Shown here: one piece after another, positions 1 to 64,000 of the stretch
How positions within the stretch are numbered: position 1 is the first letter of the stretch
How the letters are laid out: each line of letters opens with the position of its first letter
DNA from: Bacteroidia bacterium
Lineage (GTDB): Bacteria; Bacteroidota; Bacteroidia; 2-12-FULL-35-15
Direction of reading: 5' to 3'
DNA: 64,000 bases
NCBI GenBank assembly: GCA_030654175.1
Contig: JAURXZ010000049.1
Span: 404,334 to 468,333 of the forward strand
Position numbers and translations under genes: made by a program
Notes under the pieces: model-generated
What the model saw: only the letters and a program-made list of their open reading frames with translations
Databases searched by the model: none
What the model was told of the DNA's origin: nothing

Positions 1-2224
1 TAACATAGCTTTCGGCCCCAACACTTTTTAAAATATCGTGAATAACATTGGCCGTTTCAATTACCTGTTCAAAAGTGTTTTTTTCGGAAGGGTCGATATC
101 AATAATTAAATAGTCAGGTTTATCTAATTGTTTTATGGTGGAGTGCCAGGGATTAAATTCTATACACCCCAGATTGTTTAAATAAGCTAAAGTAGCTTCC
201 ATGTTACAAATAATGTAGTTAATGTTTTTATTGACAGATCCGGAAAATATCGTATAACTATCTATCCAATCCGGTGCGTCATCGCCTGCATCTTTATGGT
301 AGAAACCTTTTTCGTTAATTCCATTGGGATTACGATATAATGACTCCGGCCTGTCCTTTAAATATGGTAAAATGTATTTTGAGATGCTTTGATAATAATT
401 AATTACATCACCTTTGGTGAGGCCTTCCTCAGGCCAGAATACTTTTTTTACATTTGTTATTTTAACGTTTATTTTTCCAAAGGCGATCGTTTTTTCATTT
501 TGATTTTCCGGTACGTCAGACCGTTCCTTTCCATTCTTTTTTTTTGTTTTTACAGGCTCTTCTTTAATAGATTCCTTTTTTATTGGTTTTATAGCATCCA
601 TAGTAATTTCATTTGCTTTTTTATCCTCACGTAATCTTAAAAAGACCGCTTGTCGTAAATGCCCGTCATTGGTCCATTCGGTATATTTTATTTCACATAC
701 CAAAACTGGTCTTAGCCAAGTAGCCGGAGTATTTGTTTTGAAGAGTTCATCAAAGGGGGATTTTTTTTGAATTAGTGGTTTAAATAATTTACCCAGTTCC
801 TGTAATTTTTTTGCATTAAATCCAGTACCTGTATGGCCAATGTATTCAAGCTTATTTTTATTCCACGTTCCAAGGATCAATGCTCCGAAATTTTTTCTAC
901 TGCCTGCAGGTTGAGTAAAACCGGCAATTATTGCTTCTACTGTTTTGTGATGTTTAATTTTTAACCAATCATTAGTTCTTATTCCCGGATAATAGAATGA
1001 ATCCGCCTTTTTAGCAATGATTCCTTCCAGATCATTTTTCTCTGCTATTTTGAAAAATTCGTTTCCTTTTTCTACAATATGATCTGAATATTTTATTACT
1101 TCATTTTTTTTATTGAGTACTTGTTTAAGCAGTTTTTTTCTTTCAATAAGTGGAAGACTGCAAGTGCTTTTTGAATTTATGGAAAGTAGATCAAATACCT
1201 GAAATTGTATGGGATGCTTGTCGTTGATGGAATAATGTTGTAATAATTGGAAATCAGATTTACCGTTTTTATCCATTACTACGATCTCTCCGTCTACAAC
1301 TGCATTTATGTTTAATTTTTGTAAGGCATTAACCACTATTGGGTAGGAATCGTTAAAAGTGTTTCCATTCCTTGAATACAGGCTGATATTTTTTTTGTTT
1401 ATTTCGGCAATAGCACGATAACCATCCCATTTTATCTCATATATCCAGTCTTTCGAGCTAAATGGTTGATCCGTTTCTTTAGCGAGCATTGGCTTGATAT
1501 AGTTACCCAGCTTTATGGTTTCTCCTGGTAAATACCTGCTGTTTTTTCGTTTTACTAAAACAAGGTCTTCTTCTTCATTTTTATTGTCGGCTTCGTTCTC
1601 TGTCTTTTCTTCGCTATTAGAAGCTTTAGTGGGCCCGGTTTTAGTGTTTTTATTTTTAATAAGCCATTTATTAATTGGAGATCCTTTGGACGTGTGCTCT
1701 TCACTGCTATATGTTTCTTTTACCGCAAATTCATCGTTATGCTTTATGAGCAGCCAGGCATTTTCAGATTTTCCTTTTATTTTTACTAATACAAATTCGC
1801 CTTTTAATTTTTTACCATGCAATCTGAATTTCAGGTTACCTTGCTTTAATCCTTGCTTCAGTTCTTTTTCTGCAATTTTTTTTTCTGAATTCTCAATATC
1901 AGATAAATAGCCTTCATCCCATATTTCCACAATGCCGGCTCCATAATTACCTTTGGGAATTATACCTTCAAAGTTTTTATAACTATATGGATGGTCCTCT
2001 ACCATCATTGCCAGCCTTTTATCTTTTGGGTTTAAAGATGGCCCTTTCGGCACAGCCCAGCTTTTAAGTACACCATCCATCTCTAAACGAAGATCATAAT
2101 GCAGGTGAGATGCTTGATGGCGATGCACAACAAAAGCTAGTTTTGATTTCGACATGAAAACATTATCTGCCGGTTCGGGAGTTTTCTGGAAATTTCTTTT
2201 TTTAGCATATAGCTGTAAACTCAT
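1..2224 (-). CDS. ligD: ATP-dependent DNA ligase LigD, NHEJ (partial, C-terminus off window)
   Basis: Multidomain ligase that trims, fills and seals double-strand breaks together with Ku. Reading the minus strand from the ATG at 2224-2222 gives about 741 codons with no stop before the window edge. Domains in order: 3'-phosphoesterase (residues about 20-160, with HRHQASHLHYDLRLEMDG and the IIPKGNYGAG stretch), a charged linker, the ATP-dependent ligase (about 245-540, motif I EIKWDGYRA with adenylated Lys265), and the start of the primase/polymerase domain (from about 600, FWPEEGLTKGD, then the IDIDPSE metal motif). The PE-LIG-POL order is that of Pseudomonas LigD. The end of the polymerase domain is missing. 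The start codon shares one base with the ku stop (TAATG), so the two are translationally coupled. Identity is near certain. Confidence 0.95.
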   Translation of the reverse strand, partial: MSLQLYAKKRNFQKTPEPADNVFMSKSKLAFVVHRHQASHLHYDLRLEMDGVLKSWAVPKGPSLNPKDKRLAMMVEDHPYSYKNFEGIIPKGNYGAGIVEIWDEGYLSDIENSEKKIAEKELKQGLKQGNLKFRLHGKKLKGEFVLVKIKGKSENAWLLIKHNDEFAVKETYSSEEHTSKGSPINKWLIKNKNTKTGPTKASNSEEKTENEADNKNEEEDLVLVKRKNSRYLPGETIKLGNYIKPMLAKETDQPFSSKDWIYEIKWDGYRAIAEINKKNISLYSRNGNTFNDSYPIVVNALQKLNINAVVDGEIVVMDKNGKSDFQLLQHYSINDKHPIQFQVFDLLSINSKSTCSLPLIERKKLLKQVLNKKNEVIKYSDHIVEKGNEFFKIAEKNDLEGIIAKKADSFYYPGIRTNDWLKIKHHKTVEAIIAGFTQPAGSRKNFGALILGTWNKNKLEYIGHTGTGFNAKKLQELGKLFKPLIQKKSPFDELFKTNTPATWLRPVLVCEIKYTEWTNDGHLRQAVFLRLREDKKANEITMDAIKPIKKESIKEEPVKTKKKNGKERSDVPENQNEKTIAFGKINVKITNVKKVFWPEEGLTKGDVINYYQSISKYILPYLKDRPESLYRNPNGINEKGFYHKDAGDDAPDWIDSYTIFSGSVNKNINYIICNMEATLAYLNNLGCIEFNPWHSTIKQLDKPDYLIIDIDPSEKNTFEQVIETANVIHDILKSVGAESYV

Positions 2225-3003
2225 TATGATGCTTTTTTATGGTTGGCATTGAGACTAGCTTTTAGTTGCGCCATCAAATCTTTTGTTTTACTGTAGCTTA
2301 CTTCTAATTTGGGTTCTTTGATTTTTAGTCCTTTCGCTTTCGCTTTAATTACTTTCATTAGCTCCGCAGTATAGGTATCTTTATATTGTTTAATATTAAA
2401 TTTACCTGAAAGTTGTTCGATCAAAGAAACTGCCATTTTTAATTCATTTCCCTTAATGTCTGTTTTGGCAGGAAGTTTTAGATCAGAAGGATTTTTTATT
2501 TCTTCTTCAAAACGAATACGGTTAAGTATAATTACCTTATCCGTTGCTTTTAAAATGGCAAGTGTTTCTTTATTTCGCAATACAAAAGTTGCGACACCTA
2601 CTTTTTGTGTTTTACGAAGTGCATCTCTCAATAAAGCATAGGCTCTTACTCCTGATTCCTCAGGTTCTATATAATAAGGCGTTTCATAATAAACACTTTC
2701 TATTTCGGTAGCATCCACAAAATTTGTGATTTCTATCGTTTTAGTTTTTTTTGCATTTGCCAGTTCAAACTCTTTATCAGTTATTACAACGTATTCGTCA
2801 TTAGGCATTTTGTACCCTTTTACAATATTATCCCATTGAACTTCTTTTCCTGTTTTTTCATTGATACGTTTAAAATGAATTTTGGAATGATCCGTTTTAT
2901 CAAGCATATCCAAATCAAGGCGACTTGCTATTGTTGCACTATAAAGTTTTACCGGAATATTAACTAATCCAAATCCTATTGCTCCTGTCCAAATTGGTTT
3001 CAT
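2224..3003 (-). CDS. ku: Non-homologous end joining protein Ku
   Basis: Prokaryotic Ku, a homodimeric ring that threads onto broken DNA ends and recruits LigD. The 259-residue length is usual for bacterial Ku. The N-terminus (MKPIWTGAIGFGLVNIPVKL) is the family hallmark, and the central part carries FVDATEIESVYYETPYYIEP and the GVATFVLRNKE strand of the beta-barrel. A lysine-rich C-terminal tail (ANHKKAS) fits a DNA or LigD contact. It is the first gene of a ku-ligD operon with overlapping stop and start codons, and is divergent from the PorE-like gene. The ATG at 3003 is the only sensible start because it gives the canonical N-terminus. Confidence 0.96.
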   Translation of the reverse strand: MKPIWTGAIGFGLVNIPVKLYSATIASRLDLDMLDKTDHSKIHFKRINEKTGKEVQWDNIVKGYKMPNDEYVVITDKEFELANAKKTKTIEITNFVDATEIESVYYETPYYIEPEESGVRAYALLRDALRKTQKVGVATFVLRNKETLAILKATDKVIILNRIRFEEEIKNPSDLKLPAKTDIKGNELKMAVSLIEQLSGKFNIKQYKDTYTAELMKVIKAKAKGLKIKEPKLEVSYSKTKDLMAQLKASLNANHKKAS

Positions 3004-3427
3004 GATTACCTGTTTTTATTTAATTTATTAGTCAAAAACTGTTCCTGTCGAAAACCATTTAAAACTTATTAAATACTTCATTAATCGTAGAATTATTTAC
3101 ACAATATTCAGATTGAATAATTTCATTTTTAAATTTTCGTTAAAACTTTTATTTAAAGTAACGATTTTGAAATGAGCCTTTTACAAAGATTTTACAGGCT
3201 AAGCAAAAATTAAATTTTGATTGGGATGGAAATATGGATTATTAAATAAAAGCTGTTGTTTAGTCATACTCAAATAATAAATGTTCTATTTGAACTATTC
3301 AAAATACAGTATAATCGAATTAACAAAAGCATAAAGTAAAATGCCGGATATATTTGAAAGGAAATTAAAAATTCAATTATTCTGTTTAAAGAAAAACATA
3401 CCTCGTATGTTAAAAAATAGGTAACCA
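3004..3427. other. Divergent intergenic region between ku and the PorE-like gene
   Basis: AT-rich, 424 bp, no ORF or RNA gene seen. It must hold promoters for both directions. On the plus strand I see one good -7 box (3349-3356). On the minus strand I found only one-mismatch matches to the Bacteroidota -7 box. Confidence 0.6.
3349..3356 (+). promoter_or_regulatory. Candidate -7 promoter box for the PorE-like gene
   Basis: TATATTTG matches the Bacteroidota -7 consensus TAnnTTTG exactly and lies 71 bases before the ATG at 3428. No clear -33 TTG is present at the usual distance, so the call is weak. Confidence 0.3.
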
Positions 3428-5491
3428 ATGAAAAGTTTTGTGTTTTTTATACTTGTTTTTTTTATGGGCATATGTGAATTGTTTTCACAAACAGAAAACG
3501 TAAAATTGAATATAGCTGATAATTATTTATCACATCGTTATTTTTCCTCCGCTTTGCCTTTATATCTGGATTTATTAAAATTGGATTCTTTCAATTCAGA
3601 TCTGAATTATAATATTGGTATTTGTTATTTGAACTCCAGATCGCAAAAGAATAAAGCCATTTATTACCTGGAGAAAGCAATTTTCGGCTATAATCATAAT
3701 TCTACAAAAGTTGGTAATTATATCCAAAATATTGCTGACAGGAAAGATTTTAACGTTTTGACCAATGAGGAAAGCTGGAAATCTGATTTCTTTGATCAAG
3801 AGAAAAATATTCTAGCCTCGGCTTATAGAAATTTAGGAGATGCTTACCGTTTGGCTTACAAATTTGATTTGGCTATTGGATGTTATGAAAAATTCAAAAA
3901 TAGTGTTCAGGATAGTAGCATTATCGAATTGATGAACAATGAGATAGCAATGTGCCGTTTCGGAAAAACTTTAAAAAGTTTAGTCGCCTGTACTTTTAGC
4001 CTTGAAAAGCCTTCTTCCTTTCGGAATTACTCTTCAAGTTTCCTTCCTGCTGATTCAATTCCGTTACCAATTTTTGATCTACATGAACCTATAGTATGGG
4101 AAAATAAAAGAGATATTTCGTTTTTTGAAACGTTGAACTTTTATTCCAATACAGATTCGTTACAAATTATTTCATCAACATTTAAACAGGAACCATTATC
4201 GAATTCCGTTGATGATTCTGCTATGGCTTACACTGGATGCGAAACTTCAGTTGCCACATCGGTCGATGGTCAATTCGTATTGGTATTTAAAGTAGAAAAA
4301 GGGAAAGGCAATTTGTACACCACTTGTTTAATTAAAAATAAATGGACAATGCCTGAAGAGTTAAGTAAATCTGTCAATACAAAAGGATGGGAGCATGATG
4401 AATTTATTTCAGCTGATGGGAATAGTTTGTGTTTTTCAAGCAACCGTAACGGAGGCTATGGTGGTAAGGATATTTATAAATGTGAAAAATTAGAAAACGG
4501 AATGTGGAGTAAAGCAAAGAACCTCGGACCTTCTGTTAATACAGCATTTGATGATGAAACTCCATTTATTTATCCTGAGGGGGATATATTGTATTTTAGT
4601 TCAAACAGGCGCAGGGTAAATGGTCCTTTTGATATTTATACCAGTTCTTTGTCTGATAGTGGTTCCTGGACAACACCTGTTAACGTGGGGTATCCTGTAA
4701 TTGATTCGGATAGTCAATTACCAGTTAAGATTGTTCACAATGAAATAAAGATTGGAAATGAAAATAAGTTGTCTCCTGTTAATGAGGAAGGAAGTGATGA
4801 AAGGTTGAATTTTATGATAACTTTTTATAGTAATAAAAAAACTTCAATTACTCTTTTAAAAGGCAGAGTTGTAGATTTATCAGGAAAGTGTATAAAAGAT
4901 CTGACGATCACAGTTTCTGATAATGAAACTGAAGAGATTTTAGGTGTTTATTATCCTGATAACATAACTGGTCACTATTCTATCATTCTTCCAACAGGAA
5001 AAAGTACAAATGTATCTTATGAAGCCGAAGGTTATTTATTTCAGTCGGAGCATTTTGATATTACTAAGGAAATCAACTATTATAAGATACATAATACAAT
5101 AGAGATGTCACCTGTTGAAAAGGGGGTAAAAACTATATTGAACAATCTCTTTTTTGATTTTGAGAAAGCTACACTACTTCCAATTTCAAACATAGAATTG
5201 AATAAACTTTTTATTTTTTTAGCCGATAATCCCGATTTAAAAATTGAGATATCGGATTATATTGATTCTAAGAACATTAGCAAATTCAATAAACAACTTG
5301 GTCTTTCCAGGGTGCAAACTGTTATAAACTACCTTTCTCAAAAGGGTATATATGGTGACAGAATAACCGGCAAGGTATACAGGGCGCCTAAATCGAAAGC
5401 CGGGACTAAAAATATTGTTAAAAATGAAAATATACAAGGAGAGCCATCGATCCATAGGCTTGAAATGAAAGTATTAAAAATAAAGACGTAG
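3428..5491 (+). CDS. PorE-like TPR / PD40 propeller / carboxypeptidase-regulatory / OmpA protein
   Basis: Envelope protein of 687 residues. It has a signal peptide ending at about FSQ (residue 21), TPR-like helices (about 25-175), PD40/WD40-like propeller blades (about 265-430, with SADGNSLCFSSNRNGGYGGKD and a second SSNRR blade), a carboxypeptidase-regulatory domain (about 475-550, LLKGRVVDLSGKC) and a C-terminal OmpA-like peptidoglycan-binding domain (about 565-665, FFDFEKATLLP and QLGLSRVQTVINYL). This order matches T9SS component PorE of Porphyromonas, but it is also common in other Bacteroidota envelope proteins. No lipobox is visible, whereas PorE is a lipoprotein. The first OmpA loop reads SDYIDSKN rather than the usual GHTD, so peptidoglycan binding may be altered. 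A T9SS role is inference. Confidence 0.82.
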   Translation: MKSFVFFILVFFMGICELFSQTENVKLNIADNYLSHRYFSSALPLYLDLLKLDSFNSDLNYNIGICYLNSRSQKNKAIYYLEKAIFGYNHNSTKVGNYIQNIADRKDFNVLTNEESWKSDFFDQEKNILASAYRNLGDAYRLAYKFDLAIGCYEKFKNSVQDSSIIELMNNEIAMCRFGKTLKSLVACTFSLEKPSSFRNYSSSFLPADSIPLPIFDLHEPIVWENKRDISFFETLNFYSNTDSLQIISSTFKQEPLSNSVDDSAMAYTGCETSVATSVDGQFVLVFKVEKGKGNLYTTCLIKNKWTMPEELSKSVNTKGWEHDEFISADGNSLCFSSNRNGGYGGKDIYKCEKLENGMWSKAKNLGPSVNTAFDDETPFIYPEGDILYFSSNRRRVNGPFDIYTSSLSDSGSWTTPVNVGYPVIDSDSQLPVKIVHNEIKIGNENKLSPVNEEGSDERLNFMITFYSNKKTSITLLKGRVVDLSGKCIKDLTITVSDNETEEILGVYYPDNITGHYSIILPTGKSTNVSYEAEGYLFQSEHFDITKEINYYKIHNTIEMSPVEKGVKTILNNLFFDFEKATLLPISNIELNKLFIFLADNPDLKIEISDYIDSKNISKFNKQLGLSRVQTVINYLSQKGIYGDRITGKVYRAPKSKAGTKNIVKNENIQGEPSIHRLEMKVLKIKT

Positions 5492-5810
5492 CAAATCATT
5501 TATATGAAGATAATTTGATGTCCAAGGTCATTTTTATTATTTAATAAAGGATAAAAAATATCGTTTGATTTCTTTGTTTTCGTGAAGCCCAGCTAACAAA
5601 TTCAAATTACCAAATTTGTCTACTCTTTTTTTTTTGCATAATTCTATTCTTGATTGTTATAATCTGCATTTCAAACTTGTGAATTTTTGATTTTAACTAT
5701 GCAAAATACTTGATTAACGAATATTGTATTCCGCTCACCAAATTGAAATATACTTTTGAAGTGAAAAAGCAATGTTGGAGCCCAATTTTAAACAATAAAA
5801 AGCATTTAAG
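5492..5810. other. Intergenic region before uspA
   Basis: AT-rich, 319 bp, no ORF or RNA gene seen. It contains the candidate promoter at 5724-5758 and some short palindromes (CAAATTTG, GATT-n5-AATC) too weak to call. Confidence 0.6.
5724..5758 (+). promoter_or_regulatory. Candidate Bacteroidota promoter for the UspA gene
   Basis: TTG at 5724-5726 and TACTTTTG (TAnnTTTG consensus) at 5751-5758, spaced by 24 bases, which is slightly long. The expected transcription start is near 5765, giving a leader of about 45 bases before the ATG at 5811. Confidence 0.45.
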
Positions 5811-6725
5811 ATGAAGACAATTATCGTTCCTACGGATTTTTCAGAAACGGCTGAAAACGCCTTAAACTACGCCATTGAATTAGGCAAAATGATGGATGCA
5901 ACAATTATATTGCTTCATGCATGTGATGTACCTGCGTCTCATGCAGGAATCGGTTCTCCTGTGTCGCCTGAAGTGGTTGAAAAAAATGATAGGGTACTCA
6001 AAAAATTGGAGCGCCATATTAAAACAACAGATCCCCCAATCAAATTTGAATTATGCGTTCAATCAAAATCTATAGTTAAGAGAATTATAGAATTAACCCA
6101 TGAGAAAGGGGCAGAACTTGTTGTTTTAGGAATTTCTGAAAATGGAGTTTTTGAGAAATCTATTGTTGGAAGTAACACATCAAAAGCAATCAGTAAATTA
6201 ATGACCCCTGTATTGATGGTTCCAACAAATGCAAAATTCAAAAATCCTGAAAAAATTGTATTTGCTTCTGACTATTTGCAATTAAAAAATGACCGGCCTC
6301 TTAATGCTCTTTTAAACTTCATATCATTTTTTAATTCAAATCTTTTTATTGTAAATGTAAAAGGAGTAGATGAAAAAACATCCTCAAAAAGTGTGGCAGC
6401 TTTTATAAATGTTAGAAAAATATTAAGAAAAGTTAATTATTCTATACATCATACCGTGAATGAAAATGTAGTGAATGGAATCAATGAATTCGTAAAGAAA
6501 GTTGACGCTGAAATTGTTGCCATGATTCCACGTAAACATAATTTCTTTTATAGGTTATTTAATTTTAGTAAAACTAAAAGAATGGCGTTTTATAGCCATG
6601 TGCCATTATTGGTGTTGCCCGAAGGAATAGAAATTCCTGTTTTTAAACCCAAAGCACATGTGACTATTCCAGAAAGGATTTTCGAAAAAGAAATTCAATG
6701 GTTCAATGAACAGGCTCCTCTTTGA
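5811..6725 (+). CDS. Universal stress protein, tandem Usp domains
   Basis: Cytoplasmic UspA-family protein of 304 residues with two Usp domains (about 1-140 and 148-275). The first starts with the typical IIVPTDFSETAENALNYAIELG and ends with a nucleotide-loop-like stretch (VLGISENGVFEKSIVGSNTS), which lacks the exact G-2x-G-9x-G spacing. The second half is more divergent and lacks a clear ATP loop. Tandem Usp proteins of this length are common in Bacteroidota and usually rise under starvation, redox or low-oxygen stress. It sits directly before the phosphoglucomutase gene with no gap worth a promoter, so the two are probably cotranscribed. A second tandem Usp gene lies at 47084-47980 on the other strand. 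Confidence 0.9.
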   Translation: MKTIIVPTDFSETAENALNYAIELGKMMDATIILLHACDVPASHAGIGSPVSPEVVEKNDRVLKKLERHIKTTDPPIKFELCVQSKSIVKRIIELTHEKGAELVVLGISENGVFEKSIVGSNTSKAISKLMTPVLMVPTNAKFKNPEKIVFASDYLQLKNDRPLNALLNFISFFNSNLFIVNVKGVDEKTSSKSVAAFINVRKILRKVNYSIHHTVNENVVNGINEFVKKVDAEIVAMIPRKHNFFYRLFNFSKTKRMAFYSHVPLLVLPEGIEIPVFKPKAHVTIPERIFEKEIQWFNEQAPL

Positions 6726-6796
6726 AAAACATATTTACTGATTATAAAAAATTACAAAGCAATAACCCCCAAAAACTCAAAAAAAAAGAGAATTAT

Positions 6797-8218
6797 ATGA
6801 CAGCAATAAAATTTGGAACAGATGGTTGGCGAGCCCTAATTGCCAAAGACTTCACAGTTGACAATTTAGCCAGAGTTGCAGAAGCAACTGCTCAATGGTT
6901 AATGAAATACAAAACACCATCGGTTGTATTGGGTCACGACCCTCGCTTTGGAGGTGAATTATTTGCTGAAACAACATGTAAGGTATTGGCAAGTCATGGT
7001 ATAAAGGTTTACCTGGCAAAAGGTTTTGTTTCCACTCCAATGGTATCGCTGGGTACAGTTAGAAAAAATGCCGACTTAGGTATTATTATTACTGCAAGTC
7101 ATAATCCCGCGTCTTATAATGGTTATAAAATAAAAGGGGCGTATGGAGGTCCTTTGCTTCCTGAAAAAATTCAGGAAATAGAAAATCTAATCCCAGAGCA
7201 TAACTTAATAAATATAGATAAGTTAAGTATAAAAGAATTTGAAGAAAAAGGTTTAGTTGAATACCTTGACCTGGAAACCATCTATTGCAATCATATTGAG
7301 GCCAATTTTGATTTGGAAGCTATTCGTAAATCGGGCCTTCGTTTTGCTTATGATGCTATGTACGGAGCAGGACAGAATGTTGTAAAACGTTTATTCCCGG
7401 AATCAACAATGCTTCATTGTGAAGATAACCCATCCTTTCGCGGCCAGGCACCCGAGCCGATTCATAAAAATCTAAAAGAATTGTCATCATTGATAAAGTT
7501 GTCAAAAAATATTGATTGCGGTTTAGCGACTGATGGAGATGCCGACAGGATAGGTTTATATGATAATGAAGGGAGTTTTATTGACTCTAACCATATCATT
7601 TTATTGTTGATCAAATACTTACACGAACAAAAAGGTGTTCAAGGCAAGGTAGTAACCGCTTTTTCAGTTAGTCCCAAAATAGCCAAAATGTGTAAACACT
7701 ACGGGTTGGAACATCAGGTAACAAAGATCGGTTTTAAATACATTGCCGGTGTAATGATTGCAGAAGATGTTTTGCTTGGAGGAGAAGAATCAGGTGGTAT
7801 TGCTATTAAAGGTCATATCCCTGAAAGGGACGGAATCTGGATAGGTTTGACAGTTTGGGAATACATGGCTAAATCGGGTAAATCACTTCAGGAACTCATT
7901 AAAGAAGTATATGCAATTGTTGGTCCTTTTGCTTCCGAACGTTCAGATCTTCATTTGAAGGAAGAATTTAAAAATGAGATCGTAGCGAATTGCGAAAATA
8001 ATTTTTACCAAAATTTTGGGGCTTACAAAATACATAGAGTAGAAAATACCGATGGTTATAAATATTTTTTTAATGATGATGAATGGTTAATGATACGAGC
8101 TTCGGGTACCGAACCAGTTTTAAGGAATTATGCAGAATCAAATTCTCTCAAAAATGTATTTGCCATTTTAAAAGCTGCGGAAGAAACACTAATGAAAAAA
8201 AAAGAAGCAATTGCTTAA
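6797..8218 (+). CDS. Phosphoglucomutase / phosphomannomutase family protein
   Basis: Alpha-D-phosphohexomutase that interconverts hexose 1- and 6-phosphates. All four family signatures are present: phosphoserine loop TASHNPASYNGYKIKG (Ser101), metal loop DGDADR (246-251), sugar-binding loop GGEESGG, and phosphate-binding loop RASGTEPVLRNYAES near the C-terminus. The protein is 473 residues from the ATG at 6797, matching MTAIKFGTDGWRALIA at the usual N-terminus. A longer frame begins at a TTG at 6722 inside the end of uspA, but its 25 extra residues are lysine- and asparagine-rich and not family-like, so I reject it. Substrate (glucose or mannose phosphate) cannot be fixed from sequence. It could feed glycan precursors or glycogen metabolism. 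Confidence 0.93.
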   Translation: MTAIKFGTDGWRALIAKDFTVDNLARVAEATAQWLMKYKTPSVVLGHDPRFGGELFAETTCKVLASHGIKVYLAKGFVSTPMVSLGTVRKNADLGIIITASHNPASYNGYKIKGAYGGPLLPEKIQEIENLIPEHNLINIDKLSIKEFEEKGLVEYLDLETIYCNHIEANFDLEAIRKSGLRFAYDAMYGAGQNVVKRLFPESTMLHCEDNPSFRGQAPEPIHKNLKELSSLIKLSKNIDCGLATDGDADRIGLYDNEGSFIDSNHIILLLIKYLHEQKGVQGKVVTAFSVSPKIAKMCKHYGLEHQVTKIGFKYIAGVMIAEDVLLGGEESGGIAIKGHIPERDGIWIGLTVWEYMAKSGKSLQELIKEVYAIVGPFASERSDLHLKEEFKNEIVANCENNFYQNFGAYKIHRVENTDGYKYFFNDDEWLMIRASGTEPVLRNYAESNSLKNVFAILKAAEETLMKKKEAIA

Positions 8219-8365
8219 TTAAAAATGCATTGTATTGAGTTAAACAATTTTGTTTGATGAAGATTTAAAACTGCTCCTATAAGCCCAATCTGTTTATTGG
8301 ATTATTATATAAATTATTCCTAAACCAAAAACTGTAAAATCAATATTTGATAAAAGTGAAAAATC

Positions 8366-9913
8366 ATGAAACCGAAATTTCTCCTACTTCCAATTGTTCT
8401 GTTTGCTCTTTCGCAATCTTTTGGACAAACAAATTTGCCTTCTATGTTGGCATGCAATGAGATTTTGACCATTTCCGGCAACCCTTATATTGTAGACAGT
8501 ACAATTACAGTAAAACCCGGATGTACACTGACAGTTAATCCTGGTGTAGAAATTAGGATGGCTGAAAATACCCACCTAATTGTGCAAGGGAAAGTTGACT
8601 TTTTAGGTACAGCTTCGCAACCAATACTTATTCATGCCAAGGATACAATTTGGGGTAATATCCTTCTGGATAGTACACTTCTTGTAAAATCAACATTTAA
8701 TTATGTTAATATAGAAAATGGCAGGCAAAATGTAGACATAACAAAGATGAAAGCTGTGATATTCGCGTACTTTTCATCTTTTGAATTGAAAAATTGCAAT
8801 TTTAAAAATAACCTTCGTTGTATTTATTCCTATAGGAGCAAGAATATTTTAATTAAAAACTGCGTACTTGACTCAACAAATATTGGAGAGAAAATACTTA
8901 ATCAATATGCTGATCAGGTAACTATTGACAATTGTACATTATATTATACTTCTGGCGATGCGGATGTAATTGATTTTGATGGTTCCACTAACGTAATAAT
9001 TTCCAATAATCTATTATTTGGAGGGGGCGATGATGCAATCGATCTTGGTCATGCGATTGATCCTAATCATCCTGACAGTCTTGGTTGCAGCAACGTAACG
9101 GTAACAGGAAATGTTATTTATAATATGTTTAATAAAGGGGTTAGCAATGGAGAAAATGCTGCAAACATAAATATTCATCACAACCTTATTGTTAATTGCG
9201 GCTGGGGAATAGGGGCTAAGGCGGGTGCTCAAGTTATTGCCGATCACAATACTATATATAATTGTCAAAATGGTGTAAAAGCATACGATCATTACGATGG
9301 GTGGGGCCCTGGGCATCTAATTGTTACTAACTGTATTATTGTTGGCTCTGATACAACGTGGTTTAAAGATACCACTGCTACTTTATCAATATCCTATTCT
9401 TTATCTGATAGTATTTTAATTTCTGGAACAGGTAATATTCAGGGGGATCCTTTATTGGTTTCAACTTCCTTAATTCCTCGATGGGATTCTTTATTGCATT
9501 TATTTACTTCTCCTTCTATAATTGCTTCAAGTGATTTTCATTTACAATTTAACTCTCCAGCTGTAGATGCTGGCGATCCTGCTTTTGCTTTGGATCCAGA
9601 TGGCTCGAGAACAGATATTGGAAGATATTATTTAGGACAAAATACTTCGGTCCAACAGTTGGATCAAAATTCTGGATTTGAATTGATTTATCCCAATCCG
9701 GGTAATGGAAATTTTACCATGCGGTTGATTCCCGATTATAAAATGAACCGTTTTGTCGTGCTGAATAATTCAGGAAAAGTTGTACAGCAAAATGATTTTT
9801 TTGGAAGTAGAACTGCATATCAAATTGATTTGAGTTCTCAGGCAGCAGGAGTTTATTATATAAAACTTTATGGTGGAAATGGCATTTCCACTCAAAAGGT
9901 TATTGTTCATTAA
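8366..9913 (+). CDS. Secreted right-handed beta-helix protein with T9SS sorting domain
   Basis: Exported protein of 515 residues. A signal peptide ends at about SFGQ (residue 21). The body (about 45-400) is a right-handed parallel beta-helix of the PbH1 type: repeated short asparagine-rich rungs such as NITI/NVTVTGNVIYN, NINIHHNLIVNCGWG and VIADHNTIYNC, capped by an LTVNPGVEIRM segment. The last 80 residues are a type A sorting domain (IYPNPGNGNFTM ... GVYYIKLYGGNG ... KVIVH). Proteins of this fold are often polysaccharide lyases or adhesins; no catalytic set is recognisable here. It opens the secreted-protein locus and is followed after 12 bases by the first SBBP gene, so the two form an operon. 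Confidence 0.85.
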   Translation: MKPKFLLLPIVLFALSQSFGQTNLPSMLACNEILTISGNPYIVDSTITVKPGCTLTVNPGVEIRMAENTHLIVQGKVDFLGTASQPILIHAKDTIWGNILLDSTLLVKSTFNYVNIENGRQNVDITKMKAVIFAYFSSFELKNCNFKNNLRCIYSYRSKNILIKNCVLDSTNIGEKILNQYADQVTIDNCTLYYTSGDADVIDFDGSTNVIISNNLLFGGGDDAIDLGHAIDPNHPDSLGCSNVTVTGNVIYNMFNKGVSNGENAANINIHHNLIVNCGWGIGAKAGAQVIADHNTIYNCQNGVKAYDHYDGWGPGHLIVTNCIIVGSDTTWFKDTTATLSISYSLSDSILISGTGNIQGDPLLVSTSLIPRWDSLLHLFTSPSIIASSDFHLQFNSPAVDAGDPAFALDPDGSRTDIGRYYLGQNTSVQQLDQNSGFELIYPNPGNGNFTMRLIPDYKMNRFVVLNNSGKVVQQNDFFGSRTAYQIDLSSQAAGVYYIKLYGGNGISTQKVIVH

Positions 9914-9925
9914 AATGTAAAATTT

Positions 9926-12136
9926 ATGATTATGAGATTGGGTTATAGAATTTTAGCTGTTGTATTTTTTCTTGCAATTAATAGTATGAGTGCTCAAAGT
10001 TTTCAATGGGCTAAAAGGGCAGGGTGGTATGCTTTTGATTTGGGCTATGGCATAGGAAGCGACAATGCTGGAAATGTTTATATCGCTGGGAAATACGAGT
10101 TGACCGCAAATTTTGGAGGAACAAAAGTTACATGTGCCGGTAACCATGATATTTACATTGCTAAATATAGTCCAACTGGAGTTTTTCAATGGGTACGCAC
10201 AGCTGGAGGAGTTTCGGGGGATTATGCGCATGCCATTGCAGTTGATGGTGATGGTAACTCTTATATCACCGGTGAAATAGAAAGAACAGTAAATTTTGGT
10301 TCTGTTACGTTTAGCGGTAATGGAAGCAATGATGTATTCCTTGCTAAATATAACACCAACGGAGATTTACAGTTTGCAAAAAAAGTTGGTGGAAGTTCCA
10401 CTAGCGACAGAGGACTGGGTATCTCACAAGGTAATGGGAGCATTTATATCACGGGAAATTTCCATGGAACGGCACGTTTCTCCAACACTACTCTTACTAC
10501 TTCAGGAGGAACGGACATTTTTATTGCAAAATATACAACAGCTGGCGATTTTCAGTGGATCAAAAAAGCAGGTGGCTCAGGCAATGATGAAGGCTATGCA
10601 GTAAGCAACGACTCTGAAGGAAATGCATATGTTACAGGTTATTTTTCCGGGACTGCAAATTTTAGTGGTACTTCTGTATCAAGTAAAGGCGGTAACGATA
10701 TTTTTATAGCAAAGTATAATTCAACTGGTAGTTTGTTATGGGTTAAAAAGGCTGGAGGAACCGGACAAGATTATGGAATGGGAATTCAGGTTGATAATTC
10801 AGGTGCAGTATTTCTTACAGGTGGATTCAGAAATACCTCCGCTTTTGGCTCAATCATTCTTAAAAGTGATGGAGGGCATGCTGATATTTTTGTTGCAAGA
10901 TATACTTCTTCAGGAGAAATAGTTTGGGCAAAGAAGGCTGGTGGACATGAAAATGACTACGGAAGAGCAATCGCGTTGGATGCAAGCTCCAATTGTTATA
11001 TAACAGGAAATTTTGGACTTTCAGCTACTTTCGGTTCTACAACAATAGTGGGTATAGATTCAGCTGAGGTTTATTTTGCATCCTATGATGCCAACGGAAA
11101 TTTTAGATGGGTATTGAAAGCTTCAGGTGAATTTGATGTTTCTGATCCGAACCGCTTTATTGAAATGGGGCTTTCTATTTGTACCGATCCCTCGGGAAAT
11201 GTTTTTGCATCTGGTACTTACAGGTCAAATTCTAGTTTTGGCGCCACAACACTTGCGCCATGGGGTATTCATACTGATGTCTATATTGCGAAAATTGGTC
11301 AGCCTTCTAGCATAGTGCCCGATTCTTTGGGAATTCAAAAAAGTCTGTCAAAAACGGTGTCATATTGTAATGGAGGAGAAGTGATGTTAAAAACCCGTGA
11401 AGATAAGGCACGGGAATATAGTTGGAAGAAAAACGGTGTCATAATAAATGGCGCAACAGGGTTTAGTTATAAAGCAAATTCACCTGGCAGTTACTCTGTT
11501 ATAATATCTGGAAACGACAGTTTGATAACCGAAACAACAATAGTAACTGAATCAGAAAATATTGAAGTATCCATTGCGCCTTCCGATCCTATTTTTTGTC
11601 AGGACAGCAGTGTTGTATTAAGAACGAATACAGGAGATGAATATGTTTATCAATGGAGAAGAAATGGTATCACAATTCCTGGAGCAAATCAAAAAACATA
11701 CAAAACGGATAAATCCGGAGATTACCAGGTTAAAATTATTCAGGGTTCTTGTTTTGATTGGTCAGGTATTACAAACGTATCCTTACAAGCATGTCTGAAA
11801 TCAGATAGTACTTCTAAGAACAATGTATCTGGTAATGGTATTAATTCTTTTGGAGCAAAAGATGATTCGCTTTTAGTTAGAATCTTTCCAAATCCAAATA
11901 GCGGATTATTTACTCTTGAAATCAATATGGTTCATATTACAGAAAAAGCGGAATTTGCAAAGGTAGAAGTGATCAACGCAATAGGACAAATAATGCATCA
12001 AAAATCGACTTCATTTAGTAAGGGATATATAAATGAACGTATAGAACTGAATAATTCAGTACCTGCAGGAATTTATTTTTTACAGATTACTATTGGGGAT
12101 AAGGTTGAGAAAAAACGAATAATGTTATCAAAGTGA
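9926..12136 (+). CDS. SBBP-repeat beta-propeller protein with Ig modules and T9SS sorting domain
   Basis: Exported protein of 736 residues. After the signal peptide (MIMRLGYRILAVVFFLAINS, cut near SAQ) come seven or eight SBBP repeats (about 25-460), each close to GNVYITGYFSGTANF ... DIFIAKYN..G...W.KKAGG, which should close into a beta-propeller. Two short Ig-like modules follow (about 475-550 and 555-630, YSWKKNGVIINGATG and YQWRRNGITIPGANQ), then a type A sorting domain (RIFPNPNSGLFTLEI ... GIYFLQITIGDKVEKKRIML). Two in-frame ATGs (9926 and 9932) are possible starts. A close paralogue lies at 16045-18243 and a third SBBP head at 18430. Likely surface or secreted; no enzyme motif seen. Confidence 0.88.
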   Translation: MIMRLGYRILAVVFFLAINSMSAQSFQWAKRAGWYAFDLGYGIGSDNAGNVYIAGKYELTANFGGTKVTCAGNHDIYIAKYSPTGVFQWVRTAGGVSGDYAHAIAVDGDGNSYITGEIERTVNFGSVTFSGNGSNDVFLAKYNTNGDLQFAKKVGGSSTSDRGLGISQGNGSIYITGNFHGTARFSNTTLTTSGGTDIFIAKYTTAGDFQWIKKAGGSGNDEGYAVSNDSEGNAYVTGYFSGTANFSGTSVSSKGGNDIFIAKYNSTGSLLWVKKAGGTGQDYGMGIQVDNSGAVFLTGGFRNTSAFGSIILKSDGGHADIFVARYTSSGEIVWAKKAGGHENDYGRAIALDASSNCYITGNFGLSATFGSTTIVGIDSAEVYFASYDANGNFRWVLKASGEFDVSDPNRFIEMGLSICTDPSGNVFASGTYRSNSSFGATTLAPWGIHTDVYIAKIGQPSSIVPDSLGIQKSLSKTVSYCNGGEVMLKTREDKAREYSWKKNGVIINGATGFSYKANSPGSYSVIISGNDSLITETTIVTESENIEVSIAPSDPIFCQDSSVVLRTNTGDEYVYQWRRNGITIPGANQKTYKTDKSGDYQVKIIQGSCFDWSGITNVSLQACLKSDSTSKNNVSGNGINSFGAKDDSLLVRIFPNPNSGLFTLEINMVHITEKAEFAKVEVINAIGQIMHQKSTSFSKGYINERIELNNSVPAGIYFLQITIGDKVEKKRIMLSK

Positions 12137-12366
12137 AATTAGGAAAAACCTGAAATATAAATGTGCTTAGTTGATTTTTTAGCTAAATTTTATTAAAAAA
12201 GAAGAAAAGATAAAAGAGTGTAAGACATAATTGTTCATCAAAAAAGATCAAACAATATTTTTACTTTTTTAGCGGGTGAAAATTGATAACCAACGAATAC
12301 CCGATCAAACTTCAAAAAAGCAGAATATTTTTACCCCCCAAAAGAAAAATAAATCAAATTTTAAAC

Positions 12367-15300
12367 ATGAAAAAGTATCATAAAATTTGGGTGTCAAATT
12401 CAAAAAAAAATCTTAAAGTTTTATTAATATTCATGTTTTTTAATTGTCAAATTATTCTATCCCAAACATTTCCTGCAGGATTTAGTCGTGTAAAAGTTGC
12501 GAGTCTTATAAATGGCTCAGCGATGTGTTTTGCACCTGATGGCAGATTATTTGTTTGTCAAAAGGGCGGAACTGTTAGAATAATAAAAAATGGCTCTTTA
12601 CTAACTACACCATTTCTAACTTTAACAGTTGACATAAATGGCGAAAGAGGAATCAGCGGTATAACCTTTGACCCGGATTTTGATATTAACCATTACGTTT
12701 ACATATATTACACAGCAACCACACCCAGTATTCATAATAGATTAAGCAGGTTTACTGCTAATGGAGATATGGTTTTATCAGGGAGCGAATTTCCTATACT
12801 TGATGCAGAGCCTGTTGCAAGTGTTTTTCATGATGGTGGAGGAATGGGATTTGCCCCGGATGGTAAATTGTATTTGTCGATGGGGGAAGACAATAAACCA
12901 AGTAATGCGCAAGACCCTACTACTTATAAGGGAAAACTTTTAAGATTAAATTCCAACGGAACAGCGCCTGCAGATAATCCATATATTACTTCAACCTCCC
13001 AAATAACAAAAAAAATATGGGCGAGCGGTTTACGAAATCCTTATACATTGGCTATCCAGCCTGTTACCGGTAAAATATTTATAAATAATGTAGGTGCTGA
13101 TTCATGGGAAGAAGTTAATGATGCAACGTCTCCCGCAAAAAATTTCGGTTGGCCGGTTGTTGAAGGGATAAGTTCAAATACAGCATATACAAATCCTGTT
13201 TTTGCATATCCTCATGATTCAACTGGGCAAAATGGCTGTGCAATAGCCGGTGGTACTTTTTTCAATCCAACAGCAAGTAATTATCCAAGTACCTATATAG
13301 GTAAATATTTTTATATGGATTATTGTAAAGGCTGGATGTATTTTTTAACATTAGGCACAACTGTTACCAATACTTTTTTTTCAAGTGGAATGGTAACAAA
13401 AAATCTTGCCTTACAAGTTGGTCCTGATGGCAATTTATACTATATCAATAGAGATGACGCAAATGCAGGAGTATATAAGATTATTTACTCCTTAAATAAT
13501 TCTCCTGTTATTACTAATCAGCCTGATAATGTGACAATTGCTGCAGGTCAGCAAGCTATATTTACTGTGTCAGCATCCGGATCAACTCCTTTTACCTATC
13601 AATGGAAAAAAAATGGAACTGATATAGGCGGGGCTACTTCTTTAACTTATTCTATTAATAATGTTCAGCAATCTGATGCAGGTCAGTATAGTGTAATAGT
13701 AACGAATAGCTATGGTAGTGCCGCAAGTAATGCTGCAATACTCTCCGTAACTGCATTTAATTCGCCACCTGATGCATATATTCTTACACCCACAAATGAA
13801 ACTTATTTTCATGCAGGAGATACAATTTATTTTTCAGGTAGCGCAACAGATACCGAAGATGGAACTCTTACTGCATCTTCTTTTGAATGGACCGTTGAGT
13901 TTCACCACAACAATAATCATTCTCATCCTGGCCCCGTAATTCCTTCAGGAATAATTAGTGGTTCATTCATCATACCAAATAGTGGTGAGCCTTCTGCAAA
14001 TATTTTTTACAGGCTAAAACTAAAAGTAACAGATTCAAATGGATTGATGGATACAGCGCATGTGGACATTTTACCTTTAACTTCTACAATTACTATTAAC
14101 ACTCAACCTGCGGGATTACAAGTAACATTTGATAGTCAACCAAAAACAACGCCTTTTTCAATTCTTACCATTGAAGGATTACTGATTTCAATAGGTGCGG
14201 TTTCTCCGCAAAGTGCAGGTAATGGCACTTATGCCTTTAATTATTGGCAACATGGAGGTAATGTTTCTCAAACTATTAAAGTAGAAGCGAACGATAGTTC
14301 TTATATCGCAATATTTAAAGATACAATAATGGCATGCAAAGCCTCCGGTAGCATCACCAGAGATTTTTGGAAAAACGTTACCGGAACTTCTATTTCGAGT
14401 GTACCAATAAATATGCCTCCTACAAGTACAAGCCAGCTTTCTGTTTTTGAAGGCCCCTCTAATGTTGCTGACAACTACGGAAGCCGTATCAGAGGATATT
14501 TGTGTCCCCCTTCAACAGGTAATTATTTTTTTTATATCGCTAGTGATAATAATAGCGAATTATGGTTAAGTACAAATGATAAGCCTGCCAATAAAATAAA
14601 AATTGCTACTGTTTCTTCTTATACCGGGTCAAGAGAATGGACAAAGTATTCAAGTCAGAAGTCAGCTCCAGTAAGCCTTATTGCAGGAGTGAAATATTAT
14701 ATTGAAGCTATACACAGAGATGGCACACAAGGAGATAATATAGCGGTTGGTTGGCAATTACCAAATGGTAATATGGAAAGACCGATTTCGGGAATAAGAT
14801 TATCGCCTTATATATTGGCGGGAAATGATTCTCCTGTTGTAAACATAACTTCACCTTTTAATAATTCAAACTTTTTTTCACCGGCTAATATTACCATTAA
14901 AGCTGATGCTACATCAATCGGAGCAGGTATTACCAAGGTTGAGTTTTTTCAGGGGGCTACGAAAATAGGAGAAGATCTAACAGCCCCTTATAGTTATACT
15001 TGGATGAATGTTCCTCTTGGAAATTACACATTAAAAGCAATAGCAACTGATAACAATGGCCAATCAAGTATATCCCCGGTTGTAAATATAATAGTAACAA
15101 CTTGTTCAAATGCAATAATCACCCCATCAGGTCCTACTACCATGTGTTCGGGTTCTGTTGTTTTGAATGCAACTACCGGTACAGGAATTATTTATCAGTG
15201 GAAGAAAGATGGAGCAGATATAAACGGAGCAACGAACTCCTCATACACTGCTACCACTTCAGGCGAATATCAAATAAAAATTATCCAGGGTTCCTGTATT

Positions 15301-15915
15301 TTATGGTCAGCACCCACAAGTGTGAAAATTGAAACCCCTTTGAGTGCTTCAATTACTCCCGGAGGGCCTTTAACTTTTTGTTCAGGTGGAGAAGTGAAAT
15401 TATTTTCTAATACATGTTCAGGGTATACCTATCAATGGAAAAAAGATGGTTCTGATATAAGTGGGGCAACAGGGCCGGTTTATAAAGCCATAAGTTCAGG
15501 ATACTACCAGGTTAGAGTAACAAAAAACAGAGTAAATGCATGGTCATCAAAAATAGCCGTTACAGTAAACAATTGTATTGTGCCAACCCGAGGCGAAAAT
15601 GAAGAAACAAATATCGATCAAACACCTTTAGAATCAATCGATCAATTAAATATATTCCAAATCAAAGTATATCCAAATCCTAATACCGGTTTTTTTACAA
15701 TTGCTTTAAACATGTCAATAATTAAACAAGAAAAAGTGAAAATGAGGATTACGAATATTGTAGGACAGGAAATTTATACAAAGGAATTTTTTGTTAATGA
15801 TGACTATTTAAAAGAAAACGTAGAATTGGATGGATCTCTTCCAACAGGTATTTATACCCTTCAGGTTATGATAGGAAATAAAGTTGAGAATACCACAGTG
15901 GTTTTATCAAAATGA
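12367..15915 (+). CDS. PQQ-dependent sugar dehydrogenase-like enzyme on an Ig/PA14 scaffold, T9SS cargo
   Basis: Secreted 1182-residue protein. Order: long signal peptide (to about residue 33), soluble aldose-sugar-dehydrogenase six-bladed propeller (35-375; FAPDGRLFVCQKGGTVRI, RGISGITFDPDFD, HDGGGMGFAPDGKLYLSMGE, KKIWASGLRNPYTLA, FGWPVVEG), Ig-like (378-463), PKD-like (466-573), a short beta module (575-650), PA14 subtype 1 (655-818), Big_7-like Ig (820-910), two short Ig modules (912-1069), sorting domain (1094-1182). By family it oxidises aldoses using PQQ and calcium in the periplasm or outside. The ATG at 12367 precedes the signal peptide directly; an in-frame TTG at 12283 would add 28 non-signal residues and is rejected. 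The CMYFL-like WMYFL blade and several cysteines suggest disulfides. Confidence 0.87.
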   Translation: MKKYHKIWVSNSKKNLKVLLIFMFFNCQIILSQTFPAGFSRVKVASLINGSAMCFAPDGRLFVCQKGGTVRIIKNGSLLTTPFLTLTVDINGERGISGITFDPDFDINHYVYIYYTATTPSIHNRLSRFTANGDMVLSGSEFPILDAEPVASVFHDGGGMGFAPDGKLYLSMGEDNKPSNAQDPTTYKGKLLRLNSNGTAPADNPYITSTSQITKKIWASGLRNPYTLAIQPVTGKIFINNVGADSWEEVNDATSPAKNFGWPVVEGISSNTAYTNPVFAYPHDSTGQNGCAIAGGTFFNPTASNYPSTYIGKYFYMDYCKGWMYFLTLGTTVTNTFFSSGMVTKNLALQVGPDGNLYYINRDDANAGVYKIIYSLNNSPVITNQPDNVTIAAGQQAIFTVSASGSTPFTYQWKKNGTDIGGATSLTYSINNVQQSDAGQYSVIVTNSYGSAASNAAILSVTAFNSPPDAYILTPTNETYFHAGDTIYFSGSATDTEDGTLTASSFEWTVEFHHNNNHSHPGPVIPSGIISGSFIIPNSGEPSANIFYRLKLKVTDSNGLMDTAHVDILPLTSTITINTQPAGLQVTFDSQPKTTPFSILTIEGLLISIGAVSPQSAGNGTYAFNYWQHGGNVSQTIKVEANDSSYIAIFKDTIMACKASGSITRDFWKNVTGTSISSVPINMPPTSTSQLSVFEGPSNVADNYGSRIRGYLCPPSTGNYFFYIASDNNSELWLSTNDKPANKIKIATVSSYTGSREWTKYSSQKSAPVSLIAGVKYYIEAIHRDGTQGDNIAVGWQLPNGNMERPISGIRLSPYILAGNDSPVVNITSPFNNSNFFSPANITIKADATSIGAGITKVEFFQGATKIGEDLTAPYSYTWMNVPLGNYTLKAIATDNNGQSSISPVVNIIVTTCSNAIITPSGPTTMCSGSVVLNATTGTGIIYQWKKDGADINGATNSSYTATTSGEYQIKIIQGSCILWSAPTSVKIETPLSASITPGGPLTFCSGGEVKLFSNTCSGYTYQWKKDGSDISGATGPVYKAISSGYYQVRVTKNRVNAWSSKIAVTVNNCIVPTRGENEETNIDQTPLESIDQLNIFQIKVYPNPNTGFFTIALNMSIIKQEKVKMRITNIVGQEIYTKEFFVNDDYLKENVELDGSLPTGIYTLQVMIGNKVENTTVVLSK

Positions 15916-16044
15916 TAGTGTATGGTAAAACTAAGAATATAATGATTGGGATTAAATAAATATTAATTCTTATGATTTTAAAAAATTAAGCAAGGAGCAA
16001 AAACGAATTATTTTTTAACAACAATCTTTTATTGATCCCAAAAA

Positions 16045-18243
16045 ATGAATAAATTATTTTTTTTAATACTCTCCAACCTACTATTTGCGGGACTTCAGGC
16101 TCAGAGTTTTCAATGGGCCAAGCGCGCTGGTTTATATGCTTTTGATCTGGGCTATGGGGTTGGAACTGACAATGCCGGTAATGTATATATAGCCGGCAAA
16201 TATGAACTGAATGCATATTTCGGTGGAACTTATGTTAAATGTGCCGGCAACCATGATATTTATATAGCAAAATACAGTCCCTCAGGAGCTTTTTTGTGGG
16301 TGCGGACTGCCGGAGGATCTTCTGGTGATTATGCCCATGCTCTGGCTGTTGATGGAGCAGGGAATTCTTACCTCACGGGTGAAATGGAACAGACAACACG
16401 TTTTGGTTCTGTTGCACTTACCAGCAGAGGAAGTAATGATGTATTCGTGGCTAAATATGACACCAATGGAAATTTGATATGGGCAAAAAATCTTGGCGGA
16501 GGAGGAGGGAGTGATCAGGGATTAGGCATTTCACTTTCGGGAGGGAATGTTTATATAACGGGCACTTTTCAAGGTGGCAGTTTTTCAGGTACCTCGCTTG
16601 GTACTTCGGGAGGAAGAGACATTTTTGTTGCTAAAATGACAACAGGGGGCGTTTTTCAATGGATAAAAAAGGCTGGAGGCTCAGGAGAGGATCAGGGTCA
16701 TGCAATCAGTAACGACCCCAGCGGAAATGTATATGTTACTGGATTTTTTACCGGTACTGCAAATTTTAGCGGAACTTCTATTTCAAGCAAAGGTGGAACC
16801 GATGTTTTTATTGCGAAGTATGATCCGAGCGGAAGTTTATTATGGGTAAAAAAAACGGGAGGCACTTCTAATGATGCCGGGAATGGAATTATGGTTGATA
16901 ATGCAGGCCGGGTATTTGTTACCGGAGGATTTAGAAATACTTCTTTATTCGGCTCTATTTCTTTAACAACATCAAATGGAAATTCTGACATTTTTATAGC
17001 ATGTTATGATAGTTCCGGGAACGCGGTTTGGGCAAAAAAAGCCGGGGGAGGCAGCAACGATACCGGAAGAGCGATAGATGTGGATGGAAATTCAAATGTT
17101 TTTATTACCGGGAACTGTGGAATAAGTGCAACTTTTGGTACAAAGACAATTACAGGTGCTGATGTAACGGAGCTGTTTTTTGCTTCTTATGATGCATCGG
17201 GTAATTACAGATGGGTACTAAAAGCAGGAGGAGTGGCTGATGTTTCTGATCCCGACCGTTTTATTGAAATGGGGTTATCAATAGCCACCGATCCTTTTGG
17301 AAATGTGTTAGCTTCAGGAGCTTATCGGTCAAGTTCTTCGTTTGGTTCTACTACACTTAGTCCATGGAGCAGCCATACGCAGATCTATCTTACCAAAATT
17401 GTTTCGGCTTCCAGCATGAAAAGAGACACAACACCCCCTCATATAACACCCTCAGGAACTGCATCATTTTGTAATGGTGGTGTTGTGGTTTTAAAAACCC
17501 ATGAAGACTCAACTTTTGTTTATCATTGGAAGAAAGACGGTGTAATAATCAAAGGCGCAACTAATGCAGATTACAAGGCAGATTCCCCTGGTAGTTATAC
17601 TGTTATGCTAATTACGGGAAATGATACAGTAACAACCGAACCAACAATAGTAACTGAATCAAAAAGTATTTCTGTTTCGATAGCTCCTTCCGATGCCATT
17701 TTTTGCCAGGATAGCAACACTGTATTAATAACAAATACAGGCGATGAATTTGCATATGAATGGAAGAGAAATGGTGAGATAATTCCAGGCGCAAATCAAA
17801 AATCTATCAAAGCAGATAAATCCGGAGATTATCAGGTTAAAGTTATTCAAGGATCTTGCTTTGATTGGTCGGGCATTACAAATATATCATTACAATCCTG
17901 TGTTGATAGTACAGTTGAAAAAGATATTTCCCCTATAAGAGACAAAGCCCTTTCTCTTGAAACAAAGGAGGATTCTCTTTTACTTAAAATATATCCGAAC
18001 CCCAACAGTGGATTATTTACTCTTGAAATTAATATGGCTCATCTTGCTGAACAATCGGTGCAAGCTATGGTTGAAGTACTTAATGCAAAAGGACAAATGG
18101 TATATTATAAAATAACATCATTTGATAATGGATATGTTAACGAACATATAGAACTAGATACTTCATTACCTCCGGGAATTTATTTCTTGCAGGTTACTAT
18201 TGGTGAAAAGATGGAAAAAACAAGAATGTTGTTGGCAAGGTGA
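16045..18243 (+). CDS. SBBP-repeat beta-propeller protein, paralogue of the 9926 gene, T9SS cargo
   Basis: Exported protein of 732 residues, with the same architecture as the gene at 9926-12136: signal peptide (MNKLFFLILSNLLFAGLQAQ), SBBP propeller (about 20-455), two short Ig modules (about 465-545 and 550-630) and type A sorting domain (KIYPNPNSGLFTLEI ... GIYFLQVTIGEKMEKTRML). The first propeller blade is nearly the same in both (SFQWAKRAG...YAFDLGYG.G.DNAGNVYIAGKYEL), which points to duplication of the whole gene around the sugar dehydrogenase gene rather than independent acquisition. Codon choice is more GC-rich at third positions here than in the 9926 copy. Surface role likely; function unknown. 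Confidence 0.88.
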   Translation: MNKLFFLILSNLLFAGLQAQSFQWAKRAGLYAFDLGYGVGTDNAGNVYIAGKYELNAYFGGTYVKCAGNHDIYIAKYSPSGAFLWVRTAGGSSGDYAHALAVDGAGNSYLTGEMEQTTRFGSVALTSRGSNDVFVAKYDTNGNLIWAKNLGGGGGSDQGLGISLSGGNVYITGTFQGGSFSGTSLGTSGGRDIFVAKMTTGGVFQWIKKAGGSGEDQGHAISNDPSGNVYVTGFFTGTANFSGTSISSKGGTDVFIAKYDPSGSLLWVKKTGGTSNDAGNGIMVDNAGRVFVTGGFRNTSLFGSISLTTSNGNSDIFIACYDSSGNAVWAKKAGGGSNDTGRAIDVDGNSNVFITGNCGISATFGTKTITGADVTELFFASYDASGNYRWVLKAGGVADVSDPDRFIEMGLSIATDPFGNVLASGAYRSSSSFGSTTLSPWSSHTQIYLTKIVSASSMKRDTTPPHITPSGTASFCNGGVVVLKTHEDSTFVYHWKKDGVIIKGATNADYKADSPGSYTVMLITGNDTVTTEPTIVTESKSISVSIAPSDAIFCQDSNTVLITNTGDEFAYEWKRNGEIIPGANQKSIKADKSGDYQVKVIQGSCFDWSGITNISLQSCVDSTVEKDISPIRDKALSLETKEDSLLLKIYPNPNSGLFTLEINMAHLAEQSVQAMVEVLNAKGQMVYYKITSFDNGYVNEHIELDTSLPPGIYFLQVTIGEKMEKTRMLLAR

Positions 18244-18429
18244 AAACGTTAAAATATGGGAATTGATTTCTATGCCGGTGTAGTTTTTTTGAAAGTAATC
18301 GCTTGATATGGCAGGTTTTCGAAGTGTTTGTTTTTAGTTTCACTTCAAATTAAAATCATTGATCAAACCTTACCGAAAAGTTTAGTTTTTTTTAATATAA
18401 AATATTTTTTAATTTTTTGACAAACAGAC

Positions 18430-21400
18430 ATGAAAAAAATATACTTATTGGTATTGGTAAATGTATTATTTATTAAGCTTCAGGCTCAAAATTTTGAATG
18501 GACAAAAAGAGAAGGGCAAGCAGAATATGATTATGGATATGGTATAGCAAATGATACCTCAGGAAATATTTATGTTAGCGGTAAATATGAAAAGAATGCA
18601 AATTTTAGTGGAACAATTTTGCCGCTTCAAGGTAATCATGATATTTATGTTGCAAAATACAGTTCAACAGGTACATTAAAGTGGATACGAACGGCTGGTG
18701 GCATAAATGGAGATTATGCCCATACACTTGCTTGTGATGGAACTAATTTCGTATATATTGCTGGTGAAATAGAGGGCACTGGTACTCCGATAAAATTTAT
18801 TGGTTCCGCAATTACATTGGTCTGTAAAGGGATTAATGACGCTTTTTTCGCAAAATATGATCTCAATGGAAACTTAATTTGGGCAAATAGAGCTGGTGGA
18901 ACTGATAATGATGAAGCCTTAGGAATCACTTATGATAATTCAGGAAATGTTTATGTCTGTGGTTTTTTTAATGGTGCCGCTACATTTGGGACTACAACAA
19001 TCAATAGTTATGGTGATAATGATATTTATGTTGCTAAATATGACATGAATGGAATTTTTCAATGGGTGCGATCAGCCGGTAGCGCGGGAAGGGATGAAGC
19101 CAAGGCTGTAAAATGTGATGCAGCAGGAAATATTTATATATGCGGAATGCATGCCAATGGCGCTGTTTTCGGATCGCAAACCTTAAATTCTCCTAACGGT
19201 TATTTTAATTCCTTCATAGGAAAGTATAGTCCTGATGGAACATTATTGTGGGTTAAAACCGCAGGAGGTGATTACGATGATCTGGCATGGGCGTTAACAA
19301 TAGACAATTTCAACAAAATTTATATTACCGGGGAATTTAATGCGTATGCACTTTTTAATGGTACCCCTTTAATTACTACTGGAAGTAATAATATTTTTGT
19401 TGCCAGCTACGATGATGGGGGAAATTTACAATGGGTAAAGGGGGCCGGTGGTCCTGGCATTGACAGAGCAAGAGGGATAGGCTGTGATGGAAAACATGTG
19501 TATATCACTGGCCAGTTTGATTCTACGGCAACCTTCGGTCCATATTCTGTTTCAGGAGTAGACCATAACGAAATTTTTATTGCAAAAATAAGCAATGCCG
19601 GTAATTTTCAATGGGTAACCACTGTTGGTGGCCCGGTAGATTCTATTGAAGATCTTGGATACGAATCAGGAATTGGCATTTGTGCAGAAGCATCCGGTAA
19701 TGTATATGCCACAGGAGGATTGCTGAATGGAGGAGTATTTGGAAACAATTCTTTTCTTCCTTATAGCCGGGTAGATGTTTTTGTAAGCAAAATTTTGCAA
19801 AACGTTAATCCACCAAATACTTCAGACCCATCCAATTTAACAGTAATGGTTAGTAAACCCTCCACTTTTTCTGTTTCGGCAACGGGGCCTTCTCTCAATT
19901 ATCAATGGCAAAAAAATGGACTTAATATTTCGGGTGCAACATCCCCATCATTTACAATTACTAATACTCAATTTTCACATGCAGGACTATACAGGGCTAT
20001 AGTAACTAATATTTATGGCAGTGATACAAGTAATGCTGCAACACTTACTGTTATTCCTTTTAATGCCAATCCAAATGCAATTATCAATACACCTTTAACA
20101 GGAACTTTTTATCATGCGGGAGATATCATTAATTTTTCCGGTAGCGCAACCGATACGGAAGATGGAAATTTACCACCATCTGCTTTTGAATGGATGGTAG
20201 ATTTTTATACCAGCGATACTAATTTTACTCCAGGGCCGGTTATCACTTCCGGAATCTCATCTGGTTCATTTATTATTCCGAATACAGGTGAAGCTTGTGC
20301 AAATGTTTTTTACAGGCTCAGTCTAAAAGTAAAAGACTCAAATGGATTAACCGATACAACATTTGTAGATGTGTTACCTCATACTTCAACAATATCAATA
20401 AATACAGAGCCTCCTGGATTAAAGATCTCATTTAATGGCCAGACAAAACCTACGCCTTTTTCAAAACTCACTGTTGAAGGATTATTAATAAATATCGGAG
20501 TTGTTTCACCTCAAACTAAAGTGGAACTTGCCTATGTCTTTAGCAATTGGCAACATGGAGGAAACGCAACTCAAACAATTTTAACAGGGGCAGGAGACAG
20601 TTCTTATACCGCTGTATATACAAGTAATGGCCCCGCCTGCGTTGCCTCCGGCACAATAGACCGCGATTTTTGGGCTAATGTTACAGGAACTACCATAGCA
20701 AACGTTCCTATAAATATTGCACCTACAAGCACCAGCCAATTAACGATTTTTGAAGGGCCATCTCAGGTTGCAGATAATTATGCCAGCCGGATAAAAGGAT
20801 ATATCTGTCCTCCGGTAACGGGTAATTATATTTTTTGGATCGCCAGTGATAATAATAGCGAGTTATGGTTAAGCACAGATGATCAGGTAGTCAATAAAGT
20901 GAAAATAGCGTCTGCAACAGGATACACAGCTTCCAGGGAATGGACAAAATATCCAAGTCAACAATCATCTCCGGTAAGCCTTATAGCAGGCGCAAAATAT
21001 TATATTGAAGCAATACACAAAGAAGGCAATCAGGGAGATAACCTGGCTGTAGGTTGGCAACTTCCCAATGGAACTTTTGAAAGGCCAATACCAGGCACAC
21101 GACTTTCTCCTTTTATAATTCCTTTAACAACAACTATTACTTCACCCGCTAATAATAGTTTTTTTAATGAAGGGTCTACAATAACGATTCAAGCCAAAGT
21201 TACAGGTGAACCTGGAACAATACAAAAAGTAGAGTTTTTTGCCGATTCAATAAAGCTAGGGGAAGATGCAAATAGTCCTTACAGTTTTTTATGGAATAAT
21301 GTAAGTCAAGGGTCTTATGAGCTTTCTTGCAAAGTAATAGCAAGTGGAAATACTTCGGCTTTGTCGTCAAAAGTAAATGTTTTTGTAAGCCCGGCTGGAG

Positions 21401-24054
21401 GAATGTGCAGTACAACTGGCTCAATTTCGAGAGAAGTATGGAATAACATCAGTGGCATTTCAATAGGTAGTATTCCTGTTAACACGACTCCAAATTTAAT
21501 AGAACAGCTTTCTGTTTTTCGGGCACCAACAAATGTGGCCGATAATTATGGTCAGCGAATAAGAGGGTACATTTGTCCACCTGCAACAGGCAATTATATT
21601 TTCTGGATTGCCAGTGATGATAATAGCGAATTATGGTTAAGCACAAACAGCAATCCGGCAAATAAACAAAAAATTGCTTTTGTGTCAGGATATACAACAT
21701 CAAACCAATGGACAAAATATGCTAGTCAAAAGTCGGCTACTATAAGTCTTATTGGAGGTGTGAAATATTATATTGAGGCCCTACATAAAGAGGGAACCCA
21801 GGGAGATAATTGTTCTGTTGGATGGCAACTGCCAAATGGAATTTTAGAAAGACCAATTCCTGGTTCACGACTTTCTCCTTTTAGTATTCCTATAACGGCA
21901 ACTATTATTTCTCCTGCAAATAACGCCTCATTTAGTTCTGGCTCTGCTATTACTATTCAGGCCACCACATCAGGTGGTACCGGAACAATTCAAAAAGTGG
22001 AATTTTTTGCCGGAACAACAAAACTTGGTGAAAGTTTAACCAGCCCATATAATTTTATATGGAACGGTGCTGCCGCTGGTAGTTATGCACTTACGGCAAA
22101 AGTCACAGATAGTGGAAACAACACAGCTGTTTCGGGAATAATTAATATTACAGTAACAGATCTTCTAACGGCAACTATTATTTCACCAACAAATAACACT
22201 TCATTTAATGTAGGCTCTGCTATTGCTATTCAGGCCACAACATCTGGTGGGACAGGAACAATTCAAAAAGTGGATTTTTTTGCCGGAACAACAAAACTTG
22301 GCGAAAGTTTAACCAGCCCATATAATTTTACATGGAACGGTGCTGCCGCTGGTAGTTATGCACTTACGGCAAAAGTCACAGATAATGGGAACAACACAGC
22401 TGTTTCGGCAATAATTAATATTACGGTAACTGATCTTTTAACGGCAACAATTATTTCGCCAACAAATAACACCTCATTTAGTGCTGGCTCTGCTATTACT
22501 ATTCAGGCCACAACATCAGGTGGTACCGGAACAATACAAAAAGTTGAATTTTTTGAAGACACAACAAAACTTGGTGAAAGTTTAACAAGTCCATATAGTT
22601 TTACCTGGAACAATGCTCCCACTGATAATTACGCTCTTACTGCAAAAGTTAATGATAGTGGAAACAACACTGCTGTTTCGGCAATAATTAATATTACAGT
22701 GACTGATATTTTAACGGCAACTATTAGTGCTCCTGCAAATAACACTGCCTATGGTATAGGTTCTGCTATTGTTATTCAGGCCACAACATCAGGTGGTATC
22801 GGAACAATCCAAAAAGTTGAATTTTTTGCAGACACAACAAAGCTTGGTGAAAGTTTAACAAGCCCATATAGTTTTACCTGGAACAATGCTGCTCCAGGTA
22901 ATTATACACTTAAAGCTAAGGTTACAGATAGTGTTAACAATTCTGCTGTTTCGTCTATAATTAATATTGCGGTTATCAATCCACCTGTTATAAGTATAAC
23001 ATCTCCTACCAACAATACCAGTTATCCGAGCCCTGCAAACATTACCATTAATGCAACAGCAAGCTCTGGTGGAGGGAGCATAGCAAAAGTCGAATTTTAT
23101 CAGGGCGGTATTCTTCTTGGGGAAGACCTGACAACTCCATACGTTTTCACCTGGATGAATGTAAGTTCCGGAAATTATACATTAAAAGCAATAGCAACCG
23201 ACAACATTGGTCAGGCAGTCACTTCTCAGGAGGTAAACATTATTGTAACTACTTGTTCAACGCCAGTAATTACACCTTCAGGTCCTACAACTATGTGTTC
23301 CGGTTCAGTTACTTTACAAGCAAACGTAGGTTCAGGTTATATATATCAATGGAAAAAAGACGGGGTTAATATGACTGGTGAAATAAATTCTGCATACCTG
23401 GCTACAGTATCTGGCAGCTATCAGGTGAAAATTATTCAAGGTTCTTGCATATCATGGTCAGCACCCATTGCTGTGAAAATACAAAGTGGATTGAATGCCA
23501 TCATTACTCCTGGCGGTCCAACAACGTTTTGTTCGGGTGGAAGTGTAAAATTTTATGCTAATACCTGTTCAGGGTATACCTATTTATGGAAAAAAGATGG
23601 CATTGTTATTCCGGGAGAAACCGGTGCAACGTACACTGCGTCAACTGCTGGTGACTACCAGTTGCAGGTCACACTGGCTGGTGTTAAAGCCTGGTCATCA
23701 TTGGTAAAAGTAATTGTAAACGTTTGCAGGGAATTAGAAACCAACCAAAATATTGATAATAATGCCGATCAACTAACAGATTCTTCAAAAACGCTCCAGA
23801 TGAAAATCTATCCAAACCCCAACACAGGCCTTTTTACTATAGAGCTTAATATGCCTTCAATTAAGGAAGACAAAGTTAAAATGCGAGTTGTGAATATTTT
23901 AGGTCAGGAGGTTTACAACCAAGAATACATAATTAAAGATAATTATATTAAAGAAATTGTTGAATTAGATAAATCGCTTCCAATAGGTATTTACACATTA
24001 CAGGTATTGATTGGAAATAAAGTTGAGAATACAAACGTGGTTCTTTCAAAGTAA
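18430..24054 (+). CDS. Giant SBBP / PA14 / bacterial-Ig repeat protein, T9SS cargo
   Basis: Largest gene here, 1874 residues. Order: signal peptide MKKIYLLVLVNVLFIKLQAQ; SBBP propeller (20-455); Ig (457-542); PKD-like (545-655); short beta module (655-733); PA14 subtype 1 (735-896); Big_7-like Ig (897-990); PA14 subtype 2 (991-1150); four near-identical Big_7 units of exactly 91 residues (1155-1519); one divergent Big_7 (1519-1606); two short Ig modules (1607-1767); type A sorting domain (1787-1874, KIYPNPNTGLFTIEL). The Ig stalk could hold the propeller and PA14 heads away from the cell. PA14 modules in other systems bind glycans or sit beside glycosidases; that role here is inference. No catalytic domain seen. 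Confidence 0.9.
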   Translation: MKKIYLLVLVNVLFIKLQAQNFEWTKREGQAEYDYGYGIANDTSGNIYVSGKYEKNANFSGTILPLQGNHDIYVAKYSSTGTLKWIRTAGGINGDYAHTLACDGTNFVYIAGEIEGTGTPIKFIGSAITLVCKGINDAFFAKYDLNGNLIWANRAGGTDNDEALGITYDNSGNVYVCGFFNGAATFGTTTINSYGDNDIYVAKYDMNGIFQWVRSAGSAGRDEAKAVKCDAAGNIYICGMHANGAVFGSQTLNSPNGYFNSFIGKYSPDGTLLWVKTAGGDYDDLAWALTIDNFNKIYITGEFNAYALFNGTPLITTGSNNIFVASYDDGGNLQWVKGAGGPGIDRARGIGCDGKHVYITGQFDSTATFGPYSVSGVDHNEIFIAKISNAGNFQWVTTVGGPVDSIEDLGYESGIGICAEASGNVYATGGLLNGGVFGNNSFLPYSRVDVFVSKILQNVNPPNTSDPSNLTVMVSKPSTFSVSATGPSLNYQWQKNGLNISGATSPSFTITNTQFSHAGLYRAIVTNIYGSDTSNAATLTVIPFNANPNAIINTPLTGTFYHAGDIINFSGSATDTEDGNLPPSAFEWMVDFYTSDTNFTPGPVITSGISSGSFIIPNTGEACANVFYRLSLKVKDSNGLTDTTFVDVLPHTSTISINTEPPGLKISFNGQTKPTPFSKLTVEGLLINIGVVSPQTKVELAYVFSNWQHGGNATQTILTGAGDSSYTAVYTSNGPACVASGTIDRDFWANVTGTTIANVPINIAPTSTSQLTIFEGPSQVADNYASRIKGYICPPVTGNYIFWIASDNNSELWLSTDDQVVNKVKIASATGYTASREWTKYPSQQSSPVSLIAGAKYYIEAIHKEGNQGDNLAVGWQLPNGTFERPIPGTRLSPFIIPLTTTITSPANNSFFNEGSTITIQAKVTGEPGTIQKVEFFADSIKLGEDANSPYSFLWNNVSQGSYELSCKVIASGNTSALSSKVNVFVSPAGGMCSTTGSISREVWNNISGISIGSIPVNTTPNLIEQLSVFRAPTNVADNYGQRIRGYICPPATGNYIFWIASDDNSELWLSTNSNPANKQKIAFVSGYTTSNQWTKYASQKSATISLIGGVKYYIEALHKEGTQGDNCSVGWQLPNGILERPIPGSRLSPFSIPITATIISPANNASFSSGSAITIQATTSGGTGTIQKVEFFAGTTKLGESLTSPYNFIWNGAAAGSYALTAKVTDSGNNTAVSGIINITVTDLLTATIISPTNNTSFNVGSAIAIQATTSGGTGTIQKVDFFAGTTKLGESLTSPYNFTWNGAAAGSYALTAKVTDNGNNTAVSAIINITVTDLLTATIISPTNNTSFSAGSAITIQATTSGGTGTIQKVEFFEDTTKLGESLTSPYSFTWNNAPTDNYALTAKVNDSGNNTAVSAIINITVTDILTATISAPANNTAYGIGSAIVIQATTSGGIGTIQKVEFFADTTKLGESLTSPYSFTWNNAAPGNYTLKAKVTDSVNNSAVSSIINIAVINPPVISITSPTNNTSYPSPANITINATASSGGGSIAKVEFYQGGILLGEDLTTPYVFTWMNVSSGNYTLKAIATDNIGQAVTSQEVNIIVTTCSTPVITPSGPTTMCSGSVTLQANVGSGYIYQWKKDGVNMTGEINSAYLATVSGSYQVKIIQGSCISWSAPIAVKIQSGLNAIITPGGPTTFCSGGSVKFYANTCSGYTYLWKKDGIVIPGETGATYTASTAGDYQLQVTLAGVKAWSSLVKVIVNVCRELETNQNIDNNADQLTDSSKTLQMKIYPNPNTGLFTIELNMPSIKEDKVKMRVVNILGQEVYNQEYIIKDNYIKEIVELDKSLPIGIYTLQVLIGNKVENTNVVLSK
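21895..22986 (+). repeat. Four tandem 273-bp Big_7 units inside the giant SBBP gene
   Basis: Units start with ACGGCAAC at 21895, 22168, 22441 and 22714, so the period is exactly 273 bp (91 codons) each time. Units 1 and 2 look about 90 percent identical by eye over the whole unit, while 3 and 4 diverge more. The in-frame period allows copy-number change without breaking the gene. Confidence 0.9.
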
Positions 24055-24106
24055 TATTAATAAACAGTTTTATGCTTAACAGCTAACCAACATAAAAATC
24101 AATTAA

Positions 24107-26017
24107 ATGAAAGCAAAAAAATTCTATAGGGGCACTCTACTTTTTTTTATTCAACTGCTGATTGTTAGTCCATCCTTTTCGCAATTAAAATCAATTCTTT
24201 ATGATTTTGAAGGACTGGATATAGGTGAAACAGACCTCCCTGAGGGCGATTACCAAGGGTTTGATATGCAAAAAAATGTTTCTCTCAATCCACTTGGTGA
24301 AAGTCAGATGTTAGGGGACAGAGTACTTAAGTTAGATATAAATTGGAATGTTGGGAAAGCTCAATTCGGAAAAGGAATATCAAAATTTATAGAGTTAGAT
24401 GCATCAGCGGATTATATCAACTTTTATTTTTATAATCCTTTAACAAATGACACAAGCTCAAAGATCGATATTGCTATTAGTGAGGATGATGATAAGAATA
24501 ATGTTTGGGAGGACGCCAATGATGATAAATGGAAACGATCAATTACAATAATCCGTTCAGCTTCCTGGCAGCTTATAAGTTTACCTCTAAGTTCATTCCT
24601 TGACAACAATACAGGTGGGAATGGAGTTTTTGACGCGGCATTTACTAATCCTGGAGGCAAGATTTTTAATGTAGATTTTAATTTTTATAAAACTTTTCCA
24701 GCTGAAACAAACTCGACAACTTATATGGATATGATCTGTTTTTCAGAAGGAACTCTTCCAACAGGTAATGACATTTTAGATTACCCATCGCGAAATCCTA
24801 CAGATAAAGCTTTGCTGGGAGCCGTGTACAATTTCCCTGATATCACACCTGCTATTATTGAAGGACTTTTTCCGGCTAATCCGGTAAAAAAATTAAAGTA
24901 TATAAATTCTTTTATAAAATTTTCTGAAGATGAAACAAACATCGCAAACAAATTGCCAGGAAATGAGGTTTCCGAATTTCTTCAAAGAGGCTATACACCC
25001 ATTTTAACATGGGAAGCGATGTTCTCACACCTTTCCCGTTTGGATGCTGCACAACCCAGATTAATAAATTTTATGAAAGGAGAATTCGATTCTTATATTG
25101 ATGCATTTGGAGATAAATTAAGATCATACGATGATACAATAATTATCCGCTTTATGCATGAGTTTGAAGGTGATTGGTACCCCTGGTCGCTTGTGGAAAA
25201 TGATCAGGATCCAAATCTTTATATAAGTGTTTTCAGAAAAGTTGTAGATAGGATCAGAGCAAGAGGTGCATCAAAAGTTAAATGGATGTGGTGTGTTAAT
25301 GGACCCAGTTACAGTCCTGTTACGGCCTATAATTGGATAGTAGGCGCATACCCTGGCGATGCATACGTTGACATTGTAGCATGCGAAAATTTCAACTCAC
25401 CTGTTCCTGGAGTGCCTAATTGGAGATCGTTCCGTGCAGGACTGGCAGAACCTTATTATTATCTTACAAAATACTTTCCGAAAAAGCCGATGTTTATTTG
25501 TGAGAGTGGCTGCAGAGAACGATACTCTTCAGAAGATCCTTCTTCTCAATCGAAAGCGCAATGGATTGAAGAAATGGATAAAGAGGTGCAATCAAATTTT
25601 TCTAAAGTTAGAGCTTTGATTTTTTTTGGTCTAAAGAAGGCACATGATTACAGGTTAGAATCATCAATTGAAGGCCTCAATTCAATTGAAACAAATATTT
25701 GGAACGATGATTATTATTTTGAAACGCCATCAGCACTCCCTTTAACAGCAAACATTACTTCACCGGGTAATAATGGAACTTACATTGCAGGTTCAACCAT
25801 TATTATTAAAGCCAGTGTTTTAGGAGGAATAGGAGCGATACAAAAAGTGGAATTCTTTGCAGATACAACCAAACTTGTTGAAGATCTTACACCTCCATAT
25901 AGTTATACATCAAACAATTTTTTTCATGGTAATTATGCAATTACTGCAAAAGCAACAGATAGTTGGGGTGCAACTGTTACTTCTCTTCCTGTAAATATTA
26001 ACATAGACAGTTATTAA
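24107..26017 (+). CDS. GH26 beta-mannanase-like enzyme, prematurely terminated
   Basis: Secreted glycoside hydrolase, 636 residues as encoded. Signal peptide to about residue 26; N-terminal beta-sandwich resembling a carbohydrate-binding or galactose-binding domain (30-210, FIELDASADYINFYFYNP, WQLISLPLSSF); GH26 TIM barrel (225-540) with acid/base Glu352 in RFMHEFEGDWYPW and nucleophile Glu466 in FICESGC; one Big_7-like Ig module (545-632). GH26 enzymes usually cut beta-1,4-mannan, but some act on mixed-linkage glucan or xylan. The frame stops at 26015-26017 within a 16-bp tandem duplication, so the PA14, Ig and sorting domain downstream are not read. The barrel is complete, so an active enzyme without its T9SS signal is possible; it might stay in the periplasm. 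Confidence 0.88.
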   Translation: MKAKKFYRGTLLFFIQLLIVSPSFSQLKSILYDFEGLDIGETDLPEGDYQGFDMQKNVSLNPLGESQMLGDRVLKLDINWNVGKAQFGKGISKFIELDASADYINFYFYNPLTNDTSSKIDIAISEDDDKNNVWEDANDDKWKRSITIIRSASWQLISLPLSSFLDNNTGGNGVFDAAFTNPGGKIFNVDFNFYKTFPAETNSTTYMDMICFSEGTLPTGNDILDYPSRNPTDKALLGAVYNFPDITPAIIEGLFPANPVKKLKYINSFIKFSEDETNIANKLPGNEVSEFLQRGYTPILTWEAMFSHLSRLDAAQPRLINFMKGEFDSYIDAFGDKLRSYDDTIIIRFMHEFEGDWYPWSLVENDQDPNLYISVFRKVVDRIRARGASKVKWMWCVNGPSYSPVTAYNWIVGAYPGDAYVDIVACENFNSPVPGVPNWRSFRAGLAEPYYYLTKYFPKKPMFICESGCRERYSSEDPSSQSKAQWIEEMDKEVQSNFSKVRALIFFGLKKAHDYRLESSIEGLNSIETNIWNDDYYFETPSALPLTANITSPGNNGTYIAGSTIIIKASVLGGIGAIQKVEFFADTTKLVEDLTPPYSYTSNNFFHGNYAITAKATDSWGATVTSLPVNINIDSY

Positions 26018-26027
26018 CATAGACAGT
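25996..26027 (+). repeat. Perfect 16-bp tandem duplication that frameshifts the GH26 gene
   Basis: TATTAACATAGACAGT occurs twice back to back (25996-26011 and 26012-26027) with no mismatch. Sixteen is not a multiple of three, so the second copy creates TAT TAA and a stop. With one copy, the frame reads ...NINIDS-ASNTSCLASGKITRD... and stays open to 27107. Confidence 0.95.
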
Positions 26028-27107
26028 GCTTCAAATACTTCATGTTTAGCAAGCGGAAAAATAACCAGGGATAAATGGACTAATTTCCTGGGGAAAACGA
26101 TAGCCGAAATACCTGTTAACACTACTCCTTCAAGTACATCTTTATTAAGCCTTTTTGAAGGGCCTAAAAATATTGGTGATAATTATGCGACTAGGATCAG
26201 GGGTTATATTTGTCCACCTTCATCAGGTAATTATGTTTTTTGGATTGCCAGTGACAACAACAGTGAATTATATTTGAGCTCAACAAATAATCCAAATGAT
26301 AAAGTTAAAATCGCACAACAAGATTTTTATACCACTTCACGTCAATGGACAAAATACGACAAACAGCAATCTTTAGAGATTCCTTTAATTGCCGGTCAAA
26401 GTTATTATATAGAGGCATTGCACCGGGAGGGCTCTGTAAGTGATAATTTGGCAGTAGGTTGGAAATTACCTGATGGTACGATGGAAAGGCCTATACCGGG
26501 AATTCGATTGTCTCCTTTTCAAACAGGGTTAAATTTAGATGTTAAACTACCGGTAAGCGCTGTTCCAAAAATTATAGTAACCGGACCGGTGGAAATAAAC
26601 AAAGATGAAGAAACAATTTTGTCAACTGAGTTGGATCCATCCGCTATTTATCAATGGAAAATAAATAATGTAATAATTCCAATGAGCAACAAAAATTTTC
26701 TAATAGCAACTGAACCGGGGTCATATCGGGTTAAAGTAATAAAGAATGGAACGGTAGGTCTATCAGAAACTGTTGATATTATTGGAAACAATAACGCAGA
26801 CATGATGAACCTGTCAAATAATAAATATCCAAAAGATGCAAATGAAACTGCTGTTCTTTTAAAAGTATATCCAAATCCAAATACCGGACACTTTATGATA
26901 GTTGTATGTATGCCCGCATCGGAGTTGGCAAAGATACAGATGATGAATAATTTAGGTCAGGTTGTGTATAATAAAGAAATAAAGACTCAAAATGACTGTA
27001 TAAATGAAACCGTAGAAATTGATAAATCTATTCCTCCGGGAATTTATACCCTTAAAGTAATAAGCGGTAATAAAGTTGAAAATACGAATGTGATCCTGTT
27101 AAGATGA
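26028..27107 (+). pseudogene. Detached GH26 tail: PA14 domain, short Ig, T9SS sorting domain
   Basis: Open in one frame from 26028 to the stop at 27105-27107 but with no credible start; a TTG at 26274 lies in mid-PA14. Content: PA14 subtype 1 (26041-26520; CLASGKITRDKW, YATRIRGYICPP, FWIASDNNSELYLS, DNLAVGWKLPDG, ERPIPGIRLSPF), a short Ig-like module (26570-26780) and a type A sorting domain (26860-27104; KVYPNPNTGHFMIVV, GIYTLKVISGNKVENTNVIL). It is the 3' part of the gene at 24107: with one 16-bp copy removed the fused product would be 994 residues. No further stop or frameshift is present in 1,080 bases, so the break is recent, phase-variable, or a sequence error. Confidence 0.9.
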
Positions 27108-27912
27108 CATTATTTTTTGATGTCAATTATTCAGCGCAGTCGAAATTTTTTGAAATCAAAAAACAGACACGACCTATTTTCTAAAAATAATAATTTTATA
27201 ATAACTGAAAATGCCCTGCTGTTTAATTTGCTTCCTAATCCAATCACCTGGCTAATTACATTAATTGTATTTATTCAAGCTCCAGATTGGAGGGAAGTTT
27301 CAGCACATGAATAATTTACGTCATACATAAACTGTTCGTTTTTTAGAGCGCATACAATATTATTTGCTCTGGTTAATTTTAATCAAATTGATTTCCTATC
27401 TTAAGAGATGAAAAAAGCCATTTAGTCAATTTTTCACTTTTTTACTTCCTGTTTTTTTGAAAATAATTCTAATCTCTGTATCAAAAAAAATACACTTTTT
27501 TTCTCCTACCATTTTTTCTTTTACATTTCATCCAGTCTCATAATATTATTTTTTTTTACGAAAAAAATAAATTTCCGTTTTCCTGGCCCCAAAACAACTA
27601 TTAATACTATAAATGAAAGTGTTTTTGAATTGCTGGAAACATAAAAATGATAGTCGAGAACGATTAATTTAACGTTCGCTAAACAATTTTCATTTATTGT
27701 TTTCGTTATCGTAAAGGCTCCTTCCAATAAATAGACGTTGAAGTAATTAAAAAAATAGCCAAGAACTGGCACAAAATAGCCAAACAGCTAAATTACGTTA
27801 GTTGCACGTTTCAAAAGGATGAAATCCGTAAAGGAAATCCTATGTCATTTTGTGGAAGTATTAGCCGGATTAATAAGTAATTATTTTTTAATACATTTTT
27901 AAATTGATCATC
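27108..27912. other. Long AT-rich intergenic region after the broken GH26 gene
   Basis: 805 bp without a convincing gene. A 65-codon frame at 27117-27314 has no homologue I know; a stretch in it reads LLPNPITWLITL, loosely like a decayed YPNP sorting motif. An 11-base direct repeat lies at 27752-27783. The end must carry the promoter of the next gene, but I see no exact TAnnTTTG box. Confidence 0.5.
27752..27783 (+). repeat. Short direct repeat upstream of the GH-A/Ig gene
   Basis: AAAATAGCCAA at 27752-27762 and again at 27773-27783, a 21-base period (two helical turns), about 130 bases before the ATG at 27913. It could bind a regulator; there is no further support. Confidence 0.35.
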
Positions 27913-30900
27913 ATGAGGAAACTAAAAAAAACATTTCAGCTTGGCAGTTTTTTACTATTGAGTTTATTCTTTTTTTCAAAAAGTACTGAAGCGCAAAGCA
28001 TTTCAACGCATTTTTTCGGTGTAAATGCATGGATGTCGGATACTATTGGGAATTATTATGCATGTCCTGAACCGCCCTGTTTTCGTGGCGGTAAACTACA
28101 TAAGCATTGGACGAAAATTAAAGACAGTGGTGCATCTATGATTCGTTACGGAGGAATAGGCCCTGATAAAAACATGCCGACAAAATTTCAATACATCAGA
28201 ATGATTGATTCTATCCGTTCAAAAGGAATGGAACCAGTAATCCAAGTGCCATTTTATAACTATCGGTATACTGCTCAACAGGCTGCTGATATTGTACATT
28301 ATGTAAATGTTATAAAAGGTAGAAATGTTAAATACTGGATCATCGCAAATGAACCTAACTTAATTTACTCCTATACTTCTGCTGCGCAAGTGGCTGCTTA
28401 TTTTAAACCATTTGCATCGGCAATGAAAAATGTGGATCCTTCTATTCTCATTATTGGTCCTGAAACAGCGAGTTTTAAAAAAAGTATGACTGATGATCTA
28501 ACCAATCCTGGTGGTCCAAATGATATTACAGGTAAAGATGGAGCAGGAAGATATTACCTGGATGTTTTTTCATTCCATACGTATCCAATGCATGGTGGAA
28601 GCCATACCAGGGCTGAGATGATTCCGAAACTCACTGCTTCAGGATCTTACCAGGATAATTTAATTTACCTGAACACCAAACTGGCTGCCGCGAATTCTTA
28701 TCATAACCGAACAGGAGCAACCGCTCTAAAATCAGCTGTTACCGAAACTAATGTTACTTATACAAATGCCTCTACGGATGGTTTAAATGGTGTAGGTTCC
28801 AATAGTTTTATTGGCGGGCAGTTTGTGGCCGAGATCTATGGTATTGGTTTAAAATGCGGAGTTGACTTTATTAATTTATGGAGTGTAATAGAAGGGGGAA
28901 CATCTGTAATTAATAATGGTGGTTATCTACATGGTTCAACCGGAAATAAAAAGCCAACCTATTATCATTTTAAACTTATGGCAGATAATTTCAGAGGAAC
29001 CAATGCGAATTGCACCAGCAATCAGGTAAACGTAAAGTCATTTGCAAGTAAAGATGCCCAGCAGATTGCTGTATTAATTTTAAATGAGGACCTGACTAAT
29101 AATTTTAATTATACTGTTCGGTTGAATACTACGTCAATAACCGGAACCAGTGCATTAAAGCTCAATGTAAATGCAGGGTTAGCAAAAGAATATACGGCTG
29201 TTATCCAAAATCAGTCTACTACATTATTGCTATTCGATGGAAATGGAAATATTATAAAAAAATATGAATATAAACTTTCAGGAAATGCAAATCTGAATCT
29301 ACCACCAACACTTACAATATTGGCTTCTTCTTCTCCAATAGCAACTATAACTGCAGCAGGTTCAACCTCTTTTTGTGCCGGTGGTAGTGTAACATTAAAT
29401 GCCAACGTAGGAACAGGGTATTCATATCAATGGAAAAAAGATAATACCATTATCAGTGGAGCTACTAATTCATCTTATGTAGTTACTGTATCTGGTAATT
29501 ATACAGTAACTGTCACCACAGGTAGTGGAACAACTACATCCGTTTCCGAGGTTGTAACAGTAATGCCTATGCCTATCGCAACAATTACAGCTGCTGGACC
29601 AACTTCATTTACAGCTGGCAATAGTGTAATATTAAATGCCTCAGCAGGAAATGGGTATATTTATCAATGGAAAAAAGATGGCGTTAATATTATTGGCGCG
29701 ACCAACTCTTCTTATCTTGCCACGCAAGCAGGTAGTTATCAGGTGAAAATCACATTGGGTTCCTGTATTGATTGGTCGGCCACAATTACAATTACTATTC
29801 TTTCAACAACAACAGCAACTATAACTCCTTCGGGGCCAACCAGTTTTTGTGCCGGAGGCAGTGTAACATTAAATGCCAATACAGGAACAGGGTATTCATA
29901 TCAATGGAAAAAAGATAATACCATTATCAGTGGCGCTACTAATTCATCTTATGTAGTTACTGTTTCAGGAAATTATACCGTAACTATAACTGCCGGAGGT
30001 GGATCCACTACATCAGTTGCAGAGGTTGTAACAATTACTCCTTCGCCTACTGCAACAATTACAGCTGCAGGGCCAACTTCATTTATTGCTGGTAATAGTG
30101 TAATATTAAATGCTTCAACCGGAACAGGCTATACTTACCAGTGGAAAAGGGATGGTGTTAATATTATTGGTGCTACAAATTCTTCTTACGTTGCCAATCA
30201 GGCTGGCAGTTATCAGGCACAGATCACATTAGGTTCCTGTATGGAATTGTCAGCCTCTCTTACAATTACACTTCTTCCTCCAACAGCTACAATTACAGCT
30301 TCAGGTGCCACCAGCTTTTGTGATGGAGGAAGTGTAACACTGAATGCAAATTCCGGAACCGGATATAGTTATCAATGGAAAAAAGATAATGTTGTTATTG
30401 TCGGATCTGTTAATTCATATTATATAGCTACGGTGTCCGGAAATTTTTCTGTAGATATAACCAGTGGAGGATTAACAGCTACATCAGCAACTCAGGTTAT
30501 AACAGTAATGCCTATGCCTACTGCAACAATTACAGCTGCAGGACCAACTTCATTTACAGCTGGCAATAGTGTAATATTAAATGCTTCAGCAGGAAATGGG
30601 TATATTTATCAATGGAAAAAAGATGGCGTTAATATTTCGGGGGCCACAAATTCTTCTTACGTTGCCGCGCAAGGAGGGCGTTATCAGGTCAAAATTACTT
30701 TAGGTTCCTGTATTGATTGGTCAGCGCCTCTTACAATTATTATCCTTGCCCCAGTGGCAACAATTACAGTTTCTGGTCCTACCAGCTTTTGTGATGGAGG
30801 TAATGTAACATTGAATGCAAATACAGGAACAGGATATAACTACCAATGGAAAAAAGATAATGTTGTTATTGGCGGAGCAACTAGTTCGTCCTATATCGCT

Positions 30901-31809
30901 TCGGTATCCGGTAGTTACTCAGTTGATGTGACCAATGGAAGTCTTACAAATACATCTGAGCCTGTTGTGATAACAGTGATTCCCGCACCTTCTGCAGTAA
31001 TAACACCTTCCGGTCCCACAACGATGTGTTCAGGTTCTGTTGGGTTAAAAGCCAATAGCGGGTCCGGCTATATTTATCAATGGCAAAAAAATAATAATTC
31101 AATAACAGGTGCAACTAATGCCGTATATTCAGCTTCAACAACTGGTTCTTATCAGGTTAAAATTACCCAGGGTAACTGTTCAGCAATGTCAGCACCTATA
31201 CTTGTGAAGATAGAAAATGTTTTGTACGCATCTATCACTCCTGCTGGGCCTACAACATTTTGTGCCGGAGGAAAAGTAATATTATATGCTAGTACATGTT
31301 CCGGTTATATATATCAATGGAAAAGAAATGGAGCAAATATTTCAGGAGCAACATCCTCAACGTATACTGCAACAGTTTCTGGAAGCTATCAGATAAAGAT
31401 CACTAAAAATGGAATAACTGATTGGTCAGCACCTTTAATGGTTACAGTAAATACCTGTAAGTCAGTTGAAACAGTATCGGACGATGGAACCGAAACGGAT
31501 CCCCTCGCTTCAGCCAATTCAATTTCTGATTCTGAAATTGAAAATAGTAAAAATTTCGAAATTAATGTATTTCCAAATCCTTCCAATGGAAAGTTTCTTG
31601 TTGAATTAAAAATTGAAAATTCAGAGGAAAAAAAATTCGAAATCGAGGTTATCAATAATCTAGGTCAAAATGTTTACCGTAAAAATTCTAATTTTACAAA
31701 TGGAGTAGAAGAGATAGAATTAAATGGTGATATTGCACCGGGACTTTATATACTCAATGTTAAAGGCGCAAATAGCGTCTCAACCAAAAGGATTGTCCTG
31801 AATAAATAA
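27913..31809 (+). CDS. Clan GH-A glycoside hydrolase with nine Ig modules, T9SS cargo
   Basis: Secreted protein of 1298 residues. Signal peptide to about residue 28; TIM-barrel hydrolase (30-460) opening with FFGVNAWMSD, then RYGGIGPD, candidate acid/base Glu147 in IIANEPN and candidate nucleophile Glu278 in AVTETN, 131 residues apart as in clan GH-A. It does not clearly match one family by eye (GH39, 44, 51 and 79 share parts), so the substrate is unknown. Next come nine short Ig-like modules (476-1181), seven of them in an alternating A-B pattern, and a sorting domain (1214-1298, NVFPNPSNGKFLVEL). ATG 27913 is preferred to the in-frame TTG at 27904. Related barrels occur at 33361 and 37123. 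A strong terminator follows. Confidence 0.85.
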   Translation: MRKLKKTFQLGSFLLLSLFFFSKSTEAQSISTHFFGVNAWMSDTIGNYYACPEPPCFRGGKLHKHWTKIKDSGASMIRYGGIGPDKNMPTKFQYIRMIDSIRSKGMEPVIQVPFYNYRYTAQQAADIVHYVNVIKGRNVKYWIIANEPNLIYSYTSAAQVAAYFKPFASAMKNVDPSILIIGPETASFKKSMTDDLTNPGGPNDITGKDGAGRYYLDVFSFHTYPMHGGSHTRAEMIPKLTASGSYQDNLIYLNTKLAAANSYHNRTGATALKSAVTETNVTYTNASTDGLNGVGSNSFIGGQFVAEIYGIGLKCGVDFINLWSVIEGGTSVINNGGYLHGSTGNKKPTYYHFKLMADNFRGTNANCTSNQVNVKSFASKDAQQIAVLILNEDLTNNFNYTVRLNTTSITGTSALKLNVNAGLAKEYTAVIQNQSTTLLLFDGNGNIIKKYEYKLSGNANLNLPPTLTILASSSPIATITAAGSTSFCAGGSVTLNANVGTGYSYQWKKDNTIISGATNSSYVVTVSGNYTVTVTTGSGTTTSVSEVVTVMPMPIATITAAGPTSFTAGNSVILNASAGNGYIYQWKKDGVNIIGATNSSYLATQAGSYQVKITLGSCIDWSATITITILSTTTATITPSGPTSFCAGGSVTLNANTGTGYSYQWKKDNTIISGATNSSYVVTVSGNYTVTITAGGGSTTSVAEVVTITPSPTATITAAGPTSFIAGNSVILNASTGTGYTYQWKRDGVNIIGATNSSYVANQAGSYQAQITLGSCMELSASLTITLLPPTATITASGATSFCDGGSVTLNANSGTGYSYQWKKDNVVIVGSVNSYYIATVSGNFSVDITSGGLTATSATQVITVMPMPTATITAAGPTSFTAGNSVILNASAGNGYIYQWKKDGVNISGATNSSYVAAQGGRYQVKITLGSCIDWSAPLTIIILAPVATITVSGPTSFCDGGNVTLNANTGTGYNYQWKKDNVVIGGATSSSYIASVSGSYSVDVTNGSLTNTSEPVVITVIPAPSAVITPSGPTTMCSGSVGLKANSGSGYIYQWQKNNNSITGATNAVYSASTTGSYQVKITQGNCSAMSAPILVKIENVLYASITPAGPTTFCAGGKVILYASTCSGYIYQWKRNGANISGATSSTYTATVSGSYQIKITKNGITDWSAPLMVTVNTCKSVETVSDDGTETDPLASANSISDSEIENSKNFEINVFPNPSNGKFLVELKIENSEEKKFEIEVINNLGQNVYRKNSNFTNGVEEIELNGDIAPGLYILNVKGANSVSTKRIVLNK
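29341..30999 (+). repeat. Alternating A-B Ig repeats (471-474 bp dimers)
   Basis: A-type units (SFC.GG.VTLNA...YQWKKDN) start near 29341, 29815, 30286 and 30757; B-type units (SFTAGNSVILNAS...YQWK.DGVNI) start near 29578, 30052 and 30523. The A-to-A and B-to-B steps are 474 or 471 bp, so the array grew by copying whole dimers. All steps are in frame. Confidence 0.88.
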
Positions 31810-31832
31810 TAATTTTAAATTAGTTTTAAGAT

Positions 31833-31866
31833 CCCCGTTCTGCAATGGCAGTTCGGGGGTTTTTAT
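31833..31866 (+). terminator. Rho-independent terminator after the GH-A/Ig gene
   Basis: Hairpin CCCCG-tt-CTGC-aatg-GCAG-tt-CGGGG followed by a T-rich tract, 24 bases after the stop at 31809. It is the clearest terminator in the window. Confidence 0.85.
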
Positions 31867-32211
31867 TTTATATCATAGAACTTTTCATAAGTAATATCAT
31901 TTATTCAATTTATTTCGATTTTAATTGAAAACATCGTTTTTGATATTAAGTAGTAGCAATACCAAAATTGTTAATCTATTTATGTATTTATAAATATTGA
32001 TCAGGTTTTAAAATGGAAAATTTTAATATTAATTACTATATCTCTTAAAAAGAGGGTCGAGAAAATATATATAATAAAAGAAAATTCAAGCTTTTTTTTT
32101 GAAATATATTAATTTGAAAAAAAATATTTGTCCAATAGGACCATTTTGGGGTTTCAACTATTGGAACTACAACATCATCGAATATCAAAATAAACAGGTT
32201 TACAGGTGTTA

Positions 32212-32219
32212 TAGTTTTG
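32212..32219 (+). promoter_or_regulatory. Candidate -7 promoter box for the Kelch gene
   Basis: TAGTTTTG fits TAnnTTTG and lies 47 bases before the ATG at 32266. No TTG at the -33 position was found, so support is partial. Confidence 0.35.
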
Positions 32220-32265
32220 TGTAAAATCGTCTATTCCGGACTTTTTTATCTATGAAACCAATAAC

Positions 32266-33186
32266 ATGAAAAAAATTTATTTACTAATAGTAGTAAACTT
32301 AATATTTATTACCCTTCAGTCTCAAAACAACTGGATAAGGAAGGCCAATTTTGGTGGGCAAAAAAAAAGACTTGCAGTTGCTTTTTCCATTGGAAATAAA
32401 ATATATGTGGGTACGGGTATTGACAGTGCTTCCGGAGCAACAAAAGATTTTTGGGAATTTGATCCTGCTTTAAATATATGGACAAGGAAAACCGATTTTG
32501 CTGGAGAAGCAAGATTCGGTGCAATTGGATTTTCCATAGGTAATAAAGGATATATAGGAACAGGCTCAAATGGAACAAGGGAATATCTTAATGATTTTTG
32601 GGAATTCGACCCTACCACGAACCAGTGGACAAAAATATCAAACTTAGGAACCGTTGGGAGAGTTTATGCTACAGCTTTTGTAATAGGAGGGAAGGCTTAT
32701 GTTGGAACAGGAGATACAGACCAGGGGGATTTTGTCAGTGATTTTTGGGAGTTTAATCCAATACAGAATTTATGGATACAAAAATCCGATTTTCCTGGTG
32801 AAGAACGACAATTAGCTGTCGGTTTTAATATCGGAGCACGCGGTTATTTGGGAACAGGGTTGTCCAAAAACGGAATTAAAAATGATATTTGGGAATTCAA
32901 TCCTGAATTTAATTCGTGGTCGGAAAAGAGTAGTTTTAGTGGAACGGCAAGGTATGGAGCCTCTGCATTTTCCCTTGGTGAAAAAGGATATATCGTATCG
33001 GGATGGAACGAAGCCCCTTTGCAGGACTTGTGGGAATACAGCAGCACTGCTAACAGTTGGCTCAAAAAATCCGATTTTGAAGGTACTCCACGATTTAATT
33101 CTATCAGTGTATCTGCTTCAAATAGATGTTATTTTGGATTGGGGTGGAACAATTCTGAAATATCAGATTTTTGGGAGTTCAAGTAG
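32266..33186 (+). CDS. Secreted six-bladed Kelch-type propeller without sorting domain
   Basis: 306 residues: signal peptide MKKIYLLIVVNLIFITLQSQ, then only Kelch repeats of about 48-50 residues, each with an [ND]DFWEF[DN]P..N.W..K.DF stretch and a (Y)IGTG strand. There are five full linkers plus a split one: the mature N-terminus starts with NNWIRKANF and the C-terminus ends with SDFWEFK, so the two ends would complete one blade and lock a six-bladed ring. Unlike nearly all neighbours it has no T9SS sorting domain and no remnant in the 174 bases downstream. It may be periplasmic, or it may bind another surface protein. Similar Bacteroidota proteins are annotated as Kelch or galactose-oxidase-like propellers; I see no copper-radical site. 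Confidence 0.85.
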   Translation: MKKIYLLIVVNLIFITLQSQNNWIRKANFGGQKKRLAVAFSIGNKIYVGTGIDSASGATKDFWEFDPALNIWTRKTDFAGEARFGAIGFSIGNKGYIGTGSNGTREYLNDFWEFDPTTNQWTKISNLGTVGRVYATAFVIGGKAYVGTGDTDQGDFVSDFWEFNPIQNLWIQKSDFPGEERQLAVGFNIGARGYLGTGLSKNGIKNDIWEFNPEFNSWSEKSSFSGTARYGASAFSLGEKGYIVSGWNEAPLQDLWEYSSTANSWLKKSDFEGTPRFNSISVSASNRCYFGLGWNNSEISDFWEFK

Positions 33187-33360
33187 TAAATGAGAATTGA
33201 TTTACCTCTAATAAAATTTTCAGCCTTAGATGTATTTAACTAAATTTTGTTTTTAATAAAAAGAAACTTAAGGCATTCTTTGATTTAATAATTGACAACT
33301 AAAATATAATTTGAACTAAAATGGTTTTGATCAATTGATTAAATCATGAATAACTAAATC

Positions 33361-36300
33361 ATGAAAAAGTTTAAAATCCCGAAAAACGTTTTACATCTGA
33401 TTCTCTTAATTATACTTCCATTAATCTCAATTCAGATAGTATCGTCTCAAAATATATCCGGAAAAATATTTGGTCAGAATGCATGGATGCCCAATTCAAT
33501 TGGAACCACTACTTTCAATGGAAAACTTGATTCACAGTGGAATAAAGTAAAAAACAGCCATGCCAAAATTTGCCGGTATGGCGGCATTGCAGTAGACAAG
33601 AATATGCCTACCAATACTCAATATTTAAATATCATCGATTCCATAAGAAATAATGGAATGGAACCTGTTATGTTGGTTTCGTTCGACAATAATAAATATA
33701 CTGCTGCGCAGGCAGGACAAACTGTTGAATTTATCAATATTATAAGCAATAAAAATATAAAGTATTGGGTAATTGGGAATGAACCTGATAATTCTTATGG
33801 TTATGTAAATTCGGCACAAGTAGCCGATTACGTGAAAAGATTTTCCTTAGCTATGAAACAAAAGGATCCTTCCATAAAAATAATTGCACCCGAAACAGCA
33901 TGGTACAATCAAAATATTCTTGATGGCCTCATAACTCCCGGAGGTGTGAGCGATATTACGGGGAAGGATAGCTCCGGAAATTTTATTGTCGATCTGATCT
34001 CTTTTCATACTTTTCCATTCAGAGGTATTCAAAAAAGAAACGAGGTGATAAGTTATCTTACAGAGCCTTATCAATTTGAATATAACCTTACACAATTGAA
34101 TCAGAAAATAGCAGCCTGTAATAGTTTCCATCAGCGAAACTCCAATTTTACCTTACGGATGGCAGTTACAGAAGCTAATATAGATTGGCAGAACCCTCAG
34201 GGCGATGGTGTTTTTGGAGTGGGAGCAAATAGTTTTCTGGGTGGTCAGTTCTGGGCTGAAATGATTGGAATATGTATGAAAACGAATGTAGATTTTATTA
34301 ATTTCTGGAGCATAATAGAAGGGAATGAATTGGGATATTTAAACCACTCTACTACCTTGCCCAAACCAAGCTATTACCATTTTCAAATGCTGGCAGATAA
34401 TTTTATCGGGTCATATTGCAAAGGAAATGATAATAATACAAATATCAAATCATTTGGAAGCAAAAGCGGAGATCAGATTTCGGTAATCATTTTAAATCAG
34501 GATCAATCGAATGATTTCATTTATAAACTAAGATTGGATACCAATTTAGTTTCTGGAGCAGATCCTTTAAAAATAAATATTGATGCCGGGACAAACATTG
34601 AATATAGCGACACTTCATTTAAAGAGTCGTCTGTAGTGTTGATTTTCAATTCAAGTGGAATGCTTATAAAAAAATGCGTGTATAAACTTTATGGAAATGC
34701 TGACCAGAATATTATGCCAGCCTGTAATTTAGAAACAGTTTCGTATTTGGCAACAATTATTTCCCCTGCTGGTAACTCTTGTTTTATTTTAGATTCAACT
34801 ATTAATTTTTTTGTCACGGTATCTGGTGGTACAGGCCCAATTCAAAAAGTGGAGTTTTTTGCTGATACAATAATGATTGGCGAAGATTTTACAAGTCCTT
34901 ATAGTTTCGCATGGAACAATGCTTCAGTTGGCAATCATTCGCTTACAGTAAAAGCAACAGATAGCATAAACAATACTGCAGTTTCAGCAATAATTTATAT
35001 AACAGTTGTTAAACCTTTAACAGCAACTATTACTTACCCGTTAAGTGGCAGTTCCTTTACCGAAGGTACATCTATTACAATTCAGGCGGCAACATCAGAT
35101 GGCACAGGAATAATTCAAAAAGTGGAATTTTTTGCCGATTCTATAAAACTGGGCGAAGATTTAACAAGCCCTTATAATTTTTCGTGGAACAATTCTTCAG
35201 CAGGTAATTACGCACTTACTGCAAGGGCCACTGATAGCGGTAATAATACGGCTGTTTCAGAAATTATCAACATTACTGTGATTATTCCATTAACAGTTAC
35301 AATTATTTCTCCACCAAATAATAGTGATTTTAATGCAGATTCAACTATTACTATTGTGGCGACAACATCAGGCGGTACTGGTCCAATTCAAAAAGTGGAA
35401 TTTTTTTCAGGTACAATAAAACTTGGTGAAGACACAATAGCTCCATATAATTTCATCTGGAATAATCCCACCGCTGGAGCTTACGCTCTTACTGCAAAGG
35501 TTACTGATAGTGTAAATAATAATTCTGTTTCCGAAATAATTAATATTACTGTAAATCCAACAGTTGTAAATTGTATTGCTACTGGTACAATTGCAAGAGA
35601 AGTCTGGAGTAATGTGAGCGGTTCATCAGTTAGTGCAATTCCTCTGAGCCTAAATCCAAGTTTAACCGGACAACTTACTATTTTCGAAGCACCTCAAAAT
35701 TTTGCTAATAATTATGGCCAGCGTATCAGCGGTTATATTTGTCCGCCTGTAACCGGTAATTATATTTTTTGGATTGCAAGCGATAATAATAGTGAATTAT
35801 GGTTAAGCACCGATAACACCCCGGCTAATAAACAAAAAATTGCTTCTGTTTCTGGATATACCTCTTCAAGACAATGGACAAAATATGCTTCACAGAAATC
35901 GGTTTCGAAAAATCTGATTGCAGGTCGGAACTATTATATTGAAGTATTACATAAAGAAAGTAACCAGGGCGATAATTGCGCTGTTGGATGGCAATTGCCG
36001 TCAGGTGTTTTAGAAAGGCCAATACCGGGTAACAGGCTTTCGCCATTTGAACTGATCCCGTCTATCCAATTAATTTCTGCAGGGAGTAGCTGGAAGTACC
36101 TTGATAATGGTACTAATCAAGGGACAGCATGGAGAGCAACAACCTTCGGTGATGCAACATGGAAAACAGGTAATGCTGAACTCGGTTATGGTGACGGTGG
36201 GGAAGCTACAGTAGTTTCCTATGGGCCTTCATCAACAAATAAGTTCATCACCACCTATTTCAGAAAAACATTTACTGTATCCGATATATCATTTATTTCC

Positions 36301-36900
36301 GGTTTAGAGTTAAGCTTAATCCGTGATGATGGAGCTGTGGTTTATATTAACGGTGTTGAAGTTTACAGAAGCAATCTTCCCACTGGCACCATTTATTACA
36401 ATACGCTCGCACCATCTATTATTGATAAAACCATGGAATCAACATATGTTATTGCAAATATTGGTTCAAGTACCCTGGTAAATGGAACAAATCATATTGC
36501 AGTAGAAATACATCAAAACGCTCTAACGAGCCCGGATATGAGTTTTAATTTAAAATTAAGAACATTAAGTGGATCCCGAATTATTGATGATGAAATAACA
36601 AATGATTCCACAGAGGAAAATACTATTTTGGAAAATACTGTTGAAATGATCGTTTACCCAAACCCAACTACTGGTCAGTTCAATCTGGAGCTCTGTATTG
36701 ATGATTTGCAGGAAAAAAATGTTGTGATTGAAGTAACAAACTCTTTAGGTCAGGTGATATATAAAAAACTGCCACAAAAAATAAATGGTTGTATTAAAGA
36801 AACTATTGAACTGGAACCAACTCTTCCAACTGGAATTTATATAATGCATGTAACAATAGACGATAAAATTCAAATAGCAAAAATGCTGCTGACACGATAA
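33361..36900 (+). CDS. Clan GH-A glycoside hydrolase with Ig, PA14 and jelly-roll modules, T9SS cargo
   Basis: Secreted protein of 1179 residues. Order: signal peptide (to about residue 29, VSSQ); GH-A TIM barrel (30-450; FGQNAWMPNS, RYGGIAVDKN, candidate acid/base Glu141 in VIGNEPD, candidate nucleophile Glu271 in AVTEAN); three Big_7-like Ig modules (460-733); PA14 subtype 2 (737-898; REVWSN, YGQRI, DNCAVGW); a galactose-binding-like jelly roll (900-1072; ISAGSSWKYLDNGTNQGTAW, LIRDDGAVVYINGVEV); type A sorting domain (1094-1179, IVYPNPTTGQFNLEL). The barrel is much closer to the 37123 gene than to the 27913 gene. The jelly roll and PA14 probably bind glycan, by analogy. Substrate unknown. 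Confidence 0.87.
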   Translation: MKKFKIPKNVLHLILLIILPLISIQIVSSQNISGKIFGQNAWMPNSIGTTTFNGKLDSQWNKVKNSHAKICRYGGIAVDKNMPTNTQYLNIIDSIRNNGMEPVMLVSFDNNKYTAAQAGQTVEFINIISNKNIKYWVIGNEPDNSYGYVNSAQVADYVKRFSLAMKQKDPSIKIIAPETAWYNQNILDGLITPGGVSDITGKDSSGNFIVDLISFHTFPFRGIQKRNEVISYLTEPYQFEYNLTQLNQKIAACNSFHQRNSNFTLRMAVTEANIDWQNPQGDGVFGVGANSFLGGQFWAEMIGICMKTNVDFINFWSIIEGNELGYLNHSTTLPKPSYYHFQMLADNFIGSYCKGNDNNTNIKSFGSKSGDQISVIILNQDQSNDFIYKLRLDTNLVSGADPLKINIDAGTNIEYSDTSFKESSVVLIFNSSGMLIKKCVYKLYGNADQNIMPACNLETVSYLATIISPAGNSCFILDSTINFFVTVSGGTGPIQKVEFFADTIMIGEDFTSPYSFAWNNASVGNHSLTVKATDSINNTAVSAIIYITVVKPLTATITYPLSGSSFTEGTSITIQAATSDGTGIIQKVEFFADSIKLGEDLTSPYNFSWNNSSAGNYALTARATDSGNNTAVSEIINITVIIPLTVTIISPPNNSDFNADSTITIVATTSGGTGPIQKVEFFSGTIKLGEDTIAPYNFIWNNPTAGAYALTAKVTDSVNNNSVSEIINITVNPTVVNCIATGTIAREVWSNVSGSSVSAIPLSLNPSLTGQLTIFEAPQNFANNYGQRISGYICPPVTGNYIFWIASDNNSELWLSTDNTPANKQKIASVSGYTSSRQWTKYASQKSVSKNLIAGRNYYIEVLHKESNQGDNCAVGWQLPSGVLERPIPGNRLSPFELIPSIQLISAGSSWKYLDNGTNQGTAWRATTFGDATWKTGNAELGYGDGGEATVVSYGPSSTNKFITTYFRKTFTVSDISFISGLELSLIRDDGAVVYINGVEVYRSNLPTGTIYYNTLAPSIIDKTMESTYVIANIGSSTLVNGTNHIAVEIHQNALTSPDMSFNLKLRTLSGSRIIDDEITNDSTEENTILENTVEMIVYPNPTTGQFNLELCIDDLQEKNVVIEVTNSLGQVIYKKLPQKINGCIKETIELEPTLPTGIYIMHVTIDDKIQIAKMLLTR

Positions 36901-37122
36901 AGCTATTAACTCATTTTTTTTGAAGTAGCTGATTAAAATTTATTCTGACTGTAAACCGTTTTAAATTTTTCTTCATTTATAAAAGGCCCAATGCATGCAT
37001 GAAAATTAATTTTTTAATTGTGAGAGAAATTATCAATCATTTTATTTTGAATGTACCATTAATATTATAACCATAATTATAAAGTTGAGCCGCTCAATTT
37101 CTCACTTAACGAATAATAAATA

Positions 37123-40100
37123 ATGAAATCTTTTTATTTTAAAATAAGAATCAAAACTTCTTTTTCTCTTTTACTAATTTTCGTATTCTATAATTCGTTT
37201 CAGGAGGTACTGTCTCAAAATATATCAGAAAAATTTTTCGGCCAAAACGCCTGGATGCCTGATTCTATAAGTTTGACATTTTACAATGGTAAACTGAATT
37301 CAGTATGGAAGAAAGTAAAAGACAGCCAGGCCAGAATTATAAGATATGGAGGCATTGCAGTTGACAAGAACCGGTCTACGGGCGACCAATATTTAAATAT
37401 CATAGATTCCATTAGAGGTTATGGAATGGAACCTGTTATTGAAGTTTCTTTTTACAATAATAAATACACTGCTTCCCAGGCAGCAGAAATTGTAGAATTT
37501 GTAAACATAACCAATGCAAAAAATGTAAAATACTGGGTCATTGCAAATGAACCTGATGTTTCTTATGGATATACCAATGCATCGCAAGTAGCGGGTTACA
37601 TCAAAGCATTTTCCTTTGCAATGAAAAATAAGGATCCATCCATAAAAATAATAGCACCAGAGGTTGCCTCGTACAATGAAAAAATTCTTAACGGACTGCT
37701 AACTCCAGGTGGAATATACGATATTACTGGAAAGGATAGTTTAGGGAATTTTATTGTTGATATTATCTCTTTTCATGCGTACCATTTCAATGGCAGTCAA
37801 AAACGAAACGAGATCATAAGTTTTCTGACAGAACCGAAGCAATTGGAACAAAACCTCAATAAATTGAATCAGAAAATTGAAGCTTGTAACATTTTCAACC
37901 AAAGAAATACAAATTCCTTGCTTCAGATTGCACTTACAGAAGCCAATGTTAACTATCAAAACCCTTTGGGCGATGATATTTTTGGTTTAGGAGCCAATAG
38001 TTTTATTGGTGGCCAATACTGGGCGGAAATGATTGGTATTTGCATGAAAAATAAAGTTGAATTCATTAATTTTTGGAGTGTAATTGAGGGGCAGGAAAAA
38101 GGCTATTTAAATCATTCATCAATTTTACCAAAACCTACTTATTACCATTTTCAAATGCTGGCCGATAATTTTAAGGGCAAATTTTGTAAAGGAATTGATA
38201 ATAAAACAAATGTCAAATCCTTTGGAAGTAAAAAGGATGACCAGGTTTCAGTGATCATTATGAATCAGGATCAATCAAGTGATTATATATATACACTAAG
38301 ATTGGATACTAATTCAATATCGGGTTCCGATTCTTTAAAAATAAATATTGATGCCGAAATTGCTTTTGAATATAGTGATACCATTTACAGAGAATCGTCT
38401 GTTTTATTAACTTTAAACTCTAGTGGAACGCTTATCAAAAAATGTGTTTATAAACTACGTGGTAATGCCGATCAGAATATTCCACCAACTTGTAATACGG
38501 TTGAAATTTCTCTTGCTATACCTCCTGCAACATCTGATAAATTTGCCATAATTGGAGATTATGGTTTTTCTGGAGCAAACGAAAGTGCTGTCGCGGATCT
38601 GGTTAAATCTTGGAATCCAGAGTATATAATTACTTTAGGAGATAATAATTATGAACTTGGTGATAGCAGTACGATTGATGCTAATATTGGACAATATTAT
38701 CACGATTACATTTATCCATATTCTGGCAGCTATGGAGCAGGTGCGGATGCTAACCGTTTTTTTCCTTCTTTGGGTAATCATGATTTAAATACGGATAGTG
38801 GATCTGCTTATATACAATATTTCTCCCTTCCGGGAAACGAAAGGTATTACGATTTTACAAAAGGGAATATTCATTTTTTTGTTTTAAATAGTGATCCAAG
38901 AGAAGTTGATGGCATTGACAGTAGCTCCATTCAGGCATTGTGGCTTAAAAATACATTGCAAAATTCGACATCAAAATGGAATGTCATATATTTCCATCAT
39001 TCACCTTATTGCTCAGATGCAGTACATGGTAACCAGACTTACATGCAATGGCCATTTAAAAAGTGGGGTGCAAATGTTGTTTTAAGTGGTCATTCACATG
39101 TATATGAAAGACTTGTTGTGGATGGTATTCCTTATTTTGTTAACGGAGTGGGAGGGAAGAGTATTTATTCTTTTAAATCAACACCCTTACCTGAAAGCAT
39201 TTTTCGTTATAATTCAAATTACGGGGCAATGCTTTGCAATGAATATGGTGATACTTTGGCTTTCCGGTTCTATAATAAAGCGGGTGCTCTTATAGATTCA
39301 TACTATCTTACTAGACCTCCTTTTAGTATTGTAATTTCCTCACCACCAAATAATGCAATATTTTCATATGGAACTCCTGTCATAATTAATGCAACTGTAA
39401 CAGGGGCTTCAGGCGGAATTCAAAAAGTTGATTTTTATTCAGATTCGCTAAAGTTGGGCACTGATTCTATTTATCCATATTCTTTTTCCTGGACCAATGT
39501 TCCTGTCGGCAATTATTCACTAACAGCTTTTGCTACCGATAATTCAAATAATAGTGTGGCGTCATTGCCCGCAAATATTTCTGTTGTAATGCCATGCGTA
39601 TCCACAGGGAAGATCACCAGGGATCATTGGGCAAATATTGCAGGTACCTCTGTAACTAATATACCTGTGAATATTGCTCCAACAAATACCAGCCAACTTA
39701 CAATTTTTGAAGGGCCGTCAAACATTTCCGATAATTATGGCAGTCGTATTCGGGGATATGTTTGTCCTCCTATATCAGGCAATTACACTTTTTGGATCGC
39801 AAGTGACGACAATAGCGAATTGTGGTTAAGCACAAATGAGCTTGTTCTTAATAAGGTTAAAATTGCATCAGTTTCAGGATATACTTCCTCCAGGCAATGG
39901 ACAAAATATGCCGGCCAGCAATCTGCTCCGATTTCTCTTATTGCCGGTACGCAATACTATATTGAGGCACTGCATAAAGAAGGAAGCCAAGGTGATAATT
40001 TAGCAGTTGGTTGGCAATTACCAAATGGTGTTTTAGAAAGACCAATTCCTGGTTCAAGACTCGCTCCAATTGTTACTCCATTAATTGCTACTATTAGTGC

Positions 40101-42453
40101 GCCTGCAAATAATAGTTCTTTTATTGAGGGCGCTGCTATTACAATACAGGCTGACATATCCGGAGGAACAGGAACAATACAAAAAGTAGAATTTTTTGCA
40201 GATACTATTAAACTTGGAGAGGATGCAACAATTCCATATAGTTTTGTTTGGAATAATGTTATTCAGGGTAATTACGAACTTACTGCAAAAGTAACGGATA
40301 GCGAAAATGATTCAGCTCTGTCTTCAATAGTAAATGTTTCTGTGATTCCTCAGGCAACCTGCAATGCAACCGGAACTATTTCCAGAGAAGTCTGGAATAA
40401 TACAAGTGGTTCAGTTGTTTCATCAATACCCGTTACCACACAACCAAATTCTACAGAACAATTAACAATCTTTCAGGCTCCTGAAAATGCTGGAGATAAT
40501 TATGGCCAGCGGATAAGCGGTTATGTTTGTCCTCCAATAACCGGTAATTATATTTTCTGGATTGCAAGTGATGATAACAGTGAATTATGGTTAAGCACAG
40601 ATGACGATCCAATCAATAAACAAAAAATAGCTTCTGTTACCGGATATACGGCTCCGTTGCAATGGACTAAATATTCTACACAGCAATCGGCTTCAAAAAA
40701 TCTTATTGCGGGTGAACAGTATTATATTGAAGTATTGCATAAAGAAGCAACCCAGGGTGATAATTGCGCTGTTGGGTGGCAATTACCCAATGGAACCCTG
40801 GAAAGACCTATACCTGGTACAAGGCTTTCTCCATTTAGTATTCCACTGTTGATTAATATTAATCAGCCTGAGAACAACAGTTCATTTAGTACTGGTTCTG
40901 ATATTACAATTCAGGCTACAGTCTCGGGAGGAACCGGCACTATACAAAAAGTAGAATTTTTTGCGGACTCAACAAAAATCGCTGAAGATGAAACCAGTCC
41001 ATATGGTTTTACATGGAATGATGTAATTGCCGGAAATTATGAACTTACTGCCAAGGTTACAGATAATGGAAACGATAGTGCAGTTTCCTCAACGGTAACA
41101 ATTTCGATAAGCTCAGTTGTTACATGTACTGCTTCAGGTTCTATTGCAAGAGAAGTGTGGAGTAATATAAGTGGGTCATCAGTTAGTGCTATTCCTTTGA
41201 GCATAAATCCAACTTTAGTTGGGCAGCTTACAATTTTCGAAGCACCGCAAAATTTTGCTAATAATTATGGTCAGCGCATCAGTGGTTATGTTTGCCCACC
41301 AGTAACCGGTAATTATATTTTTTGGATTGCAAGTGATAATAGCAGTGAACTATGGTTAAGCTCAGATGAAACCCCTTCTAATAAACAAAAAATAGCTTCT
41401 GTTTCGGGATATACATCCTCAAGGCAATGGACAAAATATTCCACACAAAAATCGGTCTCGAAAAATCTTTTGGCTGGTCAGAAATATTATATCGAAGCTT
41501 TACATAAAGAAGGGGATCAGGGAGATAATTGCGCTGTGGGATGGCAATTGCCATCAGGTATTCAGGAACGTCCAATACCGGGTAACAGGCTTTCGCCATT
41601 TGAGTTTGTCCCTCCAATACAATTAATTTCCGCTGGTAGTAACTGGAAGTACCTTGATAATGGAACTAACCAGGGAACCGCCTGGAGGGCGACATCTTTT
41701 AATGATGCAACTTGGAAAACCGGTAACGCAGAATTCGGTTATGGTGATGGTGGGGAAGCCACTTTAGTTAGTTACGGACCATCATCCACAAATAAGTACA
41801 TCACTACTTATTTCAGAAAGACATTTAATGTAACAGATATGTCAACTATTTCCGGTTTAGAGTTAAGTCTGATCCGTGATGATGGAGCAGTGGTATATAT
41901 TAATGGAGTTGAAGTTTACAGAAACAACCTGCCATCTGGCACTATTTTTTATAATACGCTTGCACCAACAATTATTGATGCAACCAAGGAATCAATTTAC
42001 GTAATAGCAAACATAAGTTCAAGCACTTTGGTAAATGGAACAAATCATATCGCAGTAGAAATACATCAAAACGCTAAAACGAGTCCTGATATGAGTTTTA
42101 ATTTAAAATTAAAAACGTTAAGTGGATCACGAATTATGGATAATGAAATTACAAATGATACCACTCAGGAAAATACTATTTTGGAAAATAAAGTTGAGAT
42201 GATCGTTTACCCTAATCCAAATACCGGGCAGTTCAACCTCGAGTTTTGTATTGATGAGCCAGATGAAAAAACTATTATAATTGAAATATTTAATTCATTG
42301 GGACAGGTTATATATAAAGACCTTCCGCAAAAAATCAACGGTTGTATTAAAGAAACAATTGAATTGGAAGCAAGCCTTCCAATAGGAGTTTATATAATGA
42401 AAGTAACAATTGATGATAAAATTCAAACTGCAAAAATGTTATTGACAAGGTAG
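37123..42453 (+). CDS. Bifunctional-looking fusion: GH-A hydrolase + purple-acid-phosphatase-like domain + 3 PA14, T9SS cargo
   Basis: 1776 residues. Order: signal peptide (to about residue 37); GH-A barrel (38-455; Glu143 in VIANEPD, Glu273 in ALTEAN); metallophosphoesterase (470-727) with the purple acid phosphatase motif set GDYG, GDNNY, GNHD, FHHSP and GHSHVYER; Big_7 (730-823); PA14 subtype 1 (825-983); Big_7 (986-1078); PA14 subtype 2 (1080-1239); Big_7 (1240-1331); PA14 subtype 2 (1333-1494); jelly roll (1496-1668); sorting domain (1690-1776, IVYPNPNTGQFNLEF). All metal-ligand motifs look intact, so both a glycosidase and a phosphatase activity are possible on one secreted chain. The phosphatase domain has a close single-domain paralogue just downstream (42546). 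Confidence 0.88.
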   Translation: MKSFYFKIRIKTSFSLLLIFVFYNSFQEVLSQNISEKFFGQNAWMPDSISLTFYNGKLNSVWKKVKDSQARIIRYGGIAVDKNRSTGDQYLNIIDSIRGYGMEPVIEVSFYNNKYTASQAAEIVEFVNITNAKNVKYWVIANEPDVSYGYTNASQVAGYIKAFSFAMKNKDPSIKIIAPEVASYNEKILNGLLTPGGIYDITGKDSLGNFIVDIISFHAYHFNGSQKRNEIISFLTEPKQLEQNLNKLNQKIEACNIFNQRNTNSLLQIALTEANVNYQNPLGDDIFGLGANSFIGGQYWAEMIGICMKNKVEFINFWSVIEGQEKGYLNHSSILPKPTYYHFQMLADNFKGKFCKGIDNKTNVKSFGSKKDDQVSVIIMNQDQSSDYIYTLRLDTNSISGSDSLKINIDAEIAFEYSDTIYRESSVLLTLNSSGTLIKKCVYKLRGNADQNIPPTCNTVEISLAIPPATSDKFAIIGDYGFSGANESAVADLVKSWNPEYIITLGDNNYELGDSSTIDANIGQYYHDYIYPYSGSYGAGADANRFFPSLGNHDLNTDSGSAYIQYFSLPGNERYYDFTKGNIHFFVLNSDPREVDGIDSSSIQALWLKNTLQNSTSKWNVIYFHHSPYCSDAVHGNQTYMQWPFKKWGANVVLSGHSHVYERLVVDGIPYFVNGVGGKSIYSFKSTPLPESIFRYNSNYGAMLCNEYGDTLAFRFYNKAGALIDSYYLTRPPFSIVISSPPNNAIFSYGTPVIINATVTGASGGIQKVDFYSDSLKLGTDSIYPYSFSWTNVPVGNYSLTAFATDNSNNSVASLPANISVVMPCVSTGKITRDHWANIAGTSVTNIPVNIAPTNTSQLTIFEGPSNISDNYGSRIRGYVCPPISGNYTFWIASDDNSELWLSTNELVLNKVKIASVSGYTSSRQWTKYAGQQSAPISLIAGTQYYIEALHKEGSQGDNLAVGWQLPNGVLERPIPGSRLAPIVTPLIATISAPANNSSFIEGAAITIQADISGGTGTIQKVEFFADTIKLGEDATIPYSFVWNNVIQGNYELTAKVTDSENDSALSSIVNVSVIPQATCNATGTISREVWNNTSGSVVSSIPVTTQPNSTEQLTIFQAPENAGDNYGQRISGYVCPPITGNYIFWIASDDNSELWLSTDDDPINKQKIASVTGYTAPLQWTKYSTQQSASKNLIAGEQYYIEVLHKEATQGDNCAVGWQLPNGTLERPIPGTRLSPFSIPLLININQPENNSSFSTGSDITIQATVSGGTGTIQKVEFFADSTKIAEDETSPYGFTWNDVIAGNYELTAKVTDNGNDSAVSSTVTISISSVVTCTASGSIAREVWSNISGSSVSAIPLSINPTLVGQLTIFEAPQNFANNYGQRISGYVCPPVTGNYIFWIASDNSSELWLSSDETPSNKQKIASVSGYTSSRQWTKYSTQKSVSKNLLAGQKYYIEALHKEGDQGDNCAVGWQLPSGIQERPIPGNRLSPFEFVPPIQLISAGSNWKYLDNGTNQGTAWRATSFNDATWKTGNAEFGYGDGGEATLVSYGPSSTNKYITTYFRKTFNVTDMSTISGLELSLIRDDGAVVYINGVEVYRNNLPSGTIFYNTLAPTIIDATKESIYVIANISSSTLVNGTNHIAVEIHQNAKTSPDMSFNLKLKTLSGSRIMDNEITNDTTQENTILENKVEMIVYPNPNTGQFNLEFCIDEPDEKTIIIEIFNSLGQVIYKDLPQKINGCIKETIELEASLPIGVYIMKVTIDDKIQTAKMLLTR

Positions 42454-42545
42454 ATATTGTTTCAAGTATCAAGATTATAATTAAAAATACAGTTTGAGCA
42501 GACTTACAAATCTCTTAAGTGTTTTTTTGCCCTTTCGGAATAAAT

Positions 42546-43463
42546 ATGAAAAAAATAAACTCATTAATAGTATTATCCATATTATCTATTAGCCTTCAGG
42601 GTCAACATATTCAAGCGAAAAAGTATTTCAATTTGAAATTTAAAAAGTTAAACACCAAACCTGTTATAAATTATACTCAAAATGTATTCGCAATAATCGG
42701 GGATTATGGCTGGACAGGCCCCAATGAAGCAGCTGTGGCCAATCTGATAAAATCATGGAACCCTGAATTTATTATTACAACAGGCGATAATAATTATCGT
42801 GATGGGGCCGATTCAACTATTGATGCTAATATTGGGCAGTATTATCATGATTATATAAAGCCCTATAACGGAATATATGGGCCAGGGGCTGATATCAACA
42901 GATTTTTTCCTTCTTTGGGAAATCATGATATGATCACTTCTTCAGGAGCAGCCTACCTTGGGTATTTTACTTTATTTGGAAATGAACGGTATTATGATTT
43001 TGTAAAAGGGGAGGTACATTTTTTTGTTTTAAATGGCAACGCTTCTGAGCCCGATGGGATCACAAGCACATCTGTGCAGGCAAACTGGCTAAAGAATAAG
43101 TTGGCTTCATCCACTGCAAAATGGAAATTAATTTATTTTCATCAATCTCCATTTGTTTCAGATGTTGTTCATGGGAATACAGTAGAAATGCAATGGCCCT
43201 TTAAAACCTGGGGGGCAGATGCAGTGATATCAGGTCACTCACATGTTTATGAAAGGATTGTAATTGATAACTTTAATTACTTTGTAAATGGTCTTGGAGG
43301 AGAAAGCAAATATTCTTTTAGTCCTTCACCCATTTCTGGTAGTCAGATAAGATACAATGCAAACTTCGGTGCTATGCAAGTTACAGTTGAGCCAGATACA
43401 CTTTGGTTTAAATTTTACAACATCACAAATAATCTTATCGAGAGTTATCCTCTAGTTAAATAA
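42546..43463 (+). CDS. Secreted purple-acid-phosphatase-like metallophosphoesterase
   Basis: 305 residues. Signal peptide MKKINSLIVLSILSISLQGQ, then one metallophosphoesterase domain (about 45-300) with GDYG, GDNNY, GNHD, IYFHQSP and SGHSHVYER, the purple acid phosphatase ligand set. It aligns along its whole length with residues 470-727 of the preceding gene, roughly two thirds identical by eye. ATG 42546 is chosen because it starts the signal peptide; the in-frame GTG at 42519 adds residues that fit no leader. The protein ends without a sorting domain, but decayed sorting-domain sequence lies directly downstream (43493-43766), so it was probably once a T9SS cargo. Likely a non-specific phosphomonoesterase or phosphodiesterase. 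Confidence 0.87.
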   Translation: MKKINSLIVLSILSISLQGQHIQAKKYFNLKFKKLNTKPVINYTQNVFAIIGDYGWTGPNEAAVANLIKSWNPEFIITTGDNNYRDGADSTIDANIGQYYHDYIKPYNGIYGPGADINRFFPSLGNHDMITSSGAAYLGYFTLFGNERYYDFVKGEVHFFVLNGNASEPDGITSTSVQANWLKNKLASSTAKWKLIYFHQSPFVSDVVHGNTVEMQWPFKTWGADAVISGHSHVYERIVIDNFNYFVNGLGGESKYSFSPSPISGSQIRYNANFGAMQVTVEPDTLWFKFYNITNNLIESYPLVK

Positions 43464-44004
43464 GCCTCTACTCCACTATTTTATCACAGGGATGTAACGA
43501 TACTTTTAATGTAAATGTTTATCCTGATCCATCCACCGGCTTGTTTTTCTTTTGAATTAAGCATTGAAGATATTTCTTCAGGGATCCCTTTTGGTCAAAT
43601 TTGTAAATTCTCCTGGACAACCAGTTTTTACATAAATTGCTGAACATTAAGTGGTAGTATTAAATAAACCATTGAGTTGAGTTCATCCCTTTTTGCAGGT
43701 ATTTATATACTCCAACTTACCATTAGGAATAGAACGGAAAATAGTCGAGTATTATTGATCAGGTAACAATTCGAGAAGTTTATTATTTCACTTTTTCTTC
43801 ATTTTAAATATTTTTCTTCTCCGTTAATTATTTATACATTTATACTTATAAGTTTCGACTAAATAAATTTTGGTTTTAAGAATTTATTTTGAAATAATTA
43901 TACTTTTTTCTCGGTTGGAATTAGCCTGGGCCATTTTGAAGGACAGGAGAAATAATTATTCTAAGTCTTTTGTACGGAGTTAAAATCATAATATACCTTT
44001 TTCA
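43464..44004. other. Intergenic region before the GH18 gene
   Basis: 541 bp. The first 300 bases hold the decayed sorting domain. The rest (43767-44004) is AT-rich with no ORF; it must contain the promoter of the GH18 gene, but I see no exact TAnnTTTG box. Confidence 0.6.
43493..43766 (+). pseudogene. Decayed T9SS sorting domain behind the phosphatase gene
   Basis: In one frame 43493-43553 reads CNDTFNVNVYPDPSTGLFFF, the start of a type A sorting domain (YPNP changed to YPDP). One base later, in another frame, 43554-43766 reads ELSIEDISSG ... TIELSSSLFAGIYILQLTI ... VLLIR and stops where a sorting domain should end. Two stops interrupt it (43641-43643 and 43665-43667); the second sits in SIK*TIEL, where intact neighbours read CIKETIEL, so GAA became TAA. 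The join to the phosphatase frame is also lost. Confidence 0.82.
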
Positions 44005-47000
44005 ATGAAAAAAATCTTTACAATTTTTGCTATTCTCTATATGCAATTTTCTTTTTCGCAAACAACTGATCAAAAAGAACAGCTTTTGCCTATTGATACT
44101 ATTAACCATAATTCACTCCATAAATCCATTCATCAGGAAGAAGCAGAAAAGTATGCACTTTATAATTTAAGGACTGATGCCCAGTGGGACAGTTTACGCG
44201 GTGCTCAAACAGGAAAACCAAAAAGTTTTGTTGCAAAAAATAATCGTACGTGTAATTTAAATAAACGAGTTTATGGTTGGCATCCTTATTGGAGTAATGG
44301 TTTGCAAACCAATTACGACTGGGCAGGTTTAACCGATCTGTGTTATTTTGCATACGAGGTAAATGCATCAACTGGAAATTCAAGTAATACGCACAGTTGG
44401 GCAACAGCTCAGGTGGTTACCGATGCACAAACCAATGGGGTGAATGTAACTTTATGTGCAACATTATTTAGCGGGCATACAACATTTCTGGGCAGTTCCA
44501 CAGCTCGTCAAACGCTCATAACCAATTTAATCAATTTGGTTCAGTCGCGTAATGCGCATGGTGTAAACATTGATTTTGAAGGGATGGGCGCTTCCCATAG
44601 TGCTGATTTTACAAGTTTTATGATCGATCTTTGTAATCAAATACATGCTGCTGTCCCGGGTTCCGAAGTGAGTATTGCATTATATGCTGTAGATTGGAGC
44701 AGTGTATTTGATATTCAGGCAATGGATCCTTACGTTGATTTGTTTATCATTATGGGGTATGATTATTATTATAGTGGGAGTGCTACAGCAGGCCCTGAGG
44801 ATCCACTTTACAATTTTCAAACTTCCTATAATTATACACTCACAAAATCCATTACTTATTATTTGAACAAAGGTGCAACACATTCTAAATTATTATTGGG
44901 ATTGCCTTATTACGGCCGTGAATGGTCAACAACAGCAAATACAATACCGAGCTCAACCACAGGAAGCACTAATTCGGTATTTTATAATAATTTCAAAAAT
45001 AATGCCAATGGTTATTATAGCAGCCGGCAATGGGATATAAATAGTTTTTCTACCTGGTATCCCTCCCAACGTAGTGGTCAGTGGTGGCAGTGTTTTATCG
45101 ATGATGCATACGCTTTGGGTAAGCGTTTTGATATCGTTAATCAGCAGGGGATCGGAGGCATTGGTATATGGGCCTTAGGTTATGATGACGGCTATACTGA
45201 TTTCTGGGATCTGATTCAAAATAAGTTTACTGATTGCGCAACTGTTCCATGCACTGATACTATTTATGATATGGGCGGACCTGGCAGAAATTATAATGCA
45301 AATGAAAAATTTACCTATACTATTTCACCAACAAATGCATCTGGTGTTACACTTAATTTCAGCTCATTTGCAACCGAATTAAATTTTGATACATTATGGA
45401 TCTATGATGGACCAACCATTACATCACCATTGCTTGGAATTTATCATGGGACAAACAGTCCCGGAAGTATTTCTTCTTCAGGTTCTTCGTTGACCATACG
45501 TTTTAAATCTGACGGTAGTACCCAAACATTAGGTTGGCAGGCAATATGGAATTGTGTTATGGATATAATTGCACCAGCTACACAGGTTACTGCACCCACA
45601 AATTGGGCAACGCAAAATTTCACAACAACCTTTACAGATACCGACAATACAGGAGGTTCAGGTATTGAGAAAAGTTTTTACCAGATATTGGACTATAATG
45701 GTACTGAATGGAGGGCAAACAATGGAAATGGTTTTTTTAGTGATAATTTCGACAGCATTATTCATTCTGAATGGACTGTTGGAACTGGTGTATGGGCAAT
45801 CAATAGCGGATATTTAGAACAAAGTGATCAGGCAAATACCAATACAAATATTTATGCTCCACTTAAACAAAATTTATCCAACAGGTATTTATACAATTGG
45901 CAAGGCAAGATAGATGGAACAGGAACAAACAGGCGTGCAGGTTTCCATTTCTTTTGCGATAGTGCAGCACAAACTAACCGTGGGAATTCTTATTTTGTCT
46001 GGTTCCGGGCCGATCAAAGCCAATTGCAGATCTATAAAGTTGTGAATAATAATTTTGGAACAGCTGCATACAGTATTCCTTTAACAATTAATGCAAGTAC
46101 ATGGTACGATTATAAAGTGTTTTATGATCGTATTTCAGGAAAAATGGATATATATGTAAATAATGCTTTGGTTGGTAGTTGGACTGATCCTACACCTTAC
46201 TCAAACGGCAATTATATTTCATTCCGCAGTGGAGATTGCAGTTATTTGGTGAATGATCTAAAAGTGTATCGCTCGAGATTGCCATCCGTAACAGTGAGTG
46301 TTGGCCCAGCATCCACCAATGATGTTCGTTATCAGAATCCAAATCCGGGAACTCCATCATGCAGAGTAAAATCTATTACAAAAGATGCGGCTGGAAATTT
46401 ATCAGCAGTTGCTTCGCAAAATGTAAATATTGACTGGACCTTACCATCAGGTTTTTTAGTAAATGATGGAACATCAACAGACATTGACTTAACAAATTCG
46501 TTTACACAACTTTCTGCTAACTGGACCATCAGTGCAGATACAAACTCCGGACTTGTAAGTTACTCCTATGCAATTGGTACCACATCAGGAGCAACAGATA
46601 TTGTAAATTGGACAGATAATGGTTTAAATACATCGGTAACACATACCGGATTAGCATTGGTCCCCAATCAGTATTATTATTTTAGCGTGCGATCAATTGA
46701 TAGTGCCGGTTTGCAATCAACAGTTTATTCCAGTGACGGGCAAATTATTACTCTAACTTCGATTGATGAACAAGATGCGGATTTTGGTTTATATGTTTAT
46801 CCGAATCCATTTAGTAATCATGCAAACATCAATTATAAATTAATGGAAAATTTAAAAGTTGAAATTATTCTGACTGATGTATTGGGCAAAGAACTTATTT
46901 TATTTAATAATGTTCAGTCACCTGGTAGTTACGAGCTAACAATAAATGCTAAAGATCTGATGTTGGCACAGGGCATGTATTTTGTAAAATTAAAAACCGA

Positions 47001-47037
47001 TAAAGTACAAAAGGTTGTGAAAATCAGTGTTAATTAA
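44005..47037 (+). CDS. GH18 chitinase-like enzyme with CUB and lectin-like domains, T9SS cargo
   Basis: Secreted protein of 1010 residues. Signal peptide to about FSFSQ (residue 18); a spacer; GH18 TIM barrel (about 85-405) with the catalytic motif GVNIDFEGM (Asp190, acid/base Glu192), a LFIIMGYDYYY strand and a terminal GIGIWALGYDDG; CUB domain (about 410-515, DTIYDMGGPGRNYNANEKF, LWIYDGP); a short beta module; a concanavalin/LamG-like sandwich (about 575-765); a fibronectin-like module (about 800-910); and a sorting domain (about 925-1010, YVYPNPFSNHANINY ... GMYFVKLKTDKVQ). GH18 enzymes hydrolyse chitin or related GlcNAc polymers with retention. Its sorting domain differs from those of the PA14 genes, so it is not part of that shuffled family. 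It is convergent with the UspA gene 46 bp on. Confidence 0.9.
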   Translation: MKKIFTIFAILYMQFSFSQTTDQKEQLLPIDTINHNSLHKSIHQEEAEKYALYNLRTDAQWDSLRGAQTGKPKSFVAKNNRTCNLNKRVYGWHPYWSNGLQTNYDWAGLTDLCYFAYEVNASTGNSSNTHSWATAQVVTDAQTNGVNVTLCATLFSGHTTFLGSSTARQTLITNLINLVQSRNAHGVNIDFEGMGASHSADFTSFMIDLCNQIHAAVPGSEVSIALYAVDWSSVFDIQAMDPYVDLFIIMGYDYYYSGSATAGPEDPLYNFQTSYNYTLTKSITYYLNKGATHSKLLLGLPYYGREWSTTANTIPSSTTGSTNSVFYNNFKNNANGYYSSRQWDINSFSTWYPSQRSGQWWQCFIDDAYALGKRFDIVNQQGIGGIGIWALGYDDGYTDFWDLIQNKFTDCATVPCTDTIYDMGGPGRNYNANEKFTYTISPTNASGVTLNFSSFATELNFDTLWIYDGPTITSPLLGIYHGTNSPGSISSSGSSLTIRFKSDGSTQTLGWQAIWNCVMDIIAPATQVTAPTNWATQNFTTTFTDTDNTGGSGIEKSFYQILDYNGTEWRANNGNGFFSDNFDSIIHSEWTVGTGVWAINSGYLEQSDQANTNTNIYAPLKQNLSNRYLYNWQGKIDGTGTNRRAGFHFFCDSAAQTNRGNSYFVWFRADQSQLQIYKVVNNNFGTAAYSIPLTINASTWYDYKVFYDRISGKMDIYVNNALVGSWTDPTPYSNGNYISFRSGDCSYLVNDLKVYRSRLPSVTVSVGPASTNDVRYQNPNPGTPSCRVKSITKDAAGNLSAVASQNVNIDWTLPSGFLVNDGTSTDIDLTNSFTQLSANWTISADTNSGLVSYSYAIGTTSGATDIVNWTDNGLNTSVTHTGLALVPNQYYYFSVRSIDSAGLQSTVYSSDGQIITLTSIDEQDADFGLYVYPNPFSNHANINYKLMENLKVEIILTDVLGKELILFNNVQSPGSYELTINAKDLMLAQGMYFVKLKTDKVQKVVKISVN

Positions 47038-47083
47038 AATGCCTGAGTACTTTATTAAATTCAAATTTCACCAGTTACTGATT

Positions 47084-47980
47084 TCAAAATGGATTAGCAG
47101 CTGCTAACGAAACTGAATCATACACACCTTCTGTTGGACGAATGCTCATTACCGGTATTCTTGAGTGATTTACGATCTGCTTTGCAAAAGCACCTAAGAA
47201 CATTCCCGTCAGGTCAGATTCATGATCATTCAAAACCGCTATTAAATCCGCTTTTACTTTTTTTGAATACTTCATGGCTGCAATTGCCAGATTATCATCT
47301 TTAACGATCTTAAATTCATAAGGAAGCCCTGCTTTTTTTATCGCTTTTTCAATTGAATCCATTTTAATTTTGAATTTTTTTGAATCGGTTTCTCCATTTT
47401 TACTAAGCAGCCCAAGTACAAATATTTTTGCAGCGTATTTTTCTGCCAGTGCAATGGTATAATCTACTTTTTGACGGGAGTTAAAAGAATCATCAACAGG
47501 TAAAATTATTTTAGTAAATCCTAACTTTTTAGTATGGGCTTGAACAGTGATTACCGGGCAAGAACATTTTGTGACTATTTTATGTGCATTGCTGCCAATA
47601 AAAAATTCGTCAAAACCACTGGCACCGTGAGTTCCCATTACTACCAGATCAATGTTGTTTTTTTTCACAGCTTCACTTACTTCTGTGTGAGTTCTCCCTA
47701 AGTTGCAGATCGTTTTTACTGTTATTGAATATTCCCTTTTTAATTTTTTTGCAAGATCGTCCAATTGCTTAACTGCAATTTTTTCTATTGCCCCCATATC
47801 TGTAAACATTACTGCCGGATTATAAATATGGTATGTACTTTCGGATATTTCAATGGCATGAAGTAAATAAATATCAGCTTTGTATAAGCGAGCCATAAAA
47901 GAGGCATGTTCAAGAGCAAGGAGACTGGTTTTAGAAAAATCAGTTGGAATAAGAATCCTTTTTATTTGGAATGTTTTCAT
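47084..47980 (-). CDS. Universal stress protein, tandem Usp domains
   Basis: 298 residues with two Usp domains (about 1-148 and 150-285). The first has ILIPTDFSKTSLLALEHASFMA and a full ATP loop of the G-2x-G-9x-G(S) type (VVMGTHGASGFDEFFIGSNAHKI), so it should bind ATP, unlike the relative at 5811. The second begins KIILPVDDSFNSRQKVDYTIALAEKY and ends with AVLNDHESDLTGMFLGAFAKQIVNHSRIPVMSI, an imperfect loop. It begins the stress island. A Crp/Fnr-type palindrome sits about 105 bases upstream of its ATG. Confidence 0.92.
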   Translation of the reverse strand: MKTFQIKRILIPTDFSKTSLLALEHASFMARLYKADIYLLHAIEISESTYHIYNPAVMFTDMGAIEKIAVKQLDDLAKKLKREYSITVKTICNLGRTHTEVSEAVKKNNIDLVVMGTHGASGFDEFFIGSNAHKIVTKCSCPVITVQAHTKKLGFTKIILPVDDSFNSRQKVDYTIALAEKYAAKIFVLGLLSKNGETDSKKFKIKMDSIEKAIKKAGLPYEFKIVKDDNLAIAAMKYSKKVKADLIAVLNDHESDLTGMFLGAFAKQIVNHSRIPVMSIRPTEGVYDSVSLAAANPF

Positions 47981-48349
47981 TTGATTTATAGTAAATTAAA
48001 TTAGATTGATTATTTTTTTATGGTTTCATGGTACAAAAATCGCTTAGGATGGTTTTATAGTTCATGATAGTGGTCAGAACCTGGTATGACTTTTGTCATA
48101 TTTATCAAAGGACGGTCATTTTAATTTTGAGTAATTGAATTTTTTCTTAATGCAGCTGGAATATGTAATTACAAGGTCAGATAAATGTGTTGCTTTTTGT
48201 TTTTATGAAACAGTTATGTTTTTTGTGCTTATTGATAAGTGTGAATAATGTAATTCTTTTCCATAATTGTGTAGTTCAATTTATTTTAAAGCATCCACCT
48301 TTGTAAATTATTAAATCTCTTTACTGAACTTTATTAATACCTAAACAAA
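47981..48349. other. Divergent intergenic region between uspA and a small membrane protein gene
   Basis: 369 bp, no ORF or RNA gene seen. Holds the palindrome at 48085-48100 and, for the minus strand, a one-mismatch -7 box (CAAAAATC on the plus strand, 48034-48041). Confidence 0.6.
48085..48100. promoter_or_regulatory. Candidate Crp/Fnr-family operator
   Basis: TATGACTTTTGTCATA is a perfect palindrome with 6-base arms and a 4-base centre, equal to TATGA-N6-TCATA, the 5-6-5 layout of Crp/Fnr sites. It lies about 55-60 bases upstream of a near-consensus -7 box for the UspA gene, a position typical of activation. The regulator is not in the window. Confidence 0.4.
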
Positions 48350-48877
48350 ATGAAAAGAGTATCTTTTTTAACTATTGCATTGATTTTACTCTTATGTAAA
48401 CCGGTGCTCATAGCACAGGATTCAATCAAAAATGCAGCGGAGGTTCATTATAAATATGGTATTGGTGGTGGGGCAGGTTTTGCAACAGGGTATGGATTAT
48501 CTTTTAGATATATACCAAAAAAGTTTGGCGGGCAAGTAAATTTTGCACCTTTTAAAAACAAAGAAACTGAAAGATACAGCGTGGGACTTACATTAATTTA
48601 TACATTAATTGAAAGTAAAATAACCAATCTTTTTTTATATCAGGCCAATCATTATTACTACAATTCCCAAATGATTTATGTTTATGACCCCAATTTCCCT
48701 GATAAGCAAGAAATGGAAAGGAATACGGAGAGTTATTTTAATAATGGACTGGGTTTTGGTATTGAAATTATTATGGCAAAAAGAGTTGGGCTAAATTTAA
48801 TGGCCGGTTATGCTTTTTATGATAATTTTTCTCAAATTAACGTCACTGGAGAAGCAGCCTTGTATTATAAATTTTAA
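48350..48877 (+). CDS. Small outer-membrane beta-barrel-like protein, function unknown
   Basis: 175 residues with a signal peptide (MKRVSFLTIALILLLCKPVLIAQ). The mature part alternates hydrophobic and polar residues and is glycine- and tyrosine-rich (YKYGIGGGAGFATGYGLSFRYIP, NNGLGFGIEIIMAKRVGLNLMAGYAFYDNF, GEAALYYKF), ending in an aromatic residue, all typical of a small outer-membrane barrel. Eight strands would fit the length. I recognise no family. It stands alone on the plus strand, convergent with the cation exporter gene, so its link to the stress island is positional only. Confidence 0.7.
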   Translation: MKRVSFLTIALILLLCKPVLIAQDSIKNAAEVHYKYGIGGGAGFATGYGLSFRYIPKKFGGQVNFAPFKNKETERYSVGLTLIYTLIESKITNLFLYQANHYYYNSQMIYVYDPNFPDKQEMERNTESYFNNGLGFGIEIIMAKRVGLNLMAGYAFYDNFSQINVTGEAALYYKF

Positions 48878-48917
48878 TAATTCCAGATAATAATCTGAGA
48901 TCGTTTTATCCAATCAC

Positions 48918-49799
48918 TCACTCATTAGGCTCAATATGAATTAAAATATCTGCAATTTCAGGCATTTCTTCTTTTAAGCGGTCTTTCAGATTATGAGCAA
49001 TATTATGCCCTTCTCTTACGCTTAAGTTTGCATCCACTGTTGCGTGCAGATCAACATGGTATTTCATTCCTGTTTTTCTGATAAGGCATTTTTCAGTGTC
49101 AATAATACCACTTACTTTTTTTGCAACTTCCCTGATCGAATTTTCAACATCATCATATAAATGTTCATCCATAATTTCACCGAGTGCCGGCCGAAAAATT
49201 AAATAACTGTTGTACAAAATAAATGCTGCCGCAAAAAGAGCCGCCCAATCATCAGCCGATTCAAAACCGAAGATCAATGCAATCGAAATTCCAATAAATG
49301 CGGCTACGGATGTTAACGCATCACTTCTATGATGCCATGCATCTGCCTTTAATGAAGAACTGTTAGTTTCTTTGCTTCTTTTAATTACAAGCCTGTAGGA
49401 TATTTCTTTCCAAATTATGATAACTCCAAGAACAAGCAAAGTATAAGGTTCTGGAAGCGCATGTGGCGTTCCAATATTTTGGATGCTTTCATAAGCAATT
49501 ATAGTTGCAGAGGTTACCAAGAAAGCAACAACAAGAAAAGTGATCAGTGGCTCTGCACGTCCATGTCCATAAGGATGATTTTTGTCGGCAGGCCTGTTGG
49601 AATATTTTATCCCGAATAAAACCAGGAGCGATGAAAAAATATCGGTAGTTGATTCTATTGCATCTGCTATTAAAGCATAGGAATTACCAAAGTAACCGGT
49701 TAACCATTTGATTGCTGCCAAAAGGGTATTTCCTACAATACTGAAATAAATGGTTTTTACTGCAGTCTGTTCATTTGTCATATCAAAAAGTTTGAACAT
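48918..49799 (-). CDS. Cation diffusion facilitator (CDF) family metal exporter
   Basis: Inner-membrane proton-coupled divalent metal exporter, 293 residues. About six membrane helices, with the metal sites of the family: SYALIADAIESTTD in helix 2 (D-x3-D type) and LKADAWHHRSDALTS in helix 5 (H-x3-D), plus the intracellular NHPYGHGRAEPL loop. The C-terminal cytoplasmic domain (about 205-293) has the ferredoxin-like fold signature (VDLHATVDANLSVREGHNIAHNLK). The HHRSD site suggests zinc, iron or cadmium, but specificity is not certain. It is divergent from the ArsR-type regulator gene (369 bp apart), a common regulator-exporter layout. Confidence 0.92.
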   Translation of the reverse strand: MFKLFDMTNEQTAVKTIYFSIVGNTLLAAIKWLTGYFGNSYALIADAIESTTDIFSSLLVLFGIKYSNRPADKNHPYGHGRAEPLITFLVVAFLVTSATIIAYESIQNIGTPHALPEPYTLLVLGVIIIWKEISYRLVIKRSKETNSSSLKADAWHHRSDALTSVAAFIGISIALIFGFESADDWAALFAAAFILYNSYLIFRPALGEIMDEHLYDDVENSIREVAKKVSGIIDTEKCLIRKTGMKYHVDLHATVDANLSVREGHNIAHNLKDRLKEEMPEIADILIHIEPNE

Positions 49800-50168
49800 A
49801 ATTTTTTATGCCAAAACAAAAGTAACCCTTTGCTTTGATTTTTAAGGCTTATGTTGTGCTTTTTAACAAATTCGTTCTTTGGTTCATAATTACAACCTCT
49901 CCCGACAGCTCTTTACATTTCTCTAAGTACTGTTGAGTTAATGGGAATTATAATGCAACGAATGTGCGAATAATGTAACTTTTTTTTTGAATTCTGTAAT
50001 ACTCATCCGATAAATGCTGGGCATCTTTGTATGTCTTTTTACAATCAAATTTTGGTGAAACCACAAATTCATAGCACTTAAACCTGATAATAATCATTTT
50101 TTGCGCTGATCATAATCATAGATATCATATCTAAATATGTAAATATTTGTATATCTAAATATTCGAGA
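49800..50168. other. Divergent intergenic region between the CDF exporter and the ArsR regulator
   Basis: 369 bp with no ORF or RNA gene seen. Its right end carries repeated ATATCTAAATAT sequence (50127-50162) just before the regulator start; the rest is unremarkable. Confidence 0.6.
50127..50162 (+). promoter_or_regulatory. Candidate ArsR-type operator (direct and inverted ATATCTAAATAT repeats)
   Basis: ATATCTAAATAT occurs at 50127-50138 and 50151-50162, a 24-base period, and between them AATATTT...AAATATT forms an inverted repeat. AT-rich palindromes of this type are typical ArsR/SmtB targets. It ends 6 bases before the regulator's ATG, so binding would block its own expression. Confidence 0.5.
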
Positions 50169-50471
50169 ATGAAACAGGGAGAAGATTCAATTAAAAAAGT
50201 TTCTGAAATAATAAAAGCATTGGGGCATCCTGCGCGTTTGGAGATTCTTCTTTTATTAAGCGGAAAAAAAAAGAAAATGTCAGTAACAGATATTCACGAA
50301 AGTCTTGGATTGACCCAGCCCGAAACTTCACGGCATTTAATAGTATTAAAAAATGGTTCTGTTCTAAATTCGGAAAAGGAAGGTTCCAATTCATTTTATT
50401 TTATAAATGAAGAACATTCATTTATTCGTTGTATTGCAAACTGTATGAATAAATTTAAAGATGATCAATGA
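50169..50471 (+). CDS. ArsR-family winged-helix transcriptional regulator
   Basis: 100 residues. The winged helix-turn-helix matches ArsR: IIKALGHPARLEILLLLSGKK, recognition helix region IHESLGLTQPETSRHLIVLKNGSVL, wing EGSNSFYFI. The classic alpha-3 metal box ELCVCDL is absent (VTDIHESLG here). The only cysteines are CIANC near the C-terminus, which might sense a metal or redox change through an unusual site. Repeats in front of its start suggest self-repression. It heads a plus-strand run of island genes (50169-59208), and may control these or the divergent CDF exporter. Confidence 0.87.
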   Translation: MKQGEDSIKKVSEIIKALGHPARLEILLLLSGKKKKMSVTDIHESLGLTQPETSRHLIVLKNGSVLNSEKEGSNSFYFINEEHSFIRCIANCMNKFKDDQ

Positions 50472-50577
50472 CCAATTTTTCATTCAAAATCTCCATTAGT
50501 AAGGATAGTATGCATTGAGAGAGAAACAAAAGAACTTGTTCCGTAGCCGGATATAAAAAATAGCAATAACAGGAAAA

Positions 50578-51441
50578 ATGAAAAACGAGAATAAAATATT
50601 AATTACAAAAGCATCCGGGGAATCAGAACCTTTTGTAGCTGATAAATTAAGACATTCTTTAAGACGAGCTGGAGCCAACGATGAAAAAATAGAACGGATT
50701 GTAAAAGAAGTAAGTGGCAAGTTGTATCAGGGAATGTCTACAAGAAAAATATACAGAATTGCTTTTAACTTACTCAAGGAAAGTTCACGATATCTTGCGG
50801 CAAAATATCATTTGAAACAAGCTATTATGGAGCTTGGGCCATCTGGCTATCCCTTTGAGAAATTTATCGGTGAAATATTGCGCTACCAGGGATATAGAGT
50901 TAAAGTTGGTGAAACTGTTCAAGGTAAATGCGTTAACCATGAAATTGACGTGATCGCAGAAAAAGAACATCATCATTTTATGATTGAATGTAAATACCAC
51001 AATCTACAAGGCACATTTTCTGACGTGAAAATTCCATTATACATACAAGCCCGGTTTAAAGATGTGGAAGCACAATGGCTGAAGCTGCCTGGGCACGGAA
51101 CTAAATTTCATCAGGGATGGGTAGTAACTAATACCAGGTTTTCATCTGATGCTATTCAGTATGGAAGTTGTGCAGGATTGAAACTTTTAGGGTGGGATTA
51201 TCCAATAAAGGATAGTTTGAAGGACCTTATTGATAAACTCGGACTTTACCCGATTACGTGCCTCACAACGCTTACTAAAATTGAAAAACATCACCTTCTT
51301 GATAAAAAAATCGTGCTATGTAAAGAAATAGTTGACAATGAAAATTATTTGGTTCAGGCCAATGTGAGCGCAACAAGAATAAAACTTGTCATGGAAGAAG
51401 CAAAACAGTTAACTCAAAATTTGGATGAAAGCGGAAAATAA
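50578..51441 (+). CDS. ATP-cone / Mrr-like PD-(D/E)XK nuclease fusion
   Basis: 287 residues, cytoplasmic. N-terminal ATP-cone (about 5-95; ITKASGESEPFVADKLRHSL, then RAGANDEKIERIV), the nucleotide-sensing domain best known from ribonucleotide reductase and NrdR. Then a restriction-endonuclease-like Mrr domain (about 105-225): GYPFEKFIGEILRYQGYRV, with active-site Asp124 in HEIDVIAE and Glu137/Lys139 in IECKYH. The C-terminal part (about 240-287) has a helix-hairpin-helix look (ITCLTTLTKIEKHHLLDKK). So it may be a nuclease switched by ATP/dATP level. No methyltransferase or specificity subunit is nearby, so it is not a standard restriction system. Similar fusions occur in other bacteria, usually uncharacterised. 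Confidence 0.82.
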   Translation: MKNENKILITKASGESEPFVADKLRHSLRRAGANDEKIERIVKEVSGKLYQGMSTRKIYRIAFNLLKESSRYLAAKYHLKQAIMELGPSGYPFEKFIGEILRYQGYRVKVGETVQGKCVNHEIDVIAEKEHHHFMIECKYHNLQGTFSDVKIPLYIQARFKDVEAQWLKLPGHGTKFHQGWVVTNTRFSSDAIQYGSCAGLKLLGWDYPIKDSLKDLIDKLGLYPITCLTTLTKIEKHHLLDKKIVLCKEIVDNENYLVQANVSATRIKLVMEEAKQLTQNLDESGK

Positions 51442-51468
51442 CAATTTGAGTTTTAAAATTATTAAACA

Positions 51469-52176
51469 ATGAGTCAATCTGTACCTTTTTTTAATAAATA
51501 TTTGCCTGAATTTATTTATGGCGGAATGGATGGTTCTGTTACAACATTTGCTGTGGTTGCAGGAGCTACAGGAGCAAATTTTAATCCTAATGTAATTATT
51601 ATTCTTGGCTTGGCAAATCTTTTAGCTGATGGCTTGTCAATGTCTATCGGTAGTTATTTATCTTCTAAAGCGGAAGTAAATAATTATCAAAAACAAAAAA
51701 AACAGGAGTATTGGTCAATAGAAAATATGCCGGAAGAGGAAACAGATGAGATCAGGAAAATATACCAGGAGAAAGGATTTAAAGGCGAAATGCTTGAAGA
51801 AATTGTAAAAGTAATTACTTCAAGTAAAGCATTATGGGTGGAGGAGATGATGAAAGATGAATTAAAAATGTTGGAGTCTTCTAAAACACCTATTAACAAG
51901 GCACTTGCTACTTATTTTTCGTTTATCGCGGTAGGTTTGATACCATTACTGGTGTATTTTATTGATTTGTTTTTACCAGATACTAAATTTCCCTTGTTTT
52001 TGATTTCCTCTGTACTCACATTTTGTGCATTTATTTTTATTGGTTATTTGAAAGCATATCTCAATCACCTTAGTAAAATAAAAGGTGTTGCCGAAACATT
52101 ATTTCTTGGAGGCATTGCAGCTTTTGTTTCTTATATGGCGGGCACTGTGCTTGAAAGTTTAATAAGCAAATTTTAA
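51469..52176 (+). CDS. VIT1/CCC1-family transporter
   Basis: Membrane protein of 235 residues in the iron/manganese transporter family of yeast CCC1 and plant VIT1. The first helix carries [20 protein letters not shown], the next [25 protein letters not shown], both family signatures, followed by a charged cytosolic segment with repeated Glu (about 70-140; [28 protein letters not shown]) that forms the metal-binding domain in VIT1, and three C-terminal helices. It probably exports Fe2+ or Mn2+ from the cytoplasm. It lies 27 bases after the ATP-cone gene and 4 bases before the next gene, so is cotranscribed. Confidence 0.9.
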
Positions 52177-52180
52177 AAAA

Positions 52181-53554
52181 ATGGATAATAAAAATAAAAT
52201 AGAGATTCAATTTTTAGGTGCCGCAGGAACAGTTACAGGTTCCAAATACCTTATTCAAACCAACGATAAAAAGATCTTAGTTGACTGCGGTTTATTTCAG
52301 GGATTGAAGAAACTTCGTTTACTGAATTGGGATAACCTGCCATTAAATGTGGCCAATATTAACCTCGTATTGCTAACACATGGGCACCTCGATCATGTGG
52401 GATACCTGCCCAGATTAGTTAACCAAGGCTTTTCGGGGCCTGTATGGGGTACAATTCCCACTCTTGATATTGCAAAAATTATACTGGAAGACAGTGCCCG
52501 AATACAGGAGGAAGATGCTGAAAGAGCCAATGCAGAAGGGTTTTCAAAGCATAAACCAGCAAAACCTTTGTATAATACTAAAGATGTAGAAAAGACTTTA
52601 CCGCTTTTTCGCCCTCAGGAACTTGATAAATGGATAGAGATCGATAAAGAAATATTTTGCCGGTTTAGATATAACGGTCATATTATAGGAGCCACTTTTA
52701 TAGAATTAAAAATAGGCAATAAGATTATTGTTTTTTCAGGTGATATAGGTAGGGATCAGGATTTGTTGTTGAATCCACCACAGAAACCGCAAAAAGCAGA
52801 TGTCCTTTTAATAGAGTCTACTTACGGAAATCGTCTGCATCTGAATAATGCAGAGGAGCGACTGACAGAAATAATAAATACTGCTGCGATAAATAAAGGA
52901 ACAATTATTATTCCAAGTTTTGCCGTAGAGCGAGCACAAACATTGATGTATTTATTATGGAAGTTGAGAAAAAAAGGGACAATTCCCAACCTTCCTGTTT
53001 ATATGGATAGCCCAATGGGTTCAACAGTTTTGGACATTTTTGAGAAATACCCGGATTGGCATAAACTTCCTTTGGAGGAATGTAAAGAAATGGTAAAAGA
53101 TATTAAGCAAATTCGAACAATTCAGGAAACATATAAGCTGGCTGCATCCGAACAACCTAAAATTATTATTGCGGCAAGCGGAATGGCTTCCGGTGGCAGG
53201 GTGCTTACTTATTTTGTTCAATATCTTGGTAAACCTTCCACAACAATTTTACTGGTTGGTTTTCAAGCTGAAGGTACAAGAGGAAGAGCATTATTGGAGG
53301 GAGCTGAAGAAGTGAAACTTTTTGGAAAATATTTCCCGGTCAAAGCAAAAATTGAAAATGTAGAAGGACTTTCTGCTCATACCGATCAGCTAGGCTTAAT
53401 TGGCTGGATGAGTGGGTTAAAACAAAGACCTGAACATATTTTTATTATACATGGTGAACCACAAGCCGCTGATGCGTTGAGGGTAAAAATCAAAGATACC
53501 TATGGGTGGAATTGTGAGATACCTGCTTTAAATGAAATTATTAAAATTGATTAA
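52181..53554 (+). CDS. Beta-CASP metallo-beta-lactamase-fold hydrolase (RNA-processing type)
   Basis: 457 residues, the usual length of single-domain bacterial beta-CASP proteins. The MBL core carries LLTHGHLDHVGYLP (H-x-H-x-D-H), NGHIIGATFIEL and FSGDIGRD; the beta-CASP insert carries IIIPSFAVERAQTLMYLL, YMDSPMGS, and IIAASGMASGGRVLTYF; the C-terminal motif is EGLSAHTDQLGL and FIIHGEP. Such enzymes cut or trim RNA with two zinc ions. In many proteobacteria the same type sits in low-oxygen or stress gene clusters next to Usp proteins and AMP-phosphorylase-like enzymes, as here. Start ATG is 4 bases after the VIT1 stop, suggesting coupled translation. Confidence 0.92.
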   Translation: MDNKNKIEIQFLGAAGTVTGSKYLIQTNDKKILVDCGLFQGLKKLRLLNWDNLPLNVANINLVLLTHGHLDHVGYLPRLVNQGFSGPVWGTIPTLDIAKIILEDSARIQEEDAERANAEGFSKHKPAKPLYNTKDVEKTLPLFRPQELDKWIEIDKEIFCRFRYNGHIIGATFIELKIGNKIIVFSGDIGRDQDLLLNPPQKPQKADVLLIESTYGNRLHLNNAEERLTEIINTAAINKGTIIIPSFAVERAQTLMYLLWKLRKKGTIPNLPVYMDSPMGSTVLDIFEKYPDWHKLPLEECKEMVKDIKQIRTIQETYKLAASEQPKIIIAASGMASGGRVLTYFVQYLGKPSTTILLVGFQAEGTRGRALLEGAEEVKLFGKYFPVKAKIENVEGLSAHTDQLGLIGWMSGLKQRPEHIFIIHGEPQAADALRVKIKDTYGWNCEIPALNEIIKID

Positions 53555-53601
53555 TATGAAAACAAAATTTGTTTAACATATTTAATAAATAAACTATATT
53601 A

Positions 53602-55110
53602 ATGGATATCATACCAAACTTAAATAATTTAAAAGTAAAATTAATTGGGATAGATACCTATCACGAAAATAATATTTACATGCGTGAAGATTGTCATATC
53701 TGCCGTTCTGAAGGATATACCGCGTTAACAAGAGTGGTTGTGACTTCTAAAGGAAGAAGTATTGTGGCAACGCTCAATGCAGTTTATTCAGGATTAATTC
53801 ATCATGATGAAGCAGGTCTTTCCAAAGAAGCAATGGTACAATTGGATGTAAAGGAAGGAGATGAAATTAACATTAGTCATCTTCATCATATTAAATCATT
53901 GAGTAAGGTACGTTCAAAAATTTATGGAAACGAACTGGATGAAAACTCTTATTTTGAAATTATTTCAGATATAGTGGCAGGGAAGTACTCCAATATTGAA
54001 TTATCTGCGTTCGTTGCTGTATGCGCTGACGACAATCTTTCGATTAGTGAAATTATATCACTCACAAAAGCGATGATTAACACCGGACTAAAATTAAAAT
54101 GGAATAAGACTATAGTTCTTGATAAGCATTGTGCTGGTGGTCTTCCGGGTAATAGAACTTCTCCTATTGTGGTGAGTATCGTTGCTGCCGCTGGATTAAC
54201 GATCCCAAAAACGTCATCAAAAGCAATTACTTCACCAGCCGGAACAGCTAATTGTATGGAAGTAATGACACCTGTAGATTTATCAATTGACGAAATGAGA
54301 AAAGTTGTTGAAAAAGAAAATGGATGTTTTGTCTGGGGTGGTTCAATGCAATTGAGTCCTGCCGATGATCTTCTTATTTCAGTGGAAAAGGCTCTTGATA
54401 TTGACAGCGAAGGACAAATGATCGCATCCGTACTTTCAAAAAAAGCAGCGGCCGGCTCTACACATGTATTGATTGATATACCGGTTGGGAAAACGGCTAA
54501 GGTTCGTTCAATTGAAGAAGCAGAACTTCTTAAAAGTTATTTCGAAAAAGTTGCGGAAGCAATTGGGATGAAAATAGTAGTTGTATTTACAGATGGGAGT
54601 CAGCCTGTTGGAAGGGGAATAGGTCCAGCATTAGAAGCAATAAGTGTTCTTTCTGTTTTGAGAAATGAAAAGGATTGTCCTAAAGACCTGAAAGAACGAT
54701 CACTTGAATTGGCAAGTAAATTATTATTAATGTCCGGGAAATTTCCGGTAGGTGAGGAACAGAAAATTGCAAATGACATTCTGGAAAGCGGAAAGGCATT
54801 GGAAAAATTCATGGCAATTTGCGAAGCACAAGGTGGTTTCACCGAACCTAAAGTAGGCCAATACCATTTTGATGTGTTATCTGAAAATGACGGAGTTGTA
54901 AAAGAAATTGATAACCGAAAACTAGCACGTATAGCTAAACTTTCCGGTGCACCTAAATCAATAGGGGCAGGTTTAGTATTTAATTGTCCGATCGGTTCAA
55001 CAATTTCTAAAGGAGATATTTTGTTTACAATTTATGCAGATGCAAAAGGTGAATTAGAATATGCGAAAGAATATTTAAGTAGTGTTAATGATCTAATTAT
55101 AATTGAATAG
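53602..55110 (+). CDS. AMP phosphorylase / thymidine phosphorylase-family enzyme (archaeal type)
   Basis: 502 residues, matching the archaeal-type AMP phosphorylase (about 503) rather than DeoA (about 440). The extra N-terminal domain (1-85) fits that type. Core motifs are present: KAMINTGLKLKW, VLDKHCAGGLPGNRTSPI (phosphate and nucleoside phosphate binding), SKAITSPAGTANCMEVM, VWGGSMQLSPADD. Characterised archaeal members split AMP with phosphate into adenine and ribose 1,5-bisphosphate. No RuBisCO or ribose-1,5-bisphosphate isomerase is in the window, so the fate of the product is unclear. The next gene, PRPP synthetase, starts 1 base past its stop. Bacterial members are often annotated as putative thymidine phosphorylase; substrate is not proven. 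Confidence 0.88.
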   Translation: MDIIPNLNNLKVKLIGIDTYHENNIYMREDCHICRSEGYTALTRVVVTSKGRSIVATLNAVYSGLIHHDEAGLSKEAMVQLDVKEGDEINISHLHHIKSLSKVRSKIYGNELDENSYFEIISDIVAGKYSNIELSAFVAVCADDNLSISEIISLTKAMINTGLKLKWNKTIVLDKHCAGGLPGNRTSPIVVSIVAAAGLTIPKTSSKAITSPAGTANCMEVMTPVDLSIDEMRKVVEKENGCFVWGGSMQLSPADDLLISVEKALDIDSEGQMIASVLSKKAAAGSTHVLIDIPVGKTAKVRSIEEAELLKSYFEKVAEAIGMKIVVVFTDGSQPVGRGIGPALEAISVLSVLRNEKDCPKDLKERSLELASKLLLMSGKFPVGEEQKIANDILESGKALEKFMAICEAQGGFTEPKVGQYHFDVLSENDGVVKEIDNRKLARIAKLSGAPKSIGAGLVFNCPIGSTISKGDILFTIYADAKGELEYAKEYLSSVNDLIIIE

Positions 55111-55111
55111 T

Positions 55112-55984
55112 GTGAAAAAAATTGTGTTTTCTTTACCCGGCAATGAAGCGTTGGCAAATTATATTGTTGATTCCATTCAGGCTGATAGGGGAGTATCAGA
55201 ATTCCGGAAATTTCCGGATGGAGAAACCTATGTAAGAATATTAAGTAGTGTAGAAGAAAAGGATGTAATTGTAGTATGTACACTTCATCAGCCGGATGCT
55301 AAGCTTTTACCTCTTTTATTTCTTTGCAGTTTATTAAGAGACTTAAAGGTAAGATCAATTTGTTTGGTAGCTCCTTATCTTGCTTATATGAGGCAGGACA
55401 AACAATTTAATCCTGGGGAGGCCATCACTTCTGAATATTTTGCTAAACTGCTTTCGTCAAATGTTGATCGGCTTGTTACTGTTGACCCACATTTGCATCG
55501 TAGAGTATCAATGAAAGAAATTTATTCAATCCCTTGTGAAGTGTTACATGCAGACAGGTTGATTTCCAAATGGGTAAAAAAGAATATTCCCAATGCATTA
55601 TTAATTGGTCCCGACAGTGAAAGCGAACAATGGGTATCAGAGGTTGCAAAAAATGCCGGTGTTCCTTTTATAATTCTTCAAAAAATTCGAAATGGCGATC
55701 GCAATGTTGAAGTTTCTGTTCCCCAGGTAGAAGAATATAAAAATTATACACCTGTTTTAGTGGATGATATTATTTCAACGGCCAGAACTATGATTGAAAC
55801 GGTTGTGCTTCTTAATAAAGCGGGAATGAAGCCTCCTGTTTGTATAGGTGTACACGCTGTTTTTGCTGAAAATGCCTATGAAGATTTAATAAGATCTGGT
55901 GTAAGCAAGGTGGTTACCTGCAATACGGTTTTACATGAGAGTAATGCAATTGATATTGGTGAAATTATTATTCCACATTTATGA
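55112..55984 (+). CDS. Ribose-phosphate pyrophosphokinase (PRPP synthetase)
   Basis: 290 residues from a GTG at 55112; a TTG at 55103 overlapping the previous gene is the alternative. Makes PRPP and AMP from ribose 5-phosphate and ATP. Motifs: KFPDGETYVRI, the RQDK loop (YMRQDKQFNPGEAI) for ATP, VDPHLHRR (catalytic flexible-loop start), and the PRPP-binding loop VLVDDIISTARTMIE. It is shorter than the classic 310-residue enzyme and lacks some regulatory-flap residues, as in archaeal-type or class III forms. Tight coupling to the AMP-phosphorylase-like gene suggests the two act together: one releases AMP while the other consumes it. Confidence 0.92.
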   Translation: MKKIVFSLPGNEALANYIVDSIQADRGVSEFRKFPDGETYVRILSSVEEKDVIVVCTLHQPDAKLLPLLFLCSLLRDLKVRSICLVAPYLAYMRQDKQFNPGEAITSEYFAKLLSSNVDRLVTVDPHLHRRVSMKEIYSIPCEVLHADRLISKWVKKNIPNALLIGPDSESEQWVSEVAKNAGVPFIILQKIRNGDRNVEVSVPQVEEYKNYTPVLVDDIISTARTMIETVVLLNKAGMKPPVCIGVHAVFAENAYEDLIRSGVSKVVTCNTVLHESNAIDIGEIIIPHL

Positions 55985-56079
55985 TGAATTTTGAATTGTT
56001 ATCAATTGAGAAATACATAGAAACAATTGTTGATTTTTTTATGGTAATTATGTATTCATTTTTTTTTAAAGAAATATAA

Positions 56080-56529
56080 ATGATAAAATCACAAAACAGA
56101 AAAGTAAGTTTTTTTGAAAAAATAGCCCAGAAAGCTACTTCTTTTACAGGAACTACAATGGCTTTTACTATCGCTTTTTCGGTTGTTATTGCCTGGATTC
56201 TAACAGGTCCATTATTTGATTTTTCCGACACCTGGCAACTTGTTATAAATACAAGTACTACTATTATCACTTTTCTAATGGTTTTTTTGATCCAACGTCA
56301 GCAAAACAAAGATTCAAGGGCAATTCATCTGAAGCTGAATGAATTAATAGCTTCCCTGAAAGGACCAAGTAATCGGCTGATCGTTGTGGAAGATTTAACT
56401 GAGGTTGAAATTGAAACTCTTTATAAATATTATCAACAGCTTGCTTACCTGGCGAAAAAAGAAAAAGATCTATCAGTTTCTCATTCAATTGAAGAAGCGT
56501 TGGAATTGCACAAAGTAAAATATAGTTAA
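56080..56529 (+). CDS. Low-affinity iron permease family membrane protein
   Basis: 149 residues with two transmembrane helices (about 28-48 and 58-78). The N-terminus FFEKIAQKATSFTGTTMAF and the segment STTIITFLMVFLIQRQQNKDSRAIHLKLNELI are the signature of the low-affinity iron permease family (PF04120). Bacterial members are short and their transport role has not been well established, so iron uptake is an inference from the family name. The C-terminal helix is cytoplasmic and charged. It is 95 bases after the PRPP synthetase gene and 11 bases before the next gene, so it belongs with what follows. Confidence 0.85.
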   Translation: MIKSQNRKVSFFEKIAQKATSFTGTTMAFTIAFSVVIAWILTGPLFDFSDTWQLVINTSTTIITFLMVFLIQRQQNKDSRAIHLKLNELIASLKGPSNRLIVVEDLTEVEIETLYKYYQQLAYLAKKEKDLSVSHSIEEALELHKVKYS

Positions 56530-56540
56530 TTGAGATCGTT

Positions 56541-57107
56541 ATGATAATTAATAAAACAGAAGATATAAACTCAACTGCAAAGCAATCATTACTTGAACTT
56601 GCTGAAGTGAGTATTCTGCTGGATTCTTACGATGATATTTTTTCAGACTTTGATCCCAGCGCATATTCTGAAAGAACATTGTCGGATGATTTTATTTTTC
56701 AGGTAAAAAAAATTTCCGGAAATATAAGCCGGAGCAAATTATCATTAAAGCTTCTATTACCGGCAAATATGAGAAATGAAGCGGATGAAAAAGCAATTGC
56801 TAAAAGACTCCATTCCTATTTTAAAAATGTTCATCAGGTTTTGGAATCTGAAGTAAAAAAAACAAAATCAAAAGGACTGCTCTTAACAAGTATTGGAATT
56901 GCTATAATGATAGCAGCTAGCTATATATCTTTTATGAAGCCGGAAAAATACCCTGTTCATTTTTTGCTTGTGTTGTTTGAACCTGCTGGTTGGTTCTTAT
57001 TATGGACCGGGCTCGATCTTTTAGTGTTCTCTTCAAAAGAAACAATAAAAGACCTCGACTTCTATTTAAGAATGACCAAATCGGAAATTAAATTTTATAC
57101 CTATTAA
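56541..57107 (+). CDS. Uncharacterised membrane protein with two C-terminal helices
   Basis: 188 residues; I do not recognise the family. The first 105 residues are soluble, acidic then basic, and predicted helical (SLLELAEVSILLDSYDDIFSDFD, SKLSLKLLLPANMRNEADEKAIAKRLHSYF). Two membrane helices follow (GLLLTSIGIAIMIAASYISFM and HFLLVLFEPAGWFLLWTGLDLLVF), then a short charged tail (KEIKFYTY end). The WFLLWTGLD... stretch between helix and tail is distinctive and could seed a search. Its position between an iron-permease-family gene and an MgtC-family gene suggests a membrane or ion-related role. Confidence 0.75.
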   Translation: MIINKTEDINSTAKQSLLELAEVSILLDSYDDIFSDFDPSAYSERTLSDDFIFQVKKISGNISRSKLSLKLLLPANMRNEADEKAIAKRLHSYFKNVHQVLESEVKKTKSKGLLLTSIGIAIMIAASYISFMKPEKYPVHFLLVLFEPAGWFLLWTGLDLLVFSSKETIKDLDFYLRMTKSEIKFYTY

Positions 57108-57190
57108 GAACAATTCATAGTGTAGAAATTTTATACCTAAATTGGAAGAGTTGACAATGGAGGACAATATAAAAATTAAAAAAAAATAAA

Positions 57191-58471
57191 ATGTACGATT
57201 TATTAAATAACCTTCTTACACCATTTTTATTCAGCCTGATCGTAGCTTTAGGCATAGGATTGATTGTTGGTATGCAAAGGGAGTTTGAAAGCGTGAGCGG
57301 GAAGGAACACTTTGCCGGCATGCGTGGCTTTGCAATTATGTCGATATTAGGATGTGTGATCACTTTTTTAGCTGAGGAGTTGAACATTAATATTATTTTA
57401 GTTGTTTCCCCTGCGATATTTCTTTTTATAAGTGTATTTCATTATTCAAAAATTCAAAAAGAAAATTTCGGAATTGTAACGGAATTGTCATTGGCTCTGG
57501 TTTTTTTTCTTGGTGTGCTTTCCGGCCTTCATTACATCCAGGAATCCGTTGCTGTTGCTGTTATTGCTTCGACCCTGCTAACACTTAAAAGTAAATTTCG
57601 CGAAACACTTAGTAGGATAACGCAGGATGAATTGTTCGCTTTTATAAAATTCATTATTCTTTCTTTTTTAATTCTACCCATTTTGCCCGACAAAAATTAT
57701 GGCCCGGGAGGGATCATTAACCCGCAAAGTATCGGTTTTATTGTTGTCGTTGTTTCTTCACTAAGTTTTATAGGATACTTTATAATTAAGTTTTTTGGTG
57801 CCGAAAAAGGTATACTGTTTACTGCGTTCTTTGGTGGGACCTTTTCAAGTACAGCAGTAACATGGGTATTCAGTAGCCGAAGCAAAGAAAATGAACGTTT
57901 TTCCATTCAATACGCAATTGGAATTATTATTGCCTGTGCTGTAATGTTTACCCGTGTTTTAGTTGTTGCGGCCTTATTTAATACAACAGTATTTAAATGG
58001 CTCCTGATTCCATGTAGTTTAATGGTATTAGGTAGTTCTGCTTTTGCTTATTTTTTATATCGAAAATGTAAATTACCAGCAACATCTGAGCCCATCCAGT
58101 TGGGGAATCCGCTTGATATAACTAATGCGCTTCTATTTGGGATTCAATATGTAGCCATTACTCTTTTTGTGTATTTTGCCAACATATACTTAGGAACAAA
58201 AGGATTATTGATTACGGGTTTTATTTCAGGACTTGCAGATGTCGATGCCATCAATATAAGCATGTCAAAACTTAGTCTGACGCAAATTGATCCATCCATG
58301 GCCGCAATTGTAATTCTGTTAGCAATTGTTAGCAATACAATTTTCAAGATGGGACAAGCGTATTTGAAAGGTTCAATAGTGCTGCGTAAACAAGTCATGA
58401 TCGGACTTGCACCTTCAATGATTATAGCTCTATTAAGTATTGCAGGGATTTATTTAAAAATAAACATATGA
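57191..58471 (+). CDS. MgtC/SapB family membrane protein with DUF4010 domain
   Basis: 426 residues with about ten to twelve membrane helices. The N-terminal part has the MgtC signature (ALGIGLIVGMQREFE, FAGMRGFAIMSILGCVI), and the second half is DUF4010 (FGGTFSSTAVTWVFSSRSKEN, ITGFISGLADVDAINISMSKL). MgtC itself is tied to magnesium limitation and ATP or phosphate balance during stress; members with DUF4010 are uncharacterised. The stop overlaps the PPK2 start (ATGA, 58468-58471), so the two proteins are made together, which hints at a shared role in magnesium, ATP or polyphosphate handling. Confidence 0.88.
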   Translation: MYDLLNNLLTPFLFSLIVALGIGLIVGMQREFESVSGKEHFAGMRGFAIMSILGCVITFLAEELNINIILVVSPAIFLFISVFHYSKIQKENFGIVTELSLALVFFLGVLSGLHYIQESVAVAVIASTLLTLKSKFRETLSRITQDELFAFIKFIILSFLILPILPDKNYGPGGIINPQSIGFIVVVVSSLSFIGYFIIKFFGAEKGILFTAFFGGTFSSTAVTWVFSSRSKENERFSIQYAIGIIIACAVMFTRVLVVAALFNTTVFKWLLIPCSLMVLGSSAFAYFLYRKCKLPATSEPIQLGNPLDITNALLFGIQYVAITLFVYFANIYLGTKGLLITGFISGLADVDAINISMSKLSLTQIDPSMAAIVILLAIVSNTIFKMGQAYLKGSIVLRKQVMIGLAPSMIIALLSIAGIYLKINI

Positions 58472-59208
58472 ATAAGATAAAACTTAAAACTATCAATACA
58501 AAAGCTCCTGAAAAAATAAATAAGGAAGAATATAAACTTGAATTGGATAAAATTCTCCAGGAGTTGTTTGGCTTACAGCATTTATTTTATGCATCCCATA
58601 AATATAGTCTTTTAATTATATTTCAGGGTATTGATACTGCCGGTAAGGATAGTACCATTCGGCAGGTCTTTTCAGGAGTCAATCCGCTTGGAGTTCATGC
58701 AACTTCATTCAAAGCACCCATTGGTAGTGAACTTGAACATGATTATATGTGGCGTATTTTTCAAAAACTTCCTGAAAAAGGAATGATACAGATTTTTAAT
58801 CGTTCTTATTATGAAGATATATTGGTTCCCACAATTCAAAAAACACATCCAAACAATATAATTGAAGACCGGTACGATTTTATAAATGCATTTGAAAAAC
58901 ATTTGCAGAGTAATAATACAATTATTCTTAAATTCTTTTTACACATAAGTGAAGATGAACAAAAAAAAAGGATACAAGAACGGATGAATGATCCTTTTAA
59001 AAAATGGAAATATTCTGAAGGCGATCTGCAATCTTCAAAAAAGTGGAAGGAATACAAAAAGGTGTATGAGCAGATATTAAACCGTTGTAGCTCCGAATTA
59101 CCATGGGTAATTGTGCCGGCTGATAACAAGTGGTATAGGAACTATATTGTAGCATCAACAATAGTTGCAAAGCTGAAACATCTGAAATTAAAATTCCCTA
59201 AAAAATAA
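58468..59208 (+). CDS. Polyphosphate kinase 2 family protein (PPK2)
   Basis: 246 residues. Uses polyphosphate to phosphorylate nucleotides. Walker A is FQGIDTAGKDSTIRQVFSG (about 52-70); other PPK2 features are SFKAPIGSELEHDYMWRI, the Walker B-like IFNRSYYEDILVP, the lid region ERMNDPFKKWKYSEGDL and PWVIVPADNKWYRNYIV near the end. Length and the single domain fit the class that phosphorylates AMP or ADP; which one cannot be told by eye. It overlaps the MgtC-family gene by four bases and ends the island, convergent with the sensor phosphatase gene. With AMP phosphorylase and PRPP synthetase upstream, it could recharge AMP or ADP from polyphosphate when ATP is low. Confidence 0.92.
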   Translation: MNKIKLKTINTKAPEKINKEEYKLELDKILQELFGLQHLFYASHKYSLLIIFQGIDTAGKDSTIRQVFSGVNPLGVHATSFKAPIGSELEHDYMWRIFQKLPEKGMIQIFNRSYYEDILVPTIQKTHPNNIIEDRYDFINAFEKHLQSNNTIILKFFLHISEDEQKKRIQERMNDPFKKWKYSEGDLQSSKKWKEYKKVYEQILNRCSSELPWVIVPADNKWYRNYIVASTIVAKLKHLKLKFPKK

Positions 59209-59256
59209 AACGGCTATAATAGAATGGTAATTTAATGGACAACATATTGGTATAAG

Positions 59257-62200
59257 TTAAATACGAATTCCCATAACAGTAACATCATCAACCTGCTCGA
59301 GATCTCCTTTCCAGTCCTCGAATGCGTTTTCTAATATAATTTCCTGCTCTTTTAATGGAAGGCTATGAATGGAAGTTAATTTTTTCTTAAGTTGTTTGCT
59401 CATAAATTTTTTACCTTTTGTTCCACCAAACTGATCAGCAAAACCATCGGTACCCATGTAAATGATATCGCCTTTTTTTAAAATAATCTCCTGATAGCTA
59501 AAAGGTTTCATATTGGAATAAAATCCAACGGGTTGTTTATCGCTTTTAAATTCCATGAAATTTGCCATATTATTCTCACCTGAAATTATATATATCGCAT
59601 TATTAGCTCCTGAAAAATGAATTTTCACATCATCCGAATCTTGATTTTTAAATATTGAAATTAAACTGATATCCATTCCATCTTTGCCACCAGAATCAAC
59701 TTGTTCCGGATTAAGAGCGCAAATAATAATTCGTCTTAATTCATCTAAAATTTTAGCGGGTTCAACAATATTTTTTGAATGTGATATTTCATTTAATAAG
59801 CTGATTCCTATTAAACTCATAAATGCTCCCGGAATTCCATGCCCGGTGCTATCTGCACATGCAACTATAACCCTGTCGGGTAAATCAAATGCCCAATAAA
59901 AATCACCACTAACTATATCTCTAGGTTTGTAAAGAATAAAATAATTTTTCAACGTTTTATTAAGTGTAGCTTCTGAACTTAAAAAACTTTGTTGGATACG
60001 TTGCGCATAATTGATACTGTCGGTAATGCTTTTGTTTTTATCTGCGATTACAGCATACGCTTGTTTTAAGTCAACATTTTTGTCAGCTATTATTTTGCTT
60101 TGTTTTAATATTTTATTGTTGGCTGATTTTATTTCTACATAAGAATAGATAAAGATCAATACGATGCCCCCAATAATTGAATAAAACCACCATGTTTGCC
60201 AAAATGGGGGATGAATGATGAATTTATAAGAGACAGGTACTTTATTCCATACACCTTCACCATTATTTGCCATAACTAAAAATTCATATTCTCCGGGAGG
60301 AATATTTGAATATGGTGCTTCAGTTTCTGAAGTTTCTGGCAGCCAATCTTTATCCAGCCCCTTTAACATAAAACGGTATTTAACTTTTCCCGGAGTAGTT
60401 AAGCTTACACCAATAAAATTAAAAGTTAAATAATTTTTGTTATGGGCTAATTCCAGATTCACAGGAAGGTTATTTTTATCTAAAGAATCAGCAAATAATT
60501 TCCAATCTGTTTTTTGTGAAAACAAATTAATACTTTTCAAACGGGTAATAGGTTCAAAAGTGTTGATTCTATCAAATTTTGGTTGAAATACTACTAGTCC
60601 ATTTTCAGTACCAAACCATATTTTTTCTTGTTGATCAATTAATATAGCGTTAAAAAAACAGGCTTGTCCTATGAAACCATCCTCCTTCGCAAAATGCCTT
60701 ATTTCGTATATCTCATTATCACGGGACATTATTTTATTTATCCCATTTTGTAATCCAACCCATATGTCACCTTTGTTATCAATTGCAATAGATTGTATAT
60801 CATTAGAAGAAAGCCCCTCTTTTTCAGTGATTCTTGAAAACTTTCCTTTGCTATATTTAGCAATTCCTGAACTGGTCGCAAACAATAAATTTCCTTCTTT
60901 ATCATTAACTATATTATTAACCCGTTTTCCAACAAAACCGTCATTTTCTGTAAAATGTTTCACAATTAAGCCATCGTACTTGTATAAGCCATCATCTGTC
61001 GCAAACCAATAATTTCCACTTATGTCTTCATGAATTTTAAAAACAAAATTTTTTGGAAAGCCTACTTTATCAAATTCTTTAATTTTGCCCCCAATAACCT
61101 TTGCAATTCCGCCATTAGTACCAAGCCAAATTTCCCCTTTACTATCAATAAAAATATCATGGCAGTAGTTTAAATTTTTATTATCAAGGGATTCTATTCT
61201 TTCAAAACTTTTTCCATCGTATTTAAGCACTCCAAAACCTGTTCCTATCAAATAATTGCCTTTTCTATCTTCAGATATTGCTGTGATTGCATCATTCCCT
61301 CTTCTATCTTTTTGATTATAATTTGTGAAATTTTTCCCATCATACATGCTGAGGCCTTTAGGTGACCCTATCCAATATTTACCATCTTTGCTTTGAAATA
61401 TCCTGCTAATTTGATTAAATAGTAATCCATCCTTAAGCGTGTACATGAAAAATCGCTCATTAGCTAATTTTGATATTCCATTTTCTTTTGAAGCAAACCA
61501 TAAATTTTTTTCCTTGTCTTGAAAAATTTTCCAGATATTATCATTTACCAAACCATTTTTCTGGGTAAAAAGTTGGAAATCTTTCCCATTATATTTCAAT
61601 AGTCCATTTTTGCATGCGATCCAAATATTGTTTTCCTTATCTTTTAAATAACTATAATAGGTAACAGTGCTTGCTAAGTTTGGAGGATAAATTTGTTTGA
61701 TCTCATTATCTTTTAATGCAAATAAACCTTCATTTGTAAGGAACCAGAATGTTTTAGCATCAAATTCTAAAACAGAATACACAAAATTATTTTCGAAACC
61801 ATCCTTACTGGTGTAATTTTTTATTGTTTTGCCATCATATTTGAAAGCCCCATTTCCTAATGTACTGAGCCATAAATTTTGCTTGCTGTCCTCAGACATA
61901 TTAAAAATAAGGGCATTATTTAATGTTTCGTCAATATTAAAAACAGAACAAACAGAATCTTGAAAAACAGAAATACCTTTTCCGGTTCCCAATAAAATTT
62001 CACCATTTTTATCAATAAAAATCGTATATATTCTATTGTTGCTCAATCCATTTTTAGTCGTGTAATTCTTGAAATGTGTTGAATCTGTTCCATTAGAAGT
62101 AAAGGGATCATAAACCGATAAACCATTATTTGTTCCAATCAATATCCTTCCTTTCTTATCTTTTGTAATGCAATAGATCAGATTATCAGCTAAGCCATCC

Positions 62201-62427
62201 TTATCCGTAAAGTATTCATACGAATTACCATCGAATTTGGTGATTCCTCCGCCATTTGTTCCGAACCACATCACGCCATCATCATCCTGAAAAACAGCGA
62301 GTATTTGCGGTTGTGATAACCCGGTTTCAACAGTATAATTAGAGAAGTTATATACTTGTCCCTCAACTTTTGTTAAAAGCGAAAAAAATAGGATAGTTAA
62401 AAAAAATCGGTATAAAAAATTTGACAT
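59257..62427 (-). CDS. Reg_prop/Y_Y_Y sensor with C-terminal SpoIIE-type phosphatase
   Basis: 1056 residues spanning the inner membrane. Signal peptide or N-terminal anchor (1-24); about fourteen Reg_prop propeller repeats (30-640) of the type GL..N.IY.I..DKKG.I..GT..G, giving two seven-bladed propellers; Y_Y_Y domain (about 650-745, VKYRFMLKGLDKDWLPE); one membrane helix (about 748-772, WFYSIIGGIVLIFIYSYV); a coiled-coil linker with the IADKN motif repeated; and a PP2C/SpoIIE phosphatase (about 825-1056) with SGDFYWA, ACADSTGHGIPGAFMS, MGTDGFADQFGG and VDDVTVMGI. The periplasmic half is like hybrid two-component sensors for glycans, but the output is a Ser/Thr phosphatase, probably acting on an anti-sigma factor antagonist. 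Partners are not in the window. Confidence 0.92.
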   Translation of the reverse strand: MSNFLYRFFLTILFFSLLTKVEGQVYNFSNYTVETGLSQPQILAVFQDDDGVMWFGTNGGGITKFDGNSYEYFTDKDGLADNLIYCITKDKKGRILIGTNNGLSVYDPFTSNGTDSTHFKNYTTKNGLSNNRIYTIFIDKNGEILLGTGKGISVFQDSVCSVFNIDETLNNALIFNMSEDSKQNLWLSTLGNGAFKYDGKTIKNYTSKDGFENNFVYSVLEFDAKTFWFLTNEGLFALKDNEIKQIYPPNLASTVTYYSYLKDKENNIWIACKNGLLKYNGKDFQLFTQKNGLVNDNIWKIFQDKEKNLWFASKENGISKLANERFFMYTLKDGLLFNQISRIFQSKDGKYWIGSPKGLSMYDGKNFTNYNQKDRRGNDAITAISEDRKGNYLIGTGFGVLKYDGKSFERIESLDNKNLNYCHDIFIDSKGEIWLGTNGGIAKVIGGKIKEFDKVGFPKNFVFKIHEDISGNYWFATDDGLYKYDGLIVKHFTENDGFVGKRVNNIVNDKEGNLLFATSSGIAKYSKGKFSRITEKEGLSSNDIQSIAIDNKGDIWVGLQNGINKIMSRDNEIYEIRHFAKEDGFIGQACFFNAILIDQQEKIWFGTENGLVVFQPKFDRINTFEPITRLKSINLFSQKTDWKLFADSLDKNNLPVNLELAHNKNYLTFNFIGVSLTTPGKVKYRFMLKGLDKDWLPETSETEAPYSNIPPGEYEFLVMANNGEGVWNKVPVSYKFIIHPPFWQTWWFYSIIGGIVLIFIYSYVEIKSANNKILKQSKIIADKNVDLKQAYAVIADKNKSITDSINYAQRIQQSFLSSEATLNKTLKNYFILYKPRDIVSGDFYWAFDLPDRVIVACADSTGHGIPGAFMSLIGISLLNEISHSKNIVEPAKILDELRRIIICALNPEQVDSGGKDGMDISLISIFKNQDSDDVKIHFSGANNAIYIISGENNMANFMEFKSDKQPVGFYSNMKPFSYQEIILKKGDIIYMGTDGFADQFGGTKGKKFMSKQLKKKLTSIHSLPLKEQEIILENAFEDWKGDLEQVDDVTVMGIRI

Positions 62428-62618
62428 AAAATTCTATAGATAATAAAATAATAGGTTGTGCTATAACTCCTTTCCATTTTCTGGAATTGAGGATCTTGTT
62501 TTTGTTTATGTCCACATTTTTGGGAATTAACAAGATTCCTTACCACGATGAAAATAGGAATTGGAAGTATAGGCTAAAGTAATAAAATTATTTATGCAAC
62601 AATTTATTTATAAACAAT

Positions 62619-62647
62619 AAAAAAAGGGACATTAAGCCCCTTTTTTT
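62619..62647 (-). terminator. Rho-independent terminator, possibly bidirectional
   Basis: AAAAAAAGGG-acattaag-CCCCTTTTTTT hairpin with A and T runs on both sides, 20 bases past the stop of the 62667-64000 gene (minus strand). Confidence 0.75.
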
Positions 62648-62666
62648 ATATTCAAAACTAATTTTA

Positions 62667-64000
62667 TTATTGTTCTATTATTTTTAAAACGCTTGTTTTA
62701 TTTCCTGCACTAAGCTTTACTATGTATACACCAGCAGGGAAATTTAAACTTTTCGCATTAAAATTATAATAATGAATTCCTGATGGCTTTTGTGTATTAT
62801 CTATGGTCTTTATTTTCTCACCAAGCAAATTGTATACCTCTAAAAGAACATCACTCTTTTCGGAGAGATTAACTTTTATTACCGTATTGGAAGAATATGG
62901 ATTAGGATATGCTCCTAATAAATTATCATTCTTATAATGTTCTTTGATTCCTACAAATTCAGAATTCGGATGGATTGAATCAGTGCCAACCGTAAAATCA
63001 AGAGAATTTACAACTGTGCCACTAATAACAATAATGTCATAGGTGCCTGACATGTGCAAGCCTGGAATATCCACAAACAAATCATAATTAGTAAAAGGAG
63101 CAACCAAAGGAGGTAATTCCTGTAAACTAAAATCACCATTTGCATCAGTTGTTACTTCCTGAACTGCAATACCTCCGGGATTCTTTTTTACTACAATATC
63201 AATCCCAGGAATTGGTTCACCGATCCTTATGCTAAGATCTAAGCCTATATGCCCCTGAATTTCCCCTCCATTAGGATCTGGCGCAGGATGATATTGTAAG
63301 TAAATATCATTTCCTGAAGAATTAGTAGTTGTTATGATCGGAGTGGCATCAAGCCAGTTAGAAGTATCACCATAGTAAGTGGTAAAAACATTGGGATGGG
63401 ATGCTGAATCGGCACGTATTGCAACTCTGTATTCTCCATAAGGAATACTATCAAACAAGTAATTACCGGAGCCATCCAATATAGATCGATCCAAAATATC
63501 GTTTTTGGCAAAATTTGAATTTTCCCTGTAAAGAAGGGCTTCACCATTAGTAGTTGGGGTAGTGCTTCCCGCAGATTCATAAACTGTTCCGGAAATAGAA
63601 CCAAAATCAACAGGTAATGTATACCAGCCATAATTAATGAGGGTGTTACCACTATTTGCATTCAGATACATAAGATAAGACGATCCAAAAGTATTATTTC
63701 TAAGAAAAGAATAATCGATGTAATCGGAAACTAATACAGTCATAAATGTGTTGGAACCTGCCGCAAAAACACTATCAACTGTATGAATTGTTTGCCTGGC
63801 AAGTAAAACATTATTGAAAATAGCACCATTAGGCATTGTTAGTGTGCCATATCCAACACCCTTCATTACTTTAGTTTTTGTTCCTCTTATCTTAATAGGA
63901 ATATTGTTGTATTTTCCATAGGTAACATATCTTGATGTGTCATTTCTTTCCATTCCATAAGTTACCAGTGCAGGTGTCATTAACTCGCTGGGAGTTATTA
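62667..64000 (-). CDS. T9SS cargo protein with carboxypeptidase-regulatory-like domains (5' end off window)
   Basis: The frame is open through the right window edge (reading ...ITPSEL before the first Met at 63980), so the N-terminus and signal peptide are outside; about 444 residues are visible. After an unassigned beta-rich part there are two CarboxypepD_reg/SdrD-B-like beta sandwiches (GSISGTVYESAGSTTPTTNGEALL..., LDGSGNYLFDSIPYGEYRVAI; and GEIQGHIGLD..., VTTDANGDFSLQELPPL). The end is a type A sorting domain (GAYPNPYSSNTVIKVNL ... KTIDNTQKPSGIHYYNFNA ... GVYIVKLSAGNKTSVLKII). The sorting domain is of the SSNTVIKVNL class, unlike those in the PA14 locus, and close to the general Bacteroidota consensus. 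Role unknown; probably a surface or secreted protein. Confidence 0.85.
   Translation of the reverse strand, partial: ITPSELMTPALVTYGMERNDTSRYVTYGKYNNIPIKIRGTKTKVMKGVGYGTLTMPNGAIFNNVLLARQTIHTVDSVFAAGSNTFMTVLVSDYIDYSFLRNNTFGSSYLMYLNANSGNTLINYGWYTLPVDFGSISGTVYESAGSTTPTTNGEALLYRENSNFAKNDILDRSILDGSGNYLFDSIPYGEYRVAIRADSASHPNVFTTYYGDTSNWLDATPIITTTNSSGNDIYLQYHPAPDPNGGEIQGHIGLDLSIRIGEPIPGIDIVVKKNPGGIAVQEVTTDANGDFSLQELPPLVAPFTNYDLFVDIPGLHMSGTYDIIVISGTVVNSLDFTVGTDSIHPNSEFVGIKEHYKNDNLLGAYPNPYSSNTVIKVNLSEKSDVLLEVYNLLGEKIKTIDNTQKPSGIHYYNFNAKSLNFPAGVYIVKLSAGNKTSVLKIIEQ

Follow-up and report, generated by a model that had tools for sequence, protein, structure and literature searches.

A T9SS-exported GH26 enzyme has been cut off from its secretion signal by a perfect 16-bp tandem duplication, which was probably one recent, revertible loss-of-function event rather than an evolved switch. 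The duplication brings a stop codon into frame between complete domains, and the severed tail still bears the marks of a gene end under selection. The locus lies in a 64,000-nucleotide stretch of DNA (hereafter the window), and its features in window coordinates are as follows.

18430–24054, forward strand: upstream neighbour, a large PA14/Big_7 T9SS cargo gene
24107–26017, forward strand: truncated gene with Sec-type signal peptide, GH26 and Big_7, ending ...NINIDSY and stop (636 aa)
25996–26011, forward strand: copy 1 of TATTAACATAGACAGT, whose counterpart in a relative is single and partly changed
26012–26027, forward strand: copy 2 of TATTAACATAGACAGT, the duplicate, which brings the in-frame TAA and a +1 shift
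26015–26017, forward strand: premature stop codon TAA, inside the second copy
26028–27107, forward strand: severed tail with PA14, a linker and a Por_Secre_tail T9SS sorting domain (359 aa)

The unit TATTAACATAGACAGT is present twice, perfect and adjacent, and both a direct sequence search and Tandem Repeats Finder (2.0 copies, 100% match, score 64) found the two identical back-to-back copies at 25996–26027 exactly as an earlier note on this DNA had described them. The 64-kb window holds no further site resembling this unit when as many as 2 mismatches are allowed, where chance alone would give 0.04. As the note had also claimed, the duplication puts a TAA in frame: the frame from 24107 crosses the first copy and ends at 26015–26017 after 636 codons, and the frame past the second copy is open until 27107, a length of 359 residues. 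Deleting either copy in silico reproduced the predicted rejoining into one frame with a sorting-domain end, yielding in both cases the identical 994-residue protein, whose sole stop is terminal and whose layout is GH26-Big_7-PA14-T9SS sorting domain. The 16-bp length is not divisible by three, so copy number sets the frame, one copy encoding 994 and two copies 636 amino acids. The duplication sits in the linker that joins Big_7 to PA14; flanking microhomology was sought there and not found, so the usual slippage route of origin is not visible.

By Pfam, the stop separates GH26 and Big_7 on its 5' side from PA14 and Por_Secre_tail on its 3' side, which agrees with the note's reading that the T9SS signal and PA14 had been cut off a GH26 enzyme. 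The GH26 match (PF02156) scored 41.9 bits against a curated cut-off of 20.2, and endoglucanase H chains (e.g. 2bv9) were the best PDB matches to this part (E ~1e-26). Both the catalytic domain and Big_7 are complete within the truncated product, which by our reading of the sequence begins with the signal peptide MKAKKFYRGTLLFFIQLLIVSPSFSQ. In the two-copy allele this signal peptide and the sorting domain are no longer on one polypeptide, as they are in the one-copy form. The tail is probably not translatable as a useful protein by itself, because it has neither a start codon nor a signal peptide of its own; internal restart was ruled out as well, the first possible start being a TTG at 26274, within PA14. 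The export machinery itself is present in the genome (SprA_N, 552.7 bits at C6:361659–363239), as are at least 150 sorting domains among the matches listed.

The duplication is known from one assembly only, of one genome of the species, and a near-identical locus was found in none of the 36 genomes of the genus sample. The closest relative that we found, G017, belongs to the same genus and carries the orthologue at the syntenic position with ~79–85% DNA identity; it is a fragmented metagenome-assembled genome (MAG) of 790 contigs in which the orthologue is split over contigs C723 and C496. Across the site the orthologue reads ...QVNINIESTLNTCSATGKITRDKW..., a single copy in one open frame, and C496 continues in frame through the site (...QVNINIESTLNTCSATGKITRDKWTNFLGKT...) with one partly changed copy and no repeat. 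The end of a sorting-domain gene lies upstream of the orthologue, as in the window. Moreover, GH26 relatives of at least 48% identity with a complete C-terminus all finish in a T9SS-type sorting tail. Because G017 is single-copy and in frame, and because those GH26 genes of the subfamily whose ends are complete all carry such a tail, comparison of these sequences indicates that the one-copy, full-length form is ancestral.

The G017 gene has a lesion of its own, a 1-bp deletion (TCACC to TCCC) at about residue 437 on C723 (JAIOQD010000793.1; L043, ~2860), which breaks the GH26 catalytic frame close to the contig end. Either the MAG is in error here or this gene has been damaged independently in G017.

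We estimated the age of the truncation from selection on the severed tail. Between the window and G017, dN/dS was 0.127 for the tail and 0.119 for the catalytic part; within the tail it was 0.063 for PA14, 0.269 for the linker and 0.126 for the sorting domain, and the alignment of 355 tail codons contained no stops or gaps. When amino-acid changes were placed on branches using outgroups and paralogues, the window branch and that of the relative each received 21 in the tail, against 24 and 22, respectively, in the body. As a rough bound, a neutral tail phase longer than ~0.11 of the window branch is rejected at 5%, and the complete lack of stops in 359 tail codons limits neutral divergence, again roughly, to at most ~0.06 substitutions per site at the same level. 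The two bounds agree, which suggests that the truncation is young and confined to about the most recent tenth of the history of this lineage. The tail thus shows no pseudogene-type decay, with neither relaxed selection nor any further stop or frameshift. The note's remark that the tail is otherwise undecayed holds, and its reading of a very recent loss gains support from this and from the single-copy, in-frame orthologue.

An undecayed tail is the expectation for a brand-new mutation and equally for an error, and an assembly error was one of the options in the earlier note. In an artefact of this sort, 16-bp-overlapping contig ends would have been joined unmerged, or a culture clone sequenced, with the natural population intact. 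The evidence comes from a single assembly of 51 contigs, and an unmerged overlap would account for a perfect, unextended repeat just as well as a mutation would. Against such an artefact, the 16-bp unit is far below the size of a sequencing read, and the long contigs that we examined have no internal N runs. We also surveyed 2.31 Mb (45% of the genome) for tandem duplications and found 68 perfect arrays of period at least 10, of which 18 had a period of at least 12 that was not a multiple of three; among the perfect duplications of at least 12 bp, only that in the GH26 gene splits a long frame. In 1.2 Mb of Markov-random sequence, perfect arrays with a period of at least 16 were absent. One 10-bp duplication, at L194:5279, was initially scored as frame-splitting; inspected by eye, it sits close to where what appears to be an ABC-transporter ATPase gene ends on the opposite strand, and we judged it spurious on the forward strand.

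In a parallel survey of 2.25 Mb, the GH26 tail was the only one of 99 sorting-domain frames to be severed from an upstream enzyme. The other sorting-domain frames that closely follow another gene begin with their own signal peptide. Short sorting-domain frames, screened as further candidates for severed tails, nearly all had a signal peptide of their own, and none lay behind a split enzyme. With a single case in both the duplication and the sorting-domain surveys, there is no sign of a systematic fault in the assembly, nor of switching as a habit across the genome. Taken together, we regard an artefact as unlikely.

Another option in the earlier note was a reversible slippage switch, with a possible role in phase variation. 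In a dedicated switch of this kind, one copy would put the enzyme on the surface and two would hold it in the periplasm, slippage would convert one state into the other, and selection would maintain the arrangement. The geometry fits, as the unit is not a multiple of three, the stop falls between complete domains and the tail is intact, and there are precedents for de novo two-copy duplications in pneumococcal cap3A, cap8E and tts, as far as these are described in papers citing the original reports, and in the PenA repeats (PMC4169377). A dedicated switch is nevertheless not supported: the closest orthologue has no repeat at the site, nothing similar occurs in the 98 other sorting-domain frames or as another split T9SS cargo in the 45% of the genome covered, and the site has neither a hairpin nor other structure (DNA fold z-scores 0.86 and 0.93). 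In addition, the repeat has just two copies, the minimum, for which published work suggests reversion at ~1e-5 or less. Two of the two-copy repeats in PenA reverted at 9.3e-7 to 3.6e-5 (PMC4169377) and short pneumococcal duplications are expected to revert at no more than ~1e-5 (PMC4022640), rates that come from other species and other repeat lengths.

As in a phase-variable locus, copy number here switches the frame; the repeat is not conserved in relatives as such a locus would have it, since G017 carries a single, partly different copy. For this reason, and because interconversion is argued by analogy, we do not class the allele as a phase-variable locus. A switch maintained by selection is very unlikely, and we give marginally less weight still to the idea that the duplication toggles in the natural population, with some cells exporting the GH26 enzyme and others keeping it in the periplasm. 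Were toggling to occur, it would be phase variation of a protein's destination (T9SS signal on or off) and not of its expression.

Stable gene fission would instead mean that a periplasmic short form is useful and that the tail will decay. Truncation directly after a complete Big_7 domain is consistent with this, as is the existence of a paralogue (C5:15531–17186) which, like its relatives, naturally ends after the catalytic domain. Yet the tail is without decay and the subfamily GH26 genes with a complete end all carry a sorting domain, making adaptive retention highly improbable. Least credible is +1 ribosomal frameshifting at TAT TAA C, whether programmed or spontaneous, that yields some full-length enzyme (...DSY-NIDSAS...). 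With the tail frame open from 26007 (its last upstream stop is at 26004), slipping +1 immediately ahead of the TAA would lead back into it, and an intact tail is compatible with this; but the shift would be confined to ~11 bases, the relative G017 needs no frameshift, we know of no +1 slippery site of the form TAT TAA C, and tRNA-Tyr on UAU does not re-pair with AUU.

We favor a single recent duplication and propose the following course of events. A spontaneous 16-bp tandem duplication would have arisen once, recently, in a gene for a T9SS-exported GH26 enzyme, bringing with it the one-base frame shift and the TAA that we observe. The predicted product retains the signal peptide, GH26 and Big_7 and lacks PA14 and the sorting domain; it would cross the inner membrane via Sec but go no further, staying periplasmic and not arriving at the surface. 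The intact gene could come back by replication slippage between the two perfect direct copies still present, at a rate that, judged from published repeats, would be low, perhaps ~1e-6 to 1e-5 per cell.

By analogy with Porphyromonas gingivalis RgpB, which without its CTD is unsecreted and periplasmic (PMC5445135; PMC11285876), the two-copy allele should give a periplasmic, non-secreted GH26 protein. The earlier note had called this form cell-retained; periplasmic is the better term, since a Sec-type signal peptide is still present.

The same genome encodes a second GH26 protein, the paralogue at C5:15531–17186 (L092, L202), which has 569 aa and a signal peptide but neither PA14 nor a sorting tail. 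Relatives of this paralogue within the genus, 34–37% identical to the window enzyme, are tail-less too. Given this tail-less paralogue, some periplasmic GH26 protein may already be present.

The surroundings of the gene are rich in repeated modules. A dense run of large sorting-domain proteins with shuffled PA14, Big_7 and Ig modules extends over 8366–47037, amid which occur GSDH, metallophosphoesterase, GH18 and GH26 domains. An array at 21893–22968 (3.9 copies, 273-bp unit, 86% matches) encodes repeated Big_7 domains of the adjacent 1874-aa cargo gene, and Ig-like domains make up 3.2 copies of a 471-bp unit at 29371–30861 in a 1301-aa sorting-domain protein at 27904–31809. PA14 copies ~54–63% identical to that of the severed tail recur genome-wide.

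The locus is a natural and clean case of a T9SS cargo losing its signal through one small duplication with the tail undamaged, and the allele would be a ready-made way to ask what a surface enzyme does when confined to the periplasm. Finding the two forms together in a population would amount to phase variation of protein destination, of which the literature that we searched contains no T9SS example. For annotation, the lesson is that a gene recorded as truncated and without a sorting domain could be a single slippage event away from the intact form.

The components of this system can be set against known ones. The catalytic domain is clearly recognized as that of the GH26 glycoside hydrolases (PF02156, PDB 2bv9), from which the ancestral form here differs by the addition of Big_7, PA14 and a T9SS tail; we treat it as a putative enzyme. 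As for RgpB, likewise a T9SS cargo, loss of the CTD is expected to leave a folded periplasmic protein, although the RgpB truncations were made in the laboratory whereas the GH26 truncation occurs in a sequenced genome. The duplication event is of a known kind, represented by the PenA repeats and, in the reports as cited by later papers, by pneumococcal cap3A, cap8E and tts. Like the GH26 repeat, those of the PenA beta-lactamase are de novo two-copy coding duplications (9–60 bp), but they add amino acids to an enzyme that still works, whereas the 16-bp GH26 repeat shifts the frame and truncates (PMC4169377). The pneumococcal capsule-gene duplications were reported as reversible phase variation (Waite et al. 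2001, 2003, cited in PMC4243769 and PMC4022640), and the logic at the DNA level is the same as here: a de novo tandem duplication within a reading frame turns the gene off, and loss of one copy turns it on. According to those citing accounts, reversible switching of cap3A, cap8E and tts was observed in culture, whereas the GH26 allele is known in a single state from one genome; the effect also differs, in that the pneumococcal genes lose enzyme activity and the GH26 allele loses its export signal.
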